DNA of 64,000 nt. Source: Saccharothrix luteola. Lineage in GTDB: Bacteria > Actinomycetota > Actinomycetes > Mycobacteriales > Pseudonocardiaceae. Location of the stretch: positions 1 to 64,000 of the forward strand of contig NZ_JAJHUO010000045.1 of NCBI RefSeq assembly GCF_020859565.1, in the 5' to 3' direction. The position numbers and the translations under genes are program-made. Positions 1 through 64,000 of this stretch are shown here, piece after piece. Under the pieces are notes generated by a model. That model had not been told where the DNA came from. It made no database searches and saw only the letters and a program-made list of their open reading frames with translations. Within the stretch, counting starts at the first letter, position 1. Each line of letters starts with the position of its first letter.

Positions 1-2
1 AA

Positions 3-188
3 CGCGGCAGCAACGAGAACACCAACGGCCTACTCCGCCAGTACTTCCCCAAAGGCAGCGACCTGTCCGTCCACACACCCGAACACCTCGCCGCCGTCGC
101 CGCCCAACTCAACCGCCGCCCACGCAAGACACTCGACTGGGACACCCCAGCCGAGCGCCTCACTAAACTCCTCACCGACAGCAGTTGA
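3..188 (+). pseudogene. IS30-family transposase, C-terminal fragment (cut by window edge)
   Basis: An open frame enters from the left edge and ends at TGA 186-188. The readable 61 residues contain [18 protein letters not shown] followed by an [16 protein letters not shown] segment. These are the end of the DDE integrase domain (the catalytic Glu in the NENTNG context) and the C-terminal signature of IS30-family transposases. The rest of the element lies outside the window, so whether the copy is intact cannot be judged. The sequence after the stop, up to about position 220, resembles the right terminal inverted repeat expected for this family (inference). Confidence 0.85.
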
Positions 189-248
189 CCACCGTGATGC
201 GACGACCGCTGGAATCCACCTGTCAAATCGAGCCGAACAGGACCCCGA

Positions 249-402
249 CCCGAACGTTCAACTCGGGGTACCTGAACGTAGGACTCTCAAGCTCCGAACG
301 TAGGACTCACCCGTCCTGAACGTTCGACACGCGGGCGCTGAGCGTTCGACACGCCCGACCTGAAGGTTCGACACGCGAGACCTGAGCGTTCGACACGCGC
401 GG
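249..402. repeat. Seven tandem 22-bp units with a GAACGTTC core
   Basis: Units begin at 249, 271, 293, 315, 337, 359 and 381, exactly 22 bp apart. The last unit ends at 402, directly against the stop codon of the minus-strand aldehyde dehydrogenase. The best-conserved part is CCTGAACGTTCGACACGC. In units 2 and 3 the right half is GAACGTAGGACTC instead of GAACGTTCGACAC. The core GAACGTTC is palindromic and degenerates to GAGCGTTC or GAAGGTTC. Only 4 to 5 bases separate the conserved parts, so this is not a CRISPR array. It lies between two convergent genes. Function unknown. Confidence 0.9.
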
Positions 403-1908
403 TCAGCGGCCGTAGAGGACCCGGACCAGCCGCACCACGTGCCGGATCGTGCGAGACCCGCGGTCGTACGTCATCGGGTTCAGCAGAGCCCCGAACCGCT
501 TCCGCGTCACGGAGTGGGCATAAGCGAACTCCCGCAGCCCGTCCTCCCCGTGGATCCGCCCGAACCCCGAATCCCCCACCCCGCCGAACGGCAACCCGGG
601 CACCGACGCGTACGCCAGCACGGAGTTGATCGACACCATCCCGCACCGCAGCCTGTCCGCCAACTCCTCGCCCCGGTTGCGCGAGTACACCGACGCGCCG
701 AGCCCGAAGGCCAGCGAGTTGGCCCGCCGGACCGCCTCGTCCGCATCGGCCACCCGCGTCACCACCAACGTCGGCCCGAACGTCTCCTCGGTCACCGCGA
801 TCGAGTCATCGGGCACGTCCACCAGGACCACCGGCTCGACGTACGGCGGCCGGATCGACTCCAACCCACCGACCACCGCCCGCCCGCCCCGCTCCAACGC
901 GTCGGCCACGTGCGACTGGATCACGTCGACCTGCTTGGGCATGGTGATCGGCCCGAAGTGCGCGTCGGCCTCACCACCGGGCCGCAACTTCTTCGCCTTC
1001 TCCACCACCAACCCGATGAACTCGTCGTACACCGCGTCGGCCACGTAGACCCGCTCGACCCCGGCGCACGTCTGCCCGGAGTTGAAGATCCCGCCCCACA
1101 CCGCGCCGTCCGCCGCCGCCCGGACGTCGGCGTCCTCGGCCACGATCAGCGGGTCCTTGCCGCCGCACTCCACCAACACCGGCGTCAACGACGACGCGCA
1201 CGCCGCCATCACCTTCTTGCCCGTCGCCGTCGACCCGGTGAACGCCAACTTGTCCACCCCGGAGGTGCACAACGCCGCGCCGGTCTCGCCGAACCCCGTC
1301 ACCACCTGCAGCACCGGGAACTCCGGCACCACCTCGCCGAACGTCGACGCCAGGAACACCCCGACCCCCGGCGTGAACTCCGACGGCTTGAACACCACCG
1401 CGTTCCCCGCCGCCAACGCGTACGCGATGGACCCCATCGGGGTGAACGCCGGGTAGTTCCACGGCCCGATCACGCCGACCACGCCCAACGGCCGGTACTC
1501 CAACGTCGCCGCGTGGTTGTACATCAACATCCCGGGCGCGACCTTGCGCTTGCCCAGCACCTTGGGCGCGTGCTTCGCCGCCCAGTGCAGGTGGTCGATC
1601 ACCAGCGCCAGCTCGGCCCGCGCGTCGTCGGCGGACTTGCCGGTCTCGGCGCTGATCAGCACCTGGAACTCGTCCAACCGCTTGAGCAGCAGCTTGCGCC
1701 ACGCGTCCAACCGCGCCCGCCTGCCGTCGAACCCCAGCTCCGCCCAGAACGCCGCCGCGCCCCGGGCCACCCGCACGGCCTCCCGGACGTCGTCCTCCGA
1801 GCTCACCACGTGGTGGGCGACGACCTCACCCGTGCGGGGGTCGAGCGAGGCGAACCTCCGCTGCCCGTCGTCGGCCCGCGCCGGAGTGGTGGGAACGGTC
1901 TGCGTCAT
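403..1908 (-). CDS. NAD(P)-dependent aldehyde dehydrogenase
   Basis: A 501-residue ALDH-superfamily enzyme of normal length, oxidising an aldehyde to the acid with NAD(P). Visible hallmarks are the oxyanion Asn in GPWNYP (about residue 151), the cofactor loop FTGSTATG (223-230), the general-base Glu247 in LVECGGKDP and the nucleophile Cys281 in NSGQTCAGVERVYV. The closest subgroup by motif is the succinate-semialdehyde/coniferyl-aldehyde type, but the substrate cannot be fixed from sequence. The start is the ATG at 1908. The gene stands alone, and its 3' end abuts the 22-bp repeat array. Confidence 0.93.
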   Translation of the reverse strand: MTQTVPTTPARADDGQRRFASLDPRTGEVVAHHVVSSEDDVREAVRVARGAAAFWAELGFDGRRARLDAWRKLLLKRLDEFQVLISAETGKSADDARAELALVIDHLHWAAKHAPKVLGKRKVAPGMLMYNHAATLEYRPLGVVGVIGPWNYPAFTPMGSIAYALAAGNAVVFKPSEFTPGVGVFLASTFGEVVPEFPVLQVVTGFGETGAALCTSGVDKLAFTGSTATGKKVMAACASSLTPVLVECGGKDPLIVAEDADVRAAADGAVWGGIFNSGQTCAGVERVYVADAVYDEFIGLVVEKAKKLRPGGEADAHFGPITMPKQVDVIQSHVADALERGGRAVVGGLESIRPPYVEPVVLVDVPDDSIAVTEETFGPTLVVTRVADADEAVRRANSLAFGLGASVYSRNRGEELADRLRCGMVSINSVLAYASVPGLPFGGVGDSGFGRIHGEDGLREFAYAHSVTRKRFGALLNPMTYDRGSRTIRHVVRLVRVLYGR

Positions 1909-1985
1909 CGGACCCTCCTAGCACGAGCACGAACACGGGGGTTACTCGACAGTAACGGGTAACGGGGGGTGATGTCAGCCCCCGT

Positions 1986-3014
1986 TCAGCCCTTCGGGAT
2001 CTTGCCGAGGATCGACTTGGCGAACGTCACGGCCGCCGCGCAGCGGTCGAACTCGGTCGCCTTCGGCGCGGCCGACTTGACCTGGACGATCTCGCCCTCG
2101 TTGTCCGAGCCGGCCAGCTGCACCCACTTGACCTCGCACGACGGGAACGCCGTGCTGTTGGACACCTGGTAGCCGACCACGCCGCCACCCAGGTCGACCT
2201 CGGTCTGCTTGTCGTCGAACGAGCGGTCGTCGGGGATGTAGGTCTCGCGGAACGCCAGCGTCAGCTCGCGGTCCTCGCCGACCCACGCGCAGTTGTGCAG
2301 CCCGTACGGGTACACACGGTAATCGGCGCCCGCCGCCGCGTCGACCGCCGCCTTGTCCGGCACGGCGCACGGGTCGAGCGTGATCAGCGAGCCCTTGGCG
2401 GGCGTCCGGGTCGCCGAACGCTCCTTGATCTGCTTGACCACCGCCTCGGCCATCTCACGCCCCGGCGCGCACGCGTCGCCGTCCTCGTACCCGATCTGCA
2501 CGGTCAGGCCCAGCCCCGGCTCCTCCTGCGTGATCACCGAGACGAAGCACGCGCTGTTCTCCAGCACCTGCTCGTAGCTGCGCAGGCCGGCGAGCTGCTT
2601 GTCCGCCTTCTTCAGCTCGCTGGTCATGGTCTGGCCGACCTCGACGGTGACGGCCAGGTCCTTGCCGCCCTTGTCCTTCATGAAGTTCGAGCACCGGCTG
2701 AACCCGCTGCGCGAACGGTCGCCGGGCGTGCCGAACCGCTTGAGCACGTCCTCGTCGAGCAGCTCGCACGGGTCGGTCAGCCGCAGCTTGTCCGCGGCGA
2801 ACGCCGGGTCGACCGGCTGGCCGTTCGCGGGCGGCGGCGACTTCTGGCTCGACCCGCCCGGGTCCGAGACGTTCTCGGCGTCGGCCGGGATCGTGGTGCG
2901 CGGGAACCTCTGCTTGGCCAGATCCGCCCCGGCGCAGCCGGCCAGCAGCAGGATCAAGCTCAACACGGCGACGAGACGGGGCACGTGGTGCACGGTAGCG
3001 ACCGAGTGCTCCAT
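1986..3014 (-). CDS. Surface lipoprotein with two DUF3558-like modules
   Basis: The N-terminus has a hydrophobic stretch ending in the lipobox LLAGC, so this is a lipid-anchored exported protein. The mature part holds two similar modules, each opening with a DPC motif (LTDPCELL and TLDPCAVP) and containing a second Cys-aromatic motif (RCSNF and NCAWV). This is the pattern of DUF3558 proteins common in actinomycetes. The longer reading frame to 3197 would put 61 non-signal residues in front, so the ATG at 3014 is preferred; in-frame GTG codons 7 and 10 triplets further in are alternatives. Function unknown. Confidence 0.8.
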   Translation of the reverse strand: MEHSVATVHHVPRLVAVLSLILLLAGCAGADLAKQRFPRTTIPADAENVSDPGGSSQKSPPPANGQPVDPAFAADKLRLTDPCELLDEDVLKRFGTPGDRSRSGFSRCSNFMKDKGGKDLAVTVEVGQTMTSELKKADKQLAGLRSYEQVLENSACFVSVITQEEPGLGLTVQIGYEDGDACAPGREMAEAVVKQIKERSATRTPAKGSLITLDPCAVPDKAAVDAAAGADYRVYPYGLHNCAWVGEDRELTLAFRETYIPDDRSFDDKQTEVDLGGGVVGYQVSNSTAFPSCEVKWVQLAGSDNEGEIVQVKSAAPKATEFDRCAAAVTFAKSILGKIPKG

Positions 3015-3123
3015 TCGTGGCACGAACCCTGTGTCCGTCCTCACTACGGCCTTCGGGAACGATTCAGAAGATCGACGCGCTGAACCAGGTGACCCCGATG
3101 AACCGGACCGAGAGGACCACCGC

Positions 3124-3219
3124 ATGCGCAACCGAATCCGACCCGGCATCCGCCGCGCCGTCCGCTGGCTCGACACCTGGACGGTCGAGGCGTTCAACCC
3201 GGTCTACCCGAGGCGCTGA
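3124..3219 (+). CDS. Possible 31-residue basic peptide
   Basis: A short frame starts at ATG 3124, eight bases after a GAGAGG Shine-Dalgarno-like sequence, and ends at TGA 3217-3219. The peptide is Arg-rich at the N-terminus (MRNRIRPGIRRAVRWLDTW) and ends NPVYPRR. It is divergent from the lipoprotein gene and convergent with the small membrane-protein gene. No family is recognised. The good ribosome site and the amphipathic Arg/Trp pattern are the only support, so it may be chance. Confidence 0.4.
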   Translation: MRNRIRPGIRRAVRWLDTWTVEAFNPVYPRR

Positions 3220-3241
3220 CCCCGACGCGCCGACCGGGGCG

Positions 3242-3517
3242 TCACCGCTCCGTCCCCGGCGCAGGCCCGGACGCCAGGTCCGACACGTCGGGCTCGTCGG
3301 GCACGACGACCGGCCGCCAGGTCGCCCAGGCCGCGAACACCGCCGCCAGCGCGATCATGCCCACGCCGGTCCACAGGTTGATGTTGAGCCCGTCGGCCTT
3401 CGCCAGGTCGGCCTCGTCGGTGAAGCCGAGTCCGACCACCAGCAGCACCACGCCGTAGACGGCGAACAGCACCGCGATCACCAGTCGCAGGTCGAACAGA
3501 CCGGCCTTGTGCGCCAC
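3242..3517 (-). CDS. Small two-helix membrane protein, partner of the SSS symporter
   Basis: A 91-residue protein with two transmembrane segments (about residues 10-32 and 48-67) and a charged C-terminal tail. The GTG start at 3517 is preceded by GGGAGG at a good distance and lies 11 bases after the symporter stop, so the two are very likely co-transcribed. Small membrane proteins next to sodium:solute symporters are a recurring arrangement, and a role as accessory subunit is inferred from this position alone. A longer frame to 4081 overlaps the symporter and is an artefact of high GC. Confidence 0.8.
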   Translation of the reverse strand: MAHKAGLFDLRLVIAVLFAVYGVVLLVVGLGFTDEADLAKADGLNINLWTGVGMIALAAVFAAWATWRPVVVPDEPDVSDLASGPAPGTER

Positions 3518-3528
3518 GACGACCTCCC

Positions 3529-5214
3529 TCAGCCGAAGATGATGTTGAGCACGGCGGTCAGCACCAGCACGCCGATGCCGAGCAGCAGCGGCGACCGGTA
3601 CCACCCGGCGTCGTCGCCCGTGGTGGAGTGCCTGCGGTCCTCCCTCGGCGTGAGGCTGTAGACCAGCCCGACCAGCCGCTCCTCCGGCACCGGCCGGGTG
3701 AACGTGGTCACCACCACGCTGACCACGATGTCCACCGCGAACGCCACGCCCGCGCCGACGAAGCTCGCGCCCTGCCCCGGCAGGTCCAGCACGCCGGTCT
3801 CGGCGAGCACGAACACCGCCACCGCGCCGAGCGTGCCCGCGACGAGGCCCGCCCAACCCGCCGCCGCCGACATCCGCTTCCAGAACATGGCCAGGATGAA
3901 CGTGGCGAACAGCGGCGCGTTGAAGAACGAGAACAGCGCCTGGATGTAGTCCATGATGTTGCCGTAGCCGGCGGCGAGGAACGCGGTCCCGATGGCGACC
4001 ACCGTGCCGCCGATCGTGGCCAGCCGCCCGATCCGCAGGTAGTACTCGTCCGGGCGGTCCTTCTTCACGTAGTCCTGCCACAGGTCGTACGTGAACACCG
4101 TGTTGAACGACGACACGTTCGCCGCCACACCCGCCATGAACGACGCCAGCAGACCCGTGATCGCGATGCCCAGCATGCCGTTGGGCAGCAGCTCGCCGAT
4201 CAACGCGGGCAGCGCGTTGTTGTAGACGACGCCGCCGCTCTCCTCACCGGCCTTGAGCGCGACCATCTCCGGCACCACCAGCGCGGCGATGATGCCCGGG
4301 ATGATGATCACGAACGGGATCAGCATCTTCGGGTACGCGCCGATGATCGGCGTGCGCCGCGCGGCCGACATGCTCTTCGCCGACAACGCGCGCTGCACCT
4401 CGGCGAAGTTCGTCGTCCAGTACCCGAACGACAGCACGAAGCCGAGGCCGAACACGATGCCGATCACGCTGAGCACCGGGTTCTGGATGCCGGTCAGCTC
4501 GGTCGCGGGCCACGCCGACAGCTGCTCGGCGCCGCCCGGACCGCCGGTGACCTTCTCGACCAGCCCGTCCCACCCGCCGACCTTGTGCAGGCCGACGATC
4601 GTCAGCGGCAGCAGCGCGGCCACGATCACGAAGAACTGCAGCACCTCGTTGTAGATGGCCGCGGACAGGCCGCCCAGCGCGGTGTAGGTCAGCACGATCG
4701 CCGCGGCGATGACCACCGACAGCGGGATCGGCCAGCCGAGCATCAGGTTCAGCAGGAACGCCAGGGCGTACAGGTTCACGCCCGCGATCAGCACCTGGGC
4801 GACGGCGAAGCTGATCGCGTTGACCAGGTGGGCGCCCTTGCCGAAGCGGCGGCGCAGGAACTCCGGGACGCTGCGCACCTTCGAGCCGTAGTAGAACGGC
4901 ATCATCACCAGGCCGAGGAACACCATGGCCGGGATCGCGCCGATCCAGTAGTAGTGCACCGTCGCCATGCCGTACTGCGCGCCGTTGGCCGCCATGCCGA
5001 GCAGCTCGATCGCGCCGAGGTTGGCGGAGATGAACGCCAGGCCCGTCACCCACGCGGGCAACGAGCGGCCGGAGAGCAGGAAGTCGAGGCTGGACGAGAC
5101 CGATCTGCGGGCCATGAAGCCGATGCCGAGGACGAACACGAAGTACACCGCCAGCAAGGTGTAGTCCAACGGACCGGCGTCCAGCCTGAGGTCCACCTGG
5201 GCCAGTACGGGCAC
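3529..5214 (-). CDS. Sodium:solute symporter (SSS/SLC5 family)
   Basis: About 561 residues with 13 to 15 predicted transmembrane helices. The early helices carry the SSS signature region (GIGFMARRSVSSSLDFLLSG, then LPAWVTGLAFISANLGAIE), typical of the Na+/sugar branch. It moves a small organic solute, possibly a sugar, with sodium. The start is placed at GTG 5214, which follows a GGGAGG sequence; the ATG at 5316 would add 34 non-hydrophobic residues. It is the first gene of a two-gene unit with the small membrane protein downstream. The substrate is not determinable here. Confidence 0.9.
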   Translation of the reverse strand: MPVLAQVDLRLDAGPLDYTLLAVYFVFVLGIGFMARRSVSSSLDFLLSGRSLPAWVTGLAFISANLGAIELLGMAANGAQYGMATVHYYWIGAIPAMVFLGLVMMPFYYGSKVRSVPEFLRRRFGKGAHLVNAISFAVAQVLIAGVNLYALAFLLNLMLGWPIPLSVVIAAAIVLTYTALGGLSAAIYNEVLQFFVIVAALLPLTIVGLHKVGGWDGLVEKVTGGPGGAEQLSAWPATELTGIQNPVLSVIGIVFGLGFVLSFGYWTTNFAEVQRALSAKSMSAARRTPIIGAYPKMLIPFVIIIPGIIAALVVPEMVALKAGEESGGVVYNNALPALIGELLPNGMLGIAITGLLASFMAGVAANVSSFNTVFTYDLWQDYVKKDRPDEYYLRIGRLATIGGTVVAIGTAFLAAGYGNIMDYIQALFSFFNAPLFATFILAMFWKRMSAAAGWAGLVAGTLGAVAVFVLAETGVLDLPGQGASFVGAGVAFAVDIVVSVVVTTFTRPVPEERLVGLVYSLTPREDRRHSTTGDDAGWYRSPLLLGIGVLVLTAVLNIIFG

Positions 5215-5379
5215 CTCCGCCCACCTCCCTGCTTTCGAACAACCCCGAACACGATCCCGCGCCACCACGCGTGACCAGGCAGTACCGCACAGCCGATCAA
5301 GCCGACGGTAGTGCACCTCGACGCGCTCCGCCGGTTTGAACTACCCCGGACTAAACCTCTGGTGGGGCGCGCCGTCGCG

Positions 5380-5805
5380 TCAGCGGGTCAGGACGAACGG
5401 CGTCTCGGCGTAGACGGGTCCGGAGGTGGCGCCGATGGTGAACGGCGTGCCGGGCGCGGAATCCCCGAACGAGTCGGGCACGCGCACCGGCACTTCGGCG
5501 AACCGGCCGACCGCGTCCGCGGTGGCGTCGCCGATCCGGTGGCCGTGGAAGGTGAACACCACTCGACCGTGTGCCGGGTAACCCTGGCCGCTGAGCAGGA
5601 CTTCGCCACCGGCGTGCCCGGAGAGGGGGTGTGCCGCGAGGTGCGCGGCCGGAGAAGGTGCGGCGGGTGAACTCACCACCGCGACGAGGGGCGGCGACAA
5701 CGCGGGCGTCTGCGCCATGCAGCCCGCCGCCGCCGGTAGGGCCGACAGGAGAACCGACAGGACCAGGGGTGTGCCGGATCTTCGTCTTCGCGATCTTCGC
5801 ACCAC
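5380..5805 (-). CDS. Small secreted protein with an Ig-like domain
   Basis: A 141-residue protein with an Arg-rich n-region, a hydrophobic segment and a possible lipobox (AAAGC) near residue 28, followed by a low-complexity Ala/Pro/Ser linker. The C-terminal 80 residues (GEVLLSGQGYPAHGRVVFTFHGHRIG and onward) look like a single beta-sandwich of the kind found in bacterial surface proteins. No enzymatic motif is present. It stands alone between the symporter and rsr genes. Confidence 0.7.
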   Translation of the reverse strand: MVRRSRRRRSGTPLVLSVLLSALPAAAGCMAQTPALSPPLVAVVSSPAAPSPAAHLAAHPLSGHAGGEVLLSGQGYPAHGRVVFTFHGHRIGDATADAVGRFAEVPVRVPDSFGDSAPGTPFTIGATSGPVYAETPFVLTR

Positions 5806-6025
5806 GCGCCTCCAAGCCCGTTGAGGGGGAAGTCAGCGTATATCGCGAAATCCGGCCTGCCACGCGCCCGAACGGCTTACCGCCGGCCCCGCGAATTGCG
5901 GCGAGAACGGCCACGCCGCAAGCCCGAGGACCACGGCGGGAACGGCCACGCCACCGACCCGCGAACCACACCGAGGACGGGCGCGCCGCCGGCCCGCGTG
6001 GTGCGGACCGGCGGGCGCGACTCGC

Positions 6026-7612
6026 CTAGAACGGCCAGGTGGCGTCCCGACCGCTCTCCAGCAGCGGGATCATCCGGAAGGCCTGGTCGGTCAGCCCGCC
6101 GAACGCGTACCGGTCGCGAGCGCCGCCGATGCCGCCGCTCGGTGCGTGGCCGAACCGGTAACCGGCGAGGTTCCACGTGTAGAGCGGCACGTCGTCGGGC
6201 ATCGCCCGGTGCACGTCGCCGTCACCCACCTGCTCGTCCGTGATGATCACGACGCGGTCGTGGCGCTTGAAGCTCGACCGCACCGCGTGGGCGGTGGCCG
6301 TGCCGTTGCCGATGAAGTAGCCGTCGGACTTCCAGCGCTCGACCGCCTTCAGCAGCGACTCGCCCCGGCTCAGCCGGAACTGGCGCGTGCTGTTCGAGAA
6401 CGACACCACGTCCGCCTGCTCGCACCGCGACCCGAGCGCGATCCCGAACACCGCCGCCGCGTCCCACCGCATGAGCGTGCCGTCCTTGGCGAAGGGCGCG
6501 TTCATCGAGTACGACGTGTCGATCAGCACCAGCGTGCGGCCGGGCAGCTCGGGCACGTTGCCGAGCGAGTGCGTGATCGCCCGCTCCAACGCCCACGCCC
6601 ACCGCAACGACGGCGCCGCGCGGTACGCCGACAGGAACCGCATGGGCAGCTGCCGGGACCGGGCCACCTGACCGGCGTCCGCCAACCGCGCCGCGACCTC
6701 CTCCGCCACCGCGTCCGACACCCCCGCCTCGTCGAAGTTGCGGAGGTTGCGGAGCAACGCCATGTACCCCATCGACGGGATCAGCGACTCCCACACCTCG
6801 GCCGTCAGCGGACCCTGCGACCAGCCCGCGACCGACTCCCACGTCATGCCCGCCGCACGCAGCGTCGCAGCCGCGGTGTCGCGGTCCTCGTGGAACAGCG
6901 CGCGCCGCCGTTCCACCGGCCACGCCATCAGTTCCGCGCGCGAGCGCAGCACACCGAGCGACTCGGGCACGCCGTCGGCGCGGTTGTTGCGGCGGTCGAG
7001 GATGTGGGTGAACAGGTCGCCCTGCCAGTCGGCGCGCGGCGTCGGGTGCGTCAGGTTCAGCACGTCGGCGAACCGGAAGCCGCGTGCCTCCGAGTCCCAC
7101 TTGGCCGACGCGCGCTCGTCGTACAGCCGCCGCACCGCGTCACCGACACCGCGCTTGACCGGCTTCGGCAGCGCGCGGCCGTGCCGCGAGGTCCAGTAGG
7201 CCAGCAGCTCGCCCGGCTCGTCGGCCCGGTGCAGCACCGAGTCCACGACCTGCCGGGACATGCCCGGCGCGCCGGACTCGAGCCGTGCCTTGACGAAGTG
7301 CGCGGCGCCGACGATGGCCGCCGTGCGCATGTTCGCCTCGCCGCGCAGCCACGCCAGGAACCGGGCCGTCCAGTCGGGGTCGGCGGCGGTCGTGGCGCGC
7401 ACCAGCGCGGCGTAGCGGTCGTCCCGCTCGCCGGCGGACTCGTAGAACGTCTGCTCGCCCACCATGTTGGTGACCGCGAGCAGGAAAAGTTCAGACTTGG
7501 GCTCCCGCGCATAACCCGGAGCGCCCTCGTGCGTGCGCCCGCTCGCCACGGCCTCGGACACCACCGGGCCGGCCACGGCCGCGCGCACGCGACCGAAGTT
7601 GAACTTGCTCAT
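6026..7612 (-). CDS. rsr: Rsr, bacterial Ro60 orthologue (TROVE + vWA)
   Basis: A 528-residue RNA-binding protein of the Ro60 family. The N-terminal TROVE/HEAT-like ring (about residues 20-340) binds structured RNA, and the C-terminal von Willebrand A domain carries an intact MIDAS DxSxS motif (DTSYSMN, about residues 360-366). Bacterial orthologues bind Y RNAs and work with exonucleases such as PNPase in RNA quality control. The ATG at 7612 follows a GAGGGGCGGG ribosome site; the frame to 7801 runs into the RNA gene. Its immediate upstream neighbour on the same strand is the Y-RNA-like gene, the arrangement known for rsr loci. No rtcA or rtcB is seen nearby. Confidence 0.93.
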   Translation of the reverse strand: MSKFNFGRVRAAVAGPVVSEAVASGRTHEGAPGYAREPKSELFLLAVTNMVGEQTFYESAGERDDRYAALVRATTAADPDWTARFLAWLRGEANMRTAAIVGAAHFVKARLESGAPGMSRQVVDSVLHRADEPGELLAYWTSRHGRALPKPVKRGVGDAVRRLYDERASAKWDSEARGFRFADVLNLTHPTPRADWQGDLFTHILDRRNNRADGVPESLGVLRSRAELMAWPVERRRALFHEDRDTAAATLRAAGMTWESVAGWSQGPLTAEVWESLIPSMGYMALLRNLRNFDEAGVSDAVAEEVAARLADAGQVARSRQLPMRFLSAYRAAPSLRWAWALERAITHSLGNVPELPGRTLVLIDTSYSMNAPFAKDGTLMRWDAAAVFGIALGSRCEQADVVSFSNSTRQFRLSRGESLLKAVERWKSDGYFIGNGTATAHAVRSSFKRHDRVVIITDEQVGDGDVHRAMPDDVPLYTWNLAGYRFGHAPSGGIGGARDRYAFGGLTDQAFRMIPLLESGRDATWPF

Positions 7613-7655
7613 TTTCCCGCCCCTCAACCGCCGAATTGCCGAGAGGAGCGACCAC

Positions 7656-7811
7656 GAACTCCACACGTGCCCGAGATCAAATCGGTGAAGGTACATCAGG
7701 CGCTCTGGCCACTGAGCTACACCGGCTGCGCCGATGACGGGATTCGAACCCGCGACCACCCCATTTACAGTGGAAGTAACCCTCGCCTGCGCACCGGGCA
7801 CGTGTGAAGTT
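7656..7811 (-). ncRNA. Y RNA (YrlA-like) with a circularly permuted tRNA domain
   Basis: On the minus strand the order is closing-stem 5' arm (7811-7795), T arm GCGGG-TTCGAAT-CCCGT (7753-7737), acceptor 3' strand CATCGGC (7736-7730), linker GCA, acceptor 5' strand GCCGGTG (7726-7720), TA, D arm GCTC-AGTGGCCA-GAGC (7717-7702), closing-stem 3' arm (7673-7657). The acceptor strands pair over 7 bp with one G.U, and the outer arms over 17 bp with one G.U. The tRNA halves are thus in reversed order and there is no anticodon loop. Bacterial Y RNAs bind Rsr through a stem formed by their ends and carry a tRNA-mimicking module. The location 44 bases upstream of rsr supports the call. The exact ends are inferred. 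Confidence 0.8.
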
Positions 7812-7832
7812 GTGCGCTCCCGAGATCAGTTC

Positions 7833-7873
7833 GTCCGGCGGCGTGATTTCACCTGAAGAAGTAGCCGCTGGAC
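7833..7873 (-). other. Hairpin between nucS and the Y-RNA-like gene
   Basis: GTCCAGCGGC (7873-7864) pairs with GCCGCCGGAC (7842-7833) with one mismatch, enclosing a 21-base loop that itself contains TTC-AGGT-GAA. There is no T-tract. It could end nucS transcription or be an extra domain of a longer Y RNA transcript. A TACTCT sequence just upstream (about 7900-7895) fits a -10 element. Confidence 0.45.
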
Positions 7874-7956
7874 TTCGCACCGGGTGCGCACATCAGAGTA
7901 ATCGGCCCGACGCGGCGATCAACCGGTTTTCCGGGTCGACGCGATCGGGCCGGCGA

Positions 7957-8616
7957 TCAGAACAGCCGGAACTCGTCCGACTCGATCCCGCGCAGCGCGT
8001 CGTAGTCCAGCACGACGCAGCGGATGCCGCGGTCCTCGGCGAGGGTCCGCGCCTGCGGCTTGATCTGCTGCGCGGCGAACACGCCCCGCACCGGCGCCAG
8101 CAGCGGGTCGCGGTTGAGCAGTTCCAGGTAGCGGGTCAGCTGTTCGACGCCGTCGATCTCGCCGCGGCGCTTGATCTCCACGGCCACGGAGGCGCCGGAC
8201 GCGTCGCGGCACATCAGGTCGACCGGCCCGATCGGGGTCGGGAACTCGCGCCGCACCAGGGTCCAGCCGTCGCCGAGGGTGGTGACGTGCTCGGCCAGCA
8301 GCTTCTGCAGGTCCGCTTCGACGCCGTCCTTGACCAGGCCGGGTTCCGGGCCGAGCTCGTGCTTGGAGTCGTGCAGCACCTCGGCCAGCGTGATGATCAG
8401 CTTCTCGCCCGCCTTGTTCTGCACGACCCACATGTCCGGGTCCTCGATCAGCCAGCACGGCGGGCTCATCCAGTTCAGCGGCTTGTACGCGCGGTCGTCG
8501 GAGTGGATCGACACCGAGCCGTCCGCCTTGATCAGCAGCAGCCTCTGCGCCATCGGCAGATGGGCGGTGAGACGTCCGACGTAGTCGACCTGGCAGCGAG
8601 CGATGACGAGGCGCAC
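7957..8616 (-). CDS. nucS: Mismatch-specific endonuclease NucS/EndoMS
   Basis: A 219-residue protein matching actinobacterial NucS along its length (the [20 protein letters not shown] start, the NWMSPPCW loop, and the nuclease core GPVDLMCRD ... [20 protein letters not shown] with its D...ExK active site). NucS cuts both strands at mismatches and replaces MutS/MutL in most actinomycetes, with the beta clamp as partner; the C-terminus ending EFRLF fits the clamp-binding tail. The GTG at 8616 gives the family's usual length, and the ATG at 8679 would add 21 residues. Confidence 0.95.
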
Positions 8617-8862
8617 GGCCGACAGGCTACGGGGTGCGGACCCCGGCGCACCGGCAGGTGCCGTCGGCCGACGTGTCACCCGGTGGACGCTCCCGCGCGC
8701 CGAGCCCGTCGTCCCTGATCACCGACGAGGGAGCGCCCCCGCACGCGGAGGTGGTCGGAGTCCGGCCGGCCGCACGGTGGTGTACTTCGCGTACGGGCGG
8801 CGTCGATCGGCAGTGGCCCGATCGCGCGGCGGTCCGGAGCCTTCGGCACAGGGAGAGTGATC

Positions 8863-9399
8863 GTGGAAACCCTCGGATCGCGTGAGGTGTACGCGAACCA
8901 GTGGATGGTGGTCCGGGAGGACGCCGTCGGGCGGGCGGACGGGACCACCGGCATCTTCGGCGTGGTGGACAAGCCCGACTTCGCGCTGGTGATCCCCATG
9001 GACGGCGAGCGGCTGCGGCTGGTCGAGCAGTTCCGCTACCCCATCGGCATGCGGCGCTGGGAGTTCCCGCAGGGCACCGCGCCCGAACGCGCCGCCGAGG
9101 ACCCGCTGGTGCTGGCCGAGCGCGAGCTGCGGGAGGAGACGGGGCTGCGGGCGGGCAGGCTGGTGCAGCTCGGCGTGCTGGACGTCGCGCCGGGCATGTC
9201 CAGCCAGCGCGGCCGGGTGTTCCTGGCCACCGACCTGCGCGAGGGCTTCCACGAGCGGGAGCACGAGGAGCAGGACATGCGCTCGGCGTGGTTCGCGCGC
9301 GCGGAGTTCGAGGCGATGATCGCGCGGGGCGACATCACCGACGCCCAGTCGATCGCCGCCTACACGCTGCTCCTGCTGCACGAGCACGCGCAGCCGTGA
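8863..9399 (+). CDS. Nudix hydrolase, ADP-ribose pyrophosphatase-like
   Basis: A 178-residue protein with a complete Nudix box (GTAPERAAEDPLVLAE, then RELREETGL, about residues 72-97) in the arrangement typical of ADP-sugar pyrophosphatases. It would hydrolyse a nucleoside diphosphate linked to another group using Mg2+. The GTG at 8863 is preferred because GGGAG sits seven bases upstream; GTG 8857 overlaps that site. It is divergent from nucS, and an inverted repeat at 9454-9480 follows it. Confidence 0.88.
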   Translation: METLGSREVYANQWMVVREDAVGRADGTTGIFGVVDKPDFALVIPMDGERLRLVEQFRYPIGMRRWEFPQGTAPERAAEDPLVLAERELREETGLRAGRLVQLGVLDVAPGMSSQRGRVFLATDLREGFHEREHEEQDMRSAWFARAEFEAMIARGDITDAQSIAAYTLLLLHEHAQP

Positions 9400-9453
9400 C
9401 GGCCGCGGTCGAGGGCGGGGCGGCCGGTCACCTCCCAAGCCGCCCGCACGTCG

Positions 9454-9480
9454 GGTGAGTAGGCGCTCCGCCTGCTCACC
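9454..9480 (+). terminator. Hairpin after the Nudix gene
   Basis: GGTGAGTAGGC pairs with GCCTGCTCACC (one G.U) around a five-base loop. It ends 18 bases before the next start codon. There is no U-tract, so it may terminate the Nudix transcript or structure the leader of the DoxX-like gene. Confidence 0.45.
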
Positions 9481-9498
9481 TCACGTCCGGAGGGGTTC

Positions 9499-9849
9499 AT
9501 GTCCACCGCACACGTCGTCGTCACCGTCCTCGCGATCCTGGCCAACGCCGCAGTCGCCGTCGCCGACTTCGCGAAGGCCGGGTTCGTGCTGGCGAACTCG
9601 GCCGAGGTCCACGTGCCGGGCTCGTGGGTGCCCGCCCTGGGCGCGCTGAAGGCCGCGGGCGCGATCGGCCTGCTCCTCGGCCTGCTCGGGGTGCCCGTCG
9701 TCGGGACGGCGGCGGCGATCGGGCTCGTGGCGTTCTTCGCGGGCGCGGTCGGGCTCCACGCGCGGCACCGGGTGTGGCACAACATCGCCGCTCCCGGCGC
9801 GTTCCTCGCCCTCGCCGCCGGTTCCCTCGTGCTCGGGGTGGCCGGCTAG
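9499..9849 (+). CDS. DoxX-like integral membrane protein
   Basis: A 116-residue protein with four hydrophobic segments and the DoxX-like layout (AKAGFVLANSAEVHVPGSWVPALGALKAAGAIGLLLGLLG). The start ATG follows GGAGGGG. The function of this subfamily is not established; some members are linked to thiol or redox homeostasis. Its stop shares the CTAG at 9846-9849 with the stop of the convergent enoyl-CoA hydratase gene. Confidence 0.85.
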   Translation: MSTAHVVVTVLAILANAAVAVADFAKAGFVLANSAEVHVPGSWVPALGALKAAGAIGLLLGLLGVPVVGTAAAIGLVAFFAGAVGLHARHRVWHNIAAPGAFLALAAGSLVLGVAG

Positions 9850-10619
9850 TCGGTCCAGACGGCCGGGCGCTTCTCCAGGAACGACGCCATGCCCTCCTTG
9901 GCCGCCGGGGTCTGCGACGCCGCCGCCATCACCTCCACCGCGATGCCGTAGGCGTCGGCCTCGGGCCGGTCGAGCTGGGCGTAGATGGTCTGCTTGCCCA
10001 ACGCCTTGGCGGCCCGGCTGCCGCGGGTGGCCCGGCGCATCAGCTCGTCCACGGCGTCGTCCAGCTCGGCGAGCGGCACGACGCGGTTCACCAAGCCCCA
10101 CTGCTCGGCGGTCCGCGCGTCCACCACGTCACCGGTCAACGCCATCTCCATCAGGCGCTTGCGCCCGATCGCGCGGGCCACCGGCACCGCCGGGGTGTGG
10201 CAGAACCAGCCGCCCTTGCCACCGGGCAGGGCGAACCCGGCCTCCTCGGCGGCCACCGCCAGGTCGCACGACGCCATCAGCTGGCAGCCCGCCGCCGTGG
10301 CCAGGCCGTGCACGCGCGCGATCACGACCTGCGGCACGGACTCGATCGTGCGCATCAGGTCCGTGCACAGCGTCAGCAGCTCGCGCACGCCCTCCAGGTC
10401 GCGGGCCGACACGTCGGCGAAGTCGTGCCCGGCGGAGAACACCGGGCCCTCGCCCGCGAGCACCACACCCACCGCGTCCGACGCGGCGACTTCGCGGAAC
10501 GCGGTCAGCAGCTCCGCCAGGTGCTCGGCGGACAGCGAGTTGCGCCGGGCGGCGCGGTCCATGGTGATCCGCACGACGTCATCCGTGCGGTCGACGCGGA
10601 TGTGCTGGTATTCGGCCAT
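9846..10619 (-). CDS. Enoyl-CoA hydratase/isomerase family protein
   Basis: A 257-residue crotonase-fold protein. The CoA-binding and oxyanion-hole segments are visible (FSAGHDFADV near residue 63 and VHGLATAAGCQLMASCDLAVAA near 105). The second catalytic Glu of true enoyl-CoA hydratases is not obvious: the segment reads LPGGKGGWFCHTPA, so it may act on an unusual acyl-CoA or be an isomerase-like member. The ATG at 10619 gives the normal length. It runs alone and convergent to the DoxX-like gene. Confidence 0.88.
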   Translation of the reverse strand: MAEYQHIRVDRTDDVVRITMDRAARRNSLSAEHLAELLTAFREVAASDAVGVVLAGEGPVFSAGHDFADVSARDLEGVRELLTLCTDLMRTIESVPQVVIARVHGLATAAGCQLMASCDLAVAAEEAGFALPGGKGGWFCHTPAVPVARAIGRKRLMEMALTGDVVDARTAEQWGLVNRVVPLAELDDAVDELMRRATRGSRAAKALGKQTIYAQLDRPEADAYGIAVEVMAAASQTPAAKEGMASFLEKRPAVWTD

Positions 10620-10675
10620 GTCCCGACGGTAACCGGCCGTGCAACCGCCCGCCGGTGGACTTCCGTCCCGTTGGC

Positions 10676-11497
10676 ATGAGACTTCGCCTGTTAGTCGTGA
10701 TCCTCGGTGTGCTGGCGGCCGGCTGCGCCCGCGTCGACCACGCGGCGGCACCGCTGCTGCTCGAGTCCGACCCGCCCACCTCGACGGCGCCCGTTCCCGC
10801 CGGGGTGGACTTCCCGGTCGACGCCGTCCCCCGGCCGATCGTGCTGTTCGCGCCGAAGCTGGTGACCGTGGAGTGGATGGGCCTCGGGGAGGAGAAGCTG
10901 GCCCACGGCCACGGCTACCGGTTCACCGGCGTCGAACCGCCGACGCCGGGGCCGGCGGAGGTCGTGCTGATCGACGGTCCGGCGTCGTTCCCGCTGGTCG
11001 GCATGCGCGACGCGCTGGCCGGGATGTCCGCGGGCGCCCGCGAGGGCGAGCCGCTGGAGCTGGTGAGCGCCGAACTGGGCAGGGCGACGTTCAGGACCGA
11101 CCGCGGTGACCTGGAACTGCCGGCGTGGTTGTTCCGGTCGGCGTTCGGCAGCGTGTACGCGTGGCCCGCGCTCACGCCCGACGCGTTCTGGAAGCAGGGC
11201 GAGGTGATCCCCGGCGCTCAGGACGCCAAGACGTCGGACGGCGTGCACCTGGAGGTGGAGCTGGGCGCACCCTACCCGCCGTGCCCGGGTGACGAGCCCG
11301 TGGTCAGGGAGCCCGTGGTGACCGAGACCGAGACGTCCGTGGTGATCGGCGTGCGCGAGACCGGGCCGGTCGGCAACTGCGCGCATGCCACGATCTACCG
11401 GTTCCAGTACTACCCGGTGACGCTGAGCAAGCCGTTGGGCGCACGCCTGTTGGTGTTCGAGAAGGACAACGGCATCATCCCCGTGACGCCGCGCTGA
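10676..11497 (+). CDS. Lipoprotein of unknown function
   Basis: The N-terminus MRLRLLVVILGVLAAGC is a type II signal peptide with lipobox LAAGC, so the mature 256-residue protein should be tethered to the outer face of the membrane. The rest is a beta-rich unknown domain with a late Cys pair (YPPCPGDE and VGNCAHA). The ATG at 10676 places the lipobox correctly; the frame opens seven codons earlier. No family recognised. Confidence 0.75.
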   Translation: MRLRLLVVILGVLAAGCARVDHAAAPLLLESDPPTSTAPVPAGVDFPVDAVPRPIVLFAPKLVTVEWMGLGEEKLAHGHGYRFTGVEPPTPGPAEVVLIDGPASFPLVGMRDALAGMSAGAREGEPLELVSAELGRATFRTDRGDLELPAWLFRSAFGSVYAWPALTPDAFWKQGEVIPGAQDAKTSDGVHLEVELGAPYPPCPGDEPVVREPVVTETETSVVIGVRETGPVGNCAHATIYRFQYYPVTLSKPLGARLLVFEKDNGIIPVTPR

Positions 11498-11533
11498 CCG
11501 GGGACGAGCGACCCGGGCGGTCCACTGTGGATG

Positions 11534-13531
11534 CTACGTCTCCAGGCCGTTCGCCTGGCGCACGACGGTCACGATCTCGTCCATGATCTGGGTCAGCTCG
11601 TAGTCCTTGGGCGTGAACACCCTGGCCACACCGCGTTCGCGCAGCGCGTCGGCGTCGTCGGGCGGGACGATCCCCCCGACGACGACCGGCACGTCACCAG
11701 CGCCCGCCGCACGCAGGCCGTCGACCACCGCGGGCACGACCTCGAGGTGCGAGCCGGACAGGATCGACAGGCCGACCACGTGCACGTCCTCCTGGACGGC
11801 GGCGGCCACGATCTGCGCGGGCGTGAGCCGGATGCCCTGGTAGACGACCTCGAAGCCGACGTCGCGGGCCCGCACGGCGACCTGCTCGGCGCCGTTGGAG
11901 TGACCGTCCAGGCCGGGCTTGCCGACCAGGATCCGCAGCCGCTCGCCCAACTCCTCGCCGGTCGCCCGCACGCGTTCGCGCACCCGCGCGATCGCCACGC
12001 CCGCCTCGCCGGACGCCGACGCCGCCGAGACACCGGTCGGCGCGCGGTACTCGCCGAACGTCTCGCGCAACGCCTGCGACCACTCGCCCGTCGTCACGCC
12101 GGCCTTCGCGCACGCGATCGTGACCTCGACCAGGTTGCGGTCCGTCTTCGCCGCCGCGCGCAGGTCGTCCAAAGTGGACTTCACCAACGCGTCGTCCCGA
12201 GAGGACCGCCACGCCCGGATCGCCTCGACCGCGTGCTCCTCGACGATCGGGTCGATCTGCTCGATCGCGTTCGCGCCCTCGGCCTGCAACGGCGACGGCT
12301 CGGTGGTGGCGAACTTGTTCACGCCGACGACGACGTCCTCACCGGACTCCACCCGCCGACGACGGTCCGCCAACGACGACACCAGCGCCGACTTCATGTA
12401 CCCGGACTCGACCGCCGCGACCGCGCCGCCCATCGCCTGCACGCGGTCGATCTCGGCCCGCGCGCCCTCGACGAGCTCGTCCACCTTGGCCCCGACGACG
12501 TGCGAGCCCTCGAAGATGTCCTGGTACTCCAGCAAGTCCGTCTCGAAGGCCAGCACCTGCTGCATCCGCAGCGCCCACTGCTGGTCCCACGGCCGGGGCA
12601 GGCCGAGCGCCTCGTTCCACGCGGGCAGCTGGATCGCGCGCGCCCGCGCGTCCCGCGACAGCGTCACGGCGAGCATCTCCAGCACGATCCGCTGCACGTT
12701 GTTCTCCGGCTGCGCCTCGGTCAGCCCGAGCGAGTTCACCTGCACCCCGTACCTGAACCGGCGGTGCTTGGGGTCCGCGATGCCGTACCGGTCGCGGGTG
12801 ATCTCGTCCCAGAGGCGGACGAACGCCCGCATCTTGCACATCTCCTCGACGAACCGCACGCCCGCGTTGACGAAGAAGGAGATGCGGGCGACGACCTCGC
12901 CGCGCCGCTCCTCGGGCACCTGGCCCGAGTCGAACACCGAGTCCAGCACCGCGATCGCGGTGGACAGCGAGTACGCGATCTCCTGCACGGGCGTCGCGCC
13001 CGCCTCCTGCAGGTGGTAGGAGCAGATGTTGATCGGGTTCCACTTCGGCACGTTCGACACGGTCCACGCGACCATGTCGGTGATCAGCCGCAGGCTCGGC
13101 CCGGGCGGGAACACGTACGTGCCGCGGGACAGGTACTCCTTGATGATGTCGTTCTGCGTGGTGCCCGCGAGGGTGGCGCGGTCCGCGCCGTGCTCCTCGG
13201 CCACGCTCACGTACAGCGCGAGCAGCCACATGGCCGTCGCGTTGATGGTCATGGACGTGTTCGCCTCGCCCATCGGGATGCCGTCGAACAGCTGCCGCAT
13301 GTCGCCGATGTGGCTGACGGGCACGCCGACCTTGCCGACCTCGCCCTTGGCCAGCTCGTCGTCCGGGTCGTAGCCGGTCTGCGTGGGCAGGTCGAACGCC
13401 ACGGACAGGCCGGTCTGGCCCTTCGCGAGGTTGCGGCGGTACAGCGCGTTGGAGGCGGTGGCGCTGGAGTGACCGGCGTACGTCCGCATCACCCACGGGC
13501 GGTCGCGCTCTCGGTCGGCCGGGTACGGCAC
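11534..13531 (-). CDS. meaA: MeaA-type B12-dependent mutase (ethylmalonyl-CoA mutase-like)
   Basis: A 665-residue single-chain acyl-CoA mutase with an N-terminal substrate TIM barrel (TYAGHSSATASN, then TGLSVAFDLPTQTGYDPDD) and a C-terminal cobalamin domain with the His-on motif GLDGHSNGAEQ (about residues 533-543), SILSGSH and VVVGG. The length and the barrel segments match actinomycete MeaA/Ecm, which interconverts ethylmalonyl-CoA and methylsuccinyl-CoA. Separate methylmalonyl-CoA mutases are made of larger paired subunits. No ccr or mcd gene is in the window. The cobalamin adenosyltransferase at 16.4 kb could supply its cofactor. Confidence 0.9.
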   Translation of the reverse strand: MPYPADRERDRPWVMRTYAGHSSATASNALYRRNLAKGQTGLSVAFDLPTQTGYDPDDELAKGEVGKVGVPVSHIGDMRQLFDGIPMGEANTSMTINATAMWLLALYVSVAEEHGADRATLAGTTQNDIIKEYLSRGTYVFPPGPSLRLITDMVAWTVSNVPKWNPINICSYHLQEAGATPVQEIAYSLSTAIAVLDSVFDSGQVPEERRGEVVARISFFVNAGVRFVEEMCKMRAFVRLWDEITRDRYGIADPKHRRFRYGVQVNSLGLTEAQPENNVQRIVLEMLAVTLSRDARARAIQLPAWNEALGLPRPWDQQWALRMQQVLAFETDLLEYQDIFEGSHVVGAKVDELVEGARAEIDRVQAMGGAVAAVESGYMKSALVSSLADRRRRVESGEDVVVGVNKFATTEPSPLQAEGANAIEQIDPIVEEHAVEAIRAWRSSRDDALVKSTLDDLRAAAKTDRNLVEVTIACAKAGVTTGEWSQALRETFGEYRAPTGVSAASASGEAGVAIARVRERVRATGEELGERLRILVGKPGLDGHSNGAEQVAVRARDVGFEVVYQGIRLTPAQIVAAAVQEDVHVVGLSILSGSHLEVVPAVVDGLRAAGAGDVPVVVGGIVPPDDADALRERGVARVFTPKDYELTQIMDEIVTVVRQANGLET

Positions 13532-13660
13532 GGCAACCTCCTGTGTCGAACTGCGCCGCCTCCGGCGTCGCAGGCGGTGGTTCCCCGTAGCGTACTGACG
13601 GGTAACAAGGTCCGCAGGTGCCGTTGCTCACTGAATCGTGACTGCGGGAGGATGGACGGC

Positions 13661-13957
13661 GTGACCGCGCTCACCACGTTCCTGCTCATGGTGATCGTCT
13701 TCGGCCTGCTCGGCCTGGTGCTGTTCTGGGCGTTCGGAATCGACCGGCGAGCCGTGCCCGACTACACCGGCGACGACTTCGGCCTGCTGACCGAAGTGTC
13801 CGCCGTGCCGACCCCCGAGGCCGCCGACGTGCTCGTCCGACGCCTGCGCGCGGCGCGCATCAAGGTGACCGTCGTCCGCCGGGACGGGCTGCACCGGTTG
13901 ATGGTGTTCCCCGCCGACGCGCCCGACGCCAAGCTGCTGCTGCGGAGCGCCACCTGA
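13661..13957 (+). CDS. Small single-span membrane protein
   Basis: A 98-residue protein with one N-terminal transmembrane helix (residues 5-28) and a soluble alpha/beta tail (TPEAADVLVRRLRAARIKVTVVRRDGLHRLMVFPADA) that resembles the small ferredoxin-like modules seen in actinobacterial membrane proteins. GTG 13661 is chosen because GGGAGG ends nine bases before it; the ATG at 13652 touches that site. Divergent from meaA. Function unknown. Confidence 0.7.
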   Translation: MTALTTFLLMVIVFGLLGLVLFWAFGIDRRAVPDYTGDDFGLLTEVSAVPTPEAADVLVRRLRAARIKVTVVRRDGLHRLMVFPADAPDAKLLLRSAT

Positions 13958-14031
13958 CCACCGGTCCGGCCCGGCTCCCCGCCGACGACGAGGTGCCGGG
14001 CCGCACCACCCGCTGATCCGCTGGGCGTGGC

Positions 14032-14502
14032 TCAGCTCCGGTAGGCGTAGCAGTAGCGGCTGCGGTCGTCCACGAACTTCATCCGGTCGCGGGTGTTGGG
14101 ACCGTAGGACCCGTCGACCGTGGCGCCGATGGACTTCTGCACCGCCTTCAACGCGGCCTCGGTGCGCGGCCCGAAGCTGCCGTCCGCGTCGAGGTCGCGG
14201 ATCAGCTCGTCTTCGTACGGCGAAGCCAGTCGAAGACCGCCGTAGCACTTGACCATCGTGGCCTGGAACAGCACCACGATCTTCTAGTTCGCCACCAGAC
14301 CGCTGCCGATCAGGCACGTCTGGCTGTTGGCGGAGCCGGCCGGCACCAGGATGGCGTTGGCGCCGACGTAGCGGGGCACCATCTTCACGCACAGGTCGGT
14401 CGCCGCCGACGCCGATCCCGCCGACAGCACCGCCCCGGTCACGGCCAGGAGCACGGCCGCCACACCCACGCCGAACCGGCGCAACCCTGAACCCTTCGTC
14501 AT
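14032..14502 (-). pseudogene. Secreted peptidoglycan-binding protein with an in-frame amber stop (copy 1)
   Basis: The frame from ATG 14502 (after GGGGGAG) encodes a signal peptide ending SAGSASAA and about 37 mature residues, then a TAG at 14284-14286. The same frame continues beyond the stop with KIVVLFQATMVKCYGG and a peptidoglycan-binding segment (DADGSFGPRTEAALKAVQ, then YGPNTRDRMKF) to the real end at 14032. A single AAG-to-TAG change would explain it. Translation might yield only the secreted stub, or full protein if the stop is read through. The adjacent copy 2 is a damaged paralogue. Confidence 0.75.
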
Positions 14503-14521
14503 GCCGATCTCCCCCTTGGAA

Positions 14522-14926
14522 TCAGTGGCGGTAGCAGTGGACGCGATCCGGCGTTGTGAACTTCATCCGGTCACGGGTGTTCGGGCCGTAGATGCCGTCC
14601 GGGTCGGTGCCGATGTAGCGCTGCACGGCCTTCAGCGCGGCCTCGGTGCGCGGCCCGAAGCTGCCGTCGGCGTGGAGGACTGCAACCGGGACACGACCGT
14701 CGCGTTCGCCGCGTAGTCGCGGCCGATCTGGCACGAAGGGCTGCCCATGGCCGTCGGCACCACGATCGTGCGACCCGATCGCACCATCTCCGTCATCGCG
14801 GTGCACCGGGGCGGCTCCGCGGCCGACGCGGGCGCGGAGAACGCGATGGCCGCCGCCCCCACCACCAAGGCGACCAGGGTCGGCACCGTCCCGCGCCGAC
14901 CCCGTCCGCCGGACGATCCCCCGCAT
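14522..14926 (-). pseudogene. Secreted peptidoglycan-binding protein with two frameshifts (copy 2)
   Basis: The start ATG (14926, after GGGGGAG) and the C-terminal peptidoglycan-binding segment (ADGSFGPRTEAALKAVQRYIG, then YGPNTRDRMKF, ending CYRH) share one frame. The signal peptide and mature N-terminus (VPTLVALVVGAAAIAFSAPASAAE, then PSCQIGRDYAANATVVSRLQSS) are in another. The two shifts fall near codon 14 and near 14675. The frame stays open, but the product would have no signal peptide and a nonsense middle. It is clearly related to copy 1 immediately downstream. Confidence 0.72.
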
Positions 14927-14937
14927 GGTCTTCTCCC

Positions 14938-14970
14938 CCTGGAGTCGGGACAACGTGCTCCGACTCCAGG
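14938..14970 (-). other. Leader hairpin of the copy-2 peptidoglycan-binding gene
   Basis: CCTGGAGTCGG and CCGACTCCAGG form a perfect 11-bp inverted repeat with an 11-base loop. On the minus strand its 3' arm runs straight into the GGGGAG ribosome site of the gene starting at 14926, so folding could affect ribosome access. Confidence 0.5.
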
Positions 14971-14973
14971 AAA

Positions 14974-15012
14974 ACCGCTGATCAAGCGGTGTCCGGTGAA
15001 CACCGGACACCG
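14974..15012 (-). terminator. Overlapping hairpins after murA
   Basis: A perfect 12-bp inverted repeat, CGGTGTCCGGTG / CACCGGACACCG with a two-base spacer (14987-15012), lies 22 bases past the murA stop. It overlaps a second stem, ACCGCT-tgatc-AGCGGT (14990-14974), which is followed by TTTT on the minus strand. The second stem plus T-run fits an intrinsic terminator, and the two stems share bases and would compete. Confidence 0.6.
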
Positions 15013-15034
15013 GACGAGGGGGATGAGGGGACGG

Positions 15035-16291
15035 TCAGGCGGTGACGCGCTCCACGGTCGCGCCGAGCTTGCGCAGGTTCTCCACGAAGCCCGGGTAGCC
15101 GCGCTCGATGTGGAAGATCTCGTAGACCTCGGTCGCGCCCTCCGCGCACAGCCCGGCCAGCACCAGCCCCGCGCCCGCGCGGATGTCCGACGCCCACACC
15201 GGCGCGCTGGACAGCCGCTCGACGCCCCGCACCACCGCGTGGTGGCCGTCGGTGCGCGCGTCCGCACCCAGCCGCACCATCTCCTCGATGAACCGGAACC
15301 GCGCCTCGAACAGGTTCTCGGTGATCATCGACGTGCCGTCGGACACGCTCGACAACGCGATCGCGAACGGCTGCAGGTCGGTGGCGAAACCGGGGTACGG
15401 CAGCGTCACGAAGTCCACCGACCGGGGTCGGTCGGTCTGCACCACGCGGAAGCCGTCGTCGAGCGTGGTCACGTCCGCGCCCGCCATCCGCAGCTTCTCC
15501 AGCACCAGGTCGAGGTGGTGCGGGTCCACTCCGCGCACGGTGATGTCACCGCGGGTCATGGCCGCGGCGAACGCCCAGGTGGCGCCGACGATCCGGTCGC
15601 CGATCACCCGGTGCTCGGTCGGCTGGAGCGACTCCACCCCGTGCACGGTGAGCGTGGACGTGCCCGCGCCCTCGATCTTCGCGCCCATCTGCTGGAGCAT
15701 CACGCAGATGTCCACGATCTCCGGCTCGCGGGCGGCGTTGTCGATGACCGTGGTGCCGTTGGCCAGCACCGCCGCCATCAGGATGTTCTCCGTCGCGCCC
15801 ACGCTGGGGAAGTCGAGCCAGATCTGCGCGCCGTGCAGGCCCTCGGCCTCGGCGATCACGCAGCCGTGCTCGATCTCGCTGTGCGCGCCGAGCTTGCGCA
15901 GGCCGCTCTGGTGCATGTCCAGCGGCCGGTTGCCGATCGCGTCGCCACCCGGCAGCGCGACGACGGCCCGCTTGCACCGGCCCACCAGGGGACCGAGCAC
16001 GCACACGGACGCGCGCAGCTTGCCCATCGCCTCGGAGTCGGCGCGGTGGTTGAGCTCCTTCGGCGTGGTGATCGTGACGACCCGGCCCTCGATCGCCACC
16101 TCGCAGCCGAGGCTGCGCAGGACGTCCGCCATCAGCGGCACGTCCAGGATCTCCGGGCAGTTGGTGATGGTGGTGGTGCCCTCGGCCAGCAGTGCCGCCG
16201 CCATCAGCTTGAGCACGCTGTTCTTCGCGCCTACGACGGCGACCTCGCCGACGAGTCGCCCACCGCCCTGAACCCGGAAGTGCTCACTCAC
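15035..16291 (-). CDS. murA: UDP-N-acetylglucosamine 1-carboxyvinyltransferase MurA (Asp117 form)
   Basis: A 418-residue EPSP-synthase-fold enzyme that adds enolpyruvate from PEP to UDP-GlcNAc, the first committed step of peptidoglycan synthesis in the cytoplasm. The [18 protein letters not shown] start and the active-site loop are clear. The loop reads [11 protein letters not shown]: residue 117 is Asp (codon at 15941-15943) where most bacteria have the catalytic Cys that fosfomycin alkylates. Mycobacterial MurA also has Asp117. The GTG at 16291 follows AAGGAG with good spacing and gives the family length. It is divergent from the adenosyltransferase gene. Confidence 0.95.
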
Positions 16292-16372
16292 GTAAGGAAC
16301 TCCTTGCTCGTTGTGCCGCAATCCTACGTACGGTCTGAATCGTGCCCGTCCGTGGTCGGCCACCGCGGTGTC

Positions 16373-16378
16373 TACAGT
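16373..16378 (+). promoter_or_regulatory. Candidate -10 element for a leaderless adenosyltransferase mRNA
   Basis: TACAGT matches the actinobacterial TAnnnT -10 pattern and ends seven bases before the ATG at 16386. No Shine-Dalgarno sequence precedes that ATG. The spacing suggests that transcription starts at or next to the start codon. No clear -35 is seen. Confidence 0.4.
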
Positions 16379-16385
16379 GCTTCGC

Positions 16386-16958
16386 ATGGCCGTGCACCTG
16401 ACGAAGATCTACACCCGCGTCGGCGACGACGGGACCACCGGCCTCGGCGACTTCTCCCGGGTGCCCAAGACGTCACCCCGCATCACGGCGTACGCCGACG
16501 TCGACGAGACCAACGCCGCGCTCGGCGTCGCCCTGGCGCTCGGCGCGCTGGAACCCGACGTCGCCGAGGTGGTGCGGCAGGTCCAGAACGACCTGTTCGA
16601 CGTCGGCGCGGACCTCTGCACGCCGATCGCGCCGGATCCCAAGTACCCGCCGCTGCGGATCACCCAGGCCTACGTCGACCGGCTCGAGTCGTGGTGCGAT
16701 GCGTTCAACTCCCGGTTGGGCAAGCTGGAGTCGTTCATCCTCAACGGTGGCACACCCGGCGCGGCGCTGCTGCACCAGGCCCGCACCATCGCCCGGCGGG
16801 CCGAGCGGGGCGCGTGGGCGTTGATCGAGGTCGAGGCCGAGCAGACGAACGCGCTGACCGCGAAGTACCTGAACCGGCTCTCCGACCTGTTGTTCATCCT
16901 GGCCAGGGTCGCCAACCCGGACGGCGACGTGCTCTGGCAGCCGGGCGCCAACGCCTGA
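16386..16958 (+). CDS. Cob(I)alamin adenosyltransferase, PduO type
   Basis: A 190-residue trimeric ATP:corrinoid adenosyltransferase. The N-terminal ATP motif [15 protein letters not shown] and the conserved RRAERGAW and [13 protein letters not shown] helices are complete. It transfers the 5'-deoxyadenosyl group of ATP to cob(I)alamin, making the cofactor needed by mutases such as MeaA encoded about 3 kb away. The frame opens at 16311, but ATG 16386 gives the family start ([13 protein letters not shown]). Divergent from murA. Confidence 0.93.
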
Positions 16959-16971
16959 CCTCGACGGTAGC

Positions 16972-17011
16972 GCTTCCTGTTTTTGAAGTCTAAGCTTCAA
17001 AAACAGGAAGC
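16972..17011 (+). promoter_or_regulatory. Perfect 17-bp inverted repeat upstream of the esterase gene
   Basis: Arms 16972-16988 and 16995-17011 (GCTTCCTGTTTTTGAAG and its exact complement) flank a six-base spacer. The 40-bp element lies 20 bases before ATG 17032 and 13 bases after the adenosyltransferase stop. It is strikingly AT-rich for this DNA. It could be an operator for the HxlR regulator encoded next, or a terminator; there is no free U-tract after the stem. Confidence 0.7.
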
Positions 17012-17031
17012 ACACCTACCGGAGGTCGACC

Positions 17032-17715
17032 ATGACCACTTACGTCCTCGTCCACGGCGCGTGGCACGGCGGCTGGGCCTGGGAGCGGGTCGCGCCCCTG
17101 CTCACGGCGGCCGGCGCGCACGTCGTCACCCCCGACCTGGCGCACGACCGCGACGTCGGCCTGTCCGACCACGTCGACGAGGTGGTGGCGGCGGTCGACG
17201 CGGTCACGGACCCTGACCTGGTGCTGGTCGGCCACAGCTACGCGGGCCTGGTGGTCCGCCAGGCCGCCGACCTCCGCCCGCACCGGGTGGCCCACCTCGT
17301 GCTGGTCGACGGCTGGGCCGGGCCCGACGGCGCGAGCCTGACCGACCTGGCGCCGGACTGGTTCACCGCCACGGTCACCGCCGCCGCGAACGCCGACGGC
17401 CTGATCGCGCCGCCCGCGCCCGAGTCGTTCGGCGTCACCGACCCCGACGACGCGCGGTGGCTCGGCGAGCGGCTGCGCACCCACGCGCTGCGGACGTTCA
17501 CCGAGCCGACCCGCCTCACCGGCGCAGTCGACCGCATCCCCGGCACCGGCGTCCACTGCGTGCCGGAGACGTTCCCGTTCGCCCGGTTCGCCGCCGACCT
17601 CGGCTACCGGACCGTGCCCGTGGACGGGCCGCACGACGCGCCGCTGACCGATCCGCGCCGCATCGCGGACGTGCTGCTCGCCGTCGTGGGCCGGGAGGCG
17701 CCGACCCTAGGATGA
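17032..17715 (+). CDS. Alpha/beta hydrolase, plant-type methylesterase-like
   Basis: A 227-residue serine hydrolase with the oxyanion HGAWHGGWAWE loop, the nucleophile elbow GHSYAG (Ser near residue 67) and a late GPHDAPLTDP segment supplying the His. This pattern is shared with EstC/salicylate-esterase-like enzymes; the substrate is unknown. CGGAGG precedes the ATG. It is followed five bases later by an HxlR regulator gene, so the two probably form a unit controlled through the palindrome just upstream (inference). Confidence 0.87.
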   Translation: MTTYVLVHGAWHGGWAWERVAPLLTAAGAHVVTPDLAHDRDVGLSDHVDEVVAAVDAVTDPDLVLVGHSYAGLVVRQAADLRPHRVAHLVLVDGWAGPDGASLTDLAPDWFTATVTAAANADGLIAPPAPESFGVTDPDDARWLGERLRTHALRTFTEPTRLTGAVDRIPGTGVHCVPETFPFARFAADLGYRTVPVDGPHDAPLTDPRRIADVLLAVVGREAPTLG

Positions 17716-17719
17716 GCCG

Positions 17720-18403
17720 GTGGACCAGCGGACGTACAACCAGTACTGCGCCACCGCGCGGACGCTCGACCTCGTCGGCGAGCGCTGGACGCTCCTGCTG
17801 GTCCGCGAGCTGCTGACCGGGCCGAAGCGGTTCGGCGACCTCCAGCAGAGCCTGCGCGGCCTCGGCACCGGGCTGCTCGCGGCGCGGCTCAAGCACCTCG
17901 AACGCGAAGGCCTCGCGCACAAGGTCACGCTGCCCGCGCCGGCCCGGACCCCCGCCTACGCCCTCACCGAGGCAGGCCTGGAGCTCGGGCCGGCGGTGCT
18001 CGCCCTGGCCCGCTGGGGCACGAGGTGGGCCATGGGCGAACGGCGGGCGGGCGAGGCGTTCCACCCCGGTTGGGCCGTGCTGGCGATGGAGGCGTTCTTC
18101 GACGCCGACGCCGCCGCGGGCGTGCGGGCCGTCTACGAGTTCAGGGTCGGCGACGAGGTGTTCCACGTCCGCGTGGACGACGGCGAGGTGGACGCGGGCC
18201 ACGGCCCCGCCGGGCGGCCCGACGCGGTGGTCGAGACCGACGAGGACGTCTTCGCCTCCCTGGCCGACGGCCGGTCGAGCCTGGCGGACAAGATCGCCTC
18301 CGGCGCCGCCTCGGCCTCCGGCGACCAGGATGCCCTGCGCAGGCTGGGCACCCTGTTCCGCCGGCCGAGCCCCGCCGAGCGGGTGCCCGCTCAGGACGCG
18401 TAG
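17720..18403 (+). CDS. HxlR-family regulator with SCP2-like C-terminal domain
   Basis: The first ~110 residues are a winged-helix HxlR domain (YCATARTLDLVGERWTLLLV, then RFGDLQQSLRGLGTGLLAARLKHLE). The remaining ~110 residues look like an SCP2/sterol-carrier-type ligand pocket, a combination seen in actinomycete HxlR proteins. GTG 17720 begins four bases after the esterase stop. Likely regulator of the upstream esterase. The 3' end overlaps the convergent HxlR gene by 13 bases. Confidence 0.88.
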   Translation: MDQRTYNQYCATARTLDLVGERWTLLLVRELLTGPKRFGDLQQSLRGLGTGLLAARLKHLEREGLAHKVTLPAPARTPAYALTEAGLELGPAVLALARWGTRWAMGERRAGEAFHPGWAVLAMEAFFDADAAAGVRAVYEFRVGDEVFHVRVDDGEVDAGHGPAGRPDAVVETDEDVFASLADGRSSLADKIASGAASASGDQDALRRLGTLFRRPSPAERVPAQDA

Positions 18404-18744
18404 ACCACCTTCTCGGCGCCGATGCGCTCGATCCGCTCGGCGCCCCACACGCCCAGCGCGGCGAGCGCCTCGTTGAGCGACACCCCGTGCCCGGTCAGCG
18501 CGTACTCCACCCTCGGCGGCACCTCGGGGAACACCTCGCGGTGCACGAGGCCGTCCTCCTCCAGCTCACGCAGCTGCTGGACCAGCATCTTCTCGCTCAC
18601 GCCCGGCAGGCCGCGGCGCAGCTGGGCGAACCGGCGCACGCCGTGCTCGGCCAGCTCCCACAGGATCAGCGACTTCCACTTGCCGGACACCACGTCCATC
18701 GCGGCGTCGATGCCGCAGAAGTAGGGACCACGTCGAGCCGCCAT
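18391..18744 (-). CDS. HxlR-family transcriptional regulator
   Basis: A 117-residue winged-helix protein of usual HxlR length (FCGIDAAMDVVSGKWKSLIL, then RFAQLRRGLPGVSEKMLVQQLRELE). ATG 18744 follows GGGAGGGG. It is divergent from the imine-reductase-like gene over a 91-bp region with dyad sequences, so it probably controls that gene and itself. Members often sense electrophiles or aldehydes; no conserved sensing Cys is certain here apart from Cys10. Confidence 0.9.
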   Translation of the reverse strand: MAARRGPYFCGIDAAMDVVSGKWKSLILWELAEHGVRRFAQLRRGLPGVSEKMLVQQLRELEEDGLVHREVFPEVPPRVEYALTGHGVSLNEALAALGVWGAERIERIGAEKVVYAS

Positions 18745-18794
18745 CGGCCCCTCCCGGGGGTGCTTACCAAAAGGTGTGTACTGCACAAAATAGT

Positions 18795-18821
18795 CCGTAC
18801 TGGTCAACCCTATCGGTACGG
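18795..18821. promoter_or_regulatory. Dyad between HxlR and the imine-reductase-like gene
   Basis: CCGTAC (18795-18800) and GTACGG (18816-18821) form an inverted repeat in the divergent promoter region. A related GTGTACTGCAC lies just left of it. This is a candidate HxlR operator. Confidence 0.4.
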
Positions 18822-18835
18822 GTGACGATCTTGGC

Positions 18836-19702
18836 ATGACGAACACGAAGGCAACCGTTCTCGGGCTCGGCGCGATGGGCGCCGCCCTCGCCACCGCCCT
18901 GGTGCGCGCCGGGCACACCACGACGGTCTGGAACCGCTCGCCCGGCAAGGCCGACGCCCTCGTCGACCTCGGCGCCACGGCCGCCGACGACCTCCGCGAC
19001 GCCGTGGCCGCGTCCGACGTGGTGATCACCTGCCTCTTCGACGCCGCCTCGGTCCACGAGGTGCTCGACCCGGTGGCCGGCCTGCTCACCGGCCGCACGC
19101 TGGTCAACGTCACCACGACCACGCCCGACCAGTCGAGGGAGATCGCCGGCTGGGCGGCGGCGCACGGCGTGGTGTACCTCGACGGCGGCATCATGGCCGT
19201 GCCGGACATGATCGGGCGGCCCGGCTCGTCCGTCCTCTACAGCGGCTCGGCCACCGCGTTCGAGCAATACCGCCCGTTGCTGGACCTGTGGGGCGAGAGC
19301 GCGTACTTCGGCGAGGACGCGGGCCTGGCGTCGCTGTACGACCTGGCCCTGCTCGCCGGCATGTACGTGATGTTCGCCGGTTTCCTGCACGGCGCGGCGA
19401 TGGTCGCGGACGCGGGCGTGACGGCGACCGAGTTCGCCGGGCGTGCCGCGCCGTGGCTGGCCGCGATGACCGGCGGGTTCGCCGGGTTCGCGGCCGTGGT
19501 CGACGGCGGCGACTACACCGTGCCGGGTCAGCAGAGCCTGGAGTTCTCCGACCTCGGCGACATGCTCGACGCGAGCGCCGCCCGGGGCATCTCCACGGAG
19601 GTGGTCGGCGTGGTGCAGGACCTGATCCGGCGGCAGGTCGACGCCGGTCACGGCAAGGAGGGCTTCGCGCGGATCTACGAGAGCATCAAGAATCCGGCCT
19701 GA
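18836..19702 (+). CDS. NAD(P)-dependent imine-reductase-like oxidoreductase
   Basis: A 288-residue protein of the beta-hydroxyacid dehydrogenase/imine reductase group. The Rossmann motif GLGAMG is at residues 10-15, WNRSPGKADAL gives the NADPH-type beta2 loop, and DGGIMAVPDMIGRPG plus a helical C-terminal domain is the layout of imine reductases rather than of 6-phosphogluconate enzymes. It probably reduces an imine or a related carbonyl. Its likely regulator is the divergent HxlR gene. Confidence 0.87.
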   Translation: MTNTKATVLGLGAMGAALATALVRAGHTTTVWNRSPGKADALVDLGATAADDLRDAVAASDVVITCLFDAASVHEVLDPVAGLLTGRTLVNVTTTTPDQSREIAGWAAAHGVVYLDGGIMAVPDMIGRPGSSVLYSGSATAFEQYRPLLDLWGESAYFGEDAGLASLYDLALLAGMYVMFAGFLHGAAMVADAGVTATEFAGRAAPWLAAMTGGFAGFAAVVDGGDYTVPGQQSLEFSDLGDMLDASAARGISTEVVGVVQDLIRRQVDAGHGKEGFARIYESIKNPA

Positions 19703-19838
19703 CCCTCCGTTCGAGTGACATCACTCGACCGATCGAGTGCCCGCGTGATCGGCGGGCCACCACGACTGATCGTCTTTGTGTTCACTCGGTCGGGTCCGGA
19801 CGCCGGGGGGCGTCCACACGACGAGGGGGGATTTCGCC

Positions 19839-21296
19839 GTGCCCAGAACACGAAGATCCGGAGTGGTCGTGGTGGCCGCGCTGCTCGGTCTGCTCGTCCC
19901 GGGGGTGGCGCAGGCCGCGCCACCCCCGAACGACGACTTCGGCCAGGCGACGCCGATCGGCGCCCTGCCGTTCACCACCACCCAGGCGGTCGTCGAGGCG
20001 ACGCACGCCGCCGACGACCCCGACAACTGCTACGCGTACCAGCTCTCGGTCTGGTTCACCTACACCGCACCTGCGACCGGCGTGATCACGGCGACCACCG
20101 CGGGCAGCACCTACGACACCGCCCTGTCGGCGCACACCGGCTCCCGAGGCGCGCTGACGAGGCTCGCCTGCAACGACGACGTGGACGGCACGCTCCAGTC
20201 GCGCATCGAACTGCCCGTCGTCGCCGGCGCCCGCTACCACTTCATGATCAGCTCGTCCACCTCGCGACCGGCCTGGCCGCCGTCGCTGACCTTCTCGGTG
20301 ACCGGGCCGGCCACGCTCCCGAACGACGCTTTCGCCGACGCGGAACCGGTCACCCTGCCCCACACCGCGCAGCCCACCCTGTCGACGGCGACCTTGGAAC
20401 CGGACGAGCCGGCGGGCACGTGCGAAGCGCCCACGCGGTCCTTGTGGTACGCCGTGACGCTGCCCGAGACCACGCCGGTCACCTTCTCGCAGGAGCCGAG
20501 CACCGCGGTGCTGTCGGTCTTCACCGGATCATCGCCCGGGGGCCTCACCGAGGTCGACTGCGCGTCCTCGTCGCGGAGCCTGACCTTCCGCGCGGTCGCG
20601 GGCACGACGTACTACCTGCGCGTCGCCCAAGGCGAGTACAACGCGGGGAACCTGCGGTTCACCATCGACGTCGCCCAACCGATCGTGCCCTACTTCGCGC
20701 ACGACCCCGCTTCGCCGTCCGCGTTCGACGACGTCCGGTTCTACGACTACACCGAGGTCCCGGACGTGTCCACCTACCTGGACATCCGGTGGGACTTCGG
20801 CGACGGGACGACCGCCGAGGGCAGGGAACCCCAGCACCGCTACGCAGCCGACGGCGACTACACCGTGACCCTGACCCACACCACCGGGGACGGCCGGTCG
20901 GCCACCACGTCGCGGGTGGTCCAGGTCCGCACGCACGACGTCGCCATCGCCCGGTTCACCACACCGGCCGCGGCGACGGTCGGCGTCACCAAACCCGTCA
21001 CCATCCGGATCGCGAACACGCGGTACGCCGAGGACGTGACCGTCACGCTGTACCGCAGCACGCCGTCGGGCTGGAGCGAGGTCGGCCACTACACCCAGTA
21101 CGTGCCGGCGAGCGCTACGGGCACGGTGGGCTTCCCGTTCAGCTACACGTTCCGCCCGGACGACGCCGCGCTCGGGAAGGTGAACTTCCGGGCGGTGGCG
21201 TCCTTGCCCGACGGGGACGACCACCCGCTGGACAACGAGGCGATCAGCGCGACGACCGCGGTGCGGCCGGCGCTCACCGGCCTCGACCTGACCTGA
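19839..21296 (+). CDS. Secreted protein with pre-peptidase-type beta domains and a PKD domain
   Basis: A 485-residue exported protein. The signal peptide (PRTRRSGVVVVAALLGLL, cut near AQAAPPP) is followed by two beta-sandwich modules, each opening with PNDDF or PNDAF, that resemble bacterial pre-peptidase C-terminal domains. A PKD domain follows (about residues 285-370; DIRWDFGDGTT and HRYAADGDYTVTLT), then a CARDB-like domain. No catalytic domain is present. GTG 19839 follows GAGGGGGG. Probably an adhesive or carbohydrate-associated surface protein. Confidence 0.82.
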   Translation: MPRTRRSGVVVVAALLGLLVPGVAQAAPPPNDDFGQATPIGALPFTTTQAVVEATHAADDPDNCYAYQLSVWFTYTAPATGVITATTAGSTYDTALSAHTGSRGALTRLACNDDVDGTLQSRIELPVVAGARYHFMISSSTSRPAWPPSLTFSVTGPATLPNDAFADAEPVTLPHTAQPTLSTATLEPDEPAGTCEAPTRSLWYAVTLPETTPVTFSQEPSTAVLSVFTGSSPGGLTEVDCASSSRSLTFRAVAGTTYYLRVAQGEYNAGNLRFTIDVAQPIVPYFAHDPASPSAFDDVRFYDYTEVPDVSTYLDIRWDFGDGTTAEGREPQHRYAADGDYTVTLTHTTGDGRSATTSRVVQVRTHDVAIARFTTPAAATVGVTKPVTIRIANTRYAEDVTVTLYRSTPSGWSEVGHYTQYVPASATGTVGFPFSYTFRPDDAALGKVNFRAVASLPDGDDHPLDNEAISATTAVRPALTGLDLT

Positions 21297-21306
21297 CCGG
21301 GGTTCG

Positions 21307-21738
21307 CTAGGAGGCCCAGGGAATGGATCGGCCCGGAGGCGCTGACTCCAACCAGGACAGGAATCCTGTCAGCGCGTCCGGGCCCATCGCGATCTCGACC
21401 TCGCCCTTGTTGCCGCGGCAGCGGAGTACCACCGCGCCCGCGGGCATCGCGTACGCCTCCGGTGGGGTGGGCTCGCGGCGGTCGTCGATCTCGAAGCCCT
21501 CGCGGGAGATGACCATGTCCGGGCCGGAGCTGAGGCTCAGCACGCGGAACCAGGTGAACTCGTCACCCCGGTAGTGCCCGACGCCCAGGTGCCAGCCCCG
21601 GCCGGAGCCCTTGAGCCTGGACCTCAGCGCGACGTGCACGCCGCCCGCGCGCAGCAGTCGGACGCGCCGCCACGCCAGGTACGCGAGGACGACCACCGCG
21701 CCGAACAGGACCAGCCCCACCAGTTCGGCGATCCCCAC
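21307..21738 (-). CDS. DUF2550 membrane protein
   Basis: A 143-residue protein with one N-terminal transmembrane helix (residues 3-23) and a basic, beta-rich cytoplasmic domain (GHYRGDEFTWFRVLSLSSGPDM). DUF2550 genes conventionally follow atpC in actinobacteria, and that order is kept here with a 22-bp gap. Function unknown. Confidence 0.88.
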   Translation of the reverse strand: MGIAELVGLVLFGAVVVLAYLAWRRVRLLRAGGVHVALRSRLKGSGRGWHLGVGHYRGDEFTWFRVLSLSSGPDMVISREGFEIDDRREPTPPEAYAMPAGAVVLRCRGNKGEVEIAMGPDALTGFLSWLESAPPGRSIPWAS

Positions 21739-21760
21739 GGCGTTCGTCCGCTCGTCCGCG

Positions 21761-22126
21761 TCAGGCCGAGTGCCCGGCGGCGCGAAGCCGCGCGATCGCC
21801 CGGGCCCGTTGCACGTCGTCCGCGTTCTGCGCGTCCGAGCGGGCCTGTTCGACGTCGATCTCGTGGGCGAGCTCCGCGTCCTCGGCGAGGATGCTCACCC
21901 CGTCGCCGGTCACGGAGAGGAACCCGCCGTGCACGGCCGCCGTCACCAGCTCGTTGTCCGCGGTGCGGATCCGGACCACGCCGCCCTCGACCAGCTGGCC
22001 GAGCACCGGCTCGTGACCGGGCAGGATGCCGATCTCGCCTTCGAGGGTCTGCGCGACCACCGAGGTGGCCGTGCCGGACCACAGGCGGCGTTCCACCGCG
22101 ACCAACTGGACGGTCATCTCGGCCAC
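21761..22126 (-). CDS. atpC: ATP synthase epsilon subunit, separated from the operon
   Basis: A 121-residue F1 epsilon subunit with the N-terminal beta-sandwich ([14 protein letters not shown], then [16 protein letters not shown], then VHGGFLSV) and a C-terminal helical pair. It links gamma to the c-ring in the central stalk. GTG 22126 is chosen over ATG 22132 because GGGAG lies six bases before it and the protein then starts MAEM, as in mycobacterial AtpC. Unlike in normal operons it does not follow atpD: a terminator, an IclR gene and an MFS gene intervene. A TAGACT -10-like sequence lies in the 75-bp upstream gap. Confidence 0.94.
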
Positions 22127-22201
22127 GCGCATCTCCCTGAGTCGACTGGAGTCATCCGCAGTCTAAACGGTGACCGGTTCACCCCGCCGCACCAGCCACC
22201 C

Positions 22202-23396
22202 TCAGCCGCCGTCACGCCCCGCCGCGACCCGCCCGGAGACCGCTCCGACGGCGGTCACCGCGACGGCGCCCAGGCCCGCCACCAAGGCGAACGCGTAGAA
22301 ACCCCACGGGTGCGCGAGGCCCGCGGTGAGCAGCGCCCCACCCAGCACGGGCCCGCAGACGGCCCCGATCCGGCCGACGCCCGCCGTCCACCCCAGACCC
22401 GTGGCACGGTTGCCGTCGTCGTACACGCGGCCCACGTACGCGTACACCAGGACCTGCGAGCTGAACACGAAGCACCCGGCCACGAACACCGCCGCGTACA
22501 CGCCCGCGGTCGGCAGCTGCACGCTCAGCAGGCCCAGGAACGCGGCCGACGCGGCGAACCAGCCGATGGTCGACGGCCGCACGCCGACCCGGTCCGCCAC
22601 CGCGCCCGCGACCAGCAGCCCGACCACCGCGCCGACGTTCAGCGTGAGCAGCAGGCCCAGCGCCGCGCCCAGCGGGTACCCGGCCGCCCGCATGATCTGC
22701 GGCAGCCACGTGTTCAGCCCGTAGACCAACAGCAACCCCATGAACGACGCCACCCAGAACGCCACCGTGGCCCGCCGCACGCCGGGCCGGAACAGCGAGC
22801 CGACCAGCCGCCCCGCCGACACCCGCTCCCCCCCGGAACGCCCGCGACTCCGGCAGCAGCACCACCATCAACGGCACCAGCACGAGCGCGGGCGCCGCGC
22901 CGACGACGAACAACGCCCGCCACCCCGGCGACGGGATCACCAGCATCGCGAGCAGCGCGGTCAGCACCGCCCCCACGTGGTAGCCGGTCATGACCAGCGT
23001 GGTGGCCCTCCCCCGCCGCCGCGCCGGCGCGAACTCGTCGACCAGCGCGATGGCCGTCGGCAGGCAGCCGCCGAGACCGAGCCCGGCCAGGAACCTCAGC
23101 CCGCCGAACACCTCGATCGACGGCGCCGCCGCGCACAGCAGCGTGAACAGGGAGAAACCGCCGACGGAGGCGATCAGCGCCTTGCGCCGACCGACCAGGT
23201 CGGTGACCGTGCCGATCGCCATCGCGCCCAGCATCATGCCGACCAGGCCCGCCGTGGAGACGACCGACGCGGACGCCGGCGTGATGCCCCACTGGCCCGT
23301 GTCGAGCAGGACCGGGAGCACGGTGCCGAGCACCACGAGGTCGAAGCCGTCGAGCAGTACCGCCGTCCAGCCCAGCGGGAGCACCCGTTTGTCCAT
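22202..23396 (-). pseudogene. MFS aromatic-acid-type transporter, frameshifted in a G7 run
   Basis: Two frames together make a full 12-helix major-facilitator protein. The N-terminal half (from ATG 23396; LLDGFDLVVLGTVLPVLLD, then DLVGRRKALIA) has the AAHS aromatic-acid/H+ symporter signature. The C-terminal half (RRATVAFWVASFMGLLLVYGLNTWLPQIM to 22202) is in another frame. They join if one G is removed from the run of seven at 22828-22834. As read, the product stops being a transporter after helix 6. It is divergent from an IclR regulator, a classic aromatic-catabolism pairing. No clear ribosome site precedes the ATG. Confidence 0.8.
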
Positions 23397-23475
23397 ACCG
23401 GGAGGGTGGCGCGGGTCACCTCGACGGGGGCAGGGCGGTTTCCGATGAGCGGAAGGCCGTTGGGAGACTGGGCCC

Positions 23476-24222
23476 GTGCCCACACCGAAGTCGCTGCTGG
23501 AGCGGGCGTTCTCGCTGTTGTCGGTGTTCACCGTGGACCGACCGGCGGTCACGCTGTCCGAGCTGAGCCGCCACTCCGGCCTGCCGCTGAGCACCACGCA
23601 CCGGCTGGTGGCGTCCCTGGTGGAGCTGCGGGCCCTGGACCGCGCGCCGGACGGCCGCTACCGCGTGGGCCTGCGGCTGCTGGAGCTGGGCGCGCTGTCG
23701 CCCGGCAGCCTGGACCTGCGGGACCGGGCCCTGCCGTTCCTGGAGGACCTCTACGAGGTCACGCGGCACAACGTGCAGCTGGCCGTGCGCGACGGCACGG
23801 AGGTCGTGTACGTGGAGCGGATCTCGGCGCGGGACGCGGTGAACGTGGTGACGCGGGTCGGCAGCCGGATGCCGACGCACTGCACGGGCGTGGGCCTGGT
23901 GCTGCTGGCCGCCGCGCCGGTCGCCGTGCAGGAGGCCGTGCTGGCCGCGCCGCTCAAGCGGTTCACGCCCCGGACGATCGGGTCGGCGCCCGAGCTGCGG
24001 GAGGCCCTGGCCCGCGTGCGCCGCGAGGGTTATGCCATCAGCGACCGCCAGATCGAGATGATCACCTACTCGGTCGCCGCCCCCGTGCGCGGCCCGGACG
24101 GCGACGTGGTGGCCGCGGTGTCCGTCGTCGTGCCGACGGGCACCCGCACGGACACCGTCGTGCCCGCCGTGCGCACGTGCGGCCTGGCCATCTCCCGCGC
24201 CCTGGGCTGGGCCTCCCACTGA
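23476..24222 (+). CDS. IclR-family transcriptional regulator
   Basis: A 248-residue regulator with an N-terminal winged helix (SLLERAFSLLSVFTVDRPAVTL, then SGLPLSTTHRLVASLVELRAL) and a GAF-like effector domain ending in the IclR signature area (REGYAISDRQIEMITYSVAAPVRGPDG). GTG start at 23476. Divergent from the MFS gene over 79 bp, so it most likely controls that transporter and itself in response to an aromatic or other organic acid. Confidence 0.9.
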   Translation: MPTPKSLLERAFSLLSVFTVDRPAVTLSELSRHSGLPLSTTHRLVASLVELRALDRAPDGRYRVGLRLLELGALSPGSLDLRDRALPFLEDLYEVTRHNVQLAVRDGTEVVYVERISARDAVNVVTRVGSRMPTHCTGVGLVLLAAAPVAVQEAVLAAPLKRFTPRTIGSAPELREALARVRREGYAISDRQIEMITYSVAAPVRGPDGDVVAAVSVVVPTGTRTDTVVPAVRTCGLAISRALGWASH

Positions 24223-24235
24223 CCCCGACAACGGC

Positions 24236-24272
24236 CGAAGGGCCGTCCCCCCGAGCGGGGAACGGCCCTTCG
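24236..24272. terminator. Strong bidirectional terminator between iclR and atpD
   Basis: CGAAGGGCCGT (24236-24246) and ACGGCCCTTCG (24262-24272) form a perfect 11-bp stem, extended inward by CCCC/GGGG. It lies 13 bases past the IclR stop and 11 bases past the atpD stop (24284), so it should end both transcripts. This places atpC outside the atpI-D transcript. Confidence 0.8.
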
Positions 24273-24283
24273 ACGAGCCCGAC

Positions 24284-26648
<2,365 letters not shown>

Positions 26649-26655
26649 GCCTACG

Positions 26656-28305
26656 TCACTTCTCGGTCGGAGCGGGCCGGTTGACCTTCACCGACTCCTG
26701 CCCGACCTTGTCGGCGTCCATCGCGTCGGCGGGCGCCTCGTTGACCGAGGTGCTCGCGCCACCGGACGCGGTGAACTGCTGCTTGAACGCGGTGACGGCG
26801 TCCACGATGCCCCGCTCCGTGTCCTCCGACAACTTCTTGGACTCGCGGATGTCGGAGAGGATCACCTCGTGGCTGCGCCGCACGTGGTCCAGGAACTCCG
26901 ACTCGAAGCGGCGGACGTCGCCGACCGCGATGTCGTCGTAGTGGCCCTTGGTGCCGAGGTAGATCGAGACGACCTGCTCCTCGACGGGGACCGGCGAGTA
27001 CTGGCCCTGCTTGAGCAGCTCGACCAGGCGGGCGCCGCGGTCCAGCTGGGCTCGGGAGGCCGCGTCGAGGTCCGAGGCGAAGGCGGAGAACGCCTCCAGC
27101 TCGCGGAACTGCGACAGGTCCAGGCGCAGCGAGCCGGAGACCGTCTTCATCGCCTTGGTCTGCGCGGCGCCACCGACGCGGGACACCGAGATGCCCACGT
27201 TGACGGCCGGGCGCACACCGGCGTTGAACAGGTCCGACTCCAGGAAGCACTGGCCGTCGGTGATCGAGATGACGTTGGTCGGGATGTACGCCGACACGTC
27301 GTTGGCCTTGGTCTCGATGATCGGCAGGCCGGTCATCGAGCCGCCGCCCATCTCGTCGGACAGCTTCGCGCAGCGCTCGAGCAGGCGCGAGTGCAAGTAG
27401 AAGACGTCGCCGGGGTAGGCCTCGCGGCCCGGCGGGCGGCGCAGCAGCAGCGAGATGGCGCGGTACGCCTCCGCCTGCTTGGTCAGGTCGTCGAAGATGA
27501 TCAGGACGTGCTTGCCCTGGTACATCCAGTGCTGGCCGATGGCCGAGCCGGTGTAGGGCGCGAGCCACTTGAAGCCGGCCGAGTCGGACGCGGGGGCGGC
27601 GACGATGGTGGTGTACTCCAGCGCGCCCGCCTCCTCCAGCGCGGTCTTGACGCCCGCGATGGTGGAGCCCTTCTGGCCGATGGCGACGTACACGCAGCGG
27701 ACCTGCTGCTGCGGGTCGCCCGAGTCCCAGGCCTTCTTCTGGTTGATGATCGTGTCGATACAGACCGCCGTCTTGCCGGTCTTGCGGTCGCCGATGATCA
27801 GCTGGCGCTGGCCGCGACCGATCGGGGTCATCGCGTCGATGGCCTTGATGCCGGTCTGCATCGGCTCGCTCACCGGCTGCCGCTGCAGCACGGACGCCGC
27901 CTGCAGCTCCAGCGCGCGGTTGTCGTCGGCCACGATGTCGCCGAGGCCGTCGATCGGCTGGCCGAGCGGGTTCACCACGCGGCCGAGGAAGCCGTCGCCG
28001 ACCGGCACGGAGAGCACCTGGCCGGTCCGCTTGACCTCCTGGCCCTCTTCGATCTTGTCGAAGTCACCCAGGATGACCGCGCCGATGGTGCGGACTTCGA
28101 GGCTCAGGGCCACGCCGAGCACGCCGCCGGGGAACTCCAGCAGCTCGTTGGTCATGGTGCCGGGCAGACCCTCGACGATGGCGATGCCGTCGTAGGTCTC
28201 CGCGACGACGCCGACCTCTTCCCGGCTGACTTCCGGGGAGTAGGCCGAGACGTACTTCTCGATCGCACTGCGGATCTCGTCCGACGAGATCGTCAGCTCC
28301 GCCAT
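26656..28305 (-). CDS. atpA: ATP synthase alpha subunit
   Basis: A 549-residue non-catalytic nucleotide-binding F1 subunit with Walker [10 protein letters not shown] (172-180) and the family signature [17 protein letters not shown]. The C-terminus is extended by about 35 residues beyond the E. coli length ([20 protein letters not shown] and onward), as in mycobacteria, where this tail limits ATP hydrolysis; the same role here is inferred. AGGA precedes the ATG. Confidence 0.97.
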
Positions 28306-28364
28306 GTCGTTCCTGCTCTCACTTCGTTCTGGGAAAGGGGCTTGTGGGCCGCGGTTCCGGTCGG

Positions 28365-29192
28365 TCAGCCGGCGAGGTCGCGGCGCAGTGACGCCAGGCG
28401 ACCGGCCACGCTGCCGTCGATGACCTCGTCACCGATCTTGATCAGCAGACCGCCGCGCAGCGTGGGGTCGACCTCGACGTGCAGCGCGATCGGCCTGGAG
28501 TAGATCCGGGTCAGCGTGGCCTCGAGGCGGTCCTGCTGCGCCGCGTCGAGCTCGACGGCGGAACGGACGTAGGCGACGGAACGTTCCCGGCGCTTGGCCG
28601 CGAGCGACGCGAGGTCGCCGAGGCCGTTGACGACTCCCTGGCCGCGCGGCTCGCGGACGAGCTGGTCCACCAGGGTCTTGGTGGTCTCGTCGACCTTGCC
28701 CGCGACGAGGCTGTCGACCAGCGCGACCTTGCCCGCGGGCTCGGCCACCGGGTCGGACAGCGCCAGCTCGAGCGCGTGGTTGCCCGCGATGATGCGACCG
28801 AGTCGGAACAGCTCGTCCTCGACGGCGTCGAGCTTGCCGTCCCGCTCCGCCCGCACCAGCAGCGTGGTGCGGGCCAGCGACTCGATGCCGTCGACCAGCT
28901 CGCGCGGGCTGGACCAGCGCGCGGTGACGACCGTGGCCAGCACCTGCACCGTCACGTCGTCGACCTTGCCGTCGAGCAGGCCGTGCAGCAGCTGCTCCCG
29001 GGCCTCGGGGCCCGAGGAGTTGTCGGCCAGCGCGCGGCGCAGCGCGGGCTGCGCCGACAGCAGGCTCACGACCGCGAACAGCTCGCTGCCCAGCTTGCCC
29101 AGGGCGGCACTGTCCAACGTGGCGTCGACGACCTCCAGCAGCCGCAGTTCGGCGGCGGCCAGGGCGTCACGGCTGGCGGCGTGCAGCGTCAT
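28365..29192 (-). CDS. atpH: ATP synthase delta subunit
   Basis: A 275-residue peripheral-stalk subunit, longer than the ~180 residues of E. coli delta but in the range of actinobacterial forms. The C-terminal domain shows the usual [25 protein letters not shown] signature. Unlike the mycobacterial b-delta fusion there is a separate complete atpF and no transmembrane helix here. ATG 29192 follows GAGGGA; the frame continuing to 29597 is a shadow of atpF. Confidence 0.94.
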
Positions 29193-29202
29193 CGGCGTTC
29201 CC

Positions 29203-29748
29203 TCACTTGGCGGCCGGAGCCGACGTGCCGTCGAGTTCGGAGAGGAACCGGTCGACGGTGCCCCGACGGCGCACCTCGTCCTCCAGCGACTCGCCGACGA
29301 CCCGGTCCGCCAGGTCGATGGCCAGCCGGCCCAACTCGCCGCGCAGCTCGGCGACGATCTGCGCCCGCTGCGTCTCGAGCTGGGTCTGCCCCTGCGCGAC
29401 GATCCGCGCGGACTCCTCCTGCGCCTTGGCGCGCAGCTCGCTGATGATCTGCTCGCCCTCGATGCGGGCGTCGTCGCGGATGCGGGCCGCCTCGGCGCGC
29501 GCCTCGGCCAGCTGCGCCTTGTACTGGTCCAGCGCCTGCTGGGCCTGCGCCTGCGCCTGCTCGGCCTTCTCGATCCCGCCCTCGATCTTGGCGGCACGTT
29601 CCGCGTACAACGTCTCGAAGCGCGGCGACACGAACTTCTTGATGACGAAGAGCAGCAGCAGGAACGCGATCAGGCCGAGGATGATTTCGGACGTGTGCGG
29701 CAGAACCGGGTTGATCGGCTCCTCCGCCGCCAAGATGAGGGTATTCAT
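29203..29748 (-). CDS. atpF: ATP synthase b subunit
   Basis: A 181-residue peripheral-stalk subunit: one N-terminal transmembrane helix (about residues 22-42, EIILGLIAFLLLLFVIKKF) followed by a long Ala/Glu/Arg/Gln-rich coiled coil (residues 50-165) that dimerises and holds F1 against rotation. ATG 29748 is six bases past AGAGG; a GTG one codon earlier is possible. Ten bases separate it from atpH. Confidence 0.96.
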   Translation of the reverse strand: MNTLILAAEEPINPVLPHTSEIILGLIAFLLLLFVIKKFVSPRFETLYAERAAKIEGGIEKAEQAQAQAQQALDQYKAQLAEARAEAARIRDDARIEGEQIISELRAKAQEESARIVAQGQTQLETQRAQIVAELRGELGRLAIDLADRVVGESLEDEVRRRGTVDRFLSELDGTSAPAAK

Positions 29749-29779
29749 CACAAACCTCTCTGACGCGATGAACCGGTAC

Positions 29780-30085
<306 letters not shown>

Positions 30086-30095
30086 TTATGATTTA

Positions 30096-30875
30096 TCAGT
30101 GCTCTTCGGCCAGCGCCGCGCCGATGTAGTTGGCGGACAGCAGCGCGAAGATATAGGCCTGAAGGACCATGATCAGCGCTTCCAGGAACGTCAACGCGAT
30201 GGCGAAGGCGAACGCGATGGGCGCGACCACGACGGTGATGCCGCCGGCGAAGAGCAGGTACTCACCGGCCAGGGTGAACACCAGCAAGAGCAGGTGACCC
30301 GCGAACATCGCCGCGAAAACTCGGATCGCGAGCGTGAGCGGGTTCAGGAAGAACTTCTGGAAGAACTCGATCGGAATCAGCAGGATGAGCACGAACCACG
30401 GCGCGCCGGGCGGCATGGTCTGGTGCTTCAGGTAACCGACGAAACCGTGGCGCTTGAACCCGACGAAGTGGTACACCGGGTAGATCACCAACAGCGAGAC
30501 GGCCAGCGGGAATCCGATGTGCGACATCGTCGGGAACTGCACGACCGGGATGAGCCCGAACAGGTTGTTCACCAGGATGAAGGTGAAGACCGTGAGGATC
30601 AGCGGGACGAACGGCTTGAAGTCCTTCGCGCCGATCTGCTCGCGTGCGATCGAGTTGCGACCGATGTCGTAGAGCGACTCGGCGGCGAACTGGAACTTGC
30701 CGGGAACGAGCTTGAGGTTGCGGGTCGCCGCGATGAAGAACGCACCGATGATCAAGATCGAGAGCACCAGAAGCACCATGGGCTTGGTGACCTCACCGAA
30801 GATCGGTGGGAGGAAGAAGTCCTTCACGCCGGGTGCGACGAACTCATCACCCGCAGCCAGCACCATCGTGGTCAC
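30096..30875 (-). CDS. atpB: ATP synthase a subunit
   Basis: A 259-residue integral membrane subunit forming the proton half-channels against the c-ring. The essential Arg185 lies in LTLAIRVFAAMFAGH, and the preceding helices (LILTVFTFILVNNLFGLIPV) are typical. GTG 30875 follows GGAAGGAA. First core gene of the operon after atpI. Confidence 0.96.
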   Translation of the reverse strand: MTTMVLAAGDEFVAPGVKDFFLPPIFGEVTKPMVLLVLSILIIGAFFIAATRNLKLVPGKFQFAAESLYDIGRNSIAREQIGAKDFKPFVPLILTVFTFILVNNLFGLIPVVQFPTMSHIGFPLAVSLLVIYPVYHFVGFKRHGFVGYLKHQTMPPGAPWFVLILLIPIEFFQKFFLNPLTLAIRVFAAMFAGHLLLLVFTLAGEYLLFAGGITVVVAPIAFAFAIALTFLEALIMVLQAYIFALLSANYIGAALAEEH

Positions 30876-31027
30876 TGTGTTCCTTCCGGTTCTCCCGGCC
30901 GGCGTTCACTCCGCCGGGGGAATCGTCACGATCGGGACTTAACGTACCTTACGGACCGCAAGCGCCCGCGAGAGGCACCCCACCTACCTGGGTGTCCCGT
31001 CCTGCGCGCACCGTACCAGCCGGTAGA

Positions 31028-31474
31028 TCAGGTGTTTCCAGGGGTCGGGATGACGATCTGACTGCGACTGCGCTTGGAGGCGCGCACCTCCATGGCGGTG
31101 GCGACCAGGATGGTCGCGGCCATGGTCAGGGCCAGCGCGTTGGTGTGCAGCACGGGGAACTGGCGCAGCAGCAGCATCACCGCGAACAGCAGGATCAGCT
31201 TGCCCATGAACCCGGCGAACGCCGCCACCATGATCACCTGGAGGGGCATCGCGGCCGTGCGGTGCATGAGCAGCAGCGTCCCGGCCGACGACAGGCACGC
31301 GATGGCGCCGCCGATCAGCGCGGCGACCAGGCCGGGGACCCCCGCCAGCACAGTCCAGAGGATCGCGGCCGCGACCACCGTCGCGAGCGCCGCCCACAGC
31401 GCCGCGCGGTACATCTCGCCCGCGAGTCGCTGCACGACGGCTTCGTGGGTCCACTCCGTCTTGTCCTGGCTCAT
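31028..31474 (-). CDS. atpI: AtpI-like membrane protein at the head of the atp operon
   Basis: A 148-residue protein with four transmembrane segments. Position directly upstream of atpB and size match the actinobacterial AtpI-type protein, which in other bacteria helps c-ring assembly; sequence conservation in this group is low, so the role is mainly inferred from context. ATG 31474 follows GGGGGTGAC; the frame opens ten codons earlier. A TACACT -10-like element lies about 45 bases upstream, so the atp transcript may start here rather than at wecA. Confidence 0.82.
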   Translation of the reverse strand: MSQDKTEWTHEAVVQRLAGEMYRAALWAALATVVAAAILWTVLAGVPGLVAALIGGAIACLSSAGTLLLMHRTAAMPLQVIMVAAFAGFMGKLILLFAVMLLLRQFPVLHTNALALTMAATILVATAMEVRASKRSRSQIVIPTPGNT

Positions 31475-31555
31475 GTCACCCCCAAAGGGTCCAACACCGT
31501 CCACTGGTCGAGACCGAGTGTAAAGAAGCCTTGGTCCTCACCCCACCATCGGGGG

Positions 31556-32716
31556 TCATGTGCGGCGCACTTCGCGAAGTCTGGGTATCGCGGAGACCAA
31601 CAGCGCGAGAACAAGTCCGATGGCCAGGCACCACACCACGACGACGACGTCGAACAACGTCAACGCGACCGCGCCGAACGCCAGCACGCCCGCCCACAAG
31701 TAGATCAGCAGCACCGCGCGGCGCTGGGAGTGGCCGATCTCCAGCAGCCGGTGGTGCAGGTGCATCTTGTCCGCGGAGAACGGGCTCTCGCCCCGCCGGG
31801 TCCGCCGGACCACGGCCATGAGCAGGTCCAGCAGCGGCACGAACAGCACCGCGGCCACCACGACCAGCGGCGAGAGCAGGCCGAGGACGTCGGTGGCCCG
31901 CACCGACTCGTAGTTGATCTTCCCCGAGGCCGAGATCGTCGCCGCGGCGAGCATCAGCCCGATCAGCATCGACCCCGAGTCGCCCATGAAGATCCGCGCC
32001 GGGTTGAAGTTGTGCGGCAGGAAGCCCAGGCACGCGCCCGCCAGCGTGGCCGCGATCAGCGCGGGCGGGTACGCGCCCACGTCGCCGCCGTTGTTGGCCA
32101 GCAGCCCGATGGAGAACACGCAGGTGGCCGCCGCCGCGATCAGCCCGATGCCGGCCGCCAGGCCGTCCAGCCCGTCCACGAAGTTCATCGCGTTGACCAT
32201 GGTCACGGCCAGCAGCACGCTCAGGATCGCGCCCTGGTTCTGGTCCAGCGAGAGCAGCGAGCCGGTGCCCTCGCCGTCGTCGCCCCACGGCACCCAGAAC
32301 AGCAGCCACTGCAGGCCGAACAGCACGAGGATGCCCGCCGCGGTGACCTGCCCGGCGAGTTTCGTCAGGGAGTCGAGCTCGAACCGGTCGTCCAGCACAC
32401 CGACGAGGACGATCACGCCACCGCCCACGATCACCGCGTACGGGTCGTAGGAGAAGTCGAACGCCGAGCGCAGCACCGGCAGCTGGTGCGCCAGGAGCAT
32501 CCCGCCGAGCACCCCGCCGTACATCGCGAGGCCGCCCATCCGCGGCATGGGCTGGACGTGCACGTCGCGCTGGCGGGGGTAGGCGACCGCGCCGATCCGG
32601 AACGCCAGCGCGCGGACCAGGCCGACGAGCAGGAACGTCACGACGGCGGCGGTCAGCGCGACGAGCAGGTACTCCCGGACGGGGAGGACGTTGGACACGG
32701 CAGGCAACTGGCCCAC
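31556..32716 (-). CDS. wecA: Undecaprenyl-phosphate GlcNAc-1-phosphate transferase, WecA type
   Basis: A 386-residue polytopic membrane enzyme of the MraY/WecA superfamily. Conserved cytoplasmic loops are seen: QPMPRMGGLAM, VGVLDDRFELDS (DD Mg site), VNAMNFVDGLDGLAAG (NxxNxxDGxDGL) and the late MGDSGSM and DKMHLHHRL (HxHH). It transfers GlcNAc-1-P to decaprenyl or undecaprenyl phosphate, starting arabinogalactan or other wall-polymer linker synthesis. GTG 32716 is used; GTG 32698 is an alternative. Confidence 0.93.
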   Translation of the reverse strand: MGQLPAVSNVLPVREYLLVALTAAVVTFLLVGLVRALAFRIGAVAYPRQRDVHVQPMPRMGGLAMYGGVLGGMLLAHQLPVLRSAFDFSYDPYAVIVGGGVIVLVGVLDDRFELDSLTKLAGQVTAAGILVLFGLQWLLFWVPWGDDGEGTGSLLSLDQNQGAILSVLLAVTMVNAMNFVDGLDGLAAGIGLIAAAATCVFSIGLLANNGGDVGAYPPALIAATLAGACLGFLPHNFNPARIFMGDSGSMLIGLMLAAATISASGKINYESVRATDVLGLLSPLVVVAAVLFVPLLDLLMAVVRRTRRGESPFSADKMHLHHRLLEIGHSQRRAVLLIYLWAGVLAFGAVALTLFDVVVVVWCLAIGLVLALLVSAIPRLREVRRT

Positions 32717-32826
32717 GGCAGGCTAGCCCCTCGGCGATGGGGTGTCGGGTGGATCTTGCTGCATTGGATCCCGTCGGGGCGGTTCGTGCGACGGGAGCAC
32801 CACGCTACTCCGATCGGGAAGATCCA

Positions 32827-33477
32827 CTAGCGGGCGACCTCGACTTCGACGCCGAGGGCCTTCGACACCTCGCCGACCGGCACCGCGCCCTCCCGCAGGA
32901 CCACGGGGTCGGGTCCGGTCAGGTCGACGATGGTGGAGGCGATGTTCTCGGCGGCCGGTCCGCCGTCCAGGTAGACGCCGACCTCCTCGCCGAGCTGGTC
33001 CCAGGCCTCCTGGGCGGTGCCCGCGGGCGGGAAGCCCGACTTGTTGGCGCTGGAGACGGCCATCGGCCCGACGTCGCGGAGCAGCTCCAGCGCGACCGGG
33101 TGCAACGGCATCCGCAGCATCACCGTGCCGCGGGTGTGACCGAGATCCCACGCCAACGAGGGGGCGTGCGGCAGCACGAGCGACAGCCCGCCCGGCCAGA
33201 ACGCCTCGATCAGCGCCCGAGCCTGCCGGGGCACCCCGAGGACCAACCCGTCGATCGTGGTCCACGAGCCGACCAGCACGGGCACCGGCATGTCCGGCCC
33301 GCGCCCCTTGGCCTCCAGCAGGGCGCGAACGGCCGCCGCGTCGAACGCGTCACACCCGATGCCGTACACGGTGTCGGTGGGCAGGACGACCAGCCGCCCG
33401 GCCCGCACGGCTCCCGCGGCGGCCTCGAGGCCCGCCGCGCGATCGGCCTGGACACCACAATCGTAGATCGTGCTCAC
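32827..33477 (-). CDS. tsaC: L-threonylcarbamoyladenylate synthase
   Basis: A 216-residue YrdC-fold protein. The substrate cleft motif LVVLPTDTVYGIGCDAFD and the KGRGPDMPVPVLV and SSANKSGFPPAG segments are intact. It makes threonylcarbamoyl-AMP from Thr, bicarbonate and ATP for the t6A37 modification of ANN-decoding tRNAs. In most actinobacteria it follows prmC directly; here two unrelated genes separate them. GTG start. Confidence 0.94.
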   Translation of the reverse strand: MSTIYDCGVQADRAAGLEAAAGAVRAGRLVVLPTDTVYGIGCDAFDAAAVRALLEAKGRGPDMPVPVLVGSWTTIDGLVLGVPRQARALIEAFWPGGLSLVLPHAPSLAWDLGHTRGTVMLRMPLHPVALELLRDVGPMAVSSANKSGFPPAGTAQEAWDQLGEEVGVYLDGGPAAENIASTIVDLTGPDPVVLREGAVPVGEVSKALGVEVEVAR

Positions 33478-33576
33478 CCCGCTGATCCAAGCACAGCGCG
33501 ACCGGACCCAGCGGTCGAGGTCACACCCGGACGGCGAGCGGCGGGCGCGGTGCGGCGGGCGCGTTCGGCGGCCCGC

Positions 33577-34224
33577 TCACGGACGGCCGCGGCCGAACGC
33601 CGCGTCCGCGTCGACCGCCCACTTCCGCTTCCGGTGCGCCATCACGAACCCGAACACGAGCACCGCGCCCACCAGCACACCGGCCACCGTCACGGCCGGG
33701 TCGCCGATCGCGCCACCCACGAACGGCAGCACGAGCACGGCCAGCCCCACCACCGCCGCGGTCCACACGTCCGGCTCGACCCACCGCCACCTCCGCGCCT
33801 CGTCCACCCTCCGGGACAGGTCGGTCGCGAACGCGATCAGCTCCGGGTGCGGGCTCAGCGCCAGGATCTCCTCGGCCAGCGCCCGGCACTCCGCCGCTTG
33901 GCGCGCACCTGTCACGACCAGCGCGCCCTCCGGCGTGACGCTGCGCACCTCCGCGGTGCGGGCCGCGAGCGCGAGTGCCAGGTGCGAGCGCAGCACGTCG
34001 TCCGCGCGGGGCGCGCCGCCACGTCCCAGCTCCGCGCGCACGACGGCGGCGGCCAGGTGGCTCTCGCCGTCGTGGCCCTCGCCCAGCGCCGACGTCAGCG
34101 CGGTCAGCGCGCGGGACAGGCGCACCCGGTCGGGATCGGCGAAATCGGTCAGGTCGACGCGGGTGATGCGCGCCGCCAGCCATTCCCGCAATCCGCTCCA
34201 CTCGTTCGGCTCATTGACAGCCAT
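33577..34224 (-). CDS. Membrane protein of unknown function
   Basis: A 215-residue protein. Residues 1-150 are a soluble alpha-helical domain (SHLAAAVVRAELGRGGAPRA, then RQAAECRALAEEILAL); two transmembrane helices follow (about 155-175 and 178-198), with a basic cytoplasmic end. No family is recognised. It is divergent from the Thr/Pro-rich anchored protein; together they form an insertion between tsaC and prmC. Confidence 0.72.
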   Translation of the reverse strand: MAVNEPNEWSGLREWLAARITRVDLTDFADPDRVRLSRALTALTSALGEGHDGESHLAAAVVRAELGRGGAPRADDVLRSHLALALAARTAEVRSVTPEGALVVTGARQAAECRALAEEILALSPHPELIAFATDLSRRVDEARRWRWVEPDVWTAAVVGLAVLVLPFVGGAIGDPAVTVAGVLVGAVLVFGFVMAHRKRKWAVDADAAFGRGRP

Positions 34225-34274
34225 CGCGGGTTCTCCGATTTACTCGGCGGAGCGTTGACGTCCAGATTATCCCG

Positions 34275-34946
34275 ATGGCGAGGCGTCCGGTGAATGCCAG
34301 AAACCCGATCGGCGCCCTCCCCCTGGCGCTGTCGGCCGCCGCCGTCTACGCCGTCCTGGCCGGTGCCGCCGGCTACCTGACCCTGGACCGGCACCCGCCG
34401 ACGCCCGCACCCGGCACCACCGCCGCCGCGGCGCCGCCCACCCTGCCCGTCATCACCACGACCACCACCACGCCACCGCCCCCGACCACCACGACCGCCG
34501 CCGCCCTCCCGCCGGACCTGCGGCGGGTCGAAGCGCCGGGCGGCCTCACCACCGTGATCCCGGCCGGGTGGGCGGTCGCGACCGGCACGGTCGCCACCAC
34601 CCTCGTCGCCACCGACCCGACGTCACCGCGCCGTGAACTCCGACTCGGCGGCGCCCCGGTCACCGACCCGTCGACACCGCTCCTGGACCGCATCGCGCGA
34701 GCCGCCGCGGACCGAGAACGCGAACCTGGCCACCGCCGCGTCACGCTGACCCCGACGACGATCCGCACCCACCCGGCCGTCACCTGGGAATTCGACGAGA
34801 GCACCGCGTCGGGCGCGAAACGGGTCGCCACCGCGTTCTGGGAATCCGGCGGCGTCGAATACGTCCTCTACTCCGCCGGCCCACCGGAGGAGTGGGACCT
34901 GACCCGGTCGCGCCTGGCCGCGATGGTCGAGCACGCCACCCCCTAG
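34275..34946 (+). CDS. Membrane-anchored extracytoplasmic protein with a Thr/Pro linker
   Basis: A 223-residue protein with one N-terminal transmembrane helix (about 13-36), a low-complexity linker rich in Thr and Pro (about 40-75, including a TTTTTTPPPP run) and an outer domain (DLRRVEAPGGLTTVIPAGW to the end) resembling the small fold that actinomycetes place after such linkers. Function unknown. It is the only plus-strand gene in the 40-24 kb minus-strand block. Confidence 0.75.
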   Translation: MARRPVNARNPIGALPLALSAAAVYAVLAGAAGYLTLDRHPPTPAPGTTAAAAPPTLPVITTTTTTPPPPTTTTAAALPPDLRRVEAPGGLTTVIPAGWAVATGTVATTLVATDPTSPRRELRLGGAPVTDPSTPLLDRIARAAADREREPGHRRVTLTPTTIRTHPAVTWEFDESTASGAKRVATAFWESGGVEYVLYSAGPPEEWDLTRSRLAAMVEHATP

Positions 34947-34989
34947 CCCGGCGCGCGGTCGTCACCGGCACCCGCGCCGGCCGCGTCGC

Positions 34990-35850
34990 TCACACCCGGC
35001 GCGCGGTCGCGAAGCGGGGGCGCCACGCCAGGTCGCGGTGGTCCGCGACGTCGGTCAGCACCCGGCGCGAGGAGAGCAGCGACGGCACGACCGCGCCGTG
35101 GCTGTCGTCGTGCTCGATCGCCACGTGCCCACCGGGCTTGAGCAGCCGCGCGGCCACCGCCACGACGTGCCGGATCACCTCCAGCCCGTCCGGCCCGCCG
35201 AACACCGCGTGCCTCGGGTCGTGGTCGGCGACCTCCGGCTGCACCTCGGTGCCGTCCGGCACGTACGGCGGGTTGCACAGCACCAGGTCCACCTGTCCGT
35301 CCAGGTCGGACAGCACGCCCGGCTCGGTCACGTCGCCCGCGTGCAGCGTGATCGGCGTGTCGCCCGCGGCGGCACGGGCGTCCGCGTTGCGCCGCGCCCA
35401 GGCCAACGCCGAGGGATCGCGCTCGACCGCGTGCACGGACGCGTCCGGCAACCGGTGCGCCGCCGCCAGCGCCAACGCGCCGGAACCCGTGCACAGGTCG
35501 ACCACCACCGGGTCCTTCGACTCCACAGTGGACAGCGCCCACTCCAGCACCAGCTCGGTCTCCGGGCGCGGGATGAACACGCCCGGACCGACCTCCAGGT
35601 CCACGCCGCCCAGGTGCGCCCGGCCGGTGATGTGCTGCAACGGCACGCGCGTCGCGCGCTCCCGCACGACCTTGTGCAGCGCCTCGACCACCGGCGGGTC
35701 GACCAGCGGGATCAGCGGCAGGCGCGAGCGCTCGACGCCGAGCACGTGGGCGGCCAGCAGCTCGGCGTCCACCCGGGGACTGTCGACACCCGCCGCGGCC
35801 AGCAGGCGTTCCGCTTCGTTGATGGCCAGCCGCAACGGGTGTCGGGTCAT
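34990..35850 (-). CDS. prmC: Release factor glutamine methyltransferase PrmC
   Basis: A 286-residue N5-glutamine methyltransferase that modifies the GGQ glutamine of release factors using SAM. The SAM loop VVDLCTGSGALALA (117-130) and catalytic NPPY (193-196) are complete, with the helical N-terminal substrate domain in front. Its substrate gene prfA is usually adjacent; here lpdA and a thioesterase-like gene lie between them. Confidence 0.95.
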   Translation of the reverse strand: MTRHPLRLAINEAERLLAAAGVDSPRVDAELLAAHVLGVERSRLPLIPLVDPPVVEALHKVVRERATRVPLQHITGRAHLGGVDLEVGPGVFIPRPETELVLEWALSTVESKDPVVVDLCTGSGALALAAAHRLPDASVHAVERDPSALAWARRNADARAAAGDTPITLHAGDVTEPGVLSDLDGQVDLVLCNPPYVPDGTEVQPEVADHDPRHAVFGGPDGLEVIRHVVAVAARLLKPGGHVAIEHDDSHGAVVPSLLSSRRVLTDVADHRDLAWRPRFATARRV

Positions 35851-35868
35851 GCGTCCAGGGTAGGGGGA

Positions 35869-37254
35869 TCAGAAGTTGATCATGTGCCCGGCCAGCCCGT
35901 GCACGGCTTCCTTGACCGCCTCGCCCAACGTCGGGTGCGCGTGCACGTTGCGCGCCACCTCGTGGACGGTCAGGTCCCACTGCTGGGCCAGCGTCAGCTC
36001 CGGCAGCAGCTCGGTCACGTCCGGTCCGATCAGGTGGCCGCCGAGCAGCTCGCCGTACTTGGCGTCGCTGATCAGCTTCACGAACCCGGCCGAGTCGCCG
36101 ATGCCGTGCGCCTTGCCGTTCGCGGTGAACGGGAACTTCGCCACCTGGACGTCGAACCCGCGCTCGCGCGCCTGCGCCTCGGTCCACCCGAACGACGCGA
36201 TCTGCGGCTGGCAGTACGTCGCCCGCGGGATCATCACGAAGTCCAGCTCCATGGTCTCCGCGCCCGCGATGGTCTCCGCCGCGATGACGCCCATCGACTC
36301 GGCGGCGTGCGCGAGCATCAGCTTCGCCGTCACGTCGCCGATCGCGAAGATGTTCTCCACGTTCGTGCGCCCACGCCCGTCGACCGCGATCGCGCCGCGC
36401 TCGGTGAGCCGGACACCGGTGTTCTCCAGCCCGTAGCCCTCGACCCGCGGCTGGAAGCCGATGGCCTGCATGACCTTGTCGGCCTCCAGGACCTCCTGCG
36501 CGCCGTCCTTGGACACGGTCACCCGCACGCGCGGCCCGGAGTCGTCGATGGACTCGACCCTCGTGGACGTCCGCACGTCGATCCCGAGCCGCTTGTACCG
36601 CTTGGCCAGCTCCGCCGACACCTCGGCGTCCTCCAGCGGCACCACCCGGTCGAGGAACTCGACGATGGTGACCTTCACGCCGTAGTTGTGCAGCACGTAC
36701 GCGAACTCGACGCCGATGGCGCCCGCGCCGGCGATGACGATGCTCTCCGGCAGGTCCTGCGACAGGATCTGCTCCTCGTACGTCACCACCCGTTCGGACA
36801 GCTTCGTCCCCGGGAGGAGTCGGGTCGTCGCACCCGCCGCGATGATCGCGTGCGTGAACGTGACCCTCTCGTCACCCACCTGGATGGTGTTGGCGTCGAG
36901 GAACGTGCCCCGGCCGTTGTACTCCGTGATGCCGTTCTTCTTCATCAGGAAGTGCACGCCCTTGACACGCCCGTCCGCGACCTTGCGGCTGCGGTCGTAG
37001 GCGGCGCCGTAGTCGAACTTCACCGTGCCGTCGACCTGGATGCCGTAGGTCTTCTGCTCGTGGGTGAACAGGTGCGCGAGCTCCGCGTTGCGCAGGAGCG
37101 CCTTCGACGGGATGCAGCCCACGTTCAGGCACACCCCGCCCCAGTAACGCTCCTCGATGACCGCCGTCTTCAGCCCCAGCTGGGCCGCCCGGATCGCGGC
37201 GACGTACCCGCCTGGCCCCGCACCGAGGACCACGACGTCAAAGTGTGCGCTCAT
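35869..37254 (-). CDS. lpdA: Dihydrolipoyl dehydrogenase
   Basis: A 461-residue FAD flavoprotein (E3) that reoxidises lipoyl groups of 2-oxoacid dehydrogenase complexes. The FAD motif [10 protein letters not shown] (11-20), the redox-active pair in [10 protein letters not shown] (Cys42, Cys47), the NAD motif [13 protein letters not shown], and the C-terminal [13 protein letters not shown] with its active-site His-Pro are all present. The ATG at 37254 matches the family start ([11 protein letters not shown]). No E1 or E2 genes are near. It follows the thioesterase-like gene by 10 bases and is in the prfA-prmC gap. Confidence 0.95.
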
Positions 37255-37264
37255 GAGCGACACA

Positions 37265-38467
37265 TTAGGTGCCCAGTTGGTCCGACAAGAACTCAACCGT
37301 CCGACGCCACGCGTCGGCGCGGGCGGCGGCCGTGGCGGCGGGCGTGCCGCCCATCGAGAAGTTCACGCCGGGGCCCGGCACCACCAGTTCCACCGGCCGG
37401 TGGGGTGGCCCCGCGATCAGGTGCCCTGCCTCGGGGTACACCACGTGCTCGTGCCGGTGCGCGTGCCCGTGCCCGGTCAGCCGGCGCCAGGCGACCTCGC
37501 TCAGCGCCACCGACGGCCACGACTCGTCCTGCCCGGATGAGAGCAGCAACACACCGCCCCCGATCCGCTCGACCGGGATCTCGGCGTCCTCGCCGATGCC
37601 GTCGGAGAAGTCGAACGCCAGGCTCAGCCGCACCGGCTCGCCCGAGACCACCCGCTCGCGCAGCTCGTCGGGGATCGAGTACGGCAGGTACGGCAGCGGC
37701 CTGCCCTGCCACGTCCACGACGCCGCCTCGTGGTCCAGCTTCCGCAACAACCGCGTCCCCGGTCCGATGCACTGCGTGACCACGCCGCTGCCGACCACGC
37801 TCACCACGGCCTCGACCTGCGGGAAGTGCACGCCGAGCAGCAACGCCGCCTCACCGCCGCGCGACCCGCCGACGACGCCCAGCCGGCCCGCCCGCGCACC
37901 GAGCCACTCCAGCGCGGTCCCGAAGTGCTCCAGCGGGATCTCGACCAGGTCGTCCGGCACGCCCGGCGCGCCGAAGTACGCCGGCGCCAGCGCCGCGAAC
38001 CCGTGCCCGGCGAGCAGTGCCGCGTCCAGCTCGTGCAACCCGCCCTCGGACCCGCCCAGCACGAGCACGCCGGGGTGCACCTCGTCGTCGTCGGGCTCGA
38101 ACAGCACGCCGACCAGGCCGTGCTCGCGCACCTCGGTCCGCCTGACGCCCTCGGGCACGGTCAGCCGGTCGAGCTCCACCTTGCCGACCCCGACGACCTC
38201 GATCAACGTCGGGCCGCTCGGCTCACCCGTCCGGGTCATCGACCAGAACAACCCCATCGGGTCGACGCCGGAGTAGTCGCCCTCGACGGGCGCGTGCCGG
38301 GTCAGGTCCACCACGCCGCGCTCGTCGGCCAGGAACACCGCGGACGACGACCAGTCGCCCGTCGACGCGCGCACCACGACCCGTTCGTCCGGTGGCAGGT
38401 CGGCCACCCGGATCCCCAGGACGGCGTCGAGAGGGGCTCGCCGCGGGTTCACCAGGATCTCCGCCAT
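37265..38467 (-). CDS. Acyl-CoA thioesterase / BAAT-family hydrolase
   Basis: A 400-residue protein: an N-terminal Ig-like domain (about 1-120; [37 protein letters not shown]) and a C-terminal alpha/beta hydrolase with the nucleophile in [16 protein letters not shown] (Ser in place of the Cys of bile-acid acyltransferases). This is the acyl-CoA thioester hydrolase/BAAT layout. It probably cleaves acyl-CoA or a related thioester; the natural substrate is unknown. ATG 38467 is six bases past GAGGGGG. It starts 23 bases after prfA and is likely co-transcribed. Confidence 0.88.
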
Positions 38468-38489
38468 CGAGCGCCCCCTCATCGTCGCC

Positions 38490-39545
38490 TCACCCGGCGG
38501 CTAGTCGCTCCGCGCGATCGGCCGCCGCCAGGGCGTCCAGCACCGCGTCCAGGTCGCCGTCGAGCACTTGGTCCAGGTTATGGGCTTTGTACCCGACCCG
38601 GTGATCGGAGATGCGCGATTCCGGGAAGTTGTAGGTCCGGACCCGCTCGGAGCGGTCCACCGTGCGGATCTGGGTGCGCCGGGCGTCCGACGCCTCCTGC
38701 TGCTGCTTCTCCTCGGCCAACGCGGTCAGCCGCGCCTGGAGCACCTGCATCGCGCGCGCCTTGTTCTGCAGCTGGCTGCGCTCGTTCTGGCAGGACACGA
38801 CGATGCCGGTGGGCAGGTGCGTGATGCGCACCGCGGAGTCGGTCGTGTTGACGCTCTGCCCGCCCTTGCCCGACGAGCGGAACACGTCGACGCGCAGGTC
38901 GTTCTCGTCGATCTCGACCTCGACCTCGTCGACCTCGGGGAACACCAGAACGCCCGCGGCGGAGGTGTGGATGCGGCCCTGCGACTCGGTCACCGGCACC
39001 CGCTGCACGCGGTGCACGCCGCCCTCGTACTTCAGCCGCGACCACACGCCGTCCGGGGTCTCCACGCGGCTCTTGATGGCCACCGTGACGTCCTTGTAGC
39101 CGCCCAGGTCGGAATCCGTCCCGTCGAGCACTTCGGCCTTCCACCCGTGCCGTTCGGCGTACCGCAGGTACATGCGCAGCAGGTCGCCGGCGAACAGGGC
39201 CGACTCCTCGCCGCCCTCACCGGACTTGATCTCCAGCACGACGTCCGCGCCGTCGTGCGGGTCGCGCGGCAGGAGCAGCTCGGTCAGCTTCGACTCCAGC
39301 GCCGGCACCGTCCTGGCCAGCTGCTCGGCCTCCTCGGCGAACACCGCGTCCTCGGCGGCCAGCTCGCGGGCCGTCTCCAAGTCGGACTTCGCCTGCTCGA
39401 GCTCACGGGCGGTCTTCACGATCGGGGTCAGCTCGGCGTAGCGCTTGCCGAGCTTCCGCGCCCCCGCCTGGTCGGCGTGCACCGAGGGGTCGGCGAGCCT
39501 GGCTTCCAGCTCGGCGTGCTCGGCCAGCAGGGCGTCCAGCGTCAC
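38490..39545 (-). CDS. prfA: Peptide chain release factor 1
   Basis: A 351-residue class I release factor for UAA and UAG. The codon-recognition tripeptide is PVT (184-186 in RVPVTESQG), in the PxT form of RF1, and the peptidyl-hydrolysis GGQ is at 228-230 ([10 protein letters not shown]). GTG 39545 follows GGAGCGAG. A hairpin separates it from rpmE upstream. RF1 would also terminate at the amber codon in the pseudogene at 14.3 kb. Confidence 0.97.
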
Positions 39546-39588
39546 GATCTCGCTCCGGTCTCAAGGTGCTTCGGGGTGTGGAGACGAC

Positions 39589-39625
39589 AACGGCGCCCAC
39601 CCGCGGATTCGGGGTGGACGCCGTT
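39589..39625 (-). terminator. Hairpin between rpmE and prfA
   Basis: AACGGCG-c-CCACCC and GGGTGG-a-CGCCGTT pair with one internal mismatch, starting 8 bases past the rpmE stop. There is no U-tract, so it may be a partial terminator or a processing site. Confidence 0.55.
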
Positions 39626-39632
39626 GGGGCGG

Positions 39633-39845
39633 CTACTTGGCGCGCTTGCCGTAGCGGGCCTCGAAGCGCGCGACCCGGCCACCGGTGTCCATGATCTTCT
39701 GCTTGCCCGTGTAGAACGGGTGGCAGTTGGAGCAGATCTCGACGTGGATGGCGCCGGAGGTCTTGGTGCTGCGGGTGCTGAAGGTGTTGCCGCAACCGCA
39801 GGTGACCTCGGTCGTCACGTACTCGGGGTGAATGCCGGTCTTCAA
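39633..39845 (-). CDS. rpmE: 50S ribosomal protein L31, zinc form
   Basis: A 70-residue L31 with the four-ligand zinc ribbon (CGCG near residue 17 and [10 protein letters not shown] near 38), so it is the zinc-containing C+ type. The only start consistent with homologues ([13 protein letters not shown]) is TTG 39845, which has GGAAAGGG eight bases upstream; the ATG at 40028 would add 61 unrelated residues. A 6-bp stem CCTCGA/TCGAGG at 39880-39895 lies in its leader. Confidence 0.95.
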
Positions 39846-40089
39846 CGTCTTGTCCCTTTCCTGAAAGTGGCCGCCGGGTCCTCGATCCTTCGAGGTGAAC
39901 CGGAGCCGGGCTCGACCAGACAGTGTGCCAGATCGGCCGTCACGTGCTGCAACGCGCGGCTTCGCGCGCTTGTTCCCGGTGGCCGGGGTCACAACCGCTC
40001 GCCGATCGTGGTCGACCATTTGGCGCACGAGGTAACCGCTGAACTACAGACAGCAGCGGTCCACGCTGCGCGGACGCAACACTGTCGGT

Positions 40090-40500
40090 GTGTTCTGCAC
40101 TGTCGGGCGTCCCCTGTCGTTGACCTCGTGGCTGGCCGTGCCGTTCCTGTTCAGCATCGCCGTCCTGGGCCTCACCGGGTTGGGTGGCCTGCTGGTGGGC
40201 GCTCCGGGGCAGCTGGCCCTGTCGAGCCCCGTGTTCGGCGCGGGCGTCGCCGTCGGCGTCGCGACGTCGGGCTCGGTCGGGTGGACCGCCCGGTGGCAGC
40301 GCACGTGGCTGCGCTGGCCGTACCTGACGTCCGTGCTGGTGGTCGGGGTGCTGCTGGACGGCGTGCGGGTGCCCGTGCCGGCCGTCGTCGGCCTCGGCGT
40401 GCCGGTCGTCGTGCTGCTGGTCGCCGACTACTTCCTCGAACGCCGCCGCACCGCCGCGCTCGTCGAGGCGGGCACCGCCTCACCCGCGCCGCCCTGCTGA
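40090..40500 (+). CDS. Small polytopic membrane protein
   Basis: A 136-residue hydrophobic protein with four likely transmembrane segments and a charged C-terminal tail (YFLERRRTAALVEAG). The GTG at 40090 opens the frame; an internal GTG is possible. It is on the opposite strand between rpmE and rho, and its end faces the rho terminator. No family recognised. The clean hydrophobic periodicity argues for a real gene. Confidence 0.6.
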   Translation: MFCTVGRPLSLTSWLAVPFLFSIAVLGLTGLGGLLVGAPGQLALSSPVFGAGVAVGVATSGSVGWTARWQRTWLRWPYLTSVLVVGVLLDGVRVPVPAVVGLGVPVVVLLVADYFLERRRTAALVEAGTASPAPPC

Positions 40501-40540
40501 CGGACACCGGAACGCCCACGACCTGAACACCCCGCAAGCC

Positions 40541-40578
40541 CGAAGGCCCGCCCGGCGTGGGTGCCGGACGGGCCTTCG
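40541..40578. terminator. Bidirectional terminator between rho and the membrane-protein gene
   Basis: CGAAGGCCCG (40541-40550) pairs perfectly with CGGGCCTTCG (40569-40578), with further CCGGC/GCCGG pairing inside. It lies 14 bases past the rho stop (40593) and 40 bases past the membrane-protein stop. Confidence 0.75.
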
Positions 40579-40592
40579 GTGGTCGGACGGGG

Positions 40593-42653
40593 TCAGTCGT
40601 TGTCCCCGCCCGGCGTGGTCTTGGCCACCTGCATCAGGAACTCGATGTTCGTCCGGCTCTTGCGGAGCCGGTCGAGCAGCAGGTCGATGGCCTGCTGGCT
40701 GTCCAGGGCGTGCAGCACCCGGCGCAGCTTGTGCATGACCGCCAGCTCGTCCGGCGAGAGCAGCAGGTCTTCCTTGCGGGTGCCGGACGAGTCCACGTCC
40801 ACCGCCGGGAAGGTCCGCTTGTCCGCGATCTTGCGGTCGAGCTTGAGCTCGGCGTTGCCGGTGCCCTTGAACTCCTCGAAGATCACGCTGTCACCCGCGG
40901 ACCCGGTCTCGACCAGGGCCGTCGCGATGACGGTCAGCGAGCCGCCGCCCTCGATGTTGCGGGCCGCGCCCAGGAACCGCTTCGGCGGGTACAGCGCGGT
41001 CGAGTCGACACCACCGGACAGGATCCGGCCGCTCGCGGGGGCCGCGAGGTTGTAGGCACGACCCAGCCGGGTGATCGAGTCCAGCAGCACGACCACGTCG
41101 TGACCCATCTCGACCAGGCGCTTCGCCCGCTCGATGGCCAGCTCCGAGATCGTGGTGTGGTCCGACGGCGGGCGGTCGAAGGTGGAGGCGATGACCTCGC
41201 CCTTCACCGACCGCTGCATGTCGGTGACCTCTTCGGGGCGCTCGTCCACCAGCACCACCATCAGGTGGCACTCGGGGTTGTTCTTCGTGATCGCGTTCGC
41301 GATCGACTGGAGCACCGAGGTCTTGCCCGCCTTCGGCGGCGACACGACCAGGGCCCGCTGGCCCTTGCCGATCGGCATCACCAGGTCGATGACGCGCGTG
41401 GTCAGGATGTGCGGTTCCGTCTCGAGGCGCAGGCGCTCGTTCGGGTACAGCGGCGTCAGCTTGGTGAAGTCCGGCCGGTTGCGGGACTCCTCCGGGTCGA
41501 GGCCGTTGATCTTGTCCACCCGCACCAGCGGGTTGAACTTCTGCCGCTGCTGCTCGCCGTCGCGCGGCTGCCGCACGGCGCCGATCAGGGCGTCGCCGCG
41601 GCGCAGCCCGTACTTGCGGACCAGCGACAACGAGACGTACACGTCGTTCGGCCCGGCCAGGTAGCCCGAGGTGCGGACGAACGCGTAGTTCTCCAGCACG
41701 TCGAGGATGCCCGCCACGGGCAGCAGCACGTCGTCGTCGCGGACCTCGGTGTCCGTGGCCGGACCGCCCTCGTCCCCGCGGCCACCGCGCCGGCGGCGGT
41801 CGCGGAAGCGGCGACCCCGACGGCCGCCCTCTTCGTCGTCGTCACCCGGACCGCTCTGCTGGCGGTTGCGGTTCTGGTCGCGGTCGCGGCCACCGCGGTC
41901 GCCGCGGTCGTCACGCCCGCCCCGGTCCTGCCGGTCGCCGCGGTTGCCGCGGTCGCCCCGGTCCTGGCGCTGTTCGCGTTGCTCGGAGCGGTCCTGCCGG
42001 TCACCGCGGTCGGGCCGGTCACCCCGGTCCGACCGCTCGGCCCGGTCCGGCCGCTCGGCGCGCTCGCCCTGCTGGCGGCCGTCGCCCTGCTGGCGGTCGG
42101 CCTGGACGCGGTCCGCCTGAGCGGGTCGCTCGACCGGGGCCTGCGCCTGCTGGGCGTCCGCGGCGGGAGCCTCGGGGCTGCCCGCCGGGCGGTTGGAGGA
42201 ACGGCGGCGGCGGTTGCCGCGACGGCCGCCCTCCTCCTCGGCGGGACGGTCGGTCACGTCGAGCTGCTGCTGGGTCGGCTTGTCCACCGGGGCGGGGGCC
42301 GCGGAAGTCTTCTTCTCCACCACGGGCGCCTGCTCGACGACCGCCTTGGGAGCCTCGGCCTTCTTCTCGGCCTTGGGCGGCGTCGCGGCACTGCCCCGAC
42401 CGGAGGTGCCGCCCTGCCGCTCCTTGATGGCGGCGATCAGGTCGCCCTTGCGGAGGCCGGCCGTGCCGGTGATACCCAGCTGACCTGCGAGTTCACGGAG
42501 TTCGGCCAGCACCATTCCAGAGAGGCCCGCGCGCTTGCGCGGCGTGGCGCTGCCGTTCGAAGGGGTGGTCAGAGCGTTCTCCTCGGCTCCGGAACTGGCA
42601 GCGGGGTTGGGAGCAGCAGGAGCTTGGCTGCTCAGTACATCGGTGTTGGTCAC
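40593..42653 (-). CDS. rho: Transcription termination factor Rho with a large RNA-binding insertion
   Basis: A 686-residue hexameric RNA-dependent ATPase, about 270 residues longer than E. coli Rho. Order: Rho_N helix-extended-loop domain (about 40-80, LAELRELAGQLGITGTAGLRKGDLIAAIKE); an insertion (about 85-310) full of Arg, Gly, Asp and Gln with repeated DRGDR/DRPDR/GDRQDR units and a basic end (GRRFRDRRRRGGRG); the primary RNA-binding fold; then the motor with SPPKAGKTS and the Q/R loops. Actinobacterial Rho proteins commonly carry such insertions. GTG 42653 follows GGAAGGA. Confidence 0.96.
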   Translation of the reverse strand: MTNTDVLSSQAPAAPNPAASSGAEENALTTPSNGSATPRKRAGLSGMVLAELRELAGQLGITGTAGLRKGDLIAAIKERQGGTSGRGSAATPPKAEKKAEAPKAVVEQAPVVEKKTSAAPAPVDKPTQQQLDVTDRPAEEEGGRRGNRRRRSSNRPAGSPEAPAADAQQAQAPVERPAQADRVQADRQQGDGRQQGERAERPDRAERSDRGDRPDRGDRQDRSEQREQRQDRGDRGNRGDRQDRGGRDDRGDRGGRDRDQNRNRQQSGPGDDDEEGGRRGRRFRDRRRRGGRGDEGGPATDTEVRDDDVLLPVAGILDVLENYAFVRTSGYLAGPNDVYVSLSLVRKYGLRRGDALIGAVRQPRDGEQQRQKFNPLVRVDKINGLDPEESRNRPDFTKLTPLYPNERLRLETEPHILTTRVIDLVMPIGKGQRALVVSPPKAGKTSVLQSIANAITKNNPECHLMVVLVDERPEEVTDMQRSVKGEVIASTFDRPPSDHTTISELAIERAKRLVEMGHDVVVLLDSITRLGRAYNLAAPASGRILSGGVDSTALYPPKRFLGAARNIEGGGSLTVIATALVETGSAGDSVIFEEFKGTGNAELKLDRKIADKRTFPAVDVDSSGTRKEDLLLSPDELAVMHKLRRVLHALDSQQAIDLLLDRLRKSRTNIEFLMQVAKTTPGGDND

Positions 42654-42997
42654 ACATGTCCTTCCTGACCGGAACGCGCCTCCTACGCGTTCCAGCGGAC
42701 CTGCCGTCCGACGGAATGCGGTGCGGCAGTTTCGTCCCGGTTCAGGCGGACCTGGCGACGGCGCGGAACGCGCACGAAAGCGGAGTCCTCCGGTGCGGGA
42801 CTTCGGTCACACGGCGAGCGGGTGCCTTCCAGCGTCGGCCCCGTCCATACGGCACAGAGCCAGGTCACTGGAGGAATGCGACCCGGAACGAACGTCCGGG
42901 CACCACACCGGCGCCCGTGCGCGCGGTGACTGATGGCCCCGAGGGTAGACGCCGGTCCGGCCGGGTGCAACAACCGGGGCACGGCGCGTCGCATCAC
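42654..42997 (-). promoter_or_regulatory. rho leader and thrB-rho intergenic region with an SD-displaying hairpin
   Basis: No gene is seen in these 344 bases. On the minus strand GGAACGCG (42693-42686) pairs with CGCGTTCC (42678-42671), and the seven-base loop is TAGGAGG, a perfect Shine-Dalgarno-like sequence 25 to 30 bases upstream of the rho GTG. The true ribosome site (GGAAGGA) lies between the hairpin and the GTG. Rho genes are often autoregulated through their leaders; that the hairpin serves this is inference. Confidence 0.5.
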
Positions 42998-43888
42998 TCA
43001 GCCGAGTGGCGCAACCCGGACTCCGGCCAGGTCGACCGGCACCTGACGGGCCTCGAACCCGGTCAGGTCCACCCGGGGCGGCAGCACACCGTCAGGTGGC
43101 AGGGCCAGGACCGTGGGTCCCGCCCCGGACACCGCCGCCGGCACCCCGGCCTCCCGCAGGGACCGGACCAGCCGCGTCGTCGCAGGCCAGGCGGGTTCCC
43201 GATACGGTTCGTGCAGCACGTCGTCCAACGCGTCGAGCAGCAGGGAGGGGTCCGTGGACAGCGCGTGCACGGCCAGCGCGGCCCGGCCGACGGCGAACGC
43301 CGCGTGGTCGTGCGGCACCTCGTCCGGCAGCAGACCCCGCGTCGTCTTGGTCGACGATTCCGCTTCGGGCACCAGTACGACCGGCATCACACCGGGGTGC
43401 GGTCGCACACGCGCCGCACGGAAGCTGTAACGCTGCGTCCACGTGATCACCACGCCGCCGAACATGCTGGCCGCGGCGTTGTCGGCGTGGCCCTCGAAGT
43501 TCGCGGCGAGTTGCAACGCGGTCGTGTCCAACTCGGTACCGGCCAGGGCGAACGCGGCCGCCACCCCCGCCACGACCGCCGCCGCGGAGGAACCGAGACC
43601 GCGGGCGTGCGGGATGGTGTTGCGGCACGTCAGCCGGAGCCCCGGCACCTCGATCTCGACCAGCTCGCACGCCCTGCGGAACGCACGCACGACCAGGTGG
43701 CTGTCGTCGGTGGGCACGCCGTCGGCGCCCGCACCGGAGACCTCGACCTCCAGGCCGCCGCCGGTCACGGCGAAGTCCAGCTCGTCGTACAGGCCCAGCG
43801 CCATGCCGAGCGCGTCGAACCCCGAGCCGAGGTTCGCCGTGGACGCGGGCACGGTGACGCGGACGCAGCGGGCGGCCAGGGCCCTCAC
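42998..43888 (-). CDS. thrB: Homoserine kinase
   Basis: A 296-residue GHMP kinase that phosphorylates homoserine. The opening [21 protein letters not shown], the ATP loop [18 protein letters not shown] and the C-terminal [16 protein letters not shown] are all present. GTG 43888 overlaps the thrC stop as GTGA, which implies translational coupling. Last of four tightly packed aspartate-family genes. Confidence 0.95.
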
Positions 43889-44961
43889 GCCAGCTCCAGC
43901 GCGGTCGCCACGGCGCCCGGGTCCACCGGCACCGGCTCGACCTCGGACATGCCCAGCAGGGCCGTGTCGGGGTCCTTCAGGCCGTGGCCGGTGACCGTGC
44001 AGACGACCGTGGAGCCCTTGGGCAGCCGACCGTCGGCGACCGTGGCCAGCAGGCCCGCCACGCTGGTCGCGGACGCGGGCTCGACGAAGATGCCCTCGGT
44101 CGAGGCCAGCAGCCGGTAGGCCTCCAGGATCTTCTCGTCCGTCACGGCCTCGAACAGCCCGCCGGACTCCTCCTTGGCCGCCACCGCGCCGGTCCACGAC
44201 GCCGGGCTGCCCACCCGGATGGCGGTCGCGATGGTCTCCGGGTTCGCCACCGGCTGCCCGAGCACCAGCGGCGCGGAGCCCGCGGCCTGGAACCCGAACA
44301 TCCGGGGCGTGGAGTCGGTGACGCCGTCCTTGAAGTAGTCCGAGTAACCGCGCCAGTACGCGGTGATGTTGCCCGCGTTGCCGACCGGCAGGCAGTGGAT
44401 GTCCGGCGCGCGGCCGAGCACGTCGCAGATCTCCCACGCGGCGGTCTTCTGGCCGATCAGCCGCACCGGGTTGACCGAGTTGACCAGCGTGATCGGGTAC
44501 TCGGTCGCGGTCTTGGACGCGAGCTCCAGGCAGTCGTCGAAGTTGCCGTCGATCTGCAGGATCCGCGCGCCGTGCGCGACCGCCTGGGCCAGCTTGCCCA
44601 GCGCGATCTTGCCCCGCGGCACGAGCACCGCGGCGGTGAGGCCCGCCTTGGCCGCGTACGCCGCCGCGCTGGCGGAGGTGTTGCCGGTCGACGCGCAGAT
44701 CACCGCGCGGATGCCGCTGGCCAGCGCGTGCGTCATGGCCACGGTCATGCCGCGGTCCTTGAACGAGCCGGTCGGGTTCGCGCCCTCGACCTTGACATAG
44801 ACCTGGCAGCCGGTCAGCTCCGACAGGTGCCCGGCGGCGACCAACGGCGTGCCGCCTTCGTGGAGGGTGACGACCTTGGCGCCCTCGGGGAGTTCGATCC
44901 GGTCCGCGTAGGCGTGGATGATGCCGGGCCACCCCGGTCGCACGCCTGCTTGGATCGTCAT
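43885..44961 (-). CDS. thrC: Threonine synthase
   Basis: A 358-residue PLP enzyme of the short threonine-synthase class. Lys68 in [10 protein letters not shown] binds PLP, and the phosphate loop is [13 protein letters not shown]. It converts O-phosphohomoserine (made by ThrB) to threonine. The ATG overlaps the hom stop by four bases (ATGA). Confidence 0.96.
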
Positions 44962-46349
44962 GTTTCTTCGCCTTCCACCCTCATCACGCTGACCACTTCC
45001 CGAACCACGGGCAGCCCGCCGATTTTGTCCACGGTCGACCGCAGTGCCGCGTCGGTCGCGGCGTGGGTGACGATCACCAGGCTGGCGTCGTCGACCCGGC
45101 CCTCCTGCCGCACGGCCGCGATGCTCACGTCGTGTTCCGCGAACACCGCCGCCACCTGCGACAACACGCCCGCCCGGTCGGCGACGTCGAGGCTGATGTG
45201 ATAACGCGTGGGCGTCTGGCCCATCGGCCGGACGGGCAGCGCCGCGTAGGCCGACTCACGCGGCCCTCGCCCCTGGTGCACCCGGTTGCGGGCCACCGCG
45301 ACGAGGTCGCCGAGGACCGCGCTGGCGGTCGGGGCGCCACCCGCGCCCTGGCCGTAGAACATCATCTCGCCGGCCGCGTCGGCCTCCACGAACACCGCGT
45401 TGAACGCGCCGTGCACGCTCGCCAGCGGGTGGGAGGTCGGGATCATCGCCGGGTGGACCCGCACCGAGATGCCCTCGGTGGCGCCGTCCGCGGACGTCCG
45501 GCCACCGTTCCCGCCGACGGTCGCCTGGTCTTCGGCTCCGCCGACGGTCGTCTGATTCTCGGCTCCGCCGACGGGCACCCGCTCGCAGATCGCCAGCAGC
45601 TTCACCGTGCGGCCGAGCGCCTTGGCGGCGGCGATGTCGGCGGCGCTGACCGAGGCGATGCCCTCGCGGTGCACGTCGGCGGCCGTGACCCGGCTGTGGA
45701 AGGCCAGGGACGCCAGGATGGCGGCCTTGGACGCGGCGTCGAACCCGTCCACGTCGGCCGTCGGGTCCGCCTCGGCGTACCCGAGCCTGGTCGCCTCCTC
45801 CAGGGTCTCGGCGTAACCGGCCCCGGTGGAGTCCATGCCCGAGAGGATGAAGTTCGTGGTGCCGTTGACGATGCCCATCACCCGCGTGATGCGGTCGCCG
45901 GCCAGCGACTCGCGCAGCGGGCGCAGCAGCGGGATCGCGCCCGCCACCGCCGCCTCGAAGTACAGGTCGGCGCCGGAGGCGTCGGAGGCCTCGAACAGCT
46001 CGGCCGAGTGCTCGGCCAGCAGCGCCTTGTTCGCGGTCACCACCGACTTGCCCGCCCGCAGGGCGGCCAGCAGCAGCGTCCGGGCGGGCTCGATGCCGCC
46101 GATGACCTCCACGACCACGTCCACGTCGTCGGAGGCCACCAGCGCCGCCGCGTCGGTCGTCAGCAGCTCGGCGGGCACGTCCCGGTGCTTGTTCGGCCGG
46201 CGCACGGCGATGCCGGTCACCTCGACCGGCGCGCCGACCCGCGCGGTGAGGTCGGCCGCCTGGTCGGTGAGCAGCCGGACCACCTCGGTGCCGACCGTGC
46301 CGCAGCCCAGCAGCGCGACCCTGATCGGTTTGCCCTCGTGGCTTGCCAC
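44958..46349 (-). CDS. hom: Homoserine dehydrogenase with ACT domain
   Basis: A 463-residue enzyme reducing aspartate semialdehyde to homoserine. The NAD(P) motif [12 protein letters not shown] (12-23), the catalytic region [14 protein letters not shown] and the lysine in [13 protein letters not shown] are clear. The C-terminal ACT domain ([28 protein letters not shown]) provides feedback control by threonine in relatives. Residues 258-292 are an unusual insertion, [27 protein letters not shown], encoded by a 27-bp tandem repeat. Four bases overlap thrC; lysA ends four bases upstream. Confidence 0.95.
45490..45572. repeat. 27-bp tandem repeat inside hom
   Basis: Copies of CTCCGCCGACGGTCG recur every 27 bases on the plus strand (45509 and 45536 regions, with a truncated third and a diverged fourth unit). 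They keep the reading frame and encode nine-residue units in the homoserine dehydrogenase. Confidence 0.7.
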
Positions 46350-46352
46350 TTC

Positions 46353-47777
46353 TCATACCTCCAGGCGGAACAGGTCTTCCTCGGTCTCCCGGCGCAGCAG
46401 CAACCGGGCCTGGCCGTCCACGACCGCGGCGAGCGCGGGCCGGGGCAGCCGGTTGTAGCCGCTGGCCATGGAGTAGCAGTACGCGCCGGTGGCGGCGACC
46501 GCGATCAGGTCGCCGGGCGCGAGGTCGTCGGGCAGCCAGCAGTCGCGCACGACCACGTCGCCGGACTCGCAGTGCTTGCCCACGACGCGGCAGAGCACGG
46601 GCCGGGCGTCCTCGCCCGCGGCGCGCGAGACCAGCTTGCAGTCGTAGACCGCGTCGTAGAGGGCGGTGCGGATGTTGTCGCTCATGCCGCCGTCCACGCT
46701 CACGTACCGGCGGACCACGCCCGCGTCGAGCTGGACGTCCTTGATGGTGCCCACCTCGTACAGCGTCACCGTGCCGGGGCCGACGATGGCGCGGCCCGGC
46801 TCGACGGCGATCTTCGGCGCGGGCAGCTCGGCGTGCTCGCTCTCCTTGGCCACGATGTTGCGCAGCTGCCTGGCCAGCTCCGCCGGCGGCGGCGGGTCGT
46901 CGTCGGCGGTGTAGGCGATGCCGAGGCCGCCGCCGAGGTCCACCGTCGTGACGTGGTCGAGGATCCCGGCGCCGTGCTCGTCGCGCAGCTCCGCGAGCAG
47001 CCCGATGACCCGGCGCGCCGCGACCTCGAAGCCGCTGGCGTCGAAGATCTGCGAGCCGATGTGGCTGTGCAGGCCGATCAGCCGCAGCCCGTCGGACTTC
47101 AGCACCCGGCGCGCCGCCTCGGCCGCGTCGCCCGAGGACAGCGAGAAGCCGAACTTCTGGTCCTCGTGCGCGGTGGCGATGAACTCGTGCGTGTGCGCCT
47201 CGACGCCGACCGTCACCCGGATCATCACCGGCTGCACGCGTCCGCGTTCGCGGGCGACCTGGTCGAGCCGGGCGATCTCGTAGAACGAGTCCAGCACGAC
47301 CACGCCGACACCGGCCTCGACCGCGGCGGTCAGCTCGGCCGCCGACTTGTTGTTGCCGTGCAGCGCGATCCGCTCCGGCGGGAACTCGGCGCGCAGCGCG
47401 ACGGCCAGCTCGCCGCCGCTGGCCACGTCGATGCTCAGGCCCTCCTCGGCGACCCACCGGGCCACCGCGACGGACAGGAACGCCTTGGACGCGTAGTGGA
47501 CCCTGGTCGGGTCGCCGAACGCCTCGGCGTGCTCGCGGCACCGCGCCCGGAAGTCGCCCTCGTCCATCACGAACAGCGGGGTGCCGTGGTCCTGGGCGAG
47601 CTGCCGCACGTCCACGCCCGCCAGGCGCACCGCGCCGTCGTCGCCGCGCCCGGCGTTGCGGGGCCACACCCGCGGGTGCAGGGCGTCGAGCTGCTCGGTG
47701 GAGGACGGCCGGTTGCCCGCGGTGTTGGCGGGGACCATGACGTCGGCGTGCCGGGGACCGGCCGGGTGCGCGCGCAT
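46353..47777 (-). CDS. lysA: Diaminopimelate decarboxylase
   Basis: A 474-residue fold-III PLP decarboxylase that makes lysine from meso-diaminopimelate. Lys98 in VHYASKAF binds [13 protein letters not shown], the phosphate site [10 protein letters not shown] and the subunit-interface Cys in [12 protein letters not shown] are conserved. ATG 47777 overlaps the argS stop by one base (TGATG). It also ties the cell-wall precursor meso-DAP to the aspartate-family genes downstream. Confidence 0.95.
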
Positions 47778-49420
47778 CACATGCGCTCCGGCGCGGACAC
47801 GCCCAGCAGCGCGAGGCCGTTGGCGAACACCTGGCGGGTCGCCGCGCACAGGCTCAGCCGCGCCCGGTGCAGCTCGGTCGTCTCCTCGTCGCCCCTCGGC
47901 AGCACGCGGCAGGCCTCGTAGAACCGGTGGTAGGTGCCGGCCAGTTCCTCCAGGTACCGCGCGACGCGGTGCGGTTCGCGCAGCTCACCGGCGGTGGCGA
48001 CGACGCGCGGGAACTCGCCGATGGTGCGGATCAGGTCGCCCTCGCGGTCGTGCGTGAGCTCCTCGACCGCCTCGCCGGGCGTGACGCCCAGGTCCGCGGC
48101 GTTGCGCAGCACCGACGACAGCCGCGCGTGCGCGTACTGGACGTAGAACACCGGGTTGTCGTTGCTCCGCTTGCGCAGCAGGTCCAGGTCGATGTCCAGG
48201 GACGAGTCCGCCGAGGAGCGGGTCATCGCGTACCGGGCGGCGTCCACGCCGACCGCGTCCACCAGGTCCTGCATGGTGATCACGTTGCCCGCGCGCTTGC
48301 TCATCCGCACCGGGACGCCCTCGCTGACCAGGTTCACCATCTGGCCGATCAGCACCTCGACCGACGCCGGGTCGTCGCCCAGCGCCGACGCGGCGGCCTT
48401 GAGCCTGCCGATGTAGCCGTGGTGGTCCGCGCCGAGCATGTAGATGCACAGGTCGAAGCCGCGCGACCGCTTGTCGACCAGGTACGCGATGTCACCGGCG
48501 ATGTACGCCGGGTCACCGTCGCTCTTGATGACCACGCGGTCCTTGTCGTCGCCGAACTCGGTGGACCGCAGCCACCAGGCGCCGTTGTCGAAGTACAGCG
48601 CGCCGGAGTTCTTGAGCTGCTCGACCGCCTTGGTGACGGAGCCGGACTTGTGCAGCGAGTCCTCGTGGAAGAAGACGTCGAAGTCCGTGCCGAAGTCGTG
48701 CAGGTCCTTCTTGATCTCCTCGAACATGAGGGTCACGCCGATGCGGCGGAACACCTCGTGCGAGTCCTCGGCGGTCAGCGCGCCGGGCTCCTGCCGCAGC
48801 ACCTCGGCGGCGATGTCGCCGATGTAGCCGCCCGCGTAGCCGTCCTCCGGCGCGGGCTCGCCCTTCGCGGCGGCGATCAGGGACCGGACGAACCGGTCGA
48901 TCTGCGCGCCCGCGTCGTTGAAGTAGTACTCGCGGGTGACCTCGCCCCCGTTGGCGGCGAGGACCCGGCCGAGCGCGTCGCCGACCGCGGCCCAGCGGGT
49001 GCCGCCCAGGTGGATGGGGCCGGTCGGGTTCGCCGAGACGAACTCCAGGTTGATCCGGGTGCCGGCGAACTGGTCGCCGCGACCGTAGGCGTCACCGGCC
49101 TTCAGCACGTCGCGCACGATCGCGCCCTGGGCGTCCGCGGCGAGCCGCAGGTTCAGGAAGCCGGGGCCCGCGACCTCGACCGAGGAGATGGCGTCGGTGC
49201 CGGTCAGCGCGTCGGCGAGCCAGCCGGCCAGGTCGCGGGACGTCACGCCGACCTTCTTGGCGGTCTGGAGGGCCACGTTGGTGGCGTAGTCGCCGTGCTC
49301 GGGGTTGCGGGGGCGTTCGATCGTGACCGCTGTGGGCAGGGCGGCGGGGTCGAGGCCGCGGGTGGACAGCACGTCCACGGCCGTCGCACGGACCAGTTCA
49401 GCGAGCGCAGCGGGAGTCAC
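47777..49420 (-). CDS. argS: Arginyl-tRNA synthetase
   Basis: A 547-residue class I synthetase. The N-terminal Add1 domain ([16 protein letters not shown]), the HIGH-equivalent [14 protein letters not shown] and the MSKRAGN loop corresponding to KMSKS are present, followed by the DALR anticodon domain. It charges tRNA-Arg. First gene of the argS-lysA-hom-thrC-thrB unit; GTG start 49420. The promoter should lie in the 170 bases before the divergent DUF3105 gene. Confidence 0.96.
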
Positions 49421-49590
49421 CCGACAAGTCTAGGGAAGCGTTCTCGCTGGTCTCGACCGGGATGCGCGTCCCGCGAAGTGGGAACGGCAACCGGTGGCGG
49501 CCACCCGCTGTGACGGCCAGTTGACGGTGATCAGACACGGTATCCCTACACTGGCCCGCGGCATGGGCGTATGACGAGACTGAGGCGGAC

Positions 49591-50415
49591 ATGACCAGCG
49601 GCAAGAAGACGAAGGCCGCGCGCTCCAGCGTTGCGGCGGCGCGCTCCTCGGTGGTGGCCAAGAAGCCGAAGCCGTGGGGCACCATCATCGCGGTGGTGGC
49701 CGTGCTGGCCCTGGCCGGCACCGTGTTCGGCTACGCGTACAGCCAGATCGCGGACCGCAACGCGAAGGAGCAGGCGCTCGCGAAGTGGAACCCGACCGAG
49801 GAGAACAAGGACCCCTCGGACCAGATCCCCGGCGTGGTCAAGGTCGAGTACGAGGCCAGCAAGCACGTCGACGCCACGCAGCGGGTCGCCTACGACCAGT
49901 CACCGCCGTTCGGCGGTCCGCACGACAACGTGTGGGCCGACTGCACCGGCACGGTGTACGACAAGGCCGTCCGCAACGAGAACATGGTCCACCCGCTCGA
50001 GCACGGCGCGGTGTGGATCGCGTACAACCCGGACCAGATCACCGGTGAGGCGCTGGACAAGCTGAAGGCGCGCGCCGAGGGCCAGCCGTTCACCATGCTG
50101 TCGCCCTACCCCGGCCTGGACAAGCCGATCTCGCTGCAGTCGTGGGGCCACCAGCTGAAGCTGGAGAGCGCGGACGACGAGCGGATCGACCAGTTCATCC
50201 AGTCGCTGCGGCGCAACCAGTACACGTACCCCGAGGTCGGCGCCACGTGCGACGCGACCCAGTTCGACGTGACCAACCCGCCGCCGTTCGTGGCGGAGGC
50301 GCCCGGCGCCGACGCCGTCCCGATGGACGGTGGCAAGACGGACGGCACGGAGACCGACCCGTCGGCGCCGGCCGCGACCGACGCGCCCGCGGCCACCACG
50401 ACCGCGAGCAGCTGA
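49591..50415 (+). CDS. DUF3105 membrane-anchored protein
   Basis: A 274-residue protein with a basic cytoplasmic N-terminus, one transmembrane helix (about 30-50) and an outer domain with DUF3105 hallmarks: YDQSPPFGGPHDNVWADCTGTVYD, then MVHPLEHGAVWIAYNP, then a late Cys. The His/Cys pattern suggests metal binding, and DUF3105 often accompanies DUF305 proteins, as here four bases downstream. An acidic/Ala-Thr-rich tail follows. GAGGCGGA precedes the ATG. Confidence 0.9.
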   Translation: MTSGKKTKAARSSVAAARSSVVAKKPKPWGTIIAVVAVLALAGTVFGYAYSQIADRNAKEQALAKWNPTEENKDPSDQIPGVVKVEYEASKHVDATQRVAYDQSPPFGGPHDNVWADCTGTVYDKAVRNENMVHPLEHGAVWIAYNPDQITGEALDKLKARAEGQPFTMLSPYPGLDKPISLQSWGHQLKLESADDERIDQFIQSLRRNQYTYPEVGATCDATQFDVTNPPPFVAEAPGADAVPMDGGKTDGTETDPSAPAATDAPAATTTASS

Positions 50416-50418
50416 CCT

Positions 50419-51123
50419 GTGGCAGGCGCCGGGCAGCAGGACGAGGCACCCCCGTCACGCGGGGTGACCGCGACCAGGACGGTCGTCGTGACCATCGCGG
50501 TCGTGGCCGTCCTCCTGCTCGGCGCCGCCGTCGGTCTGCTGATCAAGCTGCCGGGCGCGGACACCAGTTCGACGCCCGCGCGCGATTCCGTCGACGTCGG
50601 GTTCACGCAGGACATGTCGACGCACCACCTCCAGGGCGTGACGATGGCCAACATCGCGCGGGAGAAGACGGCCGACCCCGCCGTCCGGCAGCTCGCCTTC
50701 GACATCGCCTCGACCCAGTTGGAGCAGGTCGGGCGGATGAAGGGGTGGCTGTTCCTCTGGGGCTACCCCGAGCAGTCGGTCGACGGCGTGCACATGTGGT
50801 GGATGACCTCCGGCACGCACGGGCACGACCCGGCCGCCTCGGGCTCGGGTTCCGGTGACGCCGAGCGGATGCCCGGCATGGCGTCGTCCGAGGAGATCAC
50901 CAAGCTGCGCTCGCTGACCGGCGTCGAGTTCGACGTCTACTTCCTGCAGCTGATGCTGCGGCACCACAAGGGCGGCGCCCCGATGGCCGAGTACGCCGCC
51001 ACGCGCGCCGGTCAGTCGGTCGTGCGGACGCTGGCGGACAACATGCTCAAGTCGCAGACCGCCGAGAGCACGTACATGCAACAACTGATCACGGAACGCG
51101 GCGCCGCCCCTCTGCCGAGCTGA
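50419..51123 (+). CDS. DUF305 four-helix protein
   Basis: A 234-residue protein with an N-terminal transmembrane helix (about 22-44) and a DUF305 ferritin-like helical bundle. Paired-His motifs DMSTHHLQGVTMA and LMLRHHKGGAPMA, with Met-rich surroundings (MKGW, MWWM, MPGM), suggest copper or other metal binding. It starts four bases after the DUF3105 stop; the two products probably act together at the outer face of the membrane (inference). Confidence 0.9.
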   Translation: MAGAGQQDEAPPSRGVTATRTVVVTIAVVAVLLLGAAVGLLIKLPGADTSSTPARDSVDVGFTQDMSTHHLQGVTMANIAREKTADPAVRQLAFDIASTQLEQVGRMKGWLFLWGYPEQSVDGVHMWWMTSGTHGHDPAASGSGSGDAERMPGMASSEEITKLRSLTGVEFDVYFLQLMLRHHKGGAPMAEYAATRAGQSVVRTLADNMLKSQTAESTYMQQLITERGAAPLPS

Positions 51124-51475
51124 CCCGGCCGAGCCGCCTCACCTGGCCGACCTCACCCGGCCGACGCCGCTTGGCCGGCGCTCCAGCCGACGCCGCTCGG
51201 CCGCCGTCTGGCCGGCCCCACCCGGCCGACGCCCCTTGGCGGAGCCACCTGGCCACCCCGCCGAGCCGGCCCACCAGGCCTCGGCCATCCAGCCCACCCG
51301 CCCGGCCGATCCCCCGGCGAACGCCGCTTCGCCGGGCCTCGGGCCGCCGACCCCCTCTGGCCGACCCGGTCGCGTGATCGGCCGCGCACCGCCGGTAACA
51401 GTGCTCCCACCTGGCGTTTTCCGGGCGATTTCCTGGCATGATCCTCGCGACGTGCCGACCCCAGGGGGACACACC
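51124..51475. repeat. Gene-free spacer with degenerate CCGGCCGAC repeats
   Basis: From about 51124 to 51370 the sequence is made of loosely repeated CCGGCCGACGCC, TGGCCGAC and TGGCCGGC words at irregular spacing on both strands. No convincing reading frame is present. The last 100 bases before ATG 51476 are less repetitive and probably hold the promoter of the secreted-protein gene. Confidence 0.6.
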
Positions 51476-53431
51476 ATGACACCGTGGCGAAGATCCGCGC
51501 GCGCGGTCGCCGCGATCGCTCTGCTGAGCACCGCCTTCACCACCGCCGCACCGGCCTCGGCCTACCAGGAGCCGAGGGGCGACGCGCCCGCCGCGACCGC
51601 GGAGAACAGCCCGCCGGCGACGCCGACCGCGCACCAGGTCTGGCCGGACCGGGGCTGCGCGCCGACCGCGCCCGGCACCCACCTCAACCCGGCGAGGCTC
51701 AACGACGCCCAACGCCTGGTGTTCACCGCGACGCTGAGCGACCCGGACCCCGGTGAGGCGCTGACGGCCGAGTTCGCGCACTGGCCCGTCGCCGACCCTC
51801 CCGCCCGCGAGACGCTCCAGTGGCCGGCCGACGCGAACGGCGCGGTCGTCGCGCAGGCGAACGCCTGGTTGTTCCCGCAGGACGGCACGCACGCGTGGAC
51901 GGTACGCGCGCTCGACGCCACGTCCGCCTCCCGGGAGACCGAGCCCTGCTACTTCACCATCGACCGGACCGCGCCCTCGGCGCCGACCATCTTCTCGGAG
52001 GTCTACCCGAGCGGGCCCGGTCAGCGGGGCGGTGGTCTCGGCGTGCCCGGTGACTTCACCTTCTCCACCAGCTCCGACGACGTCGTCGCGTACGAGTACC
52101 GGTTCTTCGCCGAATCGGAGTGGCAGACCGCCACCCCCGCCACCCCCGGCGGCCAGGTGACGATCACCCGCACGCCCCCGCGCGCGAGCTACGACGTCGC
52201 GGTCGTGCGCACGGTCGATCGCGCGGGCAACCGCTCGTCGGACAGCTCGTACCCGTTCGAAGTCCTCGACAATCGCCCGATCGTGGTGTCGGACCGGTAC
52301 GACATCCACGGCAGCCCCAACGGCGGCGTGGGCGTGCCCGGTCGGTTCGACTTCTCCTCGAACCTGACCGACGTGGTGAGCTACACCTTCCAGGTCGACG
52401 ACGGCCCGGAGATCACCGTGGCCGCCGACGCGCAGCGCAAGGCGAGCGTCATGTACGCGCCGACCCACAGCGGGCTCAACGTGCTCACGGCCCACAGCAC
52501 GTCCGCGGCCGGCGTGGCGTCGGCCGAGCGCATCTTCCGGTTCGTGCTGGACGACGCACCCGTCGTCACCCAGCGCGGGAACGAGGTCGTCGGGTCGTCG
52601 GTGGAGTTCGAGATCCAGCCCCGCCAAGCGGGCGCCGTGTCCTACACCTACTACTTCGTGCGCCACGACGTCTCGACGACCGAACGCGTCGTGGCGCCCG
52701 CGGAGGCGGACGGCACGGCCCGCTTCACCTGGGTGCCGCAGGCCACCGACCTGGACTTCGCCTCCCTGCGGGTGCGCAGCACCGACGGGTCGGGCCGGCT
52801 GTCGGTGACGCGGACGGTCAACCTGGACGTGGACGGCGCCGCGCCGGCCATCACCATCACCGGTGGGACGCCTGCCCGGCCGGCCGCGGTCACCTTCACC
52901 ACCAGCATGGTCGCGCCGGTCGAGTACGAGTACTGGTTCGACCACGCGCCCTCGGTGAAGTACACCGCGCCCGCCGACCCCGACGGCACGACCACCGTCC
53001 GGCACACCGCCGACCGCGTCGGCACGCTGGTGCTGCGCGCCCGCGTCCGCAACGCCGCCGGCACCTGGTCGGCCCAGGGCGGCGTGAACTGGCGGGTCCA
53101 GGACAACCCGACCGTCAGCTCGGCGGAGTTCCCCGCCGCCTCCAGCGGCAAGTGGCGCGAGGGGTCCTTTACGTTCACCGCGAACCAGGCCGACGCGACG
53201 GCGTTCGAGTACACGGTCGACGGCGTCACCACGACCGTCCCGATCGGCCCGGACGGCACCGCGACGATCCGCTGGACCCCCACCCACGCCGAGGAGCAGC
53301 ACCTGCGGGTGGTCAGCCGCACCGCGGCGGGCGTCAAGTCGACCCACACCGACCACCGGTTCCGGATCGCGCCCGACCGGGTCGGCCGGGCGGACGTGCC
53401 GGAGTGGAAGACCCCGTCGCACCGCCGATGA
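51476..53431 (+). CDS. Large secreted protein of repeated Ig-like domains
   Basis: A 651-residue exported protein. The signal peptide (PWRRSARAVAAIALLSTAF) is cut near PASA-YQEP. The mature part is about five to six beta-sandwich modules of 85-95 residues, recurring on phrases such as FTFSTSSDDVVAYEYRF, FDFSSNLTDVVSYTFQV, FTTSMVAPVEYEYWF and FTFTANQADATAFEYTV. No enzymatic motif. ATG 51476 follows AGGGGGA. Likely a surface or extracellular-matrix protein. Confidence 0.82.
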   Translation: MTPWRRSARAVAAIALLSTAFTTAAPASAYQEPRGDAPAATAENSPPATPTAHQVWPDRGCAPTAPGTHLNPARLNDAQRLVFTATLSDPDPGEALTAEFAHWPVADPPARETLQWPADANGAVVAQANAWLFPQDGTHAWTVRALDATSASRETEPCYFTIDRTAPSAPTIFSEVYPSGPGQRGGGLGVPGDFTFSTSSDDVVAYEYRFFAESEWQTATPATPGGQVTITRTPPRASYDVAVVRTVDRAGNRSSDSSYPFEVLDNRPIVVSDRYDIHGSPNGGVGVPGRFDFSSNLTDVVSYTFQVDDGPEITVAADAQRKASVMYAPTHSGLNVLTAHSTSAAGVASAERIFRFVLDDAPVVTQRGNEVVGSSVEFEIQPRQAGAVSYTYYFVRHDVSTTERVVAPAEADGTARFTWVPQATDLDFASLRVRSTDGSGRLSVTRTVNLDVDGAAPAITITGGTPARPAAVTFTTSMVAPVEYEYWFDHAPSVKYTAPADPDGTTTVRHTADRVGTLVLRARVRNAAGTWSAQGGVNWRVQDNPTVSSAEFPAASSGKWREGSFTFTANQADATAFEYTVDGVTTTVPIGPDGTATIRWTPTHAEEQHLRVVSRTAAGVKSTHTDHRFRIAPDRVGRADVPEWKTPSHRR

Positions 53432-53474
53432 GCCCTCGGCACAGCAGGACCCGCCGTTCTCGCCTCACCCGCTC

Positions 53475-53511
53475 GGGGCTACCCGCGAGCACTGGCGTGG
53501 CGGCCCCATCC
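53475..53511 (+). repeat. Left copy of the direct repeat flanking the anchor-K-like gene
   Basis: GGGGCTACCCGCGAG, 12 variable bases, then GGCCCCATCC. The same two blocks, separated by 13 bases, recur at 54207-54244 in front of the acyl-CoA dehydrogenase gene. Here the operator dyad has lost its right half (GAGCAC instead of GAGTAG), and no gene starts downstream on this strand. Confidence 0.75.
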
Positions 53512-53516
53512 GTGGT

Positions 53517-54077
53517 TCAGCCACCGACCAACGGGTTCGTCCGCTCGAACTTGGCGACGATGTCGGCCTCGTTGTGCTTGCCCTCAGGGCTGAGGAACTG
53601 GGGAACGACCGTGCCGTCCATCAGGAAGCCGATGATCGACACTTCGTACTTGACGCCTTCGATGTGCACGATCTCGTTGCCGGAGACCTTCGGCAGTTTG
53701 ACCTTGTCGTCCTGGTAACCAGGCGAATTGATGGTTTCGACATGAGAGAAAACTACGGTGCACTTGTGCTTGGTGCCATCGTCCTTGAACTCGATGTCGA
53801 TCTCGAGAGTCGCCTGGAACTGCGTTTCCTCCCCCATTAAGATCACGTAGTTGTGGTGCGTGAACGTACCCAGCGTGACTTGGAAGCTGTTGCTGCCGTC
53901 GTGTTTCGTGTGGGCGAGGGCACCGGTGAACTCGTACTCGCTCCGCCCGGCGTTCTCGTCACCCGGGGCCGGGGTGCCCCATTTGATGTGATTGCTGTCC
54001 AGACCGTTGAGCTTCATCTCGGGCGTGTTCGGATCGACCGAGATCCACTTTCCGGTGGTGACAATTCGGTCCACCAT
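53517..54077 (-). CDS. Choice-of-anchor-K-like protein, possibly acquired
   Basis: A 186-residue protein with the WGTPAPG ... GRSEYEFTG ... FQVTLGTFTHHNYVI ... LEIDIEF pattern of choice-of-anchor K domains, which are mostly found in exported proteins. No signal peptide or anchor is visible from the ATG at 54077 (AGGGAG upstream), so it would be cytosolic unless exported another way. Codon use is clearly less GC-rich than in the neighbours. It lies between imperfect direct repeats (53475 and 54207), which suggests insertion. Function unknown. Confidence 0.7.
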   Translation of the reverse strand: MVDRIVTTGKWISVDPNTPEMKLNGLDSNHIKWGTPAPGDENAGRSEYEFTGALAHTKHDGSNSFQVTLGTFTHHNYVILMGEETQFQATLEIDIEFKDDGTKHKCTVVFSHVETINSPGYQDDKVKLPKVSGNEIVHIEGVKYEVSIIGFLMDGTVVPQFLSPEGKHNEADIVAKFERTNPLVGG

Positions 54078-54206
54078 GAGGCGCTCCCTATACCTGGGGT
54101 TTATCCGCGAACGAGTTACGCGCCAACAGTGGTGTGCGCACGAGCGCATCCACATCAACCGAACGGGTGATCATCTGGCGAACACCGGGCACATGGTCAC
54201 CCGGAC

Positions 54207-54244
54207 GGGGCTACCCGCGAGTAGTAACGTGGGAGGCCCCATCC
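54207..54244 (+). promoter_or_regulatory. Acyl-CoA dehydrogenase promoter operator (right copy of the repeat)
   Basis: CTACCCGCGAGTAG (54211-54224) is a dyad-symmetric TetR-type operator candidate, followed by TAACGTGGGAGGCCCCATCC and a GGAGG ribosome site. Its position 33 bases before ATG 54257 suits a repressor of fatty-acid degradation. The flanking blocks are duplicated at 53475-53511. Confidence 0.6.
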
Positions 54245-54256
54245 TGGAGGTCAGCG

Positions 54257-56143
54257 ATGACCGCAGTGGATCCCGACAAGCACGTTGACGAGCGCACCGC
54301 GCGCAAGGTCGCGGAACAGGCCCGCGAGACCCGGTGGCGCCACCCGAGCTTCGGCCGCGAGCTCTTCCTCGGCCACTTCCGCCTCGACCTGATCCATCCC
54401 CACCCCAGCGGCTCGGCCGAGGACCGCGAGCGCGGCGAGACGTTCCTCGCCGCCCTGCGCGAGTTCTGCGAGCACTCCGTGGACGGCGCGGAGATCGAGC
54501 GCGACGCCCTCATCCCCGACCACGTGCTGACCGGCCTCAAGCAGCTCGGCGCGTTCGGCATGAAGATCAAGCGCGAGTACGGCGGCCTCGGCCTGTCCCA
54601 GGTCTACTACAACCGGGCGTTGATGATGGTCGGCTCGGTCAGCCCCGCGTTGGGCGCGATGCTGTCCGCGCACCAGTCCATCGGCGTGCCGCAGCCGCTG
54701 GCGATGTTCGGCACGGACGAGCAGAAGCGGCAGTACCTGCCCCGCTGCGCGACCGGCGAGATCAGCGCGTTCCTGCTCACCGAGCCGGACGTGGGCAGCG
54801 ACCCGGCCCGCCTCGGCACCACGGCCACGCCCACCGACGACGGCTACGTGCTCAACGGCGTGAAGCTGTGGACGACCAACGGCGTGGTGGCCGACCTGCT
54901 GGTGGTGATGGCGCAGGTGCCGGGCAAGGGCATCAGCGCGTTCGTGGTCGAGGGCGACTCGCCCGGCATCACGGTGGAGAACCGCAACGAGTTCATGGGC
55001 CTGCGCGGCCTGGAGAACGGCGTCACCCGGTTCCACCAGGTCCACGTGCCCAAGGCCAACCTGATCGGCAAGGAGGGCGCGGGCCTGAAGATCGCGCTCA
55101 CCACGCTCAACACCGGCCGGCTGTCGTTGCCCGCCCTGTGCGCGGGCGCGGCGAAGTGGAGCCTGAAGATCGCCCGCGAGTGGACGGCGCACCGCGTGCA
55201 GTGGGGCCGGCCGATCGGCGAGCACGAGGCCATCGCGGGCAAGATCGCCTACATCGCGGCCACCGCCTACGCGCTGGAGGCCGTGCTCGACCTGTCCAGC
55301 GAGCTGGCCGACGCGGGCGGGCACGACATCCGCATCGAGGCGGCACTGGCCAAGCTCTACGGCTCCGAGATGGCCTGGCTGGTCGCGGACGAGCTGGTGC
55401 AGCTGCGCGGTGGGCGCGGCTACGAGACCGCGGCGTCCCTGGCGGCCCGCGGCGAACGCGGCGTGCCCGCCGAGCAGGTGCTGCGCGACCTGCGGATCAA
55501 CCGGATCTTCGAGGGCTCGACCGAGATCATGCACCTGCTCATCGCACGGGAGGCGGTGGACGCGCACCTGGCCGTCGCCGGTGACTTCATCGACCCGGAG
55601 GCCGACACCAAGCGCAAGGCGCAGGCGCTGGCCAGGGCGGGCGGGTTCTACGCCAAGTGGCTGCCGACGCTGGTGGTCGGCAAGGGCCAGGTGCCGCGCG
55701 CCTACGCCGAGTTCGGGCCGCTGGCCGGTCACCTGCGGTTCGTCGAGCGGTCCAGCCGCAAGCTGGCCAGGCAGACGTTCTACGCCATGTCGCGCTGGCA
55801 GGGCCGGCTGGAGCGCAAGCAGCGGTTCCTGGCGCGGATCGTGGACATCGGCGCGGAGCTGTTCGCCATCAGCGCGGCGTGCGTGAAGGCGGCGGCGGAC
55901 GGAGACCGGGCGGTCGAGCTGGCGGACGCGTTCGCCGCGCAGGCGCGCGTGCGGGTCGACGAGCTGTTCGACCGGTTGTGGCGCAACTGCGACGACTCGG
56001 ACGCGAAGGTGGCGCGGCACGTCCTGGACGGCCGGTTCACCTGGCTGGAGGAGGGGGTGCTGGACCCGTCCGGCCCGGGACCGTGGATCGCGGACTCGAC
56101 GCACCGGGCGTCCACGGCGCAGAACGTCCACCGCTCGACATAG
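54257..56143 (+). CDS. Acyl-CoA dehydrogenase with a C-terminal extension
   Basis: A 628-residue flavoenzyme catalysing the first step of acyl-CoA beta-oxidation. The core (about 60-440) has GGLGLSQVYYNRA, AFLLTEPDVGSDPA, LWTTNGVVADLLVV and the catalytic Glu in RINRIFEGSTEIMH. About 190 further residues form a second helical domain, as in the long VLCAD-like bacterial enzymes, pointing to long-chain substrates. The N-terminal extension (FGRELFLGHFRLDLIHPHP) is typical of this group. GGAGG precedes the ATG. Confidence 0.92.
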   Translation: MTAVDPDKHVDERTARKVAEQARETRWRHPSFGRELFLGHFRLDLIHPHPSGSAEDRERGETFLAALREFCEHSVDGAEIERDALIPDHVLTGLKQLGAFGMKIKREYGGLGLSQVYYNRALMMVGSVSPALGAMLSAHQSIGVPQPLAMFGTDEQKRQYLPRCATGEISAFLLTEPDVGSDPARLGTTATPTDDGYVLNGVKLWTTNGVVADLLVVMAQVPGKGISAFVVEGDSPGITVENRNEFMGLRGLENGVTRFHQVHVPKANLIGKEGAGLKIALTTLNTGRLSLPALCAGAAKWSLKIAREWTAHRVQWGRPIGEHEAIAGKIAYIAATAYALEAVLDLSSELADAGGHDIRIEAALAKLYGSEMAWLVADELVQLRGGRGYETAASLAARGERGVPAEQVLRDLRINRIFEGSTEIMHLLIAREAVDAHLAVAGDFIDPEADTKRKAQALARAGGFYAKWLPTLVVGKGQVPRAYAEFGPLAGHLRFVERSSRKLARQTFYAMSRWQGRLERKQRFLARIVDIGAELFAISAACVKAAADGDRAVELADAFAAQARVRVDELFDRLWRNCDDSDAKVARHVLDGRFTWLEEGVLDPSGPGPWIADSTHRASTAQNVHRST

Positions 56144-56146
56144 TTG

Positions 56147-56185
56147 CACGGGGCAGGTGTTTGCGGGCGCGGCACCTGCCCCGTG
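56147..56185 (+). terminator. Terminator hairpin of the acyl-CoA dehydrogenase gene
   Basis: CACGGGGCAGGTG and CACCTGCCCCGTG form a perfect 13-bp stem with a 13-base loop, starting four bases past the stop codon. Confidence 0.75.
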
Positions 56186-56190
56186 GCACG

Positions 56191-56229
56191 GTCGAAAGGG
56201 GACCACGTCCCCCGTACTCCCCTTTCGAC
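56191..56229. terminator. Second perfect hairpin
   Basis: GTCGAAAGGGGA and TCCCCTTTCGAC form a perfect 12-bp stem with a 15-base loop, only five bases after the first hairpin. Read on the minus strand it would follow the ROK gene by about 130 bases. A weaker AGCGGAA/TTCCGCT pair follows. The remaining bases to 56356 hold no gene. Confidence 0.6.
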
Positions 56230-56356
56230 TCCCCTAACTAGCGGAAGGAACAAACACACCCTCCAGGAGGAGGTTCCGCTCACGCTACGTCGTTACTGGC
56301 GAGTTGAGACCTACGACTTTCGGGTGAATCAGCAGGTGAGAGTCACTCGACTACTC

Positions 56357-57544
56357 TCAGAGAGTCACGCTGCCTCGACGGTCGAACACGAGCTCGCGCG
56401 CCGACCGCAACCCCATGGCGATGGCACCGCTGAGCACCGCACCGTCACCCAGCTCGCCCGCCACGATCCGCGGCACGAGCGGCGTCATCCGCCGCAGCGC
56501 CGCCTCCATCGGCTCCTGGAGCAGGTCGGTGTTGCTGCCGATGCCGCCGCCGAGCACCACCAGCTCAGGGTCGATCACCGCCACCACCGACGCCACCACG
56601 AACGCCAGCCGCTCCGCCTCGTCGCGCACCGCGAGCAGCGCCCGTCCGTCACCGGCCTTCGCCGCCGCGAACACCTCCCGCGCCGACCGCGCCGCCAGCC
56701 CGCGCCGCTTCGCCAGCGCCACCACGGATTCCGCCGCCGCGGCGGCCTCGACCTGGCCGCGCTGCCGTCCGTCCTCTTCGGACTGACCGGTGTAGGGCAG
56801 GTAGCCGACCTCGCCCGCCGCCCCGTGCGCGCCGCGGAACAGCCGGCCGTCCACCACGATCCCCATGCCGATCCCGGTGCCGACGGTGAGGCACACGAAC
56901 ACGTCGACGTCGCGCGCCACCCCGTAGGCCTGCTCGCCGACGGCGGCCAGGTTCGCGTCGTTCTCCACGACGAGACCCGCGCCCAGCTCGGCCTCCAGGT
57001 CGTCCAGCAGGCCCGGCCGTTCCCAACCGGGCAGGTTCGGCGCGTGGCGCAGGGTCCGGTCGCGCGGATCGGGCACGCCGGGCGTGCCGACGACCTTCAC
57101 CACCAGGTCGGCGGGCGACAGCCCGGCGTCGGACGCCGTCCGCTCGACCAGCTCCCGCACCGTGCGGACCAGGGCCGTCGCCGAACGGCACCGGTTGCGC
57201 TCGTCGGACCGCGCGATCACCGAACCGGCCAGGTCCGCCACCGCCACCCGGATCCGCTGCCTGCCGATGTCGACGCCGAGCACGTGCCCCGCCGCCGGGT
57301 TCGGCTCGTAGACCACGGCCGACCGGCCCGGTCCCGCCGACGTGCGGCCGATGGGGCGCACCAGGCCGTGCTGCTCCAGGTCGAGCAACGCCTGGCCGAT
57401 GGTCGGCTTCGACAGGCCGGTGTCCTTGGCGAGCTGCGGCCTCGTCGCCGGACCGCCGTCCCGCAAGCGGTCCAGCACCGCGCGCTGGTTGAGCACGCGC
57501 ATCCCCGCGGGGGTGCCCACCTGGGGCGGGTTCGGGGCCGTCAC
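56357..57544 (-). CDS. ROK-family transcriptional regulator
   Basis: A 395-residue regulator: winged helix (about 15-75; LNQRAVLDRLRDGGPATR, LSKPTIGQALLDLEQHGLV) joined to a ROK sugar-kinase-like domain with HVLGVDIGRQRIRVAVAD, LTVGTGIGMGIVVDGRLFRGAHGAAGEVG and VVLGGGIG. The zinc-binding Cys cluster of ROK kinases is absent, consistent with a sensor rather than an enzyme. It is divergent from the GH92 mannosidase gene over 136 bp, so that gene is its probable target, with a sugar as inducer. GTG start 57544. Confidence 0.9.
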   Translation of the reverse strand: MTAPNPPQVGTPAGMRVLNQRAVLDRLRDGGPATRPQLAKDTGLSKPTIGQALLDLEQHGLVRPIGRTSAGPGRSAVVYEPNPAAGHVLGVDIGRQRIRVAVADLAGSVIARSDERNRCRSATALVRTVRELVERTASDAGLSPADLVVKVVGTPGVPDPRDRTLRHAPNLPGWERPGLLDDLEAELGAGLVVENDANLAAVGEQAYGVARDVDVFVCLTVGTGIGMGIVVDGRLFRGAHGAAGEVGYLPYTGQSEEDGRQRGQVEAAAAAESVVALAKRRGLAARSAREVFAAAKAGDGRALLAVRDEAERLAFVVASVVAVIDPELVVLGGGIGSNTDLLQEPMEAALRRMTPLVPRIVAGELGDGAVLSGAIAMGLRSARELVFDRRGSVTL

Positions 57545-57610
57545 GGTGAGTGAGTGTAGATCGGGTGGAGCAGCTTCCGGACAGGCTTGCGGACAAGTTG
57601 CGCGGCCGCA

Positions 57611-57629
57611 CTTGACAACGATGTCAGCT
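57611..57629. promoter_or_regulatory. Operator-like dyad and -35 upstream of the GH92 gene
   Basis: CTTGACAACGATGTCAGCT contains TGACA-acga-TGTCA, an inverted repeat of the type bound by LacI or ROK regulators of sugar genes. It also includes TTGACA, a consensus -35 hexamer, so a bound repressor would block polymerase. No clear -10 is seen at ideal spacing. Confidence 0.5.
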
Positions 57630-57680
57630 GCCCCTTTGCTTCGCTAAAGATCGGGTCGGTATGGGCGAAGGGCGTGCGCA

Positions 57681-60600
57681 ATGGGGCACATGCGGGGCAG
57701 GAGATCGCTGGTGGTCGTCTCGACCATCGCACTGGCGCTGGGGAGCGTGGGAGGCTGGACCTCCGCGACCGCCGCACCGGGGGAGCCAACCGTGAGCGAG
57801 ACGCTCTTCGCCACGTCGTTCGAGGACGGGCAGCCGCTGCCGACCTGGACGAGCACCGTGGAGACCGGCCCGGACGGCAAGGAGAAGACGTCGGGCGTCG
57901 ACGGCTCCGACTCCACCGGCATCCCCGGCAACGTCACCGACCGCGTGGTCGACGTCGTGGCCAACTCCGAGAACTCCGGCGCCGGCGAGGTCGCGGCCAA
58001 CCTGGTCGATGCCAACGTGGCGTCGAAGTGGCTCACCTTCACGCCCACCGGCTGGGCGCGGTTCACCTTCGCCGAGCCCGTCGCGGTCAAGCGCTACGCG
58101 ATGTCGTCGGCCAACGACGCGCCCGAGCGCGACCCGAAGGACTGGACGCTGCGCGGCTCGAACGACGGCACGACGTGGACCCCGGTCGACGCGCGCACCG
58201 GCGAGGCGTTCGCCGAGCGGTTCCAGACCAAGGTCTACGACCTCGCCAACACCGGGGCGTTCAAGCACTACCAGCTCGACATCTCCGCGACCGCGGGCGG
58301 CGTGAACCTCATCCAGCTGGCCGAGGTCCAGTTCTCCGACGGCTCCACCACCCCGCCCGCGAAGAACATGCGCACTACCGTGGGCAAGGGGGCCAACGGC
58401 GGGTACAACGCCAAGGCGGGCGCCGGGTTCACCGGCGTGAAGGCGCTGCGGTACCAGGGCACGCACACCGTCGAGGGCCGCGGCTACTCGTACAACAAGG
58501 TCTTCGACGTCGACATCCCCGTCACGTCGACCACCGAGCTGTCGTACCTGATCTTCCCGTCGTTCACCACGGACGACCTGAACTATCCGGCCACGTTCGT
58601 CTCGCTCGACCTCGCGTTCGCCGACGGCACCTACCTCAGCGACCTCGGCGCACGTGACCAGCACGGTTTCGAGCTGTCACCGCGCGGCCAGGGCGCGGCG
58701 AAGTCGCTCTACACCAACCAGTGGAACCGGATCGCCTCCGCCATCGGCTCGGTGGCCGCGGGCAAGACGATCAAGCGGATCCTCCTGGCGTACGACAACC
58801 CGAAGGGACCGGCCGGGTTCAACGGCTGGGTCGACGACATCGCGGTGAAGTCCGCGCCGGTCGTGGTCGACCGGCCGCGCCCGTCCGACTGGGTGCTGAC
58901 CACCCGCGGCACGAACTCCAGCGGCTCGTTCTCGCGGGGCAACAACTTCCCGGCCACCGCGGTGCCGCACGGCTTCAACTTCTGGTCGCCCATGACCAAC
59001 GCGGGCTCGATCAGCTGGCTGTACGAGTACGCGAAGAACAACAACCGCGACAACCTGCCGACGTTGCAGGCGTTCACCGCGAGCCACGAGCCCAGCCCGT
59101 GGATGGGCGACCGGCAGACGTTCCAGGTGATGCCGACCGTCGGCACGCCGACCGCCGACCGGGCCGAGCGCGCCCTGCCGTTCAAGCACGAGAACGAGAT
59201 CGCCAAGGCGCACTACTACGGCGTGCGGTTCGAGAACGGGATGCGCACCGAGATCGCGCCGACCGACCACGCCGCGCTGTTCCGCTTCACGTTCGTGGAC
59301 GACACCGCGAACCTGGTGTTCGACAACGTCAACAACAGCGGCGGGCTCACGCTCGACCCGGCGACCGGCGTGGTGACGGGCTTCTCCGACGTCAAGAGCG
59401 GCCTGTCGACCGGCGCGACGCGGCTGTTCGTGTACGGCGTGGTGGACAAGCCGGTCGTCTCCAGCGGTCGGCTGACCGGCGCGGGCCGCGACGACGTGGC
59501 GGGCTTCTTCCGGTTCGACACGTCCGGCGACAAGACCGTGACGATGAAGATCGCCACGTCGTTGCTGGGCGTCGACCAGGCGAAGCGCAACCTGGAGCTG
59601 GAGGTGTCCGCCTCGGACACGTTCGACTCGGTGCGCGACCGGGCGCAGCAGGCGTGGGACCGCGTGCTGGGGATGGTCGAGGTGGAAGGCGCGTCGGAGG
59701 ACCAGCTGACCACGCTGTACTCCAACCTCTACCGGCTCTACCTCTACCCGAACTCGGGCTTCGAGAACACCGGCACCGCCGACGCGCCCAAGTACCAGTA
59801 CGCGTCGCCCGTGCAGCCCTCCGGGCCGTCCACGCCGACGAAGACCGGCGCGAAGGTCGTGGACGGCAAGGTCTACGTCAACAACGGCTTCTGGGACACC
59901 TACCGGACCACGTGGCCCGCGTACAGCCTGTTGACGCCGAACAAGGCGGCCGAGCTGGCGGACGGGTTCGTGCAGCAGTACCGGGACGGCGGGTGGATCT
60001 CGCGCTGGTCCTCGCCCGGTTACGCGAACCTGATGACCGGCACGAGCTCCGACGTGGCGTTCGCGGACGCGTTCGTGAAGGGCGTGCCGCTGCCCGACGC
60101 CAAGGCCGCCTACGACGCGGCGGTGAAGAACGCGACGGTCGCGCCGCCGAACGCGGGCGTCGGCCGCAAGGGCCTGGACACCTCGATCTTCACCGGCTAC
60201 ACGTCCACCGCCACCGGCGAGGGCATGTCGTGGGCGATCGAGGGCTACGTCAACGACTACGGCATCGCGAACATGGCGAAGGCGCTGCACGAGAAGACCG
60301 GTGAGGCGCAGTACCTGGCGTCGTACGAGTACTTCTCGAACCGGGCGCAGAACTACATCCACATGTTCGACCCGTCGACGGGTTTCTTCCAGGGCCGCAA
60401 CCCCGACGGCACGTGGCGCGTGCCCACCGACGAGTACGACCCGCGGGAGTGGGGCCACGACTACACCGAGACCGACGGCTGGAACATGGCGTTCTCGGTG
60501 CCGCACGACGGGCAGGGCCTGGCGAACCTGTACGGCGGCCGGGACGGGTTGGCGAAGAAGCTCGACGAGTTCTTCGCCACGCCGGAGACGGCGAAGTTCC

Positions 60601-61946
60601 CCGGCTCGTACGGCGGCGTGATCCACGAGATGACCGAGGCGCGCGACGTGCGGATGGGGCAGCTGGGCCACTCCAACCAGGTGTCGCACCACATCACGTA
60701 CATGTACGACTACGCCGGTCAGCCGTGGAAGACGCAGGAGAAGGTGCGCGAGATCCTGTCCCGGCTCTACCTGGGCAGCGAGATCGGCCAGGGCTACCCC
60801 GGTGACGAGGACAACGGCGAGCAGTCGGCGTGGTGGCTGTTCAGCGCGATGGGCTTCTACCCGCTGCAGATGGGCAACGCCTCGTACGCGATCGGGTCGC
60901 CGCTGTTCGAGAAGATGACCGTGCGGCTGGACAACGGGCGCTCGCTCGTGGTCAACGCGCCGGCCAACTCCGCGAAGAACGTCTACGTGCAGTCGTTGAA
61001 GGTCAACGGGAAGAAGTGGGACAAGTCGCACCTGCCGCACGCGGAGATCGCGAACGGCGGCGTGCTGGACTTCGAGATGGGGTCGTCGCCGTCGCGGTGG
61101 GCCACCGGTCCGGACGCCGCGCCGCCGTCGTTGACCACGGGTTCCTCGGCTCCCGCTCCCCTGCGGGACGTGACGCTGTCGGGGACGGTGACCGGGGCGC
61201 CCGCGTCGGTGGTGGACAACACCTCCCAGACGTCCGGCGCGCTGTCGTGGTTGCAGGTGGACCTGCCGTCGAAGAAGGAAGACGCGACGTTCTACACCTT
61301 GACGTCGGGCAAGGCCGCGGGTAACCCGGCCTCGTGGGTGCTGAAGGGCTCGTACGACGGGACGAACTGGACCTCGGTGGACGAGCGGTCCGGTGAGGCG
61401 TTCGCGTGGCGGCAGCAGACGCGGGCGTTCAAGATCGCCCGGCCGGGGCACTACCAGCACTACCGGCTGGAGTTCCCGGGCTCGGTGACGGTGGCGGAGT
61501 TCGAGCTGCTGGCCAAGCCGTTCGTGACGTGCTCGGCGACGGTGACCGGTGAGCACGTCGGGGCGTTGCGCGTGGAGTCGGGCGTGACGTGCGTGGACGG
61601 CGGCTCCGTGACCGGTCCGGTGACGGTGGCGGCGGGCGCGTCGCTGTACGTGTTCGGCGGGAAGGTCGACGGTCCGGTGAACGCCACCGGCGCGGCGGCG
61701 GTCGTGCTGGTGGGGACGTCGGTCGGCGGGCCGGTGAACGTGACCGGGACCACCGGCCGGGTGTCACTGGAACGGGTGTCGGTCGGCGGGCCCGTGCGGC
61801 TGGTGGACAACAAGGGCGGCACGGTCGTCGCGGGCAACACCGTCGGCGGGCCGATGTCGTGCACCGGGAGCAACCCCGCACCGGTGAACAACGGCTGGGT
61901 GAACTCGGCGAGCGGGCCCAAGACGGGTCAGTGCGCCGGGCTGTAG
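57681..61946 (+). CDS. Secreted GH92 alpha-mannosidase with carbohydrate-binding modules
   Basis: A 1421-residue exported enzyme. Order: signal peptide (1-32), F5/8 type C (galactose-binding) module (about 45-230), a beta domain (about 235-395), GH92 N-terminal beta-sandwich from DWVLTTRGTNSSGSFSRGNN (about 398), GH92 (alpha/alpha)6 catalytic domain (about 660-1130) with NGFWDTYRTTWPAYSL, the WGHDYTETDGWNMAF segment and the catalytic GDEDNGEQSAWW, second F5/8 module (about 1153-1273), and a Val/Gly-rich tail with repeated VGGPV or VxGPV turns (1280-1421). GH92 enzymes are Ca2+-dependent exo-mannosidases acting on N-glycans or other mannans. ATG 57681 follows GAAGGG. Confidence 0.94.
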   Translation: MGHMRGRRSLVVVSTIALALGSVGGWTSATAAPGEPTVSETLFATSFEDGQPLPTWTSTVETGPDGKEKTSGVDGSDSTGIPGNVTDRVVDVVANSENSGAGEVAANLVDANVASKWLTFTPTGWARFTFAEPVAVKRYAMSSANDAPERDPKDWTLRGSNDGTTWTPVDARTGEAFAERFQTKVYDLANTGAFKHYQLDISATAGGVNLIQLAEVQFSDGSTTPPAKNMRTTVGKGANGGYNAKAGAGFTGVKALRYQGTHTVEGRGYSYNKVFDVDIPVTSTTELSYLIFPSFTTDDLNYPATFVSLDLAFADGTYLSDLGARDQHGFELSPRGQGAAKSLYTNQWNRIASAIGSVAAGKTIKRILLAYDNPKGPAGFNGWVDDIAVKSAPVVVDRPRPSDWVLTTRGTNSSGSFSRGNNFPATAVPHGFNFWSPMTNAGSISWLYEYAKNNNRDNLPTLQAFTASHEPSPWMGDRQTFQVMPTVGTPTADRAERALPFKHENEIAKAHYYGVRFENGMRTEIAPTDHAALFRFTFVDDTANLVFDNVNNSGGLTLDPATGVVTGFSDVKSGLSTGATRLFVYGVVDKPVVSSGRLTGAGRDDVAGFFRFDTSGDKTVTMKIATSLLGVDQAKRNLELEVSASDTFDSVRDRAQQAWDRVLGMVEVEGASEDQLTTLYSNLYRLYLYPNSGFENTGTADAPKYQYASPVQPSGPSTPTKTGAKVVDGKVYVNNGFWDTYRTTWPAYSLLTPNKAAELADGFVQQYRDGGWISRWSSPGYANLMTGTSSDVAFADAFVKGVPLPDAKAAYDAAVKNATVAPPNAGVGRKGLDTSIFTGYTSTATGEGMSWAIEGYVNDYGIANMAKALHEKTGEAQYLASYEYFSNRAQNYIHMFDPSTGFFQGRNPDGTWRVPTDEYDPREWGHDYTETDGWNMAFSVPHDGQGLANLYGGRDGLAKKLDEFFATPETAKFPGSYGGVIHEMTEARDVRMGQLGHSNQVSHHITYMYDYAGQPWKTQEKVREILSRLYLGSEIGQGYPGDEDNGEQSAWWLFSAMGFYPLQMGNASYAIGSPLFEKMTVRLDNGRSLVVNAPANSAKNVYVQSLKVNGKKWDKSHLPHAEIANGGVLDFEMGSSPSRWATGPDAAPPSLTTGSSAPAPLRDVTLSGTVTGAPASVVDNTSQTSGALSWLQVDLPSKKEDATFYTLTSGKAAGNPASWVLKGSYDGTNWTSVDERSGEAFAWRQQTRAFKIARPGHYQHYRLEFPGSVTVAEFELLAKPFVTCSATVTGEHVGALRVESGVTCVDGGSVTGPVTVAAGASLYVFGGKVDGPVNATGAAAVVLVGTSVGGPVNVTGTTGRVSLERVSVGGPVRLVDNKGGTVVAGNTVGGPMSCTGSNPAPVNNGWVNSASGPKTGQCAGL

Positions 61947-61957
61947 GTCCTTGAGGG

Positions 61958-62866
61958 TCACCAGGAGATTTCGCGGCACCGGCGCGCGGAATCTCCTGGT
62001 TCGACCTGGAGCGTGGCGTGCTCGATGTGGTAGCGCTCGGCCAGCAGCGCCTGCGCGGCGCGCAGCACGTCGGCCGGGTCCACTTGGTCACGGGTGGTGA
62101 GGTGCGCGGAGGCGACCTCCATGCCCGAGGTGAGCGTCCAGACGTGCAGGTCGTGCGCCTCGGCCACGCCGGGCAGGCGGCTCAGGTCGGCCTGCATCTC
62201 GGCGACGTCCAGCCGTTCCGGCGCGTGCTGGAAGAGGATCCTCAGGGCGCTCGCGGCCAGCTTGTACGTGCGCGGGAGGACGAACAGGCCGATCGCGACA
62301 CCCATGATCGGGTCGGCGTAGCGCCAGCCGAAGACCAGCGTGACGACGCCGCTGACGAGCACCCCGACCGACCCGATGAGGTCGGCCAGGACTTCCAGGT
62401 ACGCGCCGCGGACGTTGATGCTGTCCTTCGCGCCCTGCCGGAGCAGGAAGAACGAGACGACGTTGGCCGCGAGGCCCGCGGTGGCGGCCAGCACGACGGG
62501 CAGGCCGGGCACCTCGGGCGGGTTGCCGAACCGCCCGACGGCTTCGTACACGACGTAACCGGCCACGCCGAACAGCAGCACGGCGTTGGCCAGCGCGGCC
62601 AGCACCTCGGCCCGGTAGAGGCCGAACGTGCGGCTGCCGCCCGTTCGCGCGCGGCGGGCCAGCATGATGGCGGCCAGCGCCATGCCGACGCCCAGGACGT
62701 CGGTGAGCATGTGGGCCGCGTCGGAGATCAGGGCCAGCGAGCCGGTGGCGATGCCGACGACGAACTCCAGCGCCATGAACGCCGCGCCGATGCCGAAGGC
62801 GATCCACAGCCGGCCGAGGTGCTTGGCGCTCCCCGACGGCACACCGTGGCCGTGTCCGTGACCCAT
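61958..62866 (-). CDS. Cation diffusion facilitator, zinc/cobalt exporter type
   Basis: A 302-residue CDF transporter with a His-rich N-terminus (MGHGHGHG), six transmembrane helices and the metal site residues in helices 2 and 5 (SDAAHMLTD and YLEVLADLIGSVGVL). The C-terminal cytoplasmic domain ends about residue 295. It exports Zn2+ or related divalent ions in exchange for protons. A CATGCGCATG palindrome sits upstream. Its last codons are part of the hairpin at 61960-62000. Confidence 0.93.
   Translation of the reverse strand: MGHGHGHGVPSGSAKHLGRLWIAFGIGAAFMALEFVVGIATGSLALISDAAHMLTDVLGVGMALAAIMLARRARTGGSRTFGLYRAEVLAALANAVLLFGVAGYVVYEAVGRFGNPPEVPGLPVVLAATAGLAANVVSFFLLRQGAKDSINVRGAYLEVLADLIGSVGVLVSGVVTLVFGWRYADPIMGVAIGLFVLPRTYKLAASALRILFQHAPERLDVAEMQADLSRLPGVAEAHDLHVWTLTSGMEVASAHLTTRDQVDPADVLRAAQALLAERYHIEHATLQVEPGDSARRCREISW
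61960..62000 (+). terminator. Hairpin embedded in the 3' end of the CDF gene
   Basis: ACCAGGAGATT (61960-61970) and AATCTCCTGGT (61990-62000) form a perfect 11-bp stem 14 bases past the GH92 stop. It would terminate the GH92 transcript while also coding for the final residues of the convergent CDF exporter. Confidence 0.6.
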
Positions 62867-62884
62867 GAGCGGAACATATAGTCA

Positions 62885-62894
62885 CATGCGCATG
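62885..62894. promoter_or_regulatory. Palindrome upstream of the CDF gene
   Basis: CATGCGCATG is a perfect 10-bp palindrome, with partial symmetry beyond, 19 bases upstream of ATG 62866 and next to an ATATAGT stretch usable as a -10. It is a candidate site for an ArsR- or TetR-type metal regulator; no such gene is in the window. Confidence 0.4.
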
Positions 62895-62909
62895 AGTGCA
62901 ACTCGAGTG

Positions 62910-64000
62910 TCAGGGGCGCCACAACCGGCCCAGGGCGCGGACCAGGCCGGGTGCGATCCGGTTGGCCAGGTGCACGGCTTTCGCCTCCACCGTGACGGGT
63001 ACCACCACCCTGGGGTCGTCCACCACCCTGAGCACTTCGGCCGCGACCTTCTCCGGCCCGAAGCCGCGCCTGCGTGCCGTGGCGTCGGCCCGGCGGCGTC
63101 GTTCCTCCTGCTCGGCCGGTGTGGCGCCGGCGAACGTGAAGGTCTTGGTGAGGTCGGTGCGCACGGCGCCCGGGCACAGCGCGGTCACCTTGATCCCGTG
63201 CCGCCGCAGTTCGGCGTCCAGGCACTGGGCCAGCATGAGGACGGCGGCCTTCGTGGTCGAGTAGGCGGGCAGCGCGGCGTTCGGCAGGTAGCCGACCACC
63301 GATGACGTGACGACGAGGTGCCCTCCTTCGGCCCGGTCCACCATCCGCTGGGCGAAGGCCCTCAGCGTGTGCACGACGCCCCAGAGGTTGACGTCCACGA
63401 CCCGTCGCCAGTCTTCCTCCGACGTGCGGAGGAAGGAGCCGACCACGCTGATGCCCGCGTTCGCCATCACCACGTCCGGCACCCCGTGCCGCGCCATGAC
63501 CTCGTCCGCCACGGTCCGCATCGCCGCCGAGTCCGCCACGTCGACCCGGTAGGCGTGTCCGCCGACCAGCTCGGCCGTGTCCCGCGCCTTCTCGTCGTCG
63601 ACGTCGAGCACGACCACTTCGGCGCCCTGCTCCGCGAAGGCCGCCGCCGTGGCCCTGCCGATCCCGCTCCCCGCCCCCGTGATGACCACGAGCCGCTTCC
63701 GCCGCTTGCCGTCGACGGCGTCCGCGATGTGCCGTGCGACCAGCTCCGGGTGCGTCCGCGGCGCCCAGTGCCCGGCCTGGACCCTGCTCCGCGTGAGGTG
63801 CTCGACCCAGGGCTCCGCCGCTTCCAGGTGCTCCCGCCGCACGTACGGGTCCTTGGTCAACTCGATCTGGTGAACCCGCACCGAGACCTTCTCCGGCTTC
63901 CGCCCCTGCCCCACGTTGGCCCGGTACATCCCCAACCCGTTGACCAACTCCCGCCGTCCCGCCCGCAACCACTTCCGGACCGCGGGCACCCGCCACACCA
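62910..64000 (-). CDS. SDR oxidoreductase, C-terminal part of an EphD-like hydrolase/SDR fusion
   Basis: The frame runs off the right edge; 363 residues are readable. Residues ~100-360 form a short-chain dehydrogenase with VVITGAGSGIGRATAAAF (TGxxxGxG), MANAGISVVG (NAG), and the catalytic Ser in VVTSSVVGYLP with AYSTTKAA (YxxxK). The part before it (YRANVGQGRKPEKVSVRVHQIELTKDP ... WAPRTHPELVARHIADAV) looks like the end of an alpha/beta hydrolase, as in mycobacterial EphD, whose SDR domain follows an epoxide-hydrolase-like domain. The true start lies outside the window. Confidence 0.88.
   Translation of the reverse strand, partial: VWRVPAVRKWLRAGRRELVNGLGMYRANVGQGRKPEKVSVRVHQIELTKDPYVRREHLEAAEPWVEHLTRSRVQAGHWAPRTHPELVARHIADAVDGKRRKRLVVITGAGSGIGRATAAAFAEQGAEVVVLDVDDEKARDTAELVGGHAYRVDVADSAAMRTVADEVMARHGVPDVVMANAGISVVGSFLRTSEEDWRRVVDVNLWGVVHTLRAFAQRMVDRAEGGHLVVTSSVVGYLPNAALPAYSTTKAAVLMLAQCLDAELRRHGIKVTALCPGAVRTDLTKTFTFAGATPAEQEERRRRADATARRRGFGPEKVAAEVLRVVDDPRVVVPVTVEAKAVHLANRIAPGLVRALGRLWRP

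Follow-up and report, generated by a model that had tools for sequence, protein, structure and literature searches.

Just upstream of rsr on the minus strand of the window (the whole stretch of 64,000 nt of DNA analysed here) lies what we take, with considerable confidence, to be a YrlA-type Y RNA, the predicted RNA partner of the neighbouring Rsr protein, which contains a circularly permuted tRNA module with four arms (Table 1). The module runs from the anticodon-type arm through the variable loop, T arm, acceptor 3' strand, GCA, acceptor 5' strand and UA to the D arm and, as far as sequence can tell, corresponds to a tRNA opened between positions 26 and 27 that has all four of its arms. Part of this had been recognised in an initial annotation and can be read directly in the DNA: the T arm and acceptor 3' strand precede the acceptor 5' strand and D arm across a GCA joint, U8-A9 and the TTCGAAT T loop are of tRNA type, and a 17-bp stem encloses the module. 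That annotation was wrong, however, in placing the 17-bp stem where the anticodon arm would be, as a covarying arm of the anticodon type precedes the T arm.

Permuted tRNA mimicry by YrlA is not new, having already been published; indeed, the bacterial Y RNA of PDB entry 6CU1 superposes on tRNA with a circular permutation (PMC11472068, citing Wang 2018). (Note that papers given by PMC number are cited for the portions covered in our analysis.) Bacterial Y RNAs are thus known to mimic the tRNA elbow and acceptor, and it is the covarying anticodon-type arm, together with a canonical 5-nt variable loop before the T arm, that the RNA of the window adds to YrlA. PMC8394870 likens YrlA to the D, T and acceptor arms and, in the portion covered, names only these; an anticodon arm is absent from the consensus structure of the Rfam family RF02553, and the covered portions of PMC8394870, PMC11472068 and PMC7790460 describe none for a Y RNA. 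Within this scope, our view that an anticodon arm is novel in Y RNAs is provisional.

Table 1. Features of the Y RNA locus in the window, and six deposited phage tRNA genes that overlap matches to covariance model R1 (the five rows under a locus handle alone give the positions of the five named phage genes that have none beside them)
Feature	Position	Strand	Sequence or basis
YrlA-type Y RNA with 17-bp end stem, inner Y stem and permuted tRNA module	7657..7811	minus	RF02553, model R1
17-bp end stem	7811-7795 with 7673-7657	minus	16 Watson-Crick pairs and one G-U
Anticodon-type arm (tRNA positions 27-43)	7759..7775	minus	TTCCA CTGTAAA TGGGG; covariation in relatives
5-nt variable loop	7754..7758	minus	TGGTC; 15-48 covariation
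T arm	7737..7753	minus	GCGGG TTCGAAT CCCGT; strict pattern in relatives, alignment of 44 copies
Acceptor stem as closed hairpin	7720..7736	minus	CATCGGC, GCA, GCCGGTG; covariation, 44 copies
Acceptor 3' strand	7736-7730	minus	CATCGGC
Acceptor joint	7729-7727	minus	GCA
Acceptor 5' strand	7726-7720	minus	GCCGGTG
U8-A9 (7719-7718) and D arm (7717-7702)	7702..7719	minus	D arm GCTC AGTGGCCA GAGC; alignment of 44 copies
rsr, Ro60-like TROVE protein, 528 aa	6026..7612	minus	PF05731, E 2.2e-18
Short Y RNA, small loop replacing the tRNA module	7813..7890	minus	motif CCCGGTGCGNAG, TACTTC, GATCTCGGG; R1 and motif
VanLee, deposited tRNA-Arg(tct)			overlapping R1 match, 113.6 bits
10KY502B (L129), deposited tRNA-Thr	1292-1359		overlapping R1 match, 88.2 bits
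CcrColossus, deposited tRNA-Gln			overlapping R1 match, 80.6 bits
GiJojo, deposited tRNA-Arg(cct)			overlapping R1 match, 47.6 bits
LuckySocke, deposited tRNA-Ser(gct)			overlapping R1 match, 44.0 bits
Frankenweenie, deposited tRNA-Pro(tgg)			overlapping R1 match, 40.2 bits
Overlapping deposited tRNA, L122	1188-1262
Overlapping deposited tRNA, L123	1274-1347
Overlapping deposited tRNA, L125	1204-1275
Overlapping deposited tRNA, L127	1245-1335
Overlapping deposited tRNA, L130	631-698

Family membership and conservation beside rsr

The YrlA model RF02553 matched the RNA over its full length (model positions 1-114, window positions 7670-7783) with 40.4 bits and an E value of 7.2e-7 in the whole genome. 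The covariance-model check proposed in the initial annotation therefore gave a full-length match, but at a score below the gathering cut-off of 69 bits, which was reached neither by this RNA nor in any of 60 genomes of the family; because of this score we treat the RNA as YrlA-type but divergent from the curated family, and do not count it as a formal member of RF02553. Like YrlA (RF02553; Salmonella YrlA, PDB 6CU1), it lies beside a gene for a Ro60/Rsr (TROVE) protein, its ends pair in a long stem with a conserved inner part (98.9% of cells paired in helix 1 and 98.1% in helix 2), and its T arm, acceptor-like hairpin and D arm stand in permuted order. The inner stem between the end stem and the tRNA-like module is irregular, and the fold of a 201-nt stretch had a z-score of -4.9, with 0 of 200 shuffles equally stable. 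The identification as a Y RNA made in the initial annotation stands on the family model, the position beside rsr and covariation. yrlA is also listed in some mycobacteria (PMC9569102).

To follow the RNA in relatives, we scanned genome contigs with the Rsr protein and kept the best 80 of 153 relatives (80 loci from 79 assemblies, L093 and L095 sharing one), the proteins of which are 54-89% identical to Rsr over the best segment, the closest among these 80 being from Saccharothrix (85-89%). Related TROVE proteins are also found in PDB entries 9L5Y and 9KOP. The Rsr of one of these loci (L039; G007, C40:98225-101362) has an apparent intein: it matches intein-containing proteins, with intein_Nterm just under the cut-off. 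A strict pattern of T arm, acceptor hairpin, UA and D arm occurred at most 1 kb upstream of rsr in 68 of these best 80 loci, and in none of the 80 when either the opposite strand or the last 1 kb of the locus was used as a control. Conservation next to rsr, on which the initial annotation had made its reading depend, is accordingly what we found. For the most part the 12 loci without the strict pattern appear to be misses of the pattern itself, judged by a covariance model (R1) that we built from 44 aligned copies, namely that of the window and 43 from the 80 loci. R1 gave 135.5 bits over 7666-7801 in the window, which is itself one of its 44 rows, and at least 60 bits in 78 of the best 80 loci, with L074 at 55.7 bits and nothing in L071. 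The fair figure is that for the loci that gave no row to the model, 35 of 37 of which reach 60 bits, as the other 43 match by construction. R1 gives good scores to these Y RNAs, which the present Rfam cut-off excludes.

Genomes sampled more widely couple the RNA to TROVE genes. Among the 60 genomes of the family, ten have TROVE, and in nine of the ten a YrlA match lies upstream of that gene (three of these nine covering only model positions 24-84), the tenth, G026, being without an upstream match; adjacency was judged from the positions in the match list. TROVE is absent from some genomes that do have a full-length YrlA match, among them G019 (38.5 bits). In a sample of 296 genomes of the class, which includes the window's own genome and may include others equal to model rows, TROVE is present in 37, and in 34 the matches listed include a full-length one to R1 that reaches 65 bits, a line chosen after the scores were seen. 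All 34 have TROVE, so that the line captures 34 of the 37 TROVE genomes. The TROVE genomes below it comprise G090 (57.8 bits) and G069 (43.8 bits), with weaker matches beside the TROVE gene, and G230, with a match of 51.9 bits about 300 kb from it. Below about 52 bits, full-length R1 matches occur without TROVE, as in G169.

The end stem is separated from the start of rsr by only 44 nt, and one might ask whether the structure is a cis-acting leader of rsr, serving for example in autoregulation by Rsr, rather than a separate RNA. A hairpin of the CTCC/GGAG type does overlap the rsr ribosome-binding site (7650-7615, minus strand), as it does within the 50 nt before rsr in several relatives, and a pattern scan of 7500-8000 found no promoter or terminator. 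This hairpin could serve to terminate the Y RNA or to switch translation on and off, and its signal is weak (mean z of -1.1, and z < -1.5 in a third of 81 loci, measured against simple shuffles only). Against a leader speaks the distance from the end of the module to the rsr match, which varies from 68 to 928 nt across genomes, as do the other Y RNA units often found at the same rsr locus and the strong copies that lie off the TROVE contig, such as G160 C5:161566-161701 (100 bits) and G349 C4:23291-23423 (83 bits). We consider a leader in place of a separate RNA to be very unlikely; the two roles are in any case compatible. Elsewhere in the window, an L31-Actinobacteria ribosomal protein leader was found at 39869-39909 (minus strand, 48.7 bits).

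Covariation of the stems and the anticodon-type arm

Covariation was measured in an alignment (A2) of 44 copies chosen for having an anticodon-type arm, namely the 45 that passed the strict arm test described below minus L111, which was dropped because its arm looks spurious. In A2, 97.9% of 1602 cells pair, whereas shuffles reach 78.1% and slid versions no more than 48.7%, and both sides have changed in 287 cells, compared with 82.9 in shuffles; the shuffles ignore relatedness among the copies. The acceptor stem was paired in 100% of cells, with both-side changes at six of its seven pairs in the 44 copies, and helices 1 and 2 of the Y stem had both-side changes at 10 of 15 pairs; the D stem was invariant in the 44 rows. 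The initial annotation had named the lack of covariation in the end stem or the acceptor stem as grounds for giving up its reading, and both stems covary. For the end stem we used covariation on the alignment in place of flank swapping, a test in which the copies' own 3' flanks gave a mean of -61 kcal/mol and swapped flanks -48 kcal/mol, and in which the own flank was best in only 22 of 69 copies, since with so conserved a stem sequence foreign flanks pair too. The loop that closes the acceptor stem is 3-11 nt long in the 69 copies and most commonly 4 nt, and the three-base closure that the initial annotation had put forward as special is not so.

A tertiary contact covaries as well. C48 of the variable loop would pair with G15 (7712) as a Levitt pair, and in the 69 copies positions 15 and 48 are G-C in 42, A-T in 22 and otherwise in 5 (Fisher p 1.9e-16; p 4e-9 when one copy per genus and state is counted, with both standard states present within 7 genera). 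Position 7 is G in 68 of the 69. (From alignment A1 we left out L095, which has the same assembly and module sequence as L093.) On the evidence of these alignments, compensating changes preserve the acceptor, T and anticodon arms as well as the 15-48 pair, and the D arm hardly varies, from which it follows that the module should fold like the L of a tRNA; the 15-48 covariation within a permuted molecule is a natural experiment on which tRNA contacts matter. The Y RNAs of L085 and L104 have a D arm of another tRNA type (TGGTGTAA..GCAGCAC, compared with the usual TAGCTCA..GAGC), which hints at parts replaced by other tRNAs.

The fourth arm appears, judged from sequence, to be of the anticodon type and in the tRNA register before the T arm; its loop is CUGUAAA, with GUA at the anticodon place. 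Because the rows of A2 were chosen for the arm, arm pairing is biased upward there, and the fair test is one that scores all 69 copies in a single fixed register, with 5 pairs closing a 7-nt loop and a variable loop of 5 nt. In that register 255 of 345 cells pair, the mean of 2000 shuffles being 208 and the maximum 229, whereas sliding the partners by up to 3 gave at most 194. The innermost pairs, 30-40 and 31-39, are formed in 103 of 138 cells (shuffle mean 68, maximum 83). A competing register, preferred by the minimum-energy fold of the window RNA alone, paired 150 of 345 cells in the 69 copies, and we rejected it because the relatives decide against it. RNAalifold left the arm unpaired in the first alignment, in our opinion because this stretch was loosely aligned. 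Consistent with the chosen register, R1 positions 27-65 fall on the anticodon arm, variable loop and T arm of the genome's true tRNAs. We also restored the tRNA order and gave the sequences to ARAGORN to probe the arm; it called 65 of 69 (5 of 69 as they stand), a result that says nothing about the anticodon arm because 580 of 690 controls with scrambled arms were called too.

A strict arm test that demands the three inner pairs was passed by 45 of the 69 copies, L111 among them, and failed by 24. In the 45, U33 is present in 42, A38 in 43 and a purine at position 37 in 40, and positions 36-38 are UAA in 25; the tRNAs of the window's genome (47 calls from 30 loci, in which overlapping loci repeat some genes) all have U33 and a purine at 37. 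We then extended the comparison to 124 copies of at least 62.9 bits by R1, drawn from 96 sources (the window and 80 bacterial, 10 phage and 5 plasmid loci). Among the 123 that have a T arm, 86 have an arm with at least three inner pairs and U33 and 37 do not, a count that is slightly generous in that it takes the best of three variable-loop lengths and R1 was built from arm-bearing copies. The arm with U33 is spread over 68 of the 80 bacterial loci (the best of 153), the window, five phage records and one plasmid. Since the bearers include a Xanthomonas phage, with the loop CTTGTAA, and a Caulobacter phage, with CTGTTAA, it is not confined to Actinobacteria. The triplet at the anticodon place takes 32 different forms in the 86 copies.

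Relation to tRNA genes and possible roles

The presence of four arms with tRNA spacing, a canonical variable loop, a Levitt pair (arms and pair seen here by covariation) and anticodon-like loops raises the question of whether this is a real circularly permuted tRNA gene, the product of which is cut and rejoined to work in translation. We hold this to be extremely improbable. The acceptor ends are closed, by GCA in the window and by 3-11 nt in the 69 copies, so that there is no free end able to carry CCA; the RNA ends are tied into the Y stem; and the triplet at the anticodon place changes freely. The circularly permuted tRNA genes of algae and archaea share the permuted order of tRNA parts, but they are processed to normal tRNAs, whereas in this Y RNA the permutation seems to be part of the final molecule, the ends of which form the Y stem. 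Another parallel is tmRNA, likewise a tRNA mimic read by tRNA enzymes (see also PMC8394870), from which the RNA of the window differs in having neither a free acceptor end nor a tag-coding part, and in having Rsr as its predicted partner.

The linear tRNA model RF00005 gave the window RNA 24.2 bits at 7729-7790, under its cut-off of 29 bits, and ARAGORN found no tRNA in the window. In phage relatives, ARAGORN does call parts of such RNAs that look like tRNA, and among the seven bacterial relatives given to it there was one such case, a tRNA-Asn placed inside the Y RNA of Murinocardiopsis (L118), which bears out the forecast of the initial annotation that tRNA finders would miss the RNA or call fragments of it.

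Resemblance to the host's own tRNAs bears on another alternative, that the locus is what remains of two tRNA genes in tandem, with the 3' half of the first followed by the 5' half of the second. From the acceptor 5' strand through position 14 (GCCGGTGTAGCTCA), the RNA has the same sequence as the genome's tRNA-Thr(UGU). We considered an origin from one host tRNA on this account, but the acceptors of three other genera equal that of tRNA-Thr(UGU) too, and when 29 isoacceptors, taken from 30 of 71 tRNA matches, were compared with the 69 copies, 13 of the copies matched one of them. Adjacent tRNA genes do match R1 in part: the second-best match in the genome, at 37.6 bits compared with 135.5 for the Y RNA, is an adjacent tRNA-Glu/tRNA-Asp pair (C45) that covers model positions 27-105, and by analogy the partial matches to 27-105 or 27-106, of about 40-64 bits, that occur in many genomes of the class sample look like adjacent tRNA pairs. 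A remnant would decay, however, whereas here both acceptor strands pair with each other and covary, both ends of the RNA lie in a conserved Y stem, and the place beside rsr is kept across Actinobacteria. As a full account the tandem remnant is refuted by the covariation of the acceptor stem and Y stem in the alignments, and we give it hardly any credence. As an origin of the permutation in what we regard as a Y RNA, a tandem tRNA pair whose outer halves were lost is attractive and possible.

Such Y RNAs also appear among the tRNA genes deposited for phages. A relative of Rsr is encoded in 93 of 50,697 phage records, and 6 of the 10 phage loci that we examined (L121-L130) carry, close to the Ro gene, a deposited tRNA that overlaps an R1 match (Table 1). 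Five of the six fall short of the Rfam tRNA cut-off of 29 bits; the sixth, of 10KY502B, passes it with 33.3 bits, its longer stretch scoring 46.7 bits with the YrlA model. The Y RNA loop agrees with the deposited anticodon or amino acid in VanLee (UCU), 10KY502B (UGU) and CcrColossus (CUG), and ARAGORN itself makes four of the six calls. Deposited genes of this kind would inflate phage tRNA counts. The tRNA-Gln of Arthrobacter phage Atuin was considered as a further misannotated Y RNA and left out of the count, since it scores well as a tRNA (57.2 bits) and heads a pair of adjacent tRNA genes. Between phage tRNA genes in L121 (3579-3742) and L123 (3467-3699) we noticed a manA RNA motif just below the cut-off.

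The YrlA stem holds Rsr and its tRNA-like end binds PNPase, and YrlA is a substrate of DusA and TruB (PMC8394870). By analogy with this and other published work on Deinococcus and Salmonella, the Y RNA of the window would be held by Rsr through its base-paired stem and would contact PNPase and tRNA enzymes with its tRNA-like end, and so may tether or gate an RNA-degrading Rsr-PNPase machine; the Y RNAs here would presumably be transcribed as discrete RNAs. With less support, the anticodon arm may also let readers of the anticodon loop, such as modification enzymes and anticodon nucleases, recognise the Y RNA. A triplet free to change within a mostly fixed setting of U33, R37 and A38 argues that the loop is recognised as such, and against decoding. 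U33, a purine at 37 and U36-A37-A38 are the make-up of loops bound by anticodon-loop modification enzymes and anticodon nucleases.

A tentative reading, which we think unlikely, goes further: these RNAs would be four-arm look-alikes of tRNA whose anticodon loop is kept because proteins read it, acting as a decoy or sensor of tRNA-cutting toxins, with the decoy or sensor handed to Rsr-PNPase, in phages, which carry the pair of Rsr and Y RNA, as in bacteria. The variability of the triplet is as expected for such a decoy or sensor. It has been suggested that the tRNA-like domain of YrlA might inhibit the anticodon nuclease, and cleavage of tRNAs in Salmonella was reported to leave no detected YrlA fragments (PMC7790460). 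If many actinobacterial and some phage Y RNAs do keep four arms, the mimicry may serve proteins that read the anticodon loop too, and its purpose, be it modification, a decoy for tRNA-cutting toxins or quality control of damaged tRNA, becomes testable.

Short Y RNAs and arrays at rsr loci

Directly upstream of the tRNA-like unit is a second, short Y RNA, missed in the initial annotation, to which R1 gave 29.2 bits (E 3.4e-4). The Y stem motif occurs twice in the window, a count reached in 2 of 100 shuffles. The 5' motif had no occurrence in 359 kb of control sequence; the 3' motif had 123 and so is no evidence by itself. Across 81 loci (the window and the best 80 of 153 relatives), at least one strict-motif unit was found in 78 and two to five in 62, and both kinds of Y RNA occur at 45, the kind being judged approximately by the presence of a T loop within the next 140 nt. 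A short Y RNA would bind Rsr via the common stem without offering a tRNA-like end.

An alignment (A4) of 38 of 41 short units, from which L082, L095 and the second unit of L102 were left out, had 82.2% of cells paired, compared with 73.7% in shuffles, and a covariation score of 0.215, compared with 0.091, with 0 of 500 shuffles as high. On four of five measures none of the 500 shuffles came up to the units, and 7 of the 500 reached their count of further pair types. The outermost pairs of the stem are often open, pair 2 in 27 and pair 3 in 28 of 37 cells.

The rsr-yrlBA-rtcBA operon of Salmonella (PMC7790460) likewise combines rsr with more than one Y RNA; the locus in the window differs from it in that both Y RNA units lie upstream of rsr and RtcB is on another contig of the genome. 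A third kind of unit was seen upstream of rsr in L063 and L112, with something similar in L075: in L063 and L112 it consists of a hairpin followed by a T-arm-like hairpin (of the GCGGG TTTCGATA CCCGC type), with no evident D arm. By eye, a Rhizobium plasmid (L135, 3040-3720) has several Y-RNA-like units between rsr and rtcB, the first of them with an anticodon-like hairpin with the loop TCGTTAA.
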